A DNA stretch of 37,939 nucleotides from contig JAILAV010000070.1 of assembly GCA_024681435.1 (NCBI GenBank), positions 1 through 37,939 on the forward strand. The letters are read 5' to 3'. The notes beneath the pieces are model-generated. The model had not been told where the DNA came from. It saw only the letters and a program-made list of their open reading frames with translations, and searched no databases. The stretch is from Pseudobutyrivibrio sp. Lineage in GTDB: Bacteria > Bacillota > Clostridia > Lachnospirales > Lachnospiraceae. The first letter of the stretch is position 1. Every line of letters starts with the position of its first letter. A program made the position numbers and the translations under genes. Below, piece after piece: positions 1-37,939 of the stretch.

Positions 1-435
1 TTCATCAATATCACTATCAAATAAGTCTTCTAACACCATGGATGCTGCTTTGATTTTATTTCTGATATTATCTAATCCCCTGTTAACAGCACCGCTGATA
101 TCCACTTGTTCTTCTGTATTCAGTTGAGCTGAAATTTCCTCATCTTCATTGATGATACTGTCTTTCACTCTAACTAGTGCTGGATCAACATAATCAATGT
201 AGAATCGCCTGAAATTCTCAGTAGTCTCTGCCACTTTGTGCCAATGGTCAATTAGTAACTGAACACTTTCTGTTCCATTCACTTCATCTACCATTGCAAA
301 TGCCTGAGACGTATCAAGAACCAGATCCTCAACTGATGCCAACATCTTTTTCCTAATGTTCTCATAGCCATCTACATCTAAATATAGATTTGTATCATCC
401 GCTGTAGAAAAATGATTTTCGTGTAACTTCTCCAA
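1..435 (-). CDS. Hypothetical helical protein, N-terminal part (runs off left edge)
   Basis: An open frame of 145 codons without a stop runs off the left edge, so only the N-terminal part is present. The likely start is TTG at 435, because the purine-rich stretch GGGGGATAGGAGG lies directly upstream and no in-frame ATG lies near it; GGAGG itself is very close to the TTG, so the start is not certain. The visible part is acidic, has no signal peptide or membrane segment, and looks mostly alpha-helical, with a Trp/His-containing stretch around residues 63-67 (DHWHK). I do not recognise the family. The gene stands alone: the upstream minus-strand transcript is closed by a terminator at 523-554, and a -10 box and palindrome lie just before it. 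Confidence 0.65.
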   Translation of the reverse strand, partial: MEKLHENHFSTADDTNLYLDVDGYENIRKKMLASVEDLVLDTSQAFAMVDEVNGTESVQLLIDHWHKVAETTENFRRFYIDYVDPALVRVKDSIINEDEEISAQLNTEEQVDISGAVNRGLDNIRNKIKAASMVLEDLFDSDIDE

Positions 436-462
436 ACCTCCTATCCCCCTTTTTATATGCTA

Positions 463-491
463 ATTATATACCTACAACTTGTATAGTTGTA
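463..491 (-). promoter_or_regulatory. Promoter -10 and palindromic operator before the left-edge gene
   Basis: On the minus strand a perfect TATAAT (463-468) lies about 28 bases before the TTG start of the left-edge gene. Upstream, at 473-491, is the palindrome TACAACT-N5-AGTTGTA, which would cover the -10/-35 spacer, a usual place for a repressor operator. No good -35 is seen at 17 bases. The regulator is unknown. Confidence 0.45.
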
Positions 492-522
492 TATAAATAC
501 CTAGAATGCAATACTTTTTTAC

Positions 523-554
523 AAAAAAATAAGCCAGCAGATTTCTCTGCTGGC
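523..554 (-). terminator. Rho-independent terminator of the rarA-aspT operon
   Basis: Perfect 9-bp stem GCCAGCAGA / TCTGCTGGC (533-541 with 546-554) with a 4-base loop. On the minus strand it is followed by TTATTTTTTT. It lies 24 bases after the aminotransferase stop codon. Confidence 0.92.
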
Positions 555-577
555 TTTCAAAACCATTTTCAAATATT

Positions 578-1867
578 TTATTCTGCTTTAGCTAAAATCA
601 ACTTCTCAAGGTAAGCAAGACGAGCACAAACTGTAAAAATTTGAGCTGCTTCCTCAAGCTCTTCAATTGGTGGAAGAGATGGAGCGAAACGAATAATTGA
701 ATCGTTAGGATCCATGTGGTATGGGAATGGTGCACCTGCTGGTGTGAGTACTACACCTGCTTCTGCAGCCAAGTCTACGATACGTGTAGCTGTTCCCTTA
801 GGAGCCTCAAATGTGATGAAGTATCCACCCTTAGGATTGATCCATGAACCACATCCAACTTCTGATAAATCTCTTTCCATTGTATTAATAACGAGCTCGA
901 ACTTAGGACGAAGAATCTTAGCATGCTTTTCCATGTGCTTTGAAACAGACTCAACATCCTGGAAGTATCTAGCATGACGAAGCATGTTAATCTTGTCGAA
1001 GCCGATTGTCTGAACAGTAAGAGTTCTTCTAAGCTCCTCTCTATTATTGTGATTACATGCGATTGCAGCAATACCGCCACCTGCAAATGTAATCTTTGAT
1101 GTAGAAGCAAATTCGAACACAAGATTTGGATTATCTGCTTCCTCACACTCGTGAAGAATATTTAAAATCTTACTCTTTTCTTTGTAAAGATGATGTACCG
1201 CATATGCGTTGTCCCAGAATACTCTAAAGTCCTTAGCTGCTGGCTTAAGATTTGCCATACGTCTAACAACCTCATCAGAATATACGATACCCTGTGGGTT
1301 AGAATATTTTGGAACACACCAGATACCCTTAATTGTATCATCTGCTGCAACAAGACCTTCGATGACATCCATATCTGGGCCATCCTCATTCATTGGGATG
1401 TTAATCATCTCAAAACCAAAATGCTGTGTAATAGCAAAATGTCTATCATAACCAGGTACAGGGCAAAGCCATTTTACTCTCTCAAGCTTGCACCATGGTG
1501 TGCAACCATCAAAACCAAACATATATCCACGGGCAACTGTATCAAACATGATGTTAAGGGATGAATTTCCGCATACAATTACCTGCTCTGGCTGGCAATC
1601 CATAATCTCAGACATTAAGTGCTGAGCCTCAACAATACCCTCAAGCTGACCATAATTTCTGGTTTCAACTCCATTCATGCATTTCATTAATGACTTGCCA
1701 TCAAGAATATCAAAAAGTGGCATTGAAAGGTTAAGCTGTTCAACTGATGGCTTTCCTCGGCTCATATCAAGCTTTAAGCCCTTAGCCTGCCATTTGACAT
1801 ATTCCTTTCTTAACTGCTCCTTTTCGCTAGCTAGTTCTTCTGGTGACATTTCGCTGTACTTTTTCAT
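578..1867 (-). CDS. aspT: Aspartate aminotransferase, AspT subgroup (PLP-dependent)
   Basis: Cytoplasmic PLP enzyme expected to interconvert aspartate/2-oxoglutarate and oxaloacetate/glutamate. The 429 residues resemble, along their whole length, the unusual AspT-type enzymes (Pfam Asp_aminotransf, PF12897) first known from Corynebacterium rather than the classical AspC fold-type I branch. Visible landmarks are the RGKPS segment near residue 37, CPVPGYDRHF at 135-144, YSNPQG at 188-193, WDNAYAVHHL at 218-227 with the PLP-nitrogen Asp219, STSKIT with the Schiff-base Lys258, and a C-terminal RFAPSLPP carrying the substrate-carboxylate Arg. AGAGGT lies five bases before the ATG. It starts 15 bases after the rarA stop, so the two are co-transcribed. 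Substrate choice among dicarboxylic amino acids is inferred from the family. Confidence 0.9.
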   Translation of the reverse strand: MKKYSEMSPEELASEKEQLRKEYVKWQAKGLKLDMSRGKPSVEQLNLSMPLFDILDGKSLMKCMNGVETRNYGQLEGIVEAQHLMSEIMDCQPEQVIVCGNSSLNIMFDTVARGYMFGFDGCTPWCKLERVKWLCPVPGYDRHFAITQHFGFEMINIPMNEDGPDMDVIEGLVAADDTIKGIWCVPKYSNPQGIVYSDEVVRRMANLKPAAKDFRVFWDNAYAVHHLYKEKSKILNILHECEEADNPNLVFEFASTSKITFAGGGIAAIACNHNNREELRRTLTVQTIGFDKINMLRHARYFQDVESVSKHMEKHAKILRPKFELVINTMERDLSEVGCGSWINPKGGYFITFEAPKGTATRIVDLAAEAGVVLTPAGAPFPYHMDPNDSIIRFAPSLPPIEELEEAAQIFTVCARLAYLEKLILAKAE

Positions 1868-1882
1868 TGGCTACCTCTTTCT

Positions 1883-3205
1883 TTATTTATTATTGCGAAT
1901 TCTATCTAAGTAATCGCTTATAACCTGTTCATAGCCGAGATTTCCTGGTCTGTAGAAATCTCCACGCTCAAGGCCCTCTGGCAAATATCTCTGATGAGAA
2001 AAATGATTAGGGAAATCATGAGCGTATTCATAACCGACTCCGTGGCCTAGCTTACCTGCTGATTTGTAGTGCGCATCTTGTAAATGAGTAGGAATTGGTC
2101 GCGTGGTATTATTTTTCACTTCACTCATTGCCAACTCAATAGCTCCGTAGGCTGCGTTGGACTTTGGCGCACAGGCAACATAAGTAGCTGCATGAGATAA
2201 AATAATCTGACATTCTGGCATACCGATTCTCTCAGTAGCAAGAAATGCTGAAGTTGCCACCACAAGAGCCTGTGGATCAGCGTTTCCAACATCTTCTGAA
2301 GCACAAATACAGATTCGTCTTGCAATAAACTTTGGATCCTCGCCAGCATAAAGCATGCGGGCCAAATAGTAGACTGCTGCATCTGGATCAGAACCTCTCA
2401 TACTTTTAATAAAAGCAGAGATAGTGTCGTAATGATTATCGCCATCTTTGTCGTATTTTATAACTCGACGCTGTATACACTCACTTGCAACATCAATTGT
2501 AATGTGAATCTTATCGTCGTCGGATCTGTCTGTTGTAAGAACACCAAGCTCTATAGCTGTAAGGGCGCTTCTGGCATCGCCGTTTGCGATATCTGCAAGG
2601 AAATCAAGGGCATCGTCATCAATAACAGCACCGTAGCTTCCCAATCCCTTTACTTCATCAGTAAGAGCTCTTTTGATGAGAGTCTTAATATCCTCTGCAT
2701 CAAGTGGTTTTAATTCAAAGATTATTGACCTAGATAGGAGCGCTCCATTTACCTCGAAATAAGGATTCTCTGTTGTAGCGCCAATCAAAATGATTGTGCC
2801 ATCCTCAACAAATGGAAGCAAGAAATCCTGTTGGCCTTTATTAAATCTATGAATCTCATCTATAAAAAGAATAGTTTTCTTGCCGTAAGCGCCAAGAGTC
2901 TGCTTTGCAGCCTCAACCACTGCCTCCATATCCTTCTTGCCAGATGTGGTGGCATTTATGGATGTAAACTCTGCCGCTGTGGTGTGTGCTATGACCTGAG
3001 CCAAGGTCGTCTTACCTGTGCCCGGTGGACCATAAAATATAATAGAAGAAAGCTTATCTGCCTTGATGGCTCTATATAGGAGCTTATCCTTGCCAATAAT
3101 GTGCTGCTGACCAACCACCTCATCAAGTGTGGTAGGGCGAAGACGAGCTGCAAGGGGTGATTCCTTTTTCTTAGCTTCCTGTCTCATGTAATCGAATAAA
3201 TCCAT
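1883..3205 (-). CDS. rarA: Replication-associated recombination ATPase RarA (MgsA)
   Basis: Clamp-loader-like AAA+ ATPase that acts at stalled replication forks together with single-strand-binding protein. From the chosen start the protein has 440 residues. Walker A is GPPGTGKT (59-66), Walker B FIDEIHR (114-120), sensor I IGATTENP (141-148), and the C-terminal RarA tetramerisation region includes the conserved GYEYAHDFPNHF segment. An ATG 36 bases upstream is in frame, but GGAAGG sits six bases before the ATG at 3205, and MDLFDY is the expected N-terminus. Upstream are two tandem extended -10 elements (3230-3249). It is the first gene of a two-gene operon with the aminotransferase, an association I cannot explain functionally. 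Confidence 0.94.
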   Translation of the reverse strand: MDLFDYMRQEAKKKESPLAARLRPTTLDEVVGQQHIIGKDKLLYRAIKADKLSSIIFYGPPGTGKTTLAQVIAHTTAAEFTSINATTSGKKDMEAVVEAAKQTLGAYGKKTILFIDEIHRFNKGQQDFLLPFVEDGTIILIGATTENPYFEVNGALLSRSIIFELKPLDAEDIKTLIKRALTDEVKGLGSYGAVIDDDALDFLADIANGDARSALTAIELGVLTTDRSDDDKIHITIDVASECIQRRVIKYDKDGDNHYDTISAFIKSMRGSDPDAAVYYLARMLYAGEDPKFIARRICICASEDVGNADPQALVVATSAFLATERIGMPECQIILSHAATYVACAPKSNAAYGAIELAMSEVKNNTTRPIPTHLQDAHYKSAGKLGHGVGYEYAHDFPNHFSHQRYLPEGLERGDFYRPGNLGYEQVISDYLDRIRNNK

Positions 3206-3229
3206 GTGATACCTTCCTATTTCTACGAA

Positions 3230-3255
3230 ATAATAGCACAAACATTATAGCACAA
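3230..3255 (-). promoter_or_regulatory. Tandem extended -10 promoter of rarA
   Basis: On the minus strand TTTGTGCTATAATG is followed 14 bases later by TTTGTGCTATTATT, giving two TGC-TATAAT/TATTAT extended -10 boxes (3244-3249 and 3230-3235) in a direct repeat upstream of rarA. No consensus -35 is visible, which fits extended -10 promoters. Confidence 0.5.
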
Positions 3256-3269
3256 ATGTTCTATTCATG

Positions 3270-3330
3270 AAATAAAATAGTACCAAGAGCTATTGCTTTA
3301 GCTAGCTAAAGCGACTGCCCTTGATACTAT
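3270..3330 (-). terminator. Long composite hairpin ending the sugar operon
   Basis: Outer arms of 14 bases (3277-3290 and 3317-3330, 12 of 14 matching) enclose a perfect 18-bp palindrome GCTTTAGCTAGCTAAAGC (3295-3312). On the minus strand the structure is followed by TTTTATTT. It lies 80 bases after the GH32 stop and is the only plausible terminator of the operon. Confidence 0.65.
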
Positions 3331-3410
3331 ACTATAATTCTTCCATTATTACAATAAAAAGTTTGTCCATGGCTTACATTTGTCCGTCCTCAGAAGTATT
3401 ATTGTGTCAT

Positions 3411-4895
3411 TTAAAACTTAAAATCATGACATTTTACATCCATTAAAACAGGTTTATCGCTGATAAATGCAATATCTTCAGCACTTAATTCTGTATCAAT
3501 TTTCATGGAAGCAGTATATCTTCCACCACAGATAAATAATTCTACACTCCATCGGTCTAAAACAACTCTAATATCTATTTTTCCATCTGTAAAATCAACT
3601 GGAAACTCTCGTGATGATAAGGCCGAAACTATATATCCGCTATTACTCCTATCAAGCTTGCACATTCTCTTTCTGCTATCAAGTTCGATAACAGTCTTAT
3701 GTTTTTCATTTTTTGCAACACAAATTTTAAAAATGTAATCCTCATTTTTTGATTCTGGTTTAAGGGCAATTTTCATATCAAGAATTCTACCTTTGATACC
3801 ATCAAGAGAAGTTGCTTTTGATATAACAACATCAGCATACTCCACTTGATTATTATAGTAGGATTCGATTTCCTTAACTGGTCGCTGATAAACGTATCCA
3901 TTTTCGAGCCAAAGTTCTCTTGGAAGAGTCATCATTCCAAAGAAACCATGTTTATCATTGCCGTAATCTTTGGTCTCCCAGTTCTGCATCCAGGCAATCA
4001 TGATACGTCTGCCATCTAAAGACTCAAGGGTTTGGGCTGCATAAAAATCTGTACCAAAATCTATAGGTTGAATGGTATGCCTCTTGAATTCAAAAGGTGC
4101 CGTTTCCTTTCCTATTAAGAAAAAGTTATTATATCCCGGCATCACATCATATCCATTACCCTCAGTTTCCTGAGGACTGACAATTAGAATCTGGCTGTCA
4201 TCAAGGCCAAAATAATCAGGACATTCCCAAACTCGGCCTACTTCCCCTTTGCTTTTGTCTAATTCTTTATAGAACTTCCAGTGAAGTGCATCCTCGCTTT
4301 CAAACACCAGGGCGTTGCCACAATCTTCACTATCCAAATTCACTGCGATAGTATAGTATTTTCCATCACGCATAATGATTTTAGGGTCTCTAAAATCATA
4401 AGGAGTACTTCCTTCTGGAATATCATCCTTTGAAATAACAGGGTTACTTGCGACTTTTTCATAATCTACTCCATCGCCTATGGCAACACACTGCTGCTGA
4501 TAGCATTTCTCACATCCGTCTACACTTGGCGCCTTTGATACACCTGTGTATATAAGCAGATGCTTTCCTTCTTTTGTTTCAATGGCGCTTCCTGAGAAGC
4601 ATCCCTCAGAGTCATATTCACTGTCAGGTGCAAGGGCGCAAGGAAGGAACTGCCACTTTATAAAATCAGATGTCTTTGAATGGCCCCAATGCATTGGTCC
4701 CCAATGATTATCAAAAGGATAATACTGGTAGAAAAGATGATATTCCCCTTTATATATTCCAAAACCATTTGGATCATTAATCCATCCTATTGTTCCAGTA
4801 GCATGAAAAGCTGGACGCTCATAAGCCGGAATCTTATTGTATTCTATTGCTTCTTTTTCATATATTCTTGCTGATTCCAACTTGTCTGTAACCAT
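3411..4895 (-). CDS. GH32 beta-fructosidase (sucrose / sucrose-6-phosphate hydrolase type), cytoplasmic
   Basis: Hydrolyses the beta-fructosyl bond of sucrose, sucrose-6-phosphate or short fructans. The 494 residues have no signal peptide, so it acts inside the cell. The five-bladed propeller shows the GH32 triad: WINDPNG with nucleophile Asp41, FRDP with transition-state Asp170, and WECPD with acid/base Glu224. A C-terminal beta-sandwich follows. AGAGGT lies five bases before the ATG. It is the last gene of the operon, 14 bases after the HAD phosphatase. Because the operon's transporter is an ABC system that does not phosphorylate, free sucrose or short fructo-oligosaccharides are more likely substrates than sucrose-6-phosphate; this is inference. 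Confidence 0.88.
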   Translation of the reverse strand: MVTDKLESARIYEKEAIEYNKIPAYERPAFHATGTIGWINDPNGFGIYKGEYHLFYQYYPFDNHWGPMHWGHSKTSDFIKWQFLPCALAPDSEYDSEGCFSGSAIETKEGKHLLIYTGVSKAPSVDGCEKCYQQQCVAIGDGVDYEKVASNPVISKDDIPEGSTPYDFRDPKIIMRDGKYYTIAVNLDSEDCGNALVFESEDALHWKFYKELDKSKGEVGRVWECPDYFGLDDSQILIVSPQETEGNGYDVMPGYNNFFLIGKETAPFEFKRHTIQPIDFGTDFYAAQTLESLDGRRIMIAWMQNWETKDYGNDKHGFFGMMTLPRELWLENGYVYQRPVKEIESYYNNQVEYADVVISKATSLDGIKGRILDMKIALKPESKNEDYIFKICVAKNEKHKTVIELDSRKRMCKLDRSNSGYIVSALSSREFPVDFTDGKIDIRVVLDRWSVELFICGGRYTASMKIDTELSAEDIAFISDKPVLMDVKCHDFKF

Positions 4896-4909
4896 AATGT
4901 ACCTCTACT

Positions 4910-5710
4910 TTATATTAACTCTATTTTTGAAAGAGCCTTATATATCCCCTCTTCATCATTGTTATCGGTGATATTATTATATCTTTCTATCAGCTCTTTT
5001 GGAGCATTACCCATCAAGAAAGGTAATCCTACTGTATCTAACATATCTACATCATTAAAATTATCTCCAAAAGCGATTGTTTTCTCAATATCTATTTTCC
5101 ATTTTTCACATAGGACTTTTATACCTGCGCCCTTATTAACTCCCCTCTCCATGATTTCCAATAGTGTATCTGATGATTTGACAATTGATAATGATGGAAA
5201 TTTAGCCTTCAATTTTTTCTCAATTTCATCTATTTCATTATTATTGCACATGCATAATATTTTCCCTATATCCGTTCCATTTGGAAGCTCTTCCACTTTT
5301 CCTTCGCTAGCCTCAGCCTCCACAATATTTTCTTCCTCAATGACCCTAGAATCTTTTTTATCATTCACAATCCAACTATTCATTGAATATACATTCCATG
5401 TGCAATCCATGTTTTCTGATTCTATATAATCGATGATTCGAATAGCCGAATTTTTACAAATCCCCTTTGAATAAACAATTTGTCCATCTTCATCAATAAT
5501 CAGTGCACCACTGTAACAAACCATAGGACAGACTATATTGTATCTTTTAAAAATAGGATAAATCCCAGATGGTCCCCTTGCGGTCACTATTACAAAAGCA
5601 ATATTTTTTTCCTTAAGAGACTTTATCGCTTTAAGCGTTCCCTCTTGCATACGATGCTCACTGTTTAGTAGAGTCCCATCCACATCACTAAAAATAATTT
5701 TATAATCCAT
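4910..5710 (-). CDS. Cof-type HAD-IIB phosphatase
   Basis: HAD-superfamily hydrolase of the Cof/YidA branch, usually sugar-phosphate or nucleotide-phosphate phosphatases. Over 266 residues motif I is DVDGTLL with nucleophile Asp9 and acid Asp11, motif II is the Thr of IVTARG (41-46), motif III is Lys193, and motif IV is GDNFND (215-220) for Mg2+. The cap domain between motifs II and III is of C2 type. It lies 32 bases after the fructokinase gene, in the same operon, which suggests removal of excess sugar phosphates during fructose catabolism. The exact substrate cannot be read from sequence. Confidence 0.85.
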   Translation of the reverse strand: MDYKIIFSDVDGTLLNSEHRMQEGTLKAIKSLKEKNIAFVIVTARGPSGIYPIFKRYNIVCPMVCYSGALIIDEDGQIVYSKGICKNSAIRIIDYIESENMDCTWNVYSMNSWIVNDKKDSRVIEEENIVEAEASEGKVEELPNGTDIGKILCMCNNNEIDEIEKKLKAKFPSLSIVKSSDTLLEIMERGVNKGAGIKVLCEKWKIDIEKTIAFGDNFNDVDMLDTVGLPFLMGNAPKELIERYNNITDNNDEEGIYKALSKIELI

Positions 5711-5742
5711 TTCTTTTTCCCACTTTTGATATGTGAATTTAT

Positions 5743-6729
5743 CTATTTTTTTATTAGTTCTTCAATATCCTTTATTTCAGGCATTACCTTTAATGCTCCC
5801 TTTACTCGTGTGATTAAAGAAGCCGCTCCATTGGCAACGATTAACATTTCTCTAAGCTTTGCCTCATCAAAATTATCTAACCCCGATTCTAAAATATAAT
5901 GAATCACGCAGCCACAAAATGTATCTCCTGCCCCGGTTGTTTCTATAGTTTCATCTGATAAAAATGGAGCAACGTCCACTATGATTTCATCCTGCCCATT
6001 ATTTTTATAATAGAAAGCTCGACTACCTTCCTTACCCATAGAAACAGTAATTAGAGGAATCTTATAAGTCTCTCTAAGCTTATGCACAGCCTCAGTGTAA
6101 TCATCAATTCCTGTAAGCCATTGAATCTCATTATCTGATATTTTCAGGTAATCACAGTATTTCAATCCCTCAAGGATTTGCTCTTTTGCCTCATCAAGAC
6201 TATTCCATAGAGGTTCACGAAGATTTGGATCAAAAGTAATAATCGCACCATTTTCTTTAGCTGTTTTTAGTGCATACAAAGTTGCTTCTCTAACGCCCTG
6301 ATGTGTCATAGAAAGAGTTCCAAAATGGAATATTTTGGCCTGCTTAATCAAATCTACATTAACCTCTTCCTTTGTAAGCATCATGTCAGCCCCTGGGTTT
6401 CTGTAAAATGAAAAGTCCCTGTCACCATCTTCAAATGTTTGCACAAAAGCAAGTGTTGTTCTAGCGTCTTTATCCACTACAAGTCCACTTGTGTTTATGC
6501 CTACCTTATTTACTATATCCTTTAAACTGTTGCCAAAAATATCATCTCCAACTTTGCCAATAAATCCAACTGAATGATTAAATTTCTTAAGCATCGCAAG
6601 GACATTGCAGGGAGCTCCTCCTGGATTTGCCTCAAATAAAGTGTTGCCTGTTGACGATACACCATTATTTGTCATATCAATTAATAGCTCACCTAAAGCA
6701 ACAACATCAATAGTTTTTTCCACGCTCAT
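5743..6729 (-). CDS. PfkB-family fructokinase
   Basis: Ribokinase/PfkB-fold kinase expected to phosphorylate fructose to fructose-6-phosphate with ATP. In 328 residues the N-terminal signature is GELLIDM, NPGGAPCN (35-42) is the first PfkB motif, DRDFSFYRNPGAD (103-115) contacts sugar, and TTGAGDTF (264-271) holds the anion hole and catalytic Asp269. GGAG lies five bases before the ATG. It sits between the binding-protein gene, from which it is separated by a terminator-like hairpin, and the HAD phosphatase. With the downstream GH32 enzyme it completes a route from sucrose or fructan to fructose-6-phosphate. Other ketoses or 2-keto sugar acids are possible substrates. Confidence 0.88.
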   Translation of the reverse strand: MSVEKTIDVVALGELLIDMTNNGVSSTGNTLFEANPGGAPCNVLAMLKKFNHSVGFIGKVGDDIFGNSLKDIVNKVGINTSGLVVDKDARTTLAFVQTFEDGDRDFSFYRNPGADMMLTKEEVNVDLIKQAKIFHFGTLSMTHQGVREATLYALKTAKENGAIITFDPNLREPLWNSLDEAKEQILEGLKYCDYLKISDNEIQWLTGIDDYTEAVHKLRETYKIPLITVSMGKEGSRAFYYKNNGQDEIIVDVAPFLSDETIETTGAGDTFCGCVIHYILESGLDNFDEAKLREMLIVANGAASLITRVKGALKVMPEIKDIEELIKK

Positions 6730-6754
6730 ATTTCTCCTAACAACATTAATTTAT

Positions 6755-6788
6755 TTAAAAAAATAGGGCAGGGAGTCCACCCCTGCCC
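6755..6788 (-). terminator. Intra-operon terminator/attenuator after the binding-protein gene
   Basis: Perfect GGGCAGGG / CCCTGCCC stem (6766-6773 with 6781-6788), followed on the minus strand by TATTTTTTTAAAT. It lies between the binding-protein gene and fructokinase, so it probably lets the lipoprotein be made in excess over the catabolic enzymes through partial termination. Confidence 0.85.
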
Positions 6789-6825
6789 AGTTTATTTTAT
6801 AAAAGAGTGAGAAGAGTTTTTCTAA

Positions 6826-7971
6826 TTATTTTAAAAGCTCTAATCTAGAAGGATCACCTGCAAATACTGACTTTGCATTGTCCTTTGTTACTACTACTGG
6901 TGGAAGTTCATAGATGTTTACATCGATGACACCGTTGTTTGCTGTTACATCTGTAGCAGGCATTCCGTTACCAGCCTGAAGTGAATCGATAATTTCGATT
7001 GTCTTTGCAACAAGATCCTGAGTTGGCTTAGCTACTGTAGAATACTGACGACCAGACCATACCCATTCAACTGACTCATTTTCAGCATCAAGACCAGAAA
7101 CAACTGGGATTTCCTGACCAGCATTCTCGCAAGAAGTAATGATTGCACGAGCAATACCATCATTAGGTGAAAGTACACCATCGATTTCCTTGTCTGAATA
7201 GAATCCTGAAATGAGAGAATCCATTCTTGACTGTGCCTTAGCATTGTCCCAATCAACAGTTGCACACTGTGTGAAATCTGTCTGACCAGATACTACTACT
7301 AATGTTCCGTCATCAATCTTTGGCTGAAGTACTGACATAGCACCCTTGAAGAAGTTTGGTGCGTTAGGATCAGCTGGGCCACCACCGAAGAGCTCGATGT
7401 TGTAAGGAGCCTCACCCTTCTTTTCCTCTAGCCCCTGAAGAAGAGCCTCTGCCTGAAGTTCACCAGTCTTTACAGAACCGAACTGAACTACACCATCAAC
7501 ACCTGTTGTGTTCTCAAGAAGACGGTCATAACCGATTACGTATACGCCAGCTTCCTTAGCCTGCTCAAGTACAGAACCAAGCTGTGAACCATCAACAGGA
7601 CCAACAACGATAACCTTTGCACCATTTTCGATCATTGACTCAATTTGCTGTTGCTGCTGAGTTACCTTGTTATCTGCAGCCTGTACAAGTGGTTTATAAC
7701 CAGCCTCTTCAAGCTGTGCTGTAAACATTTCTTCAGCTTCCTTCCAGTTCTGAGTTCCAAGCCATGGTAAAGACACACCAATTGTTGCCCCCTCTTCAAA
7801 TCCTGTAAGACTTGAAGTTGATTCTGAAGATGCTGCCTCCTCTGTCTGTGTTGCAGTGTCTGCTGCTGTGTCAGTTGTAGAAGCCCCCTCTCTGCTTCCA
7901 CCACAACCTGTGAATGTAGCAAGCGCCATTGTTGCTACCATTGCCATTGACAAAAGTGTTCTTTTTCTCAT
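6826..7971 (-). CDS. ChvE-type sugar-binding lipoprotein of ABC transporter
   Basis: Extracytoplasmic solute receptor that delivers a monosaccharide to the permease encoded upstream. A lipoprotein signal (residues 1-22, basic MRKR, hydrophobic core, FTGC lipobox) puts lipidated Cys23 at the outer membrane face, followed by a Ser/Thr/Glu-rich tether (about 24-55) and a periplasmic-binding-protein type I domain. The 381 residues resemble ChvE / multiple-monosaccharide binding proteins, e.g. the ATIGVSLPWLGTQNW opening and QAADNKVTQQQQQIESMI. GGAGG lies before the ATG, with two hairpins in the leader. It follows permease and ATPase genes in the same operon. Fructose is the likely ligand by context; ChvE-type proteins bind several aldoses. 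Confidence 0.88.
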   Translation of the reverse strand: MRKRTLLSMAMVATMALATFTGCGGSREGASTTDTAADTATQTEEAASSESTSSLTGFEEGATIGVSLPWLGTQNWKEAEEMFTAQLEEAGYKPLVQAADNKVTQQQQQIESMIENGAKVIVVGPVDGSQLGSVLEQAKEAGVYVIGYDRLLENTTGVDGVVQFGSVKTGELQAEALLQGLEEKKGEAPYNIELFGGGPADPNAPNFFKGAMSVLQPKIDDGTLVVVSGQTDFTQCATVDWDNAKAQSRMDSLISGFYSDKEIDGVLSPNDGIARAIITSCENAGQEIPVVSGLDAENESVEWVWSGRQYSTVAKPTQDLVAKTIEIIDSLQAGNGMPATDVTANNGVIDVNIYELPPVVVTKDNAKSVFAGDPSRLELLK

Positions 7972-7993
7972 TAATACATTCCTCCTTCTTTAG

Positions 7994-8025
7994 TTACACT
8001 TTTTATGTGTAAAGCCTTATAGGCT
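7994..8025 (-). promoter_or_regulatory. Two small leader hairpins before the binding-protein gene
   Basis: Stems TTACAC / GTGTAA (7994-7999, 8007-8012) and AGCCT / AGGCT (8013-8017, 8021-8025) abut each other in the 69-base gap between permease and binding protein, upstream of the GGAGG. Such hairpins often stabilise the downstream mRNA segment. Role inferred. Confidence 0.35.
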
Positions 8026-8040
8026 ATACCCCCATTTAAA

Positions 8041-9264
8041 TTAAGCTGTTTTCTTCTCTTCCTTGCTTGAAAAAAGCTTTCCTATAATTGAACTCTTACC
8101 ACTCTTCTTGTTGTATACATCAAATGCTACTGCTGCAAGAAGAACAAAGCCCTTTATAACCTGTGTCTTATCTGCACCAACGCCCATAAGCATAAGTCCG
8201 TTATTTAAAACTGCCATAACCATACCACCGACGATTGTAGCAAGAATTGTACCAACACCACCTGATACTGCTGCACCACCGATGAATACTGATGCGATAG
8301 CATCCATTTCCCAAGATGTTCCGTCTGCAGGACCTGCTGCTGTTGAACGACCTACAAAAAGAATACCTGCTACTGCTGAAAGGAAAGACATATTCATCAT
8401 TGTTAAGAAATAAGTCTTCTTTACATTTACACCTGAAAGTGCTGCTGCGGCTTTATTACCACCTACTGCATATACATGACGACCAAATTTAGTGCGCTGT
8501 GTAATAATGTGATAAACGATTGTTAAAAGTAATAATATTAATCCTGGAACTGGGAATGATGTTCCAACTCGTCCTGAACCAAAAAGATATGTGAAATATC
8601 CAATTAATAAAGTCATAAGACCAATACGAACAACCACTGCCCAAAATGGAGTTGCATCTACTGCATTATTCTTTGAGCGATTGTATTTTCTAAGCTGAGC
8701 TACTGCAAAAGCTACAATACCGATAATACCAAGTAAAAGTGTTGAATTATTCATTCCTGTAAAAGCTGGTCCCCATTCTGGTAAGTAACCTGCACCAAAC
8801 CATTTCAATTCCTCTGGAGCTGGAACTGAGATTGAACGTGAAATCCAGATAACACCACCACGGAAAATCATCATGCCACCAAGTGTTGTGATGAATCCAG
8901 GAATTCCAAGCTGGGATAGGAAAAAGCCATGCCATGCACCTGCTGCAATACCAATAGCTAAAGCAATAAGAACTGCGCCCCACCAAGGTACGTTATAATT
9001 CTTTGCTACAAGTGCCATAACCATTCCTGCAAAACCTGCAACTGATCCTACAGATAAGTCGATTTGACCAATAACAATTACCATGAGCATTCCAAGAGCA
9101 AGTACTAGTACATATGCATTACCAGATAACAAATTCTGGAAATTTGAAGATGTAAGCATTCGTCCTTCGGAAATAACATTAAAGATAAGTATTAATAACC
9201 CTAAAGCAAGAACCATTGTGTATTGGCGAAGATCGCCGCCCAATACCTGTTTTATATATTTCAT
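8041..9264 (-). CDS. mmsB: Multiple-monosaccharide ABC transporter permease (MmsB/GguB type)
   Basis: Integral membrane permease of the sugar importer (BPD_transp_2, RbsC/XylH superfamily). About ten hydrophobic helices are visible in 407 residues, with the family segment GQIDLSVGSVAGF near residue 62 and the SGVNVKKTYFLT EAA-like loop contacting the ATPase. An in-frame ATG lies 12 bases further upstream (9276), but GGAGG lies between the two, five bases before the ATG at 9264, so the shorter protein starting MKYIKQVLGGDLRQYT is preferred; that GGDLRQYTMV opening is typical of GguB. It lies between ATPase and binding-protein genes with short gaps. Confidence 0.88.
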   Translation of the reverse strand: MKYIKQVLGGDLRQYTMVLALGLLILIFNVISEGRMLTSSNFQNLLSGNAYVLVLALGMLMVIVIGQIDLSVGSVAGFAGMVMALVAKNYNVPWWGAVLIALAIGIAAGAWHGFFLSQLGIPGFITTLGGMMIFRGGVIWISRSISVPAPEELKWFGAGYLPEWGPAFTGMNNSTLLLGIIGIVAFAVAQLRKYNRSKNNAVDATPFWAVVVRIGLMTLLIGYFTYLFGSGRVGTSFPVPGLILLLLTIVYHIITQRTKFGRHVYAVGGNKAAAALSGVNVKKTYFLTMMNMSFLSAVAGILFVGRSTAAGPADGTSWEMDAIASVFIGGAAVSGGVGTILATIVGGMVMAVLNNGLMLMGVGADKTQVIKGFVLLAAVAFDVYNKKSGKSSIIGKLFSSKEEKKTA

Positions 9265-9309
9265 AATATCCTCCATTCTTCTGTTTCAATTCGTTTATAT
9301 GTATCGTAT

Positions 9310-10848
9310 TTACGAATTGGAAGTAATTGTCATTTTTTTCATCAAGGCTTCCTGATTTGCTTCTGAAGCAAGGAGTTCTCCTGTGATTGTGCCTTCGAAA
9401 ATTGTATAAATTCTATCAGCCATTCCCAAAAGCTCTGGCAATTCTGAAGAGACCAATATTACTGCCTTTCCTTGCTCTGCAAGCTGATGGATAAGTTTGT
9501 ATATTTCATACTTCGCACCTACATCAATACCTCGTGTAGGCTCATCCAAAATCAATACATCTGGCTCAGTAAACATCCATTTTGAAAGAACAACCTTCTG
9601 CTGATTTCCACCTGAAAGAGTGGTTACTCCAGCATCTATGCTTGAAGTCTTAATCTTTAAAGACTTTCTATATTCCTCTGCTGCAGTCTGTTCCATATCG
9701 AAACTTAATAATCCCTTTTGGGTTATTCTGTCTAGGTCAGCTGCAACAACTGTTTTTCTAATTGAATCTAATAAATTAAGACCTAAGTTTTTTCTGTCTT
9801 CTGGAACATATGCTAGTCCGTTTTTGATAGCTGACTCTACTGAATTAAGCTTTACTTCTCTGCCATTTATCTTGATAGTTCCACCTTTGTATATTCCATA
9901 GTTCTTACCAAATAAAGAACGCATAAGTTCTGTTCTTCCTGCTCCCATAAGACCTGCAAATCCTACGATTTCTCCTGCTCTTACGTTGAAGCTGGAATTT
10001 TTGCAGACCATTCGGCCTTCTACTTCTGGGTCCTCTACACACCAGTTGTTAACTTCAAAAATCACCTCTCCAATTTTTGGCTCGTGCTCTGGATAACGAT
10101 TTTCAATAGAACGACCTACCATGGATTTGATGATTTGATCCTCATCAACCTTACCTGCTTCCACATCATAGCTTTCAACTGTATGTCCATCTCTGATAAC
10201 AGTTACTGCATCTGATACATCAGCAATTTCGTTTAACTTGTGGGATATCATGATACATGTAATTCCTTTATCCCTAAGCCCCTTCATAAGCTCCAAGAGA
10301 TTTGCTGAATCAGCTTCGTTCAATGCTGATGTTGGCTCATCCAAAATCAAGAGCTTTACATTTTTTGATAGGGCCTTTGCAATTTCAACCAACTGCTGTT
10401 GTCCAACACCTAAATGCTTAATTAATGTATCAGGATTAATTGTTAAACCAACTTTCTTTAAAATCTCGCTAGTTCTTCTGCGCTCTTCAGCCCAATCTAT
10501 CAATCCCTTATGTGAAATTTCATTTCCCATAAAGATGTTTTCAGTGATTGATAATTCAGGAATCATGGTCAATTCCTGATGTATAATTGCAATTCCTGCA
10601 TTTTCGGATTCTTTGATGTTTTTGAATTTCATTTCCTGACCCATATATATGATTTTTCCATCATAAGTACCATATGGGTAAACACCTGATAGAACCTTCA
10701 TCAGCGTGGATTTTCCTGCACCATTCTCACCACAAATGGCGTGAATGGAACCAGTTCGAACATCAAGATTTACATCATCTAAAGCTCGAACACCAGGAAA
10801 TTCTTTGGTTATTCCCTGCATCTGAAGGATAAAAGAATTGTGTTCCAT
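9310..10848 (-). CDS. mmsA: Multiple-monosaccharide ABC transporter ATPase (MmsA/GguA type), two ABC domains
   Basis: Energises the monosaccharide importer. The 512 residues contain two ABC domains in tandem. NBD1 has Walker A GENGAGKST (40-48), the signature-like LGVGQQQ, and Walker B LLILDEPTSAL. NBD2 has the usual degenerate Walker A (GLMGAGRTE), a good LSGGNQQK signature and LILDEPTRGID. Asymmetry of this kind is normal for the RbsA/XylG/GguA family. GGGAGG lies 11 bases before the ATG. It is the first transporter gene, 41 bases after the ROK regulator. Similarity to GguA is high in the N-terminal part (TKEFPGVRALDDVNL; IAIIHQELTMIPELSI). Confidence 0.92.
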   Translation of the reverse strand: MEHNSFILQMQGITKEFPGVRALDDVNLDVRTGSIHAICGENGAGKSTLMKVLSGVYPYGTYDGKIIYMGQEMKFKNIKESENAGIAIIHQELTMIPELSITENIFMGNEISHKGLIDWAEERRRTSEILKKVGLTINPDTLIKHLGVGQQQLVEIAKALSKNVKLLILDEPTSALNEADSANLLELMKGLRDKGITCIMISHKLNEIADVSDAVTVIRDGHTVESYDVEAGKVDEDQIIKSMVGRSIENRYPEHEPKIGEVIFEVNNWCVEDPEVEGRMVCKNSSFNVRAGEIVGFAGLMGAGRTELMRSLFGKNYGIYKGGTIKINGREVKLNSVESAIKNGLAYVPEDRKNLGLNLLDSIRKTVVAADLDRITQKGLLSFDMEQTAAEEYRKSLKIKTSSIDAGVTTLSGGNQQKVVLSKWMFTEPDVLILDEPTRGIDVGAKYEIYKLIHQLAEQGKAVILVSSELPELLGMADRIYTIFEGTITGELLASEANQEALMKKMTITSNS

Positions 10849-10889
10849 ATTATGTATTTCCTCCCTTTATATGCCTAAATCAATACCTA

Positions 10890-12101
10890 TTACACTAGAT
10901 ACTCACTTGGTTTTCTAAGCACTTTATCAGTTGCTATTGCAGCTGCTCCACACAATGTAGGGTCAACTTTAAGCTCTGACATCTTTATCTGGACCTTCTC
11001 ACAAATATCCGGAAGAATTCTCTCTTTTACAATCCTATTTATAGTTGGAAGTAAAAGTTCTCCTCCCTGGGAAATGCTGTCTCCTATTACTATGATTTCA
11101 GGATCATAGGCATTTATTAATGTTACACACCCATAACCTAAATACTCTGCAATCTCTTCAACCAGCTTTATGGCTTTTTTATTGCCAAGTCTTGCAGCAT
11201 TAAATACCTTGTTACAAGCTTCCCATCTATTTTCAATTACTTCCTCAAATAACTCTGGAAGCACCTCTTGCGCTTTCTTTAGCATTGCCGTTGTAGAACA
11301 ATAAAGTTCTAGGCATCCTCTATTTCCGCACTCACATTTAGCGCCATTAACATTTATACTTATATGACCAATCTCACTTGCAATACCGAGATTTCCAAGA
11401 AGCAATCTGTCATGGTCAACAATTCCTGAACCTACACCTTCCCCAGCCAGGAAATAAGCCAATGAATTAAGTGGTCTTCCATGATTTCCAAACCACCATT
11501 CCGCCAGTGCACCAGCATTGGCATCCTGCTCAATAAAAACCGGCTTATCAAATTCATATTTGAATTCGTCGATGAAATTGATGTTTTTCCATGCAGGCAT
11601 TCTTGTAACCATTGCTATTCGTCCTTCTTTTCTAAGATAAGGACCAGGAACAGCAAAACCTATTGCCACCACGTTTTTGTATTTTTCTAATAGTTCATGT
11701 ATCTGTCGCTTCATGTTTGAAACAACATCAGAAGCAAATTCCTCTAGACTAAACTCTGTTTCTTGCTGAGTGTAGACCTTTCCACTTATGTCAAACACAC
11801 CAATGGAAAATACATGTCTTGAAAACTTTACTCCTAAAACTAAATACTTTTCTGCATTTAATCGAAGTCCAATAGAACGACGATTTCCGCTTCCTTTTAC
11901 AAAACCGACCTCGTTAACTATTCCCATATCAATGAGAACAGCAACAATCTTTGTAATTGAAGCTTGTGTAAGACCAGTCATTTTTGCGATATCTGCTCTA
12001 GAGCAAACATCACTTTGCTGTAAAATTCTTACAATCGCAGAACGATTCATTTCTACCAAGTCACTAGTATTATTACCAGCAACCTCTTTAATCTTATTCA
12101 T
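10890..12101 (-). CDS. ROK-family transcriptional regulator of the sugar operon
   Basis: NagC/XylR-like sugar-responsive repressor, 403 residues. Residues about 20-80 form a MarR-like winged helix (recognition segment SRADIAKMTGLTQASITKIV). The rest is a ROK sugar-kinase fold with EQDANAGALAEWW and the zinc-binding CECGNRGCLE signature (C-x-C-x4-C). The kinase-type DxGxT phosphate loop is not evident, so it should bind but not phosphorylate sugar. AGGGG lies seven bases before the ATG. As first gene of the operon it is probably autoregulated: a palindrome follows the likely promoter (12146-12199). The effector is inferred to be the transported sugar or its phosphate. Confidence 0.87.
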   Translation of the reverse strand: MNKIKEVAGNNTSDLVEMNRSAIVRILQQSDVCSRADIAKMTGLTQASITKIVAVLIDMGIVNEVGFVKGSGNRRSIGLRLNAEKYLVLGVKFSRHVFSIGVFDISGKVYTQQETEFSLEEFASDVVSNMKRQIHELLEKYKNVVAIGFAVPGPYLRKEGRIAMVTRMPAWKNINFIDEFKYEFDKPVFIEQDANAGALAEWWFGNHGRPLNSLAYFLAGEGVGSGIVDHDRLLLGNLGIASEIGHISINVNGAKCECGNRGCLELYCSTTAMLKKAQEVLPELFEEVIENRWEACNKVFNAARLGNKKAIKLVEEIAEYLGYGCVTLINAYDPEIIVIGDSISQGGELLLPTINRIVKERILPDICEKVQIKMSELKVDPTLCGAAAIATDKVLRKPSEYLV

Positions 12102-12145
12102 ATCTTTTCACCCCTGGGTTTTGTACATTCGCGAATTACTTTCAA

Positions 12146-12199
12146 GTGTTAATCACTTAACACTGTTAATACATTAATCCAAAACATTTTCATGTTCAA
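12146..12199 (-). promoter_or_regulatory. Candidate promoter and operator of the ROK/sugar operon
   Basis: On the minus strand TTGAAC (12194-12199), 17 bases, TAATGT (12171-12176). Right at the expected start point lies the perfect palindrome GTGTTAA-N4-TTAACAC (12146-12163), a good position for a repressor. The -10 is weak, so the assignment rests mainly on the palindrome. The rest of the 435-base gap up to clpB shows only AT-rich sequence with a short GTGATT/AATCAC repeat (12361-12386). Confidence 0.45.
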
Positions 12200-12445
12200 T
12201 ATAAAAGGTGAAATTAATTGAATTTTGTTAATCTTACTAGAATAGTTCAGAAAACTTTTGTGAAAACTGTATGATTCCAGCCTTTTTCGCTCAAATTTGA
12301 TTATTTGCGTGAGAAAAAATCACCATTAAAACGAAAAATAAAAGATTCAGGATAGATGGCGTGATTATTTTTATCATCTCAATCACTAATATAATCATCT
12401 GATTTTTATTTTCTTTCTTTACGAATTTCAATGAGCAAAAATCTA

Positions 12446-12474
12446 TTGACATTTCATTCTGGAATAACTATTAT
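12446..12474 (+). promoter_or_regulatory. Consensus plus-strand promoter with no downstream gene
   Basis: TTGACA (12446-12451), exactly 17 bases, TATTAT (12469-12474). It faces the hairpin at 12502-12531 and, beyond it, the 3' end of clpB on the opposite strand. No reading frame follows; a transcript would be about 50 bases unless the hairpin is read through. Confidence 0.5.
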
Positions 12475-12493
12475 ATTTAACTTTTGATACATT

Positions 12494-12534
12494 AAAAAAA
12501 TAAACCGCTTAGAATTACTTCTAAGCGGTTTTGT
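12494..12534. terminator. Terminator of clpB, possibly bidirectional
   Basis: A 13-bp perfect stem (12502-12514 with 12519-12531, core ACCGCTTAGAA) with a TTAC loop. On the minus strand it is followed by ATTTTTTTAAT, six bases after the clpB stop. On the plus strand it is followed by a short T-run, so it could also end transcripts from the 12446 promoter. Confidence 0.92.
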
Positions 12535-12536
12535 TA

Positions 12537-15116
12537 TTAGGTAAATAATTTACTGCCGTCGGAATCAATTGTAATAGTTGCTCCTTCGTGAATATCTCCA
12601 CCAAGGATAATCTTGGCGGCCATTGTTTCCACATTCTTTTGAATATATCTACGAAGTGGTCTTGCTCCATAAACCGGGTCGTAACCCTGGTCAATTACAA
12701 ACTGCTTTGCGGCAGGTGTAAGCTCAATCTTAAGCTGTCTGTCCTCAAGTCTTTTATTAAGTTCTTCAAGGATAAGATCTACAATACCACCGATGTTGCT
12801 CTTTGTAAGAGGCTTGAACATTATGATTTCATCAAGTCGATTCAAAAACTCTGGTCTAAATGAATTTCTCAAATCATTCATAACTAAGTCATTTGTCTCT
12901 GATGTAATCTCACCAGTAGTTTCATCTATTCCCTCAAGCAAATACTGTGAACCGATGTTGCTTGTAAGGATAATAATGGTATTTTTGAAATCAACTGTTC
13001 GTCCCTGAGAATCTGTGATACGACCATCATCAAGAACCTGAAGCAATACATTAAACACATCTGGATGAGCCTTTTCAACCTCATCAAAAAGCACTACTGA
13101 ATATGGCTTGCGGCGAACTGCCTCTGTAAGCTGACCGCCCTCATCATAGCCCACATATCCTGGAGGTGCTCCGATAAGACGAGATACACTAAACTTTTCC
13201 ATGTACTCTGACATATCAAGACGAACCATAGCATTTTCATCATCGAAAAGTGCCTGTGCCAAAGTCTTTGCAAGCTCTGTCTTACCTACACCTGTAGGTC
13301 CTAAGAATAAGAATGAACCAATTGGCTTGCTAGGATCTTTGATGCCTGCCTTTGAACGGATGATTGCTTCTGAAACAAGCTTTACTGCATCATCCTGGCC
13401 CATAACTCTCTTGTGTAATTCCTCATCAAGATGAAGAGTCTTGCTTCGCTCAGTCTCATTTAACTTAGCAACAGGAATGCCTGTCCATCTAGAAATAATT
13501 CTTGCTATTTCTTCCTCAGAAACATTTTCATGAACAAGATTTGCATTTCTGCCCTTTAGTCTCTCCTCTGCCTCTTCTAACCTGGCTTCTAATTCTGGGA
13601 GTCGTCCATACTGAAGCTTTGCAGCTTCCTCTAAATCATATTTTTGCTGAGCAATCTTTATCTGGCCTTGAATATCATCAAGCTCTTCCTTTACCTTCGC
13701 CACATCTTCGACTAACTTCTTTTCATTGTCCCATGCAGCTTTCTTGGTATTGTACTCGTCACGAAGTTCTGATAATTCCTTCTGAAGATCAGCCAAACGG
13801 TCTTTAGAAAGCTTGTCTGTTTCCTTCTTAAGGGCTGCCTCTTCAATCTCAAGCTGCATTACTCTTCGATTCATTTCATCAAGCTCTGCTGGCATAGAAT
13901 CAAGCTCTGTTTTAATAAGTGCACAAGCCTCGTCCACAAGATCAATTGCCTTATCTGGAAGGAACCTATCTGAAATATATCTATTAGAAAGTGTAGCTGC
14001 TGAAACTAATGCGCCATCTGTAATTTTGACGCCGTGGAATACTTCGTAGCGTTCCTTAAGACCACGTAGGATAGAAATAGTATCTTCTACCGTTGGCTCA
14101 TCAACCATTACAGGCTGGAAACGTCGCTCAAGTGCTGCATCCTTTTCAATGTACTCTCTATACTCATCAAGTGTAGTAGCACCTATACAATGAAGCTCAC
14201 CTCGTGCAAGCATAGGCTTTAACATATTGCCAGCATCCAGGCCACCACTTCCATTTTTACCTGCACCGATGATAGTGTGAAGCTCATCAATAAAAAGAAT
14301 TATTTCGCCGTCTGAATTTTTAATCTCATCAAGAACAGCTTTTAATCTTTCCTCGAACTCACCCTGGTATTTTGCGCCGGCAATCATGGAACCTATCTCA
14401 AGTGAGAATACTTTTTTATTCTTAAGGGCATCTGGTACATCACCCCTTACAATTCGCTGAGCCAAGCCCTCTACAACAGCTGTTTTACCAACACCTGGTT
14501 CACCGATAAGCACTGGGTTATTCTTAGTTTTACGGCTAAGGATTCTGATTACATTTCTGATTTCCTCATCACGACCAATTACAGGATCAAGCTTGTTATC
14601 ACGTGCACGCTCTACAAGGTCGTAACCATATTTTTCAAGAGTATCATATGTAGCTTCCGGGTTATCCGTATTTACGGTTTGATTTCCTCTAACTGTTGCG
14701 AGAACTCCAAGGAATGCATCCCTTGTGATACCAAAACTCTTGAATATATTTTTTATAGGAGTGCTAGGTTTTTTAATCATGGCAAGCATCAAATGCTCTA
14801 CCGAAACATAGCTGTCATGCATAGCCTTGGCTTCGTCCTCAGCATATGTAAGAACATAATTAAGATGCTGACCAACTCTTAAATCGCCACCTTGAACTTT
14901 TACTCTAGCTTGAAGTGCAGCATCAACTGCGCTTTTAAACTGCTCTACATCGATTTCCATCTTACTTATTAAAGAAGGAATCAATCCATTCTCCTGACGC
15001 AAGAGTGCCATCAGAAGATGTTCTTGCTCAATTTCCTGGTTTCCATATTCCATAGCTATCTTTTCACAACCATTGATAGCTTCTATTGATTTCTGCGTAA
15101 ATTTTTGGATGTTCAT
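12537..15116 (-). CDS. clpB: ATP-dependent disaggregase ClpB
   Basis: Hexameric Hsp100 chaperone that, with DnaK, pulls polypeptides out of aggregates. Full length at 859 residues: N-terminal Clp_N repeat domain (1-145), NBD1 with Walker A GEPGVGKT (205-212) and Walker B LFIDELHT, a coiled-coil middle domain (about 405-525), then NBD2 with GPTGVGKT and [15 protein letters not shown], and the C-terminal D2-small domain. The long middle domain separates it from ClpC and ClpE; no ClpP-binding loop is apparent. GGAGG lies before the ATG. It is monocistronic: a CIRCE-overlapped promoter upstream and a strong terminator downstream. Confidence 0.97.
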
Positions 15117-15177
15117 AATATCACCTCCTAAAATTGCTTGGTGTTCTCCCGATAATCACTTTTTTTATTCTAATAAC

Positions 15178-15219
15178 GTTATAAAACAAAAATTAGCACT
15201 CGTCAACGCCGAGTGCTAA
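15178..15219 (-). promoter_or_regulatory. CIRCE operator overlapping the clpB promoter
   Basis: Perfect CIRCE element TTAGCACTC-N9-GAGTGCTAA (15193-15219), the HrcA repressor site. On the minus strand TTGACG (15201-15206), 17 bases, TATAAC (15178-15183) forms a sigma-A promoter whose -35 lies inside the CIRCE. Heat relief of HrcA should induce clpB. Confidence 0.95.
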
Positions 15220-15260
15220 TAATTAATAAACATTTTAGATTTTAACCCATTTTCATCATG

Positions 15261-15617
15261 TTATTTTTCTTTTTTTACAAGTGCAAAAATAATTACCATC
15301 AGTTCCTCCGATGCAAGATATAAAATGTAGTAGATAAATTCTGGATGATGTAATCCTACAAATATGTAGCCAAGAATGCAAACAATAAAAAGTATTGTAT
15401 TTACTACTAAAAGAACTGTCTTATTGCCCTTTAACTTACAATCAAAAATAAATTTACCAAATAACAATCCTAATGGCACAATAACAGAGAGAGGCATAAA
15501 AACAGAATACATAGCAGAGTTACTAACCATGTAATATGCTGCTTCAATATAATTAGTTTTTATGTAGGCAAATGCACAACTAACTATTATGTAAAGAATT
15601 AAAAATAAATATTGCAT
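15261..15617 (-). CDS. Small four-helix membrane protein, third gene of the agrD operon
   Basis: 118 residues, almost all hydrophobic, with about four membrane segments (near 1-18, 35-55, 68-88 and 93-113) and a lysine-rich cytoplasmic tail (VKKEK). I do not recognise a family. It starts 15 bases after the stop of the secreted-protein gene, with AGAGGT upstream, so it belongs to the same minus-strand transcript as agrD. Pairing of a small membrane protein with an exported protein suggests self-protection, anchoring or export, but nothing in the sequence proves any of these. No clear terminator separates it from the clpB promoter region downstream. Confidence 0.72.
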   Translation of the reverse strand: MQYLFLILYIIVSCAFAYIKTNYIEAAYYMVSNSAMYSVFMPLSVIVPLGLLFGKFIFDCKLKGNKTVLLVVNTILFIVCILGYIFVGLHHPEFIYYILYLASEELMVIIFALVKKEK

Positions 15618-15632
15618 TTTTTACTTTTACCT

Positions 15633-16259
15633 CTAATTTGTAACCTTCACAAACGCCTCAATTGTATGAGGTGTCATTCCTGAAACATTAACTGTAGCAG
15701 ATGAATATGCTCTAGCTCCACTTCCTGCTTCAACAACGTTAGGATACCAATCTACCCATCCCCATCCTGTTTTATAAGAAAATGAGTTTTTATTCGGATA
15801 CTTATGATCGGAATGTCCTTTTATCGCAGAGCCGTCTCCATAATGCACTTCTCTGTTTGTCATAAAAATATGAGACGAAGATGGCTCCCAGCTACCGCTG
15901 ACACTGTTTACACGTACTTTTTCTCCCGCGCGATCATAATTAATCGAGATTGTCGCTTTGACATCAGTTTCGGTAACTGATGTTCCTGTAGCTAATGGTG
16001 GTATACCTGTTTGTGGTATAGAAAATGTAATCTCTGTTTTTTTAGTATATGAATTATCATCCATAACCTCAATACTGCTGTTTATATTTTCGGTAGGAAC
16101 AATCATCTTTTCTCCTGTTATACTATCTGTAATCAAGACTATTGATTGTAAATTTTCTTCATTATTGGCTTCAATCTCATTCATGTCAGCTGCAAATGCA
16201 GTAGTCGAAATAGATAAGATAAAAATAAACGATATTAATACAGATACCACTTTTCTCAT
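15633..16259 (-). CDS. Secreted protein of unknown function, co-transcribed with agrD
   Basis: 208 residues with a classical Sec signal peptide (basic MRKVV, hydrophobic core, cleavage after AFA near residue 23). The mature part has an acidic N-terminal stretch (about 24-50), then a Ser/Thr-rich, probably beta-stranded domain ending with an aromatic GWGWVDWYP segment (166-174) and the C-terminal IEAFVKVTN. There is no cysteine in the mature chain, no anchor and no recognised enzymatic motif. AAGGAGG lies eight bases before the ATG. It starts 40 bases after the agrD stop, so it is the first cargo gene of the quorum-sensing operon. A secreted effector or bacteriocin-like product is possible but unproven. 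Confidence 0.8.
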   Translation of the reverse strand: MRKVVSVLISFIFILSISTTAFAADMNEIEANNEENLQSIVLITDSITGEKMIVPTENINSSIEVMDDNSYTKKTEITFSIPQTGIPPLATGTSVTETDVKATISINYDRAGEKVRVNSVSGSWEPSSSHIFMTNREVHYGDGSAIKGHSDHKYPNKNSFSYKTGWGWVDWYPNVVEAGSGARAYSSATVNVSGMTPHTIEAFVKVTN

Positions 16260-16299
16260 AGATGAAACCTCCTTAACACATAAATGTCAATTTCCCTTT

Positions 16300-16434
16300 T
16301 TATTTGTTCTTCAATTTTTTTGGTACAGTTGGCTCATAAATAAAATTCCTACATAGTTTATTAGCATTTCTTTTGGCATTTTTCTCCAAGAGTTTTAATG
16401 CCGCTTTGCCTATAAAATCTTTATTCATCTGCAT
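16300..16434 (-). CDS. agrD: AgrD-type autoinducing peptide precursor
   Basis: Short gene for a cyclic-thiolactone pheromone precursor. Three in-frame ATGs (16440, 16434, 16428) follow AAGGGAG; the middle one has the best spacing (six bases) and gives 44 residues. The N-terminal part is an amphipathic, lysine-rich helix (DFIGKAALKLLEKNAKRNAN). The core is CRNFI, then YEPTVPKKLKNK. Relative to the Cys, Glu at +6, Val +9, Pro +10, Lys +11 and Leu +13 coincide with Staphylococcus aureus AgrD (CDFIM followed by DEVEVPKEL), so a five-residue ring CRNFI with cleavage before the Tyr is predicted. It is divergent from agrC-agrA-agrB and preceded by LytTR-type direct repeats. Confidence 0.88.
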   Translation of the reverse strand: MQMNKDFIGKAALKLLEKNAKRNANKLCRNFIYEPTVPKKLKNK

Positions 16435-16478
16435 CTGCATCTCCCTTCTTTTTTTATAGAGGAATACTAACATTTTTT

Positions 16479-16532
16479 CTCATACAACAGTGTGTATAAT
16501 ACCCCAACTGCAAATATTTATACCCCAACTGC
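16479..16532 (-). promoter_or_regulatory. agrD promoter with two LytTR (AgrA-type) direct repeats
   Basis: Minus-strand repeats GCAGTTGGGGTAT at 16520-16532 and 16499-16511 are identical over 13 bases and start exactly 21 bases apart, two helical turns. CAGTTGGGG resembles the ACAGTTAAG-type AgrA site. The proximal copy supplies the -35 TTGGGG (16502-16507); 17 bases later is TATGAG (16479-16484). This matches promoters activated by AgrA from a site abutting the -35. Confidence 0.85.
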
Positions 16533-16605
16533 TAGTAAAGATATTGTTAGACATATATACAGATGTTAAACTGAATATAACAGAATATTCAGGAGGTTTT
16601 ATATA

Positions 16606-17964
16606 ATGCTAGCATGGGAATATGTATGGGAAATATTTGTTAATATGATTGAATCTTTTCTATTTCTTATTTTTATGGAAGATCATCTAGGTTCTAAAAT
16701 ATTTAAATCATATAGATATACAACTTTAATTAAAATAGTTTTTATTATTATTGATTCTATAATTACAGACTATACAAATTTCATTAATCTCAATGCTGCT
16801 TATCGGGTATCAATAGGATTATTTACATTTGTATTCTTCGCTTTTATTTTTTACAATAATTCTCCATTTAAAAAAATACTATTTCCTTGCATATTTACTT
16901 TGTTTCTCTTAATTTCCGATACTACTGCTATGCTAATTTCTTCAATCTTCTTAGATGGAAACATCGAAACAATGAAGATGGGAGGTCTTCTCCGAATTCC
17001 TACCACAAGCATATATATATTAACAATAATAATATTTATCTTTATAATGCATGTCTTTCAAAAAAATCCTTGCCTACTTCAAGCCCGCAAGTATATTTAT
17101 TTATTTTATTGCCTCATAGGTTTTAGCTCGTGCTATTACATATCAGCCATTACTATTCAATCTTTTTATTTATTTCATAATTTTAAATTTACCAAAAATA
17201 TGATTTTCATATCATCATTCTTCTCAGTTATATTTATACTGCTACTAGCTTATATATATAATTTAAGCTGCGAAAGAGAAAAAAATCAGAAACTGCTCGA
17301 GGAACGCCGCCAACTAATATTTGAAGAAGCCGAATATAAAAATCTATTAGAATTAACTTCATCTTTACGTCAATTTAAGCATGATGTGCAACATCATTTA
17401 AACGCTCTAGAGTATATTTCTCGAAATGGTTCTCAATCTGAACTAGAAGAATATATTACAAATTTTAATGGTGAAATTGAAGAAACTCATAAATTTATAT
17501 CCTCCGGTAATATGACAATAGATTCCATTTTGTCTAGTAAAATTCCCGCCGCTGAAGCCAAAGGGATAAAGGTTACATATGCTTTATCCATTCCTAACGC
17601 TTTTTCACTGAACCCCGTTAACATTGCTACCATTTTAGGAAACCTTTGGAACAATTCAATTGAAGCCTGTGAACAACTTAAGTTTTCCAATAATAAATCT
17701 TTAATACCGTCGATTGATTTTTATATTAAACCAATCCAAAACATGCTCTTAATCAGCATCGAGAACACATTCAATGGTATTGTTTTCACAAGATCAGATG
17801 GGACATATCTATCCACAAAAAAAGATGGTATATATCATGGTTTCGGACTTCAAAGAGTTATTAAAATAACTAAAGAAAATGACGGATTTATTGATATCAC
17901 CAGTGATAATAATAAATTCTGCGTACATATTATGTTTCCATTAGAAAGAGAGCCTAGTTTATGA
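16606..17964 (+). CDS. agrC: AgrC-like sensor histidine kinase (peptide receptor)
   Basis: Membrane receptor for the agrD-derived peptide. 452 residues: six or seven hydrophobic helices fill residues 1-220, then a dimerisation helix with the H-box RQFKHDVQHHLN (phospho-acceptor His259) and a GHKL ATPase domain with N-box GNLWNNSIEAC (345-355) and a G-box HGFGLQRV (411-418). The acceptor context is the HPK10 type shared by AgrC and ComD. AGGAGG lies nine bases before the ATG. Its end overlaps the agrA start (ATGA type). The gene is clearly richer in A+T than the flanking clpB or rarA, as are agrA and agrB, which may point to acquisition. Confidence 0.9.
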   Translation: MLAWEYVWEIFVNMIESFLFLIFMEDHLGSKIFKSYRYTTLIKIVFIIIDSIITDYTNFINLNAAYRVSIGLFTFVFFAFIFYNNSPFKKILFPCIFTLFLLISDTTAMLISSIFLDGNIETMKMGGLLRIPTTSIYILTIIIFIFIMHVFQKNPCLLQARKYIYLFYCLIGFSSCYYISAITIQSFYLFHNFKFTKNMIFISSFFSVIFILLLAYIYNLSCEREKNQKLLEERRQLIFEEAEYKNLLELTSSLRQFKHDVQHHLNALEYISRNGSQSELEEYITNFNGEIEETHKFISSGNMTIDSILSSKIPAAEAKGIKVTYALSIPNAFSLNPVNIATILGNLWNNSIEACEQLKFSNNKSLIPSIDFYIKPIQNMLLISIENTFNGIVFTRSDGTYLSTKKDGIYHGFGLQRVIKITKENDGFIDITSDNNKFCVHIMFPLEREPSL

Positions 17965-18686
17965 AAATAACAATTTTAGAGGATTCAGATTCAGAACTAA
18001 AAAAACTTAAAAAAGAATTGATCAGTTGGAGTATTGAAAAAAACATAGACATCTACATAAATACATTTAATTCTGGAGAAGATTTTTTTGCTAAACCCGA
18101 AAACTATTCTTCGACAATCGATTTATTCATTCTTGATATTTCGATGAAAAAAATGAGCGGTATTGAGGTATCAAAAAAACTACGCTCTCAAGATTATCAA
18201 GGTGAAATCATTTTTTTAACTGCATTTAAAGAATTTGTCTTCGACGGGTACGAGGTCCATGCATTTAACTATCTTTTAAAACCTATTGATTCAACACTGT
18301 TAAGACGTTGCTTAAACGAGATAGCCAAAAAAAAGTACTCAACTTGCCATGTATATAGAGACACTAAACATGAAATGATTTCAATTCCATATACTGAAAT
18401 TATTATTTGCTCTGTAAACCGTCATTACGTTGACATCACAACTAAAGATAATGTTTATACTCAACATATTGATTTGTCTGAATTATTAAAAATTCTCCCC
18501 AACGAATTTATTCAAGTACATCGTTCCTACGTTGTAAACATGAGACATGTTTTTTCGGTAACACATAACAAAATCTATCTATCAAACAGTACAGTCGTAG
18601 ACATTGGTAGAACTTATGCCAGCTCTTTTAAAAAAGAATTTTTAAAGTATTCAACACGTTTTAATCGAGACGAGGAATATTATTGA
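17961..18686 (+). CDS. agrA: AgrA-like LytTR response regulator
   Basis: Cytoplasmic partner of AgrC, 241 residues. The receiver domain (1-120) has the acidic pocket Glu7-Asp8, phospho-acceptor Asp59 in LFILDISM, the conserved Thr in FLTAF and Lys in LLKPID. The C-terminal half (about 140-235) is a LytTR DNA-binding domain with FIQVHRSYVVNMRHV. Proteins of this kind bind 9-base direct repeats spaced about 21 bases, which is what lies before agrD. It overlaps agrC by four bases and agrB by four. No matching repeat is seen upstream of agrC, so the sensor arm may be constitutive while the peptide arm is autoinduced. Confidence 0.92.
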   Translation: MKITILEDSDSELKKLKKELISWSIEKNIDIYINTFNSGEDFFAKPENYSSTIDLFILDISMKKMSGIEVSKKLRSQDYQGEIIFLTAFKEFVFDGYEVHAFNYLLKPIDSTLLRRCLNEIAKKKYSTCHVYRDTKHEMISIPYTEIIICSVNRHYVDITTKDNVYTQHIDLSELLKILPNEFIQVHRSYVVNMRHVFSVTHNKIYLSNSTVVDIGRTYASSFKKEFLKYSTRFNRDEEYY

Positions 18687-19249
18687 TTATGGATACTCTA
18701 GCAATAAAAATAGTAAATCATTTTGCCCGATGGACAAATAAAAAATTTAATATTGATGATATGGAAGTATATTATTATGGCATGATATGTCTTCTTAACC
18801 AATTATGTGTTAATTCCATAATAGCAATTTGGGCTATCATAACGCACTGCTTTTTCGAAACTTTGTGTTTTCTATCAGTCTTCACGTTTCTCCGCCATCA
18901 CGCTGGAGGTTATCATGCTAAATCAAATGAGCGTTGTGTAATTTTTAGTTCACTAATTGTTATACCGTTAAAAATAATTCTCCCCTACTCACATTGGATT
19001 ACGTCCAAACGATTTCCAATAATAATACTAGTATTATTTATAAGCACCCTATTAGCTCCAATAGATTCTAAAAAATTTGAGCTTTCAAGACGCCAAAAGT
19101 TATGTGAAAAAACCATAACATTATGCATTATAATTGTTTGTAGCGTTGTGTCCAATTATATTCCTGCAAATTATATCACGGCTATACTCTACTCTTTATT
19201 GGTTACTTCATTTTTAATGATACTTTCCAAAATAAAACATATAGTTTAA
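18683..19249 (+). CDS. agrB: AgrB-like pheromone-processing membrane protease
   Basis: Integral membrane cysteine protease that cuts the AgrD C-terminal tail and forms the thiolactone. The 188 residues contain the family hallmark RHHAGGYHAKSNERC: catalytic His78 and Cys85, seven residues apart as in S. aureus AgrB (His77/Cys84). Hydrophobic segments lie near 34-55, 57-70, 87-100, 108-125 and 150-182. The start is either TTG at 18683, six bases after GAGGA and overlapping the agrA stop, or ATG at 18689; the longer form is given. It is the last gene of the plus-strand arm; no agrD is found downstream of it, so the divergent agrD is its expected substrate. Confidence 0.92.
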   Translation: MIMDTLAIKIVNHFARWTNKKFNIDDMEVYYYGMICLLNQLCVNSIIAIWAIITHCFFETLCFLSVFTFLRHHAGGYHAKSNERCVIFSSLIVIPLKIILPYSHWITSKRFPIIILVLFISTLLAPIDSKKFELSRRQKLCEKTITLCIIIVCSVVSNYIPANYITAILYSLLVTSFLMILSKIKHIV

Positions 19250-19457
19250 AAAAAGTAATCAACAACTACAAAGTGTACCTTACGTACAAAAACCAATTAA
19301 CTCTTAGACACAGCCCACTTTCCTGTCGGCATACAGGTAAGACGATTTTATTTGCGTTAGCTTCCAATTACTCAGATGCCAAATAGTCTAGGAAGAATAC
19401 CACCTGTCGTAAACACTTACATTGCGAACACACTGCATTTGCCCAAATTCAGCCAAA

Positions 19458-19687
19458 AGTATTATATAGCCATAATCTTCTGTTTTAATACTGAAATCAG
19501 CTCTGAAACAGCCTATTTTTTCGCGTTTTTGTATTATATAAGCACGAATCACGATTTTAATACTGAAAAAAACGACTTTCCAGTATTAAAAAAGAGATAC
19601 ATTCTTATTTAATACTTTTCTCAGGATAAAGCGCCTGAAATCCAGCTAAAATAGTATTAAAATCAAATTTCCCCTTGTTTTAATACT
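19458..19687. repeat. Four regularly spaced palindromic elements (AGTATTAAAA / TTTTAATACT)
   Basis: Four 35-base elements, each AGTATTA-like, about 15 variable bases, then TTTTAATACT: 19458-19492, 19530-19564, 19582-19616 and 19653-19687. In each the two half-sites start 25 bases apart, and orientations alternate strictly. Periods are 72, 52 and 71 bases. The outer arms of the last two can pair over 9-10 bases, and the + arm of element 2 pairs with the - arm of element 3 over 11. Flanks also share pieces (AAATTCAGCCAAAA, AAATCCAGCTAAAA). There is no protein-coding gene in 19250-19811; a 78-codon plus-strand frame here has no ribosome site and spans the repeats. Confidence 0.7.
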
Positions 19688-19744
19688 TTTAACGATAATT
19701 CGCGTATTCCAAGTCCATATCCTTCCCATTGAAGTGTACCCCCA

Positions 19745-19784
19745 AAAATAGAATAGCCCAGAGAGCACATTCTACTCTCTGGGC
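19745..19784 (-). terminator. Terminator downstream of the chemoreceptor and glucosidase remnant
   Basis: Perfect 10-bp stem GCCCAGAGAG / CTCTCTGGGC (19756-19765 with 19775-19784), followed on the minus strand by TATTCTATTTTT. It lies 28 bases after the stop codon of the glucosidase remnant and probably ends transcription from the chemoreceptor gene or the whole trehalose operon. Confidence 0.85.
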
Positions 19785-19811
19785 ATTCCTTATTTGAAAT
19801 CTTCATTTACA

Positions 19812-20147
19812 TTAGCGCACATTTCCTAATACCAAAAATTCATACGGCTTCAACTCAACCTTAGCTGCCTCAATAGTTCCAGATTCTTCGTAATTATCTA
19901 TAACTATTTCGATCCCCAAAAGCCTATTTTTCAACTCAGCGCCTAATGGCACTTCTACTACATCCCCCGACATGTTACCAAACACAACCATTTCTTCATT
20001 GCCCAGCATGCGTTTGTAACACATAACACTTTCTGGCACATCCATAATGAACTTAATGTCGCCTTCTGAAATTACCTTACGTTCCTTACGCAACTTTATA
20101 AGCTTCTTATAGAAAGCCAGGATAGAATCCTCATCATTAATAATTAT
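19812..20147 (-). pseudogene. C-terminal remnant of a GH13 alpha-glucosidase (treC/malL-like)
   Basis: The frame matches the last ~110 residues of the intact treC product encoded at 22323-23975: NDEDSILAFYKKLI, LRKE-K-IS-G-IKF, DVPE-VMCY, GNMS and ELKP-EF are shared, roughly half of all positions being identical. Similarity starts abruptly at NDEDS (about 20147); upstream the frame reads a stop and nothing matches. An internal ATG at 20093 gives 93 codons, but this would be only the C-terminal beta-sandwich without the catalytic barrel. It is therefore a 5'-truncated gene, now just downstream of the chemoreceptor. Divergence from treC argues against a recent duplication; it is more likely what remains of a replaced or ancient paralogue. 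Confidence 0.88.
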
Positions 20148-20172
20148 TTAAGATTTTATAAGTCTTACCGAA

Positions 20173-22230
20173 TTATTTATCCTGCAAAATAAACTTATCT
20201 ATCATCTCTTTTAGATGCTTTGCATTGCTCTTGCTGGTTTCAGCAAGGTCTTTAATATCATGAGATACTGTTCCTGCCTGCTCATTCTTGCCAAGGATGT
20301 TGGCAACACCATCTGTGTTTTCAAGTGAAGCATCATTAACAGATGTAATCTGAGTTGCTATTTCATTGACTGACTCTGAAAGAGAATCCATAGCATTTCC
20401 GATTTCTACAACTTCATCCTTAAGCTTAGATATTCCATCATCATAGTATTTACTCTGAGATAAGAAGTGTTCGAAACTGGTAATTACCTCGTCTTTGATG
20501 TAATCGATGAGTTTTGAAACCTGCTCACGAACATTTTTAACGGATTCATTGCTTGAAGCAACAATTTCTGTAATGTTCATAGCTGTATCTTTAGACTGAT
20601 CTGCAAGTTGACCGATTTCTCCAGCTACAACAGCAAAACCTCTTCCTGCTTCACCTGCACGGGCTGCTTCAATTGAAGCGTTAAGTGAAAGCAAGTTAGT
20701 CTGGGAAGCAATGGACATAATGTCTTCAGATAGAGCGTTAATTTGCTCAACAGCCTTTAGACTTTCAAGAGCTTCCTGCATGTTTGCCATTGTCTGCTGC
20801 AAAGTTGCCATATTACTATCTATCTCAGCATCTATTTTGCTGTTCATTTCGATAGCAGAATTAATTAGCTCTGTAGATTGCTCCTTACCTGTAGCAACTT
20901 TCTCAGCTACAAGGTCTGTCATGCTAACGATGTTTTCAATCTCTGAATGAATGGTTTCTATAGATTCATTTGTTTCATTAATTTTTACGGAAAGTCCATC
21001 TGCGATATCTTTATTATCAGAAGTTACTTCTCCTAATAAATCTGATGCATCGTTGAGGTTTTCAGCACTTTCATTTAAGTCCTTACTGCAGTCACTAAAC
21101 AGGCCAACTGCATTTTTCAAGGTAAATATAACCTCATTTGTACCTCTGGCCAGTTTTCCTATTTCATCGGCACGTCCACTTAATTTTTCCAAGTCAGGAT
21201 TGGTAGATAGATTGTGGGAAGCAACCCTAGACAGAGCATGCTGTACTAATGTAAGAGGTTTGATTAATGCACCAATCAAAAAAGCAAGTATGAATGCAAT
21301 TATTGCTATCATAATTGCTGCGACAATAGCAATGTTTCCGATAGCGCTATTAGCTGCAGATTTAAACTGACCCCAATCTGCACCTACAAATAGTAACCAA
21401 TCATTGTCTTCCAAATACCTGTAGCAACCAATCATAGGTTTATTGCTGCCAACTTGATTGTAGGTAATGAAGCCTTCTGTAGACTTACTTCCATTAAGGA
21501 TATCATCTGAAATTTTTAATACTGCAGGGTTTACACTTGTGACAGTAATCTCGTCTGGATTTGTTGAATAGAAAACTGTAGGATTGGTAACGCCCGTTAA
21601 GATTACATCCTGATTTGGTGTGACATCAACTGCATTTTCAAGTATAGAGTAAAACTCTGTCTTATCCAATTCAATTGATGAATATCCAGCAGGCTGATTA
21701 TTGTTCGAATAACTAGAACGGGCAAAAACCAAGCCTATCTCATTAGTAGCAGGGGATACTGCTGCCACATTATTGTAGACAACAGTCCCCTCATTATTGA
21801 AATACAAGTTATGGATTCTTTCTATGATAGTAGGATCATTCTTGAAGCCAATCATATCCTTCCTAGTGTGAGTTACAACTGAACCATCATATTCTGTGTA
21901 GAATACACTTTTTGCATTTGGAACCACCGATGTGTAATTTACAGTGAAAGCTTCTGCCTTGGCTCTAGCCTCCTCATCCTGTGGATTATCCAAAAGATTC
22001 TTCATCTCATCTGATGCCATGTAGCCATCAAGATAAGCATATTCCTTTGCAATATACAAATCCAGCTGCAAAGATGTGGAATTTACAATGCCGTCAAGCT
22101 TGATATTTGCTTCCTTAATCATAATATCCTGCATATAGTATGATGTGAGCAAACATTGTACCAACATACCTACAGCAACGGCTATAATTACACATAATGT
22201 GATTCTGATAGATAATTTCTTAATTTTCAT
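20173..22230 (-). CDS. Methyl-accepting chemotaxis protein with extracellular dCache-like sensor
   Basis: Transmembrane chemoreceptor of 685 residues. Helix 1 (about 9-30) and helix 2 (about 290-315) bracket a large extracellular domain (31-290) of double-Cache character, suited to bind small ligands directly or through a binding protein. A HAMP segment follows (about 315-370), then the coiled-coil signalling domain with the conserved tip [20 protein letters not shown] and [20 protein letters not shown] lies six bases before the ATG. It sits 92 bases after treC on the same strand, so a sensor for trehalose or a related sugar is a reasonable guess, not shown by the sequence. No other motility genes are nearby. 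Confidence 0.93.
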
Positions 22231-22322
22231 CTCATGCCCCCGTTTTCTCTATACAAAATTTTGTTATATTAAAGAAAACATAGCAAAAAGATTTGAAAAA
22301 TCAGTGTATTTTCGGTGTAAAA

Positions 22323-23975
22323 TTAACCAAAAACTACAAACTCAAATGGCTTTAATTCAAGCTCATTTCCATTATATTTTCCCGTATTGACATAATTGCC
22401 AATAATAATACGTTTTCCTCCAAGTTTCTGATTAATCTCAGAATCCTGTGAAACAACTATTTTCTCAGCTGACATATTGCCGAGAATCACCCATTTTTCA
22501 TCCCCCAGCGCTCTTTCGTAGCACATTACCTGTTCTGGTACATCTGTAAAAAACTTGATATTACCATGTGAAATAATCTTATTTTCTTTTCTTAATCTAA
22601 TTAGCTTCTTATAGAATGCCAGAATAGAATCCTCGTCATTAAGCTGAGATTCTACTGTGATGCTTTTACCAAATTCTGGCACCTCAATCCAAGGCTCACC
22701 TGTAGAAAATCCATCGTTTTTAGTATTGTCCCACTGCATTGGTGTACGACAGTTGTCACGAGAGCGTTCGTTGATTATTTTAAGAGCCTCACTTTTAGTC
22801 TTTCCTTGCTCTATTAAGATATTGTAATAATTCAAGCTCTCCACATCCTTATACTGACTAATATCAGTGAAGTGGGTATTAAGCATTCCTATTTCTTCGC
22901 CTTGATAAATATAAGGTGTACCACGCATCAGATGAATCAGACCTGCAAATAGCTTTCCGGATTCCTTCCAATATTTTCCCTCATCTCCAAAACGAGAAAT
23001 TGTTCGTGGCTGATCGTGGTTAGTCCAAAAGACTGCATTCCAACTGTTGGCCTTTGCCATTTGCTCCTGCCAGTCCTTGAATATATTTTTCAAAGCCTGC
23101 TTATCGTATGGCATCAGCTGCCACTTGTCTCCATTTTTGTAATCCACTTTCAGATGATGAAAGCTGAATACCATAGACAATTCTTTTTCATCTGGATTTG
23201 CATAGTTAATGCAATTTGCAATAGTGGTAGAAGACATTTCACCTACAGTTATCATATCTTCAATGCCTGTATCTTTAACAAGCTCCTTTAGATACTCGTC
23301 CATCTTTGGACCATCTGTATAGAATCTTCTTCCGTCTCCTTCATAATCATTTTCTAAGGAATCAGGTTTAGAAATCAAATTTATAACATCAAATCTGAAT
23401 CCGCTAACACCTTTATCTTTCCAAAATCTTATGATGTCCTTTAGCTCTTTTCGAACCTCAGGATTTTTCCAGTTTAAATCAGCCTGAGTCACATCAAATA
23501 GATGCAAGTACCATTTCTTTAAACCATCTTCATATTTCCAAGCGTTACCGCCAAATTTTGAAACCCAATTTGTAGGGGGCACATTTTCAGAGCCCTCCAC
23601 AAATATATAGTAGTCTTGATATTTCTTATCTCCAGCTAGAGCCTTCTTGAACCACTCATGCTCTGTGGATGTATGATTGAAAACCATATCTAGCATCAAT
23701 CCAATGCCTCTTTTTGAAGCTTCTGCTGAAAGTTCCTCAAAATCTGACATAGTTCCAAATCTTGGATCAATCTGCCTGTAGTCTGCAATATCATATCCGT
23801 TATCCCTCTGTGGAGAGATGAAAAACGGAGTAAGCCAAATGTAATCTACCCCCAAATCCTTCAGGTAGTCCAACTTTTTAGTGACTCCCTTTAAATCTCC
23901 AAAGCCATCACCATTTGTATCATAAAATGACCTTGGATAAATCTGATAAACTACTTTGTCTTTGAAATCTGACAT
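22323..23975 (-). CDS. treC: Trehalose-6-phosphate hydrolase (GH13)
   Basis: Cytoplasmic alpha-glucosidase that splits imported trehalose-6-phosphate to glucose and glucose-6-phosphate. The 550 residues follow TreC along their length: WLTPFFISPQRDNGYD, LDMVFNHTS, nucleophile Asp196 in GFRFDVINL, the GDGRRFYTDGP stretch (213-223) typical of trehalose-6-phosphate hydrolases, acid/base Glu246 in TVGEMSS, and Asp321 in TNHDQPR. No signal peptide. Its ATG directly follows the treP stop codon, with GGAGG inside the end of treP, so translation is probably coupled. Oligo-1,6-glucosidase (MalL) is the alternative, but the neighbouring PTS and regulator favour TreC. Confidence 0.92.
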   Translation of the reverse strand: MSDFKDKVVYQIYPRSFYDTNGDGFGDLKGVTKKLDYLKDLGVDYIWLTPFFISPQRDNGYDIADYRQIDPRFGTMSDFEELSAEASKRGIGLMLDMVFNHTSTEHEWFKKALAGDKKYQDYYIFVEGSENVPPTNWVSKFGGNAWKYEDGLKKWYLHLFDVTQADLNWKNPEVRKELKDIIRFWKDKGVSGFRFDVINLISKPDSLENDYEGDGRRFYTDGPKMDEYLKELVKDTGIEDMITVGEMSSTTIANCINYANPDEKELSMVFSFHHLKVDYKNGDKWQLMPYDKQALKNIFKDWQEQMAKANSWNAVFWTNHDQPRTISRFGDEGKYWKESGKLFAGLIHLMRGTPYIYQGEEIGMLNTHFTDISQYKDVESLNYYNILIEQGKTKSEALKIINERSRDNCRTPMQWDNTKNDGFSTGEPWIEVPEFGKSITVESQLNDEDSILAFYKKLIRLRKENKIISHGNIKFFTDVPEQVMCYERALGDEKWVILGNMSAEKIVVSQDSEINQKLGGKRIIIGNYVNTGKYNGNELELKPFEFVVFG

Positions 23976-25844
23976 TTAATTGCCTCCAACAACAACACAT
24001 ACTACTGTGTCTAATTTACCGGCTTCTTTAATAGCCTTTTTGCTAAATGAAAGAAGCTTGTCTCCAGCCTTAACCTTCTGGCCTTTTTCAACCAAATACT
24101 GAAAACCTGTACCATTCATTTGAACGGTGTCGATACCAACATGAATAAGTACATCAGCTCCGTTGTCTGCCTTTATTCCAATAGCGTGCTTGCTATCATC
24201 CATTGTGACTGTAACTGTGCCATCTGTTGGCGAAATAATCTCTTCTGAAGAAGGTGTGATACCGATTCCATCCCCCATTAATTTCTTAGAGAAAACCTCA
24301 TCCTGAACCTGCTCAAGTGCAATAACATCACCAGCAACAACCTTTGTTAAATCGATGCCGTTTACTACCTTGCTTGGAACTGCATTAATTGGCTGTGAAG
24401 CTACCACTTCCTCATCTTCCACTTCACCGTAGAGATCTTCGTCTGTAAGCTTCTTCTTTCCAGCGATAAGTGTAAGTATAAATGGTACTGCGATTGCAAC
24501 AAGCATTGCAAGTGCAAATATGCCCATGTATTTTGTCTGGATTGATAAAATTCCTGGTATACCACCAACACCGATTGAATTAGCCATTACTCCTGAACCT
24601 ACAGAAATAATTGCTGCAATACAAGAACCAATCATAGCGCTGAAGAATGGGAACCCATACTTCAAGTTAACACCGAACATAGCAGGCTCTGTTACACCTA
24701 AGTAACATGAGATACATGCTGGAATTGATACTTCCTGAGTCTTAACATTCTTCTTCTGAAGATAAATCATACCAAGAACTGCTGAACCCTGTGCAATATT
24801 TGATAAAGCAATCATTGGCCAAAGAATTGTTCCACCAAAGTCAGCAACAAGCTGAGTATCGATGGCATTTGTCATATGATGCAAACCAGTAATTACAAGT
24901 GGTGCATAGAAGAAACCAAACACTCCTGCGAATAACCAGTTAACTGAGCTTGTAAGACCTGCATGAACACCTGTAGAAATCCATGAACCAATCTTCCAAC
25001 CGATAGGTCCTAAAATAAAGTGTGATGCCATAACTGCAAGTACAAGTGAGAAGAATGGCACAACAATCATTGAAATAACTTTAGGACAAATCTTTGTGAA
25101 TAACTTCTCCAAAAATACCAGACAAAAACCTGCCAAAATAGCTGGAATAACCTGCGCCTGATAACCAATCATATTTACCTGAACAAATCCGAAATCCCAC
25201 TTTGGAATTGTATCAGCTGCTGCACCGGCAACACCGTATGCATTAAGGAGCTGTCCTGATACAAGTGTACATCCTAAAATGATACCAAGGATTTGTGTTG
25301 TTCCCATCTTCTTTGTGATGGACCAGCAAATACCAACTGGTAACATATGGAAGATAGCTTCACCAATAAGCCATAAGAAGCTATGAACACCTGCCCAAAA
25401 AACTGACTGTGAAACGATTGTGCCATTACCAAAATCGATTTCACCAATTACATTTCTAAAACCAAGAATCAAACCACCAACAACAAGTGCTGGAATAAGT
25501 GGTGCAAAAATCTCTGCTATAGATGACATAATCTGCTGCAAGAGATTCTGATTCTGCTTAGCCTGCTTTTTAACCTGATCCTTTGATACTCCTTCAAGTC
25601 CTGAAACTGCAGTGAAGTCATTGTAGAATTCCTGCACCTCCTGACCAATTATTACCTGAAACTGTCCAGCCTGAGTAAATGTTCCCTTTACCCCTTTGAT
25701 TTTTTCGATTCCAGGAATATCAGCCTTTGCTGGATCATTAAGTACAAATCTCATTCTAGTAACGCAGTGAGATACTGCCGCAATATTACCTTTTCCACCT
25801 ACAAGCTCTAACAGTTGCTTGCTCTCCTCGGTAAACTTTCCCAT
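23976..25844 (-). CDS. treP: Trehalose PTS permease, EIIBC with fused EIIA
   Basis: Takes up trehalose while phosphorylating it to trehalose-6-phosphate. From the chosen start it has 622 residues: EIIB (1-85, phospho-Cys27 in AVSHCVTRMRF), a multi-helix EIIC channel (about 105-460), an acidic linker, and a C-terminal Crr-type EIIA (about 490-622, phospho-His near 568 in DVLIHVGIDTV). An upstream in-frame ATG (25868) lacks a ribosome site, whereas GGAG lies six bases before the ATG at 25844. Its own EIIA makes it independent of a separate glucose EIIA. The promoter upstream carries two TreR-type palindromes. Sucrose-type EIIBCA permeases are close relatives; the linked treC decides for trehalose. 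Confidence 0.9.
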   Translation of the reverse strand: MGKFTEESKQLLELVGGKGNIAAVSHCVTRMRFVLNDPAKADIPGIEKIKGVKGTFTQAGQFQVIIGQEVQEFYNDFTAVSGLEGVSKDQVKKQAKQNQNLLQQIMSSIAEIFAPLIPALVVGGLILGFRNVIGEIDFGNGTIVSQSVFWAGVHSFLWLIGEAIFHMLPVGICWSITKKMGTTQILGIILGCTLVSGQLLNAYGVAGAAADTIPKWDFGFVQVNMIGYQAQVIPAILAGFCLVFLEKLFTKICPKVISMIVVPFFSLVLAVMASHFILGPIGWKIGSWISTGVHAGLTSSVNWLFAGVFGFFYAPLVITGLHHMTNAIDTQLVADFGGTILWPMIALSNIAQGSAVLGMIYLQKKNVKTQEVSIPACISCYLGVTEPAMFGVNLKYGFPFFSAMIGSCIAAIISVGSGVMANSIGVGGIPGILSIQTKYMGIFALAMLVAIAVPFILTLIAGKKKLTDEDLYGEVEDEEVVASQPINAVPSKVVNGIDLTKVVAGDVIALEQVQDEVFSKKLMGDGIGITPSSEEIISPTDGTVTVTMDDSKHAIGIKADNGADVLIHVGIDTVQMNGTGFQYLVEKGQKVKAGDKLLSFSKKAIKEAGKLDTVVCVVVGGN

Positions 25845-25876
25845 GACAATCTCCTTTCCCTTTTTCACTCACTCAT

Positions 25877-25933
25877 ACCTGTTTAAACAGGTTGTCATAA
25901 CTAATATATACCACAGCTGTTTAAACAGGTCAA
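25877..25933 (-). promoter_or_regulatory. treP-treC promoter with two palindromic TreR operators
   Basis: Two palindromes sharing CTGTTTAAACAG: ACCTGTTTAAACAGGT (25877-25892) and AGCTGTTTAAACAGGT (25915-25930), centres 38 bases apart. The minus-strand promoter TTGACC (25928-25933), 17 bases, TATATA (25905-25910) places one operator in the -35/spacer and the other just after the start point. Binding by the adjacent GntR regulator is inferred. Confidence 0.88.
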
Positions 25934-25942
25934 TAGTTTTTA

Positions 25943-25975
25943 TAAAAAAAGTACCTAGCTGCCGCTAGATACTTT
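25943..25975 (-). terminator. Terminator of treR
   Basis: Stem AAAGTA-CTAGC / GCTAG-TACTTT (25948-25959 with 25964-25975, one mismatch), followed by a seven-T run on the minus strand. It lies just after the treR stop, so treR and treP-treC are separate transcripts. Confidence 0.85.
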
Positions 25976-25981
25976 CATCAT

Positions 25982-26713
25982 TTATAATTGCATTCCACCT
26001 CTCATTGCGGTGTCCATAAAGCAGAAATATTCAGGAAGATGGCGAGACTGAGTATACTCAAACATAATACCCATTTTATTAAATGTCTGGCTGGTAACCA
26101 CTGCCAAGCAATTATAATCCCCTGGGTTAAGCCATTTCATATCAACCTCTGTGACCCTTTCAACTGTCATCTTACGTTTACTCATAGCAATTTCCATATG
26201 TAATTCTTTTTCGATGTAATCGTAAATAGATCTGTTTGCAATTTCCTCTGTGATGCCAGGCACTATGCTTTTATCAAACATATTTATATCAAGGATACAT
26301 GGCTTGCCATCCAATTTTCGAAGACGCTGAATATAATATAGCTCCGTTCCAACATCAAATCCTGTTCTTCTATTAATACGCTCGTCTGCTGTAATTTCAG
26401 CAAACATAATCACTTCTGTATCGCTGTTTAATTTATTGCGGCTGGCAGATTCCTTAAAAGTTTCAATGCCACCGATAACAAAACTAGCCTTATCCACAGG
26501 CTGATATATAACCTTGACTCCCACGCCGTTTATTGACTGAACATAACCAATATCCATCAGCTGGGCAAGAGCTCTTCTTACTGTGTTTCGTGAACAATCA
26601 TATGTAACAACCAAAGCACTCTCCGGTGGTAGAATACTCTGATATTCGTACTCTTCCGATTCAATCCGAAGCTTTAAATCCTTAAATATTTCTGCGTATT
26701 TTGATTTTGCCAT
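25982..26713 (-). CDS. treR: GntR-family repressor TreR (HutC/UTRA type)
   Basis: Repressor of trehalose uptake genes, normally released by trehalose-6-phosphate. 243 residues: N-terminal GntR winged helix (1-70; ILPPESALVVTYDCSRNTVRRALAQLMDIGYV) and a C-terminal UTRA ligand domain (about 85-235; FAEITADERINRRTGFDVG, YIQRLRKLDGKP). Length and both domains fit TreR. It lies upstream of treP on the same strand, but a terminator and a separate promoter with palindromes come between. GAAGAG-type ribosome site before the ATG is modest. Confidence 0.9.
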   Translation of the reverse strand: MAKSKYAEIFKDLKLRIESEEYEYQSILPPESALVVTYDCSRNTVRRALAQLMDIGYVQSINGVGVKVIYQPVDKASFVIGGIETFKESASRNKLNSDTEVIMFAEITADERINRRTGFDVGTELYYIQRLRKLDGKPCILDINMFDKSIVPGITEEIANRSIYDYIEKELHMEIAMSKRKMTVERVTEVDMKWLNPGDYNCLAVVTSQTFNKMGIMFEYTQSRHLPEYFCFMDTAMRGGMQL

Positions 26714-26842
26714 AATATTACTCTTCTTCCTTATAGGATATATTTTAGGTTATCACATCTTAATAAATTCTGGCAAATGATTATTATCTCCAGGTATATT
26801 GTCTGATAATTTCTAAATTAATTATTAAATAATTATAAATTA

Positions 26843-26884
26843 TTAGCACTCTCTATTGACGAGTGCTAATTTTAGTTATATAAC
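26843..26884 (+). promoter_or_regulatory. CIRCE operator overlapping the hsp20 promoter
   Basis: Perfect CIRCE TTAGCACTC-N9-GAGTGCTAA (26843-26869). TTGACG (26856-26861), 17 bases, TATAAC (26879-26884) forms the promoter. From -35 through the spacer it is nearly the same sequence as the clpB promoter (TTGACGAGTGCTAATTTT is identical in both). Confidence 0.95.
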
Positions 26885-26976
26885 ATAGTTACAACAACAG
26901 AAGGAACAAAGATATCCTTCCAAACCAACCAGTAAACGGGAAAAATCAATATTTTATATAAGAGGAGGTAATTATT

Positions 26977-27417
26977 ATGTTAATGCCTAGTATTTTATCA
27001 AATGATTTTATGGATGATTTCTTTGGAGTACCAAGAGTAACAGGATTCGGTCGTCAGTACGACAATGATTTTGCAAGAATGATGACAACTGATGTTAAGG
27101 AAAACGAAAAGGATTATCAAGTAGATATGAATCTTCCTGGCTTCGCCAAAGAAGATATCAAAGCTGAGCTTAAAGATGGTTATCTCACAATCAAAGCTGA
27201 GACAAATCAGAACAATGATGAGCAGGATGATGACGGCAAATACATCCGCAGAGAACGCTACACAGGCTCTTGCAGCCGAAGCTTCTATGTAGGCGATGCC
27301 CTAACTCAGGACGACATCCACGCGGCGTTTAAGGACGGTGTCTTGACATTACGTATACCTAAAGTTGAGGCTATCCCTCAAAAAGACGAAACTAAATACA
27401 TTGCTATCGAGGGATAA
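26977..27417 (+). CDS. Small heat-shock protein Hsp20
   Basis: ATP-independent holdase that keeps unfolding proteins soluble for ClpB/DnaK. 146 residues: a short Phe-rich N-terminal arm (LSNDFMDDFFG), an alpha-crystallin domain (about 38-138; DVKENEKDYQVDMNLPGFAKEDI, then the GVLTLRIPK strand), and a short tail ending KYIAIEG. Length is normal for bacterial class A/Hsp18 proteins. AGGAGG lies eight bases before the ATG. The leader is about 85 bases and contains GAAGGA/TCCTTC and a CCTTCC that could mask the ribosome site. CIRCE control is shown by the operator upstream. Monocistronic. Confidence 0.95.
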   Translation: MLMPSILSNDFMDDFFGVPRVTGFGRQYDNDFARMMTTDVKENEKDYQVDMNLPGFAKEDIKAELKDGYLTIKAETNQNNDEQDDDGKYIRRERYTGSCSRSFYVGDALTQDDIHAAFKDGVLTLRIPKVEAIPQKDETKYIAIEG

Positions 27418-27424
27418 TTCATAT

Positions 27425-27523
27425 AAAAAGAACCTAGTTACGCCCACAAGCCTTGGTGGTACTCAGGAGCGAGATTGGCTCTCTGAGTACCACCAAGAGC
27501 TTGTTAGCTACTAGGTTCTTTTT
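27425..27523. terminator. Very long hairpin, bidirectional terminator between convergent genes
   Basis: Nearly continuous pairing over 99 bases: AAAAAGAACCTAGT with ACTAGGTTCTTTTT (27425-27438/27510-27523), ACAAGC/GCTTGT, CTTGGTGGTACTCAG/CTGAGTACCACCAAG (27452-27466/27483-27497) and GAGC/GCTC around a seven-base loop, about 39 base pairs in all. Both strands end in a T-run, as needed to stop hsp20 and the opposite dehydratase operon. Much longer than a normal terminator. Confidence 0.85.
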
Positions 27524-27544
27524 CTATACTTCAGTCTGCTATTC

Positions 27545-29086
27545 TTACCACGAAAGTGAATCATCAAATTCTTCAAGGGAAGGGTCTACGGGCTCTTCCT
27601 TTAGTATTGTTCGCATATAGCGATTGACTTCGGTTCGCATATCCCTGCGGGTTCCATCGAGAGGAACCATAAGATTATGATTTACCCAGATCCAATGAAT
27701 GCCGCGCTTTCTGGCCTCTTCTTCAAATAGGCCATGATATCCAGACATTGCCTTACATCCAATGTGGACGTACATGATTACCATGTCAGCGTTCATTTGC
27801 TCGCATATTCTAAAAAGGTCCTCAACTCCAGTTTCGTAACCACCATTTGAACGATTTCTCATAATCATATTTTCATAGAGATGACCTAAATCTAAGAGAG
27901 CCTGATGTTTATCTGTGGTGCTGACCATTTCTGTGGACACACAGCAAAGCATGTCATTGATAGGCACAATTCCCCAACAGTTCATAAGCCAATTGGGAAA
28001 TGCGGTATAGTATGCAGCCTGGACGCCCCACAAAATAGCTCGATGACGATACTCTTTGCATGCAACCTCTTTATTCTGATATGCCTTTGTGGCAAGGGCT
28101 GTTATCTTCTTATCTGTATCAAGAAATAGCTGGCTTCGGCCACCGGCTGCCATGTACACACCATAACGATAAAATCCAAGTGTTGCGCCTAAAATCTGAG
28201 GATAAGGCGTCTTATTTATTTCAAGCCACTCTAAAAATTCCTTGGTCTCCTCATTGAAGCGAGCCATGTTTTTAAATAGATAATCCCAGTCGTATTTTTC
28301 ACCTGTCTGCTCTTCTATAAATTTGATAGCATTTAAAACTTCTTCACCGGCATATTCCTGAACACTTTCCTGCCTATGGCGAATAGGTGCTGCCAACTGG
28401 AAGGTTGGAATATTCATGCTGCGAGCCATAAGGCCGCCGCCCATCAAACTACCATCACAAGTGGTATTACACTGAATGGCACAAGCACCAATCATTGGAA
28501 AATCATCCTCCAGGGCACATCCCAATTCTGCTGCTGGCATAGGGCACACATCGGTAGGCACGCCATATTCATGGGTCTTGTCCACGTAATGCATTACTCC
28601 GTTTTGACACATAAAAGAACTTGCATAGATGGCTGGAACCTCGTAGCTAACCCACTTAAGATTAGGGAATCCGCCCATAAGAGTACTCATCATATTCTCA
28701 TCAAATATAACCATCTTTTTGCTGAGTTCCACGTCATTTCCGATTTCAGGATCAGCCTTAAACATATCTGTCAAAGACTCTGTCATATCAATAACAATTA
28801 GCCCTATTCCTTCATGAGCTAGTCTAAGAGCAGTACCTCTTAAGCCTTCAGTGTGTCTGTCCATAAAATCTGGAACAGCCAAATAATTGCTCATCCATCT
28901 ATACCTGAAAAAGCCTTTGAAATTGTTTGGCTTCATTATGAATCTTCCAAGCACAAATAGATAATATAACCATCGGGTATAATCGTACCAAGTGTCCTTT
29001 AGTCCGCGCCACTCTCTTCGGCGTCTAGGACGCTTGCCAGAATATACTACCTTTCCTAACTGCTCACTACCTAATGCCTTTCCCAT
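27545..29086 (-). CDS. 2-hydroxyacyl-CoA dehydratase (HgdB-type) family protein, large
   Basis: Second gene of a two-gene operon of the 2-hydroxyacyl-CoA dehydratase D-component family (HgdA/HgdB, BcrB/BcrC superfamily, PF06050), oxygen-sensitive [4Fe-4S] proteins. 513 residues, longer than the typical 380-430. The extra N-terminal part is Arg-rich (RPRRRREWRG) followed by an aromatic, possibly membrane-associating helix (about 33-55). Candidate cluster cysteines lie in FMCQNG, DVCPMP, GACAIQCNTTCDGS and HIGCKAMSGYHG. The start overlaps the upstream gene by 20 bases, with GGGAG nine bases before the ATG. The substrate is unknown, and no CoA-transferase or activator lies nearby. Confidence 0.8.
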   Translation of the reverse strand: MGKALGSEQLGKVVYSGKRPRRRREWRGLKDTWYDYTRWLYYLFVLGRFIMKPNNFKGFFRYRWMSNYLAVPDFMDRHTEGLRGTALRLAHEGIGLIVIDMTESLTDMFKADPEIGNDVELSKKMVIFDENMMSTLMGGFPNLKWVSYEVPAIYASSFMCQNGVMHYVDKTHEYGVPTDVCPMPAAELGCALEDDFPMIGACAIQCNTTCDGSLMGGGLMARSMNIPTFQLAAPIRHRQESVQEYAGEEVLNAIKFIEEQTGEKYDWDYLFKNMARFNEETKEFLEWLEINKTPYPQILGATLGFYRYGVYMAAGGRSQLFLDTDKKITALATKAYQNKEVACKEYRHRAILWGVQAAYYTAFPNWLMNCWGIVPINDMLCCVSTEMVSTTDKHQALLDLGHLYENMIMRNRSNGGYETGVEDLFRICEQMNADMVIMYVHIGCKAMSGYHGLFEEEARKRGIHWIWVNHNLMVPLDGTRRDMRTEVNRYMRTILKEEPVDPSLEEFDDSLSW

Positions 29087-30266
29087 TAGCCAATGCTCCC
29101 TTCAATTCCACTCTCTCGACGAATGCCTGTATTCTAGTGCGAAGTTGACCTGATGATCTAACCACATAAGGTCTGTCTACAGATAAAACAGGATAATGAT
29201 ATTCCTCTTCCATAATGTGGAATGCGGCTGCTCGTTCGTAGCCCCAATAATCACAGAATTTTATCTGCTGGTATATAAGTCCATCGGCCTTATACTCCTT
29301 AGCCAACTTATCTACATATTCACGACGCTCTATGATTTTATCCTGGTTGAAAAATCTAGGACATTTGCCCCACTCTAGATATGTCCTGCAAATCTGAGTA
29401 AGCACATCCTCATAATCATTAAGCTCAATCACCTGACGTCCTGGCAGGGAACCAAAACAATATCTGTCTGCCACAACAAGCGCCCCGCACTCCTCTGCCA
29501 GCTTAATGAACTCAGGGTCATCTATCTCTGAGCCAACCACCACTACGCGAATACGATATTTGCCTGGGTCATCAGGCTCTCTAGTCTCTAATTCCTGAAG
29601 AGTCTCCTGAAGCTTATCTTTCAACATATCCTTTGGACAGCAATAGGTTGCAAGACACAGTACAGCAAATTCATAGCCCGTAATCCTTGGCACTTCGCTT
29701 TTACGATAATCTCCAATGGCTGTGATTAATCTGCTGATTTCATTTTGCTCCTCAACAGCCTTTCTCATAGCCGCATCTGAAATGTCAATTCCAAACTTAT
29801 CTCGCAAAGGTTCCAGTACACGAATACGCATCTGCTTTACATAGTGTTTAAGGGCAGTCTCATCTGATTTCATCGGCACATCAGAATATGTCACAAAAAA
29901 ATCCGCATTAGGGTTTGTTCCCAGTCTTTCAATATTTTCCACGCATCGATTCATCTGCGCGCAAGCATCAGGTGCCAGAATGCAATCCAAGTAATTATAT
30001 CCCCCTTCGATTGCTCTCTCTAAATATGCACGACATCCTTCACACAAAGTAGAGCTCATGTAATATGTGCCCATCTCTATTGAGCCTGTCTGTGGAGCTC
30101 GAAGTCTAGTGGAAAAACACCCAGGTAAATTCAACAAGGGCTCCGGGATTTGAAAGCAAACATGTCCAATGGCACGTCGCCCTTCATCTTTGGCCTTTCT
30201 GGATAAATCGTTATATGTATCTTCTAATAATTTTTCAAAAAAATATAAATTCTTTAAATCTTTCAT
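29067..30266 (-). CDS. 2-hydroxyacyl-CoA dehydratase family protein, small
   Basis: First gene of the dehydratase-type pair, 399 residues, the usual length for HgdA/HgdB-like subunits. Cysteines that could hold a [4Fe-4S] cluster are in LCEGCRAYL, DCILAPDACAQMNRC and QIKFCDYWGYERA; the C-terminal DRPYVVRSSGQLRTRIQAF is typical of the family (consensus near GQxxTRxxAF). The partner encoded downstream overlaps by 20 bases, so a heterodimer is likely. These enzymes need an ATP-dependent [4Fe-4S] activator (HgdC type), which is not encoded here. AAGGATG lies seven bases before the ATG; a sigma-A promoter is at 30300-30328. Confidence 0.82.
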   Translation of the reverse strand: MKDLKNLYFFEKLLEDTYNDLSRKAKDEGRRAIGHVCFQIPEPLLNLPGCFSTRLRAPQTGSIEMGTYYMSSTLCEGCRAYLERAIEGGYNYLDCILAPDACAQMNRCVENIERLGTNPNADFFVTYSDVPMKSDETALKHYVKQMRIRVLEPLRDKFGIDISDAAMRKAVEEQNEISRLITAIGDYRKSEVPRITGYEFAVLCLATYCCPKDMLKDKLQETLQELETREPDDPGKYRIRVVVVGSEIDDPEFIKLAEECGALVVADRYCFGSLPGRQVIELNDYEDVLTQICRTYLEWGKCPRFFNQDKIIERREYVDKLAKEYKADGLIYQQIKFCDYWGYERAAAFHIMEEEYHYPVLSVDRPYVVRSSGQLRTRIQAFVERVELKGALANGKGIR

Positions 30267-30299
30267 CCGTATTCATCCTTAGGATTTTATTCAGGTCAT

Positions 30300-30328
30300 A
30301 TTTTATCAATAAAATGCATAATAGACAA
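30300..30328 (-). promoter_or_regulatory. Promoter of the dehydratase-type operon
   Basis: Minus strand: TTGTCT (30323-30328), 17 bases, TAAAAT (30300-30305). The start point would lie about 25 bases before the 30266 ATG, leaving room for the AAGGA site. Confidence 0.6.
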
Positions 30329-30379
30329 TATAGCCATTTGGTATAAATACATAAATAGCACTAAATATAGTGAATGCAT

Positions 30380-30408
30380 TAGACATTAGCTACTATATGT
30401 GCTATTAT
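30380..30408 (+). promoter_or_regulatory. Promoter of the 265-residue orphan gene
   Basis: TAGACA (30380-30385), 17 bases, TATTAT (30403-30408), then GGGGAGGG and the ATG at 30434. Divergent from the dehydratase promoter. Confidence 0.6.
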
Positions 30409-30433
30409 CATATCATCAGGGGAGGGATTTAAT

Positions 30434-31231
30434 ATGGAGAAGGTGGACGTATTATTCAAATCACATCTTGATTATCAGTTAGAAGCCAAAATGGCTTCTG
30501 TTTCTGCGCCTGAAATTAAGTTAGAGGATATCATCCACATTAATCTCCATAATTGCACATTCCATGATTTCAAAGAATGCATGATTTATGCCCGAGAGAA
30601 ATATCCTGATTTCGATTACAACGATTCCATTCTGGAATCAATTATTCCAAGTGATTCTTCGCCAGATAAAAAATATGATTTTGTAGAACTTACGGAGTAT
30701 GCTAAGCACACTGCCATTACTATAGGTAATATGGCGCTATTTAGCGAGCTACAAAAAGTAGCTGCGGCGATCGAAAGTTTCAAGGAAACTCACAATGACG
30801 AAGAGGAAAAACATCTTTCTTCTGTTATGAATTTTGAGGACTATGATAATTATGAAATAAAAACACAGCCTATCTTTATGGAAGAAATTGGAAGCTGTGT
30901 TATTGGCGGCGGCAATGATGGTGCCATTAAAATCACTGCCCATCTCCATGATAGCAGCACTCCTGAAAGACCAGTAGTCTCTATTGTTTTCTATGTTCTA
31001 AACTCTGGTCTATACATGACCAACAAAGATATCATTGATATAAACAATATCTACAAAGCAAATGCAACAATTATTGAAGTCTTTGCCTATCTCAGTTACA
31101 AAGACTATCTCAATAATAAATTTAATCACACCTTTGATAAAATCTTAATTAGTGGGACATTTGATATCGACAGCTTGGAAGACATGTATTCCAAGCATTA
31201 TGACTTGCGCCCATTCGACAAGCTAAATTAG
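30434..31231 (+). CDS. Uncharacterised cytoplasmic protein, 265 residues
   Basis: I do not recognise this protein. It is acidic and soluble, without signal peptide or membrane segment. The N-terminal half (1-130) looks helical; the middle has an acidic stretch (near 118-145, HNDEEEKH and FEDYDNYE). A glycine-rich VIGGGNDGAI turn occurs around 161-170. The rest is mixed alpha/beta. The ribosome site GGGGAGGGA is strong and the promoter good, so expression is likely. It stands alone between the divergent dehydratase operon and perR. No terminator is evident before the Per-box, though the AAAATAGTAAT palindrome (31266-31288) could form a stem. Confidence 0.75.
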   Translation: MEKVDVLFKSHLDYQLEAKMASVSAPEIKLEDIIHINLHNCTFHDFKECMIYAREKYPDFDYNDSILESIIPSDSSPDKKYDFVELTEYAKHTAITIGNMALFSELQKVAAAIESFKETHNDEEEKHLSSVMNFEDYDNYEIKTQPIFMEEIGSCVIGGGNDGAIKITAHLHDSSTPERPVVSIVFYVLNSGLYMTNKDIIDINNIYKANATIIEVFAYLSYKDYLNNKFNHTFDKILISGTFDIDSLEDMYSKHYDLRPFDKLN

Positions 31232-31265
31232 CTTTTTCCCATAAATTTATTTTATTCAATTTTTA

Positions 31266-31320
31266 AAAATAGTAATTATTACTATTTTGCTATTGACAAA
31301 GTGTATAATTCTGTTATCAT
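31266..31320 (+). promoter_or_regulatory. perR promoter with Per-box-like palindrome
   Basis: A 23-base palindrome (31266-31288; AAAATAGTAAT-T-ATTACTATTTT) resembles the AT-rich Per/Fur box. It abuts the promoter TTGACA (31293-31298), 16 bases, TATCAT (31315-31320). Autoregulation by PerR is the simplest reading. Confidence 0.8.
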
Positions 31321-31360
31321 AAAGACAGTCATTATTAATTTATGCAATTGAGGAAGTATT

Positions 31361-31747
31361 ATGAATTACAGTAGACAACGCGAATCAATTAAAGAATATT
31401 TAATGTCTACAAAGGAACACCCTACTGCTGATATTATCTATCAGAATGTAAAGATGGAATATCCTAAGATCAGCTTAGGCACCGTGTACAGAAACCTTAC
31501 ACTTCTAGTTGAGGTTGGGGAGGTCAAAAAGATTTCCACTGGTGATGGTACAGAGCACTACGATGCTGATACATCTGCTCATAGCCACTACTACTGTAGA
31601 TGTTGTCACAGATTAATGGATCTTGAGGTAACACCTAGCGTAGACCAAATTCTTGCTGCTTCCAGCGCAGGTATAGGTACGGTTGAAAGCGCTAACCTGC
31701 TCTTCACTGGCGTATGCAAAGATTGCATCAGAGAGCAAAACAAATAA
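31361..31747 (+). CDS. perR: Peroxide-responsive Fur-family repressor PerR
   Basis: Metal-dependent repressor inactivated by oxidation of its iron-binding histidines. 128 residues, slightly shorter than Bacillus PerR because the N-terminus is trimmed. A winged helix (1-60; HPTADIIYQNV, SLGTVYRNL) is followed by the dimer domain. Metal-site residues align with B. subtilis PerR His37, Asp85, His91, His93 and Asp104 as His20, Asp68, His74, His76 and Asp87; Asp rather than Glu at the last position favours PerR over Fur. Structural zinc cysteines are Cys79/Cys82 and Cys119/Cys122. It is followed 54 bases later by reverse rubrerythrin, a classic PerR target in clostridia. Confidence 0.9.
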   Translation: MNYSRQRESIKEYLMSTKEHPTADIIYQNVKMEYPKISLGTVYRNLTLLVEVGEVKKISTGDGTEHYDADTSAHSHYYCRCCHRLMDLEVTPSVDQILAASSAGIGTVESANLLFTGVCKDCIREQNK

Positions 31748-31764
31748 TAAGTTAATAATGAAAA

Positions 31765-31781
31765 TCAGTAATTATTATCAA
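31765..31781 (+). promoter_or_regulatory. Second Per-box-like site before rubrerythrin
   Basis: TCAGTAATTATTATCAA in the perR-rubrerythrin gap shares AGTAATTATTA with the palindrome before perR, but its right half is imperfect. It may allow separate PerR control of rubrerythrin. No clear -35/-10 pair is seen next to it. Confidence 0.45.
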
Positions 31782-31801
31782 ATTGTGAAAGGAGTCTAGT
31801 T

Positions 31802-32389
31802 ATGGCAAAGTATGTATGTTCAGTTTGTGGTTATGTTCATGAGGGAGACAACCCTCCAGCAGAGTGCCCAATCTGCCACGTTGGTGCTGACAAATTTAAG
31901 AAAGTAGAGGGTGAGCTTACTCTTGCTGCTGAGCACGAGTTCGGCGTATATGCTACAACAGTTAAGAATAATCCAGAAATTTCTGATGAAGATAAGAAAT
32001 ATATTTTCGAGCAGCTTAAAGCTAATTTTGAAGGTGAGTGCTCAGAGGTTGGTATGTACCTTTGCATGGCTCGCGTAGCTCATAGAGAGGGTTATCCAGA
32101 AATCGGTCTTTATTGGGAAAAGGCTGCTTACGAAGAAGCAGAGCACGCTGCTAAGTTCGCAGAAATGCTTGGTTCTGAGTTAGAGGCTAACATGACAGAT
32201 TCTACAAAGAAGAATCTTGCATGGCGTGTTGATTGCGAATTTGGCGCAACAGCAGGCAAGACAGACCTTGCTAAGTGTGCAAAGAAGAACAACTTAGATG
32301 CTATTCATGATACAGTTCATGAGATGGCTCGTGATGAGGCTAGACACGGCAAGGCTCTTCAGGGACTTCTTAATCGTTACTTCAAATAA
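31802..32389 (+). CDS. Reverse rubrerythrin (rubredoxin domain N-terminal)
   Basis: Non-haem diiron peroxidase that reduces H2O2 (and possibly O2) in anaerobes. 195 residues in the reversed order: rubredoxin-like FeCys4 domain first (Cys6, Cys9, Cys22, Cys25) and a ferritin-like four-helix diiron domain after (about 50-195), with EGECSEVGMYL, YEEAEHAAKF and HEMARDEARHG supplying the Glu/His ligands. Classical rubrerythrin has the opposite order. GAAAGGAG lies before the ATG. It is downstream of perR, with a Per-box-like sequence between, and ends at a strong terminator. Expected role: defence during exposure to oxygen, with electrons from NADH via rubredoxin-type carriers. Confidence 0.95.
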   Translation: MAKYVCSVCGYVHEGDNPPAECPICHVGADKFKKVEGELTLAAEHEFGVYATTVKNNPEISDEDKKYIFEQLKANFEGECSEVGMYLCMARVAHREGYPEIGLYWEKAAYEEAEHAAKFAEMLGSELEANMTDSTKKNLAWRVDCEFGATAGKTDLAKCAKKNNLDAIHDTVHEMARDEARHGKALQGLLNRYFK

Positions 32390-32404
32390 GATGTGTGTAA
32401 AAAA

Positions 32405-32436
32405 GGGACTAACCATTATGGTTAGTCCCAATTTTT
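32405..32436. terminator. Bidirectional terminator
   Basis: Stem GGGACTAACC / GGTTAGTCCC (32405-32414 with 32420-32429), followed by AATTTTTTT on the plus strand and TTTTTTAC on the minus strand. It serves both rubrerythrin and the convergent surface-protein gene. Confidence 0.95.
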
Positions 32437-35049
32437 TTATTGATTTAATTTATCAAGGAGTTTAATAGCTGCACGTCTTTTTACTTCAAGTGCAACTACA
32501 CCAGCTCCGGCTGTAGATGCTCCAGCCAAACCTACGAACCATTTTCCTCTGGCTAAAATTCCTGCCATTGTAATTGTTTCTTCTTCCTGCTTTTTAGTAG
32601 CAGGCTTTTCTGGCTCTGCAGGTGGTACTTCTTCTAATGGAGCTTCAACTACTGCATCAGCCTCGCTTGAACTACCGTAGTCATGACTATCAGAACTATC
32701 ACTGCCGTCATCACTATCATTTATTTCTTCTATCTCCTCTATAGGAAGTTCTTCTAATATAGGTTCCTGAATAATTAATGGAGCTATTTCTGTGATAACC
32801 TCATCATCACTATCACTATCTTCTTCAACCTCTTGAGCTTTTTCAATCTCCCTAACCTTTTCTATCACTTCTAGAATCTGTTCAGGAGTGATTTGAATTA
32901 CTGGCTCTGGCACTATCACAGTGGCAGGCACCGGTATTTCTGGCTCCTCAGGTTCTAGCGCTGGTTCCGGTTGTGGTTGCGGATTAAAAATAATTTGAAA
33001 CGGATTGAATCGTTCAACATATTTATCAAATGCTAGTGATATGGCATCTTCAGCTGAGTACAAGTTTTCTTGCGCATCATCTAAATTATCTTTAGCTCTT
33101 TCCAGCTGAATCTCTAATTCTGTAATCCGTGCAGCAGCATTAATTTCATTTGCAGCATCCAAATCTGCAATTTGCTTTTGCAAATCTCCCACCTTACTCT
33201 TAGCTGCATCATATTCAGCCTGAGCACTTGAAATTTGCTTTAACAAATTGTTGTAGGCTGATAATCGATTTGCAAGATTGCCTACGTAAGATGTATATTC
33301 ACCATCGTTACTTCCAAATAAAGACTTGCCTGTATTCTTGTGAGCCTCTTGCAACTTCGCATATACGGTATGAAGATTAATATCAAACCTGCTGTTTTCT
33401 GCATCAACATCTATTGCATAATTATCATTTATTGCTTGATTTCTAATGGCATTAAAAGCTGCTGTATAGGATTTATACTGGGCACTCGAAACTGCTTCAT
33501 TTAATGCATAACCTGTAATGTAACGAATCTGTCCTGCATCATATTCATCCTCAGAGCTAAGTACAATACCACCATCAGCTTCAATCTCAGATACTAGCTG
33601 TTCATATGTCTTACGCTCACCCTTAGTATATGTGTTTAAGGTATCAACTCTGTCGTAAGTAACATTATAGAACAAATTCAAATAAAGGTATGAACTATAA
33701 TCTGTCTTCCAACCATATTGGAATGCGGCATCTGAATTAAAGTAATTATTTGTCTGGGAATCATATTTATTTTCTAGTTCAGTCTTTCCCTGCTGAACAG
33801 CTTTTCCATCAGTATATCCATCGGCTGTTATGTTACCTGTGTAATTGATTTCCGTATCCTGATATCTTGGAATATAAAAGCCTGTTACTGTCCAGTAATA
33901 CTTAATTGCTATCTGGCCATCTTGTAGCTCACTAGCCTGTTCTTTTGTTAGCTCAACAACGTTATTATTAGCATCTGTATATCTATAAACAAGGTGGTTA
34001 TCATATATATGTACCTCACCACTCTCTTTGTCTATCGTATATCCATAGTCGGCTGAAACGTTTCTTAAGAAATTTCCCTCAGAATCAAGAATGTCATAGG
34101 AAATACTAACATAATCTGAACTACTAGAAGTAACAGAATAATTATCTATCTTTTGCCCATCAAAAAGCTGGGTTTTAGGTACATAGTAATGCTGAATAAC
34201 AGAGACAACATAAGTAGACACATCTGTGTCTTTATTTTCGTCCGCAGAAACAAGGGCTGCTGCTCCAGCATCTACCAGCTGTTGCTTTGCTTCTTCAAGC
34301 TGTTGTTGTAAATCCGAAAGTCGATTCTGAGCATCATCAAGGGCATCCGCGGCATCCTGCAAATTCTGAGTAGCACTTGCCTTGTTAGAATTGTAGGCTT
34401 CCACGGCTGTTTCATAATCGCTTTTTGCCGCCTCATATTCGGCCAGCTTGTCATTATAATCGGCTTCGGCTATCTCATATTTTTCCTCCGCCTCAATAAG
34501 TGTCATATCTGCATCTTCGATTGCAATCTCTACTTCATCTATATCGGTAGTTTCATCTTCCACAACCGCTAATGCAGAATTTGCATCTTCTAAGGCCTGC
34601 TCAGCACTTTCTTTTGCATCTTCTGTAACATCCTCTGCCTGAGACACTGCCTCATCGGCCTGTGATGATGCCTCTTCCATAGCATCGGCCGCTTTTTCGA
34701 TATTACCGATATCTACGACTGCTGAATCGATGGATTCTTCTATTTGGTTGTTACAATTATCTATTTCATTAGCTTGCTGCAAAGCCGATTCATCTAAAAT
34801 ATCAGAATCAACTGCTTCTTCAACAGCCGGGGTGATACTTTCGAAACTCTCTTGTGAAGCAATTTCGTTAACATCAGAAGTCACAGCAGTTTCCTGTGAA
34901 GTGATTTCCTCCACATCTTCTGTTTCCGGCACAAAAACAGGGCTTTCAGAATCATCTGAAGCCTCTGCATAAATCGGAAACGCCAAACTACTGGCTAATG
35001 TAATTGTCGACAAGCCCAATGCTGCAGCTCTAGTCGAACCTCTAATCAT
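32437..35049 (-). CDS. Acidic coiled-coil surface protein with C-terminal membrane anchor
   Basis: 870 residues, exported. Residues 1-28 form a signal peptide (MIRGSTRAAALG, hydrophobic core, IYAEA). Then come an acidic Ser/Thr/Glu-rich region (30-105), a long Ala/Glu/Asp-rich coiled coil (about 105-265), a Tyr/Asn/Thr-rich probable beta domain (about 275-560), a second coiled coil (about 590-680), a Pro/Glu wall-spanning stretch (PQPQPEPALEPEEPEIPVP), a Ser-Asp-rich tract, and a C-terminal hydrophobic segment with basic tail (VGLAGASTAGAGVVALEVKRR). No LPxTG-type sortase motif is seen, so it is probably membrane-anchored. It may act in adhesion or as a cell-surface fibre; the family is not recognised. 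The upstream promoter suggests LytTR control. Confidence 0.85.
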   Translation of the reverse strand: MIRGSTRAAALGLSTITLASSLAFPIYAEASDDSESPVFVPETEDVEEITSQETAVTSDVNEIASQESFESITPAVEEAVDSDILDESALQQANEIDNCNNQIEESIDSAVVDIGNIEKAADAMEEASSQADEAVSQAEDVTEDAKESAEQALEDANSALAVVEDETTDIDEVEIAIEDADMTLIEAEEKYEIAEADYNDKLAEYEAAKSDYETAVEAYNSNKASATQNLQDAADALDDAQNRLSDLQQQLEEAKQQLVDAGAAALVSADENKDTDVSTYVVSVIQHYYVPKTQLFDGQKIDNYSVTSSSSDYVSISYDILDSEGNFLRNVSADYGYTIDKESGEVHIYDNHLVYRYTDANNNVVELTKEQASELQDGQIAIKYYWTVTGFYIPRYQDTEINYTGNITADGYTDGKAVQQGKTELENKYDSQTNNYFNSDAAFQYGWKTDYSSYLYLNLFYNVTYDRVDTLNTYTKGERKTYEQLVSEIEADGGIVLSSEDEYDAGQIRYITGYALNEAVSSAQYKSYTAAFNAIRNQAINDNYAIDVDAENSRFDINLHTVYAKLQEAHKNTGKSLFGSNDGEYTSYVGNLANRLSAYNNLLKQISSAQAEYDAAKSKVGDLQKQIADLDAANEINAAARITELEIQLERAKDNLDDAQENLYSAEDAISLAFDKYVERFNPFQIIFNPQPQPEPALEPEEPEIPVPATVIVPEPVIQITPEQILEVIEKVREIEKAQEVEEDSDSDDEVITEIAPLIIQEPILEELPIEEIEEINDSDDGSDSSDSHDYGSSSEADAVVEAPLEEVPPAEPEKPATKKQEEETITMAGILARGKWFVGLAGASTAGAGVVALEVKRRAAIKLLDKLNQ

Positions 35050-35108
35050 AACAAAATTACCCTTTCATCCCCTTTTAATTATTTATACTCAATGGTAGAT
35101 TAACAGAT

Positions 35109-35156
35109 ATCATATTATGCGCAATACCATTGGCAAGATTGCATAACTTTTGGCAA
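35109..35156 (-). promoter_or_regulatory. Surface-protein promoter with TTGCCAA direct repeat (LytTR-like)
   Basis: On the minus strand TTGCCAA occurs at 35150-35156 and again 20 bases downstream at 35130-35136. The proximal copy is the -35 (TTGCCA, 35131-35136), 16 bases before TATGAT (35109-35114). A start point about 55 bases before the surface-protein ATG follows. The layout mirrors the agrD promoter. The distal copy is itself within a 17-base palindrome (35145-35161). Confidence 0.6.
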
Positions 35157-35186
35157 AAGTTTTTGAGTAGCTTTACTTAATACTTG

Positions 35187-35900
35187 TTATCGGTTAACAA
35201 ACTGATAATCTTTAATCTGTTGTGTGATATCTGAAACCTTTCTTGCTGAGATAGGAAAAATTGTCTTATCATTCATGTAAACGTCCCCCCCGTTAACACG
35301 AGCAATAAAGTCCATATTAATGATAATTCCCCTATTTATCATTAAAAATCTCCTGTCAGAACCTGTCAGCTGAACAAATTCGCTGGATGTAAGTCTTGCC
35401 CTAGTGGAATTGTTATCATCCTTATTTATCTCCAAATAATGACCATCTGTTGTTACAGAAACGATATCGTGAAGATAAATTCGCTCTTCGATTGATCCAG
35501 TTGTAATCTTAATAAAAGCTTCATCTAGTGGTGTGTGTGCGATTATCTCTGAAACGACCTGATTAATTCTGTCTATTGTAAATGGTTTTGTCACATAATC
35601 AAATGCATGTAATAAAAACGCGTCTGGATAATGTCCATCTGATGCTGTTAAGAAAATTAAGAATGTACGCTCAGTTAGACCTCTTAATTTTCTTGCAGTT
35701 TCGATACCGTCCATGCCTGGCATGAAAATATCCATGAAGACAATATCGAATCTTCTTGAAGATAATGCTTCAATAAAATCCAGGCCACTTCCAAACTCCT
35801 CCACTTCAAGCGGAATGGCCTTCTTAGCCGAAAGTTTCTCTACCATCATTTTTAATTGCATTCGAAAGATACTTTCGTCATCAATAACTGCAATTCTCAT
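35187..35900 (-). CDS. LytTR-family response regulator
   Basis: 237 residues. Receiver domain 1-120 with acidic pocket Asp7-Asp8, phospho-acceptor Asp57 in IVFMDIFMPGMDG, a Thr in FLTASD and Lys in VTKPF. The C-terminal part (about 135-232) is a LytTR DNA-binding domain (HDIVSVTTDGHYLEI, FLMINRGIIINMDFI). It differs clearly from the AgrA-like protein at 17961-18686. It lies upstream of, and on the same strand as, the surface-protein gene (137-base gap with LytTR-like repeats) and is divergent from the hybrid kinase gene. The kinase is the likely partner, although LytTR regulators normally pair with GHKL/HPK10 kinases rather than hybrid HisKA kinases. Confidence 0.92.
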   Translation of the reverse strand: MRIAVIDDESIFRMQLKMMVEKLSAKKAIPLEVEEFGSGLDFIEALSSRRFDIVFMDIFMPGMDGIETARKLRGLTERTFLIFLTASDGHYPDAFLLHAFDYVTKPFTIDRINQVVSEIIAHTPLDEAFIKITTGSIEERIYLHDIVSVTTDGHYLEINKDDNNSTRARLTSSEFVQLTGSDRRFLMINRGIIINMDFIARVNGGDVYMNDKTIFPISARKVSDITQQIKDYQFVNR

Positions 35901-35954
35901 AATAAACCCCTTTTAAATTCTATTGTATAAAAAATGATACCACAATTCAGTCAA

Positions 35955-35990
35955 CTTGATAATGAAAATCAAGAAATTATTTTATATAAT
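35955..35990 (+). promoter_or_regulatory. Inverted repeat and -10 before the hybrid kinase
   Basis: CTTGAT-N7-ATCAAG (35955-35973) precedes TATAAT (35985-35990), which ends only six bases before the ATG. With the usual 6-8 base distance to the start point the mRNA would begin at or near the ATG, without room for a ribosome site, and none is seen. No -35 at 17 bases. Confidence 0.4.
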
Positions 35991-35996
35991 ATTGTC

Positions 35997-37939
35997 ATGA
36001 AAATTATTTTAGATAACATTTTATACATAAACATTATATTGTTAATTGCAGGAGCCACATCAATTCACCTAGGCGCAAGCTTTTTAAAACGAGAAAAACA
36101 CACAAGGGGGTTCTTTAAATATTCAGTATTTTTGCTTGCTCTCGGTAACGGCCTATGCTGCATGGGGTACTCTATAATGTCTCTTAGCTACGATCTTAAG
36201 CTAGCATATTATTTTAGAGTGGTGGGGTTAGCAGGAATCGATATCTATCTCATAGCAGAAATCATGCTAATTACCAGCTGTTTAAATTTTAGTCGTTTTG
36301 CTGAATATTTTATTCTTTGCATCAGTTTAATTGCTGCTGCATCTGATGTAATTATTTACGGACATCCGGATTCTAATATTTTCGTCCGCTACAATACTTA
36401 CACTAGCTACTATAGAGCAGATCCATATAGACACCTTTTTCATTACACATATCTTGTGGTTCTTGCCACTTGCATGATTCTCATTGCACTAGTCTGGCTT
36501 TTTAATGTTAAGTTCAAAAGAGAAAAGCGCCTTATATTATTCGCATTCCTCTCTAATTTTATTTTCTTAGCATCTAGCATACCTGACTACTTACTATTAC
36601 ACGGAGACACTAAGCTTCCTCATTTATATTATTGCTGCGGAATTCTTTGCGCTTTCGTTGTATTTTACTTGGCAGCCAACAATTACATGATGTTCTATAT
36701 CACCGTAAACAGCGTCAGTAGGGATATTTTTTCTACCTTAGGTACTGGCCTTTTGGTTTTTGATACCAACTATCATCTGAATCTTTCTAACGATTATGCC
36801 AATAAGCTTCTTGGCTTAGATAAAGAACCTCATCGTATTCGTTTGAAGGAAATCTTTTGCCTCCAAAGCGGTGAGCCTCTTAGAATGTTTGAAAAGGCAG
36901 CCTCTGGCCAGGATTCTGATTACCGTCTTACTTCAGAGGTTACCGGAAAAGTCGTGCTTGTTCATTTTTCTTGCAAAAAAGACAAACACAATCAGCCTAT
37001 GTGCTTTTTGTTAGTTGCCACAGATTTGACAGAAGAAAATCGTTTGATTGAAGAGGCTCAGGCAGCTAACAAAGCCAAGTCAGAATTCATCAGCAACATC
37101 TCTCACGAAATTCGTACACCTTTGAATATCATCGCTGGTATGGACGAATTAATTATTAGAGAAACTACTGATTCAAATATTATGAAGTATGCCGACAACA
37201 TCCGCATCGCTTCACGAAGCCTTTCATCTCTTATTAATGATGTACTAGACTTCTCAAAAATCGAATCCGGTAAGCTTGATTTGTACTCTGAAGAGTATTC
37301 AGTTGCCGATTTGTTAAACGACTGCTACAACATGTTCTCCACATTGGCTATTGATAAGCATCAGCAATTCTCTATTCAATGTGATCCAAACTTGCCTACA
37401 CGACTAATTGGTGATGATGTTCGTATTAAGCAGATTCTTTCTAATTTGCTTTCAAACGCTATGAAGTACACACCTGAAAACGGCAAGGTTTCTCTGGATA
37501 TCAGCTACGTGAATAACGACGAAAACTCAGTCACATTAACATTTGTAATTATGGATAATGGTATAGGAATTAAGGAAGAAGATATCCCTCATCTATTTGA
37601 AAACTTCCAACGATTTGAGCTTTCTCGTAACAGATCTATCCAAGGAACCGGTTTAGGTCTTTCGATTACCAGCAAACTTGTTTCATTATTACATGGTCAA
37701 ATATTAGTAGATAGTGTTTACGGCGTAGGCTCAACCTTCACTGTAAAATTAGCTCAAACAATTGTGAATTCTTCTCCAATTGGTGATATCACCCAGAACT
37801 ACTCTCCATCTAATCACAAATATCACTCTAGCTTTAAGGCTCCTGAAGCTAGAATCCTTGCTGTTGATGATGTGCAGATGAACTTGGATGTATTTGTAGG
37901 ATTATTAAAGAACACTGATATCAAAATTGATACCGCACT
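35997..37939 (+). CDS. Hybrid sensor histidine kinase, 7TM-PAS-HisKA-REC (cut by right edge)
   Basis: At least 647 codons, open to the right edge. Seven hydrophobic helices (about 1-225, HisKA_7TM-like) are followed by a PAS domain (about 240-345; TGLLVFDTNYHLNLSN), a HisKA dimerisation helix with SNISHEIRTPLN (phospho-acceptor His370), an HATPase domain with SNLLSNAMKYT, DNGIGI and GTGLGLS, and the beginning of a receiver domain (ARILAVDDVQMN), which is truncated before its phospho-acceptor Asp. The ATG at 35997 is the first start in frame and directly opens the first helix. It is divergent from the LytTR regulator. A hybrid kinase of this kind may signal through an Hpt partner beyond the window. 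Confidence 0.88.
   Translation, partial: MKIILDNILYINIILLIAGATSIHLGASFLKREKHTRGFFKYSVFLLALGNGLCCMGYSIMSLSYDLKLAYYFRVVGLAGIDIYLIAEIMLITSCLNFSRFAEYFILCISLIAAASDVIIYGHPDSNIFVRYNTYTSYYRADPYRHLFHYTYLVVLATCMILIALVWLFNVKFKREKRLILFAFLSNFIFLASSIPDYLLLHGDTKLPHLYYCCGILCAFVVFYLAANNYMMFYITVNSVSRDIFSTLGTGLLVFDTNYHLNLSNDYANKLLGLDKEPHRIRLKEIFCLQSGEPLRMFEKAASGQDSDYRLTSEVTGKVVLVHFSCKKDKHNQPMCFLLVATDLTEENRLIEEAQAANKAKSEFISNISHEIRTPLNIIAGMDELIIRETTDSNIMKYADNIRIASRSLSSLINDVLDFSKIESGKLDLYSEEYSVADLLNDCYNMFSTLAIDKHQQFSIQCDPNLPTRLIGDDVRIKQILSNLLSNAMKYTPENGKVSLDISYVNNDENSVTLTFVIMDNGIGIKEEDIPHLFENFQRFELSRNRSIQGTGLGLSITSKLVSLLHGQILVDSVYGVGSTFTVKLAQTIVNSSPIGDITQNYSPSNHKYHSSFKAPEARILAVDDVQMNLDVFVGLLKNTDIKIDTA

Follow-up and report, generated by a model that had tools for sequence, protein, structure and literature searches.

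Why would a bacterium encode its agr signal peptide on the strand opposite to the genes that process and sense it? The question is raised by a complete, split, and divergent agr locus in a 37,939-nucleotide stretch of a Pseudobutyrivibrio sp. genome (contig JAILAV010000070.1; hereafter the window). Profile searches for all four families place agrC, agrA, and agrB on the forward strand and agrD on the reverse strand, and the coordinates and strands of the original prediction proved correct. AgrC (16606..17964, +) is a 452 aa sensor histidine kinase with six hydropathy peaks (PF14501, 58.9 bits), and AgrA (17961..18686, +) is a 241 aa LytTR response regulator with PF00072 (Response_reg) and PF04397 (LytTR) both above cut-off. 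AgrB, a membrane cysteine protease (PF04647, 92.9 bits; cut-off 23), is 188 aa long if translated from a TTG (18683..19249, +) or 186 aa from an ATG (18689..19249, +). The proposed functional residues, AgrC His259, AgrA Asp59, and AgrB His78 and Cys85 (numbered from the TTG), are unchanged across alignments of six rows. Together with an AgrD possessing the Cys and tail, the locus contains an AgrB with His and Cys, a polytopic AgrC kinase, and a LytTR AgrA, as expected of Agr. The three forward genes had been thought to overlap; this holds for agrC and agrA, whose reading frames share 4 bases, while the overlap of agrA and agrB depends on the TTG at 18683. Since agrD lies 2.3 kb from agrB on the opposite strand, the agrB-agrD adjacency in one operon of the classical agrBDCA type is absent. 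The AgrB of the window is the sole AgrB match in its genome, which is 81% complete, so a further agrB or agrD could be missing.

Is the short gene facing agrC a genuine agrD? It encodes a propeptide of 44 aa with a predicted CRNFI ring (16300..16434, −, within an ORF of 16300-16473), the middle one of three close in-frame ATGs, at 16434, being its most likely start. A Pfam search of the protein gave no match; TIGR04223 matched at 34 bits (cut-off 19), the only match above cut-off in the genome (the second, at 12.4 bits, is below it). The predicted Cys and VPKxL tail are borne out by this score and by a looser pattern search, in which the YEP tail of the core (CRNFI followed by YEPTVPKKL) was also found in seven relatives. 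In the 14-row AgrD alignment the Cys, YEP, and P are common by construction, as the gathering pattern demanded them. The distance between the five-residue ring and the tail is presumably the same as in S. aureus AgrD. Genome incompleteness lends something to the alternative that the match of the short ORF is fortuitous, with the true agrD lying elsewhere, which we nonetheless consider highly improbable. The TIGR04223 score is well above cut-off, and 0 of 14 control genomes match in the genus scan at the scan threshold (at E 10, ten match, none over cut-off). Whether the short gene is conserved in related genomes had been raised as a question, and it is: agrD, with the same tail, lies at the same place in related agrC-agrA-agrB (C-A-B) loci. 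A chance match is excluded because of the family score and independent TIGR04223 matches at comparable loci in G019, G021, G027, G366, G295, and G146.

How far does this arrangement depart from known systems? The parts are those of standard Agr, while the layout and wiring appear, from the sequence, to be new. The premise that agrB and agrD are neighbors in known loci holds as a rule but not universally: among the matches listed, 88 of 110 family AgrDs with an AgrB on the same contig lie within 600 bp of it on the same strand. The S. aureus agr locus (agrBDCA plus divergent RNAIII) shares four homologous components with the window. It too is divergent, with AgrA repeats between the units according to the available extracts (PMC12312760, PMC4227749), as the window has repeats between its own divergent units. 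In S. aureus, however, agrB and agrD are neighbors in one operon with RNAIII opposite, whereas in the window it is agrD and protein cargo that lie opposite. No Rfam family, and with it no divergent regulatory RNA of the RNAIII type, was found in the window at gathering score, leaving room for an undescribed RNA. C. acetobutylicum, as described in the accessible portion of one report (PMC10301443), also has several transcription units (agrBD, agrCA, and CA_C0082) and an effector gene under Agr control, but there agrB and agrD share a unit. That agrD can stand away from agrB is already known from Clostridium autoethanogenum, where extracts of PMC8748961 describe operons D1-C1-B1 and D2-C2 and propose one AgrB for two AgrDs. 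In neither C. autoethanogenum nor the window does agrD adjoin agrB, but the C. autoethanogenum operons contain no agrA and those extracts describe no divergent agrD. A divergent operon headed by agrD was not reported in the literature searched, as far as its searchable portions go.

The layout is not unique to the window, contrary to first appearances, but recurs in a clade of related bacteria. We found 14 related C-A-B loci, of which 11 have an intact, directly divergent agrD; the remaining three have an agrD that is interrupted or sits in a second unit, or run into a contig break. Isolates with these genes include Pseudobutyrivibrio sp. ACV-2 and P. xylanivorans DSM 14809, the layout in the latter being provisional owing to a contig break. 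These counts are not independent, which weakens them, as L052 and L055 are nearly alike and L108-L110 are alike. Nine AgrCs from C-A-B loci with divergent agrD form one clade with 100/100 support in a tree of 32 rows, although the other 23 rows are loci fetched, many of them for unusual agrD placement, and conventional loci are under-represented. Scanning genome contigs with an AgrC alignment gave relatives in 15 loci, of which nine were used (L050-L058) and L062 and L064 were left out; the agrB of L054 was located at about 10989 by six-frame search. No convincing agrD was found in L059, L060, L061, or L063, a loose pattern having matched a long ORF in L059 and an ORF in L061, neither of which resembles AgrD. 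Neither a single-sequence AgrB scan of the genome contigs nor a scan of viral contigs detected a relative. A second scan, scoring no more than four candidates in each genome, yielded 15 matches at E 1e-40 or better in 13 of 373 genomes. Seven of its loci were examined (L107-L113; L114-L119 were left out, L105 is G019, and L106 is the window), and four of them have the layout (L108, L109, L110, and L113), with the agrC of L113, to its detriment, divided into two ORFs. Regular expressions found no agrD in L107 (G331; agrC-agrA without agrB or agrD), L111 (G686), or L112 (G663; 3.4 kb read), and these loci were not counted. Also not counted were G348, with agrD divergent from A-C-B, and G030, with agrD divergent from B-A-C, as their AgrCs fall outside the clade.

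What could couple AgrA to agrD? New here is a direct repeat, with a period of exactly 21 bp, in the agrC-agrD gap, in agrD sense: GCAGTTGGGG occurs twice at 16502..16532 (−), in the form of an AgrA/LytTR operator, which we take it putatively to be. It is the only exact copy in its genome, with one 3-mismatch match elsewhere. Summed over 13 gaps, lag 21 scores 135 of 156, compared with a shuffle maximum of 108 (1000 sets) and 100 for the next lag (lags 13-45), although five gaps (L054, L055, L056, L057, and L113) are weak singly, between 58 and 180 shuffles in 1000 scoring at least as high. The 21-bp period, with a different half-site, is also kept by four loci of another family that played no part in framing the idea; L107, as a point against, has no such repeat. 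Beyond the repeats, 8 of 8 relatives carry a promoter-like pair directed toward agrD, its TTG-type −35 beginning 19-20 nt past the start of the second repeat and a −10 lying further on (spacers of 16-18 tried). Against this, the window's own agrD promoter is weak, with no good −35 at the expected place, and a consensus promoter scan of 15100-19500 gave 27 hits versus 26.8 in shuffles, none of them in the gap facing agrD. An operator scan of seven genomes returned 12 matches versus 7 in a backward control, which counts against the motif, while all 6 matches with at most 2 mismatches fall in agr loci; no match came from G366 or G000. In G146 a like operator and promoter precede not only agrD but also the gene for a secreted peptidase, and one lies downstream of agrB in both G021 and G027.

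We therefore favor, with a probability of roughly 0.73, a variant of Agr where AgrA drives autoinduction of the operon for signal and cargo, with agrCAB transcribed on its own. AgrB would cut and cyclize AgrD into a thiolactone peptide with the predicted ring Cys-Arg-Asn-Phe-Ile, which AgrC would detect, phosphorylating AgrA. AgrA would then bind the 21-bp-period repeats and activate the agrD promoter, and the loop would raise the output of both the AgrD signal and the secreted cargo, with agrC-agrA-agrB under a separate promoter that lacks such repeats. The earlier guess that autoinduction is limited to the peptide and its cargo finds support in the orientation of the motif pairs, which were seen in agrD sense in 9 of 9 gaps and in agrC sense in 0 of 9, the motif being derived from these same gaps. 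Could a single bidirectional operator instead let phosphorylated AgrA activate both agrD and agrCAB, with the entire system autoinduced like that of S. aureus and the split layout devoid of regulatory meaning? The pair does lie in the interval separating the two start codons, some tens of bases ahead of agrC, and in S. aureus AgrA acts at the two divergent promoters P2 and P3. Yet the same extracts (PMC4227749) place AgrA binding sites at both of those promoters, whereas here both the repeats and the constant distance to the promoter belong to the agrD side, and we judge a shared operator unlikely. If feedback is one-sided as we propose, the locus offers a clean natural case for asking whether the receptor has to be part of Agr feedback.

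What would such a loop deliver? As predicted, agrD heads its own operon opposite agrCAB, with two cargo genes behind it. Cargo gene 1 (15633..16259, −) encodes an exported-looking protein of 208 aa whose hydrophobic N-terminus ends in AFA (one hydropathy peak, residues 4-22), and cargo gene 2 (15261..15617, −) encodes a 118 aa protein with four membrane helices predicted from hydropathy, for which an immunity role is a guess. Family searches gave nothing above cut-off for the first and no family for the second, and a single-sequence AlphaFold model of the first, minus its initial 25 residues, had a mean pLDDT of 42.2, which is poor. At a threshold of E 0.001, homologs of cargo gene 1 occur in 7 of 397 genomes, its own included. 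The match in G090 is just a 76-aa fragment (64% across 70 residues), those in G368 and G418 are confined to the initial 33 residues, and G046 shows 26% over residues 42-160 within a 515-aa frame. Full-length distant relatives are found at L076 (G088) and L077 (G074), with phmmer scores of 28.5 and 26.3 bits, given as bits only since E-values from a four-sequence set are not meaningful. The membrane proteins that follow the cargo in the window and in L076 show no mutual phmmer match. G088 carries agr genes on another contig.

The cargo may act in interactions with other cells, and the locus could then be chiefly an island for a secreted effector, a bacteriocin with its immunity protein, that borrowed an agr regulator, AgrB making AgrD with little signaling. 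The four-helix protein behind the cargo would suit this, as would the next gene, which by eye looks exported in 12 of 14 loci with intact agrD, and the ABC transporter genes that come after it in L056, L057, L058, and L092 (named from sequence; two ATPases checked). We find it rather doubtful, however: cargo differs between loci, those tested mostly lack family matches, toxicity is only conjectural, and no agr genes were found beside L076 and L077 in the 8 and 16 kb read.

Returning to autoinduction of signal and cargo, we tentatively extend it, at somewhat less than even odds, to a distinct and exchangeable Agr subtype that would occur in Lachnospiraceae and in one or more other families of the order. 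Genes for sensing and processing would stand outside the loop, feedback would be confined to an operon for the signal and a fast-turnover effector, and the sensor module would be re-armed with different cargo in each species. Agr evidence in gut and rumen bacteria is called limited in the available part of one account (PMC10838665), and the conserved agrD promoter and repeats could provide a sequence handle for predicting signals, operators, and cargo in these organisms. For the insertion site, stretches of 2.6 to 8 kb lying upstream of clpB were compared in 20 relatives (20 of 28 other genomes); their gene content varies, and no CAB cassette was found in any of the 20, while G021 carries a weak AgrA/AgrC-like pair there.

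The genome carrying the window is 2.23 Mb in size and 81% complete, with the window as its contig C186. Family models support all four Agr components of the locus, with agrC, agrA, and agrB on the plus strand (16606 to 19249) and agrD on the minus strand (16300-16434); gene reading of the window places two further genes beyond agrD, also on the minus strand and extending down to 15261. These results bear out the original prediction of a complete agr locus in a split, divergent arrangement, and the functional residues it described are retained in the alignments of AgrB, AgrC, and AgrA. The AgrD leader contains an amphipathic stretch whose helical moment was reached by 0.46% of shuffles (best of 12 windows, uncorrected for that choice). 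Judged by sequence, the components of the locus are known Agr parts.

How widespread is this layout? Among 29 genomes of the genus, AgrB was matched in 14 (E of 0.001 or better), in 10 of these at full length with E below 1e-10, and nine possess AgrD. Reading of the loci in the 10 genomes with full-length AgrB revealed the agrC-agrA-agrB order in four (G000, G019, G021, and G027). The wider tally comprises the window and 14 related loci: nine full-length relatives from the AgrC scan (three in same-genus genomes), genome G146, and four loci from a second family of the order. The short agrD gene, which had been expected to be conserved in related genomes, is intact and directly divergent from agrC in 12 of these 15 loci, the window included. 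In the first exception, L055, agrCAB looks intact but agrD (about 4136-4240) is interrupted by an in-frame stop right behind CRG at the ring start; either the signal gene has decayed or the assembly is wrong at this point. In G027, agrCAB and agrD lie near the ends of two separate contigs, and in G146 two units are present, with agrD leading the second.

In a tree of 32 AgrCs, nine (window, G019, G021, G027, G366, G295, L052, L055, and L058) form one clade with support 100/100, the remaining 23 rows being a biased sample and L054, G146, and the four other-family loci standing outside the tree. Divergent agrD genes also occur in L032 and L046, in the orders D|A-C-B and D|B-A-C. Since their AgrCs fall outside the clade, divergence of agrD appears to have arisen more than once.

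AgrD and AgrB profile matches were listed for 397 genomes each, giving at least 150 AgrD matches. Among the matches listed, 40 AgrDs had no listed AgrB on the contig and 110 did. The original prediction that agrB and agrD are neighbours in the same direction in known loci describes most of these 110, 88 being on the same strand within 600 bp; it does not extend to the six on the opposite strand (five of them upstream: G000, G366, G295, G348, and G030), and agrD separated from agrB was already shown in the portion of PMC8748961 consulted. A further 13 have AgrB on the same strand at 600-6000 bp and three beyond 20 kb. The part of PMC12312760 consulted includes Table 1, where B and D are written as neighbours in every known agr locus listed, and the part of PMC10838665 consulted describes the evidence that rumen bacteria use peptide quorum sensing as limited. 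Within the portions of the literature searched, no earlier description of an agrD-headed divergent layout of this kind was found. We regard the parts as known and the layout as new, a variant of Agr.

Other separations of agrD from agrB were also seen. One genome, G082, has 13 AgrD versus 2 AgrB matches among those listed; the stretches read (L080-L088) hold nine of the 13 AgrDs, seven in agrC-agrA-agrD triads without agrB and two without such neighbours, along with one solitary agrB (L086) and one agrB-agrC-agrA (L087), which suggests that these AgrDs share AgrB. Three Pseudobutyrivibrio genomes (L022, L023, and L024) carry agrA-agrC-agrD with agrB about 12-13 kb off, beside lanthipeptide-synthetase-like and C39-peptidase-transporter-like genes (Pfam checked on L023 only).

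The agrC-agrD gap of the window contains GCAGTTGGGG twice, 21 bp apart (16502..16532, minus strand), a putative AgrA operator; the window's genome has no second exact pair and one match with three mismatches elsewhere. The period agrees with the AgrA consensus, in which 9-bp half-sites are set 12 bp apart. Copies resembling [AG]TTCGTG recur with this period in relatives, and the other family has TTTCACGAC-like copies instead. Summed over 13 gaps, of which five are unremarkable alone and some come from close relatives, lag 21 gave 135 of 156, versus 108 for the top of 1000 shuffle sets and 100 for the next lag. A motif-free lag-21 search placed its best match off the operator in L055 and L056. 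All eight of eight relatives have a TTG-type -35 (4-5 of 6) 19-20 nt from the start of the second repeat, plus a -10 (4-5 of 6), with 16-18 the only spacers tried. The window's own gap lacks a good -35 at the expected place, and a consensus scan listed no promoter facing agrD there. A bidirectional operator, at which phosphorylated AgrA would activate agrD and agrCAB alike, is a less likely reading. Direct repeats lie upstream of P2 and P3 in S. aureus (PMC4227749, in the part consulted).

Where else might AgrA act? Across seven genomes, a TTCGTG-pair-plus-TTGAAA pattern gave 12 matches versus 7 in the backward control. Eight of the 12 lie within agr loci, including all six with at most two mismatches; the other four have three mismatches, and G366 and G000 gave zero matches. 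The other-family operator scan of four genomes gave 7 matches versus 2 in the control, three of them perfect and at the agrD promoter and one with two mismatches in G697 (C194), and missed G701's own operator site. The targets predicted for AgrA by these scans are thus mostly local. They comprise agrD, the unit of a secreted metallopeptidase in G146 (PF00413, 36.4 bits, cut-off 24) and, in G021 and G027, a site that lies downstream of agrB. Most likely, AgrA would drive the agrD operon only; feedback would run through signal supply, and the cargo genes after agrD would be co-induced. We give a probability of about 0.73 to the reading as a whole, an Agr variant in which AgrA would autoinduce a signal-plus-cargo operon, our confidence being lowered by the biased tree sample and by the lack of a listed agrD-facing promoter in the gap.

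Of the 14 loci whose agrD is intact, 12 have a next gene with an exported-looking product, as judged by eye; L109 and L110 do not clearly fit this pattern. Eight of the 12 exported-looking products were searched against families, and only that of L054 passed the cut-off (SH3_3). L056 and L058 encode ABC-transporter ATPases whose matches to models of lantibiotic protection and the like all fall below cut-off. The cargo is possibly a bacteriocin plus immunity.

Between clpB and the cargo operon, an inverted repeat at 15192-15220, ATTAGCACTC...GAGTGCTAAT, was flagged terminator-like; we take it to resemble a CIRCE/HrcA element for clpB. Gene content upstream of clpB varies among many of 20 Pseudobutyrivibrio genomes (L135-L154), although a few pairs look alike, which suggests a variable insertion site. 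A 93-aa ORF beside the agr cassette (19812-20093) and the alpha-amylase-like gene at 22323-23975 both match one place in L148, and the ORF may be a leftover copy of that gene's end. A second LytTR-type response regulator (35187-35900) faces away from a large histidine kinase gene, so named from its sequence, at 35934.
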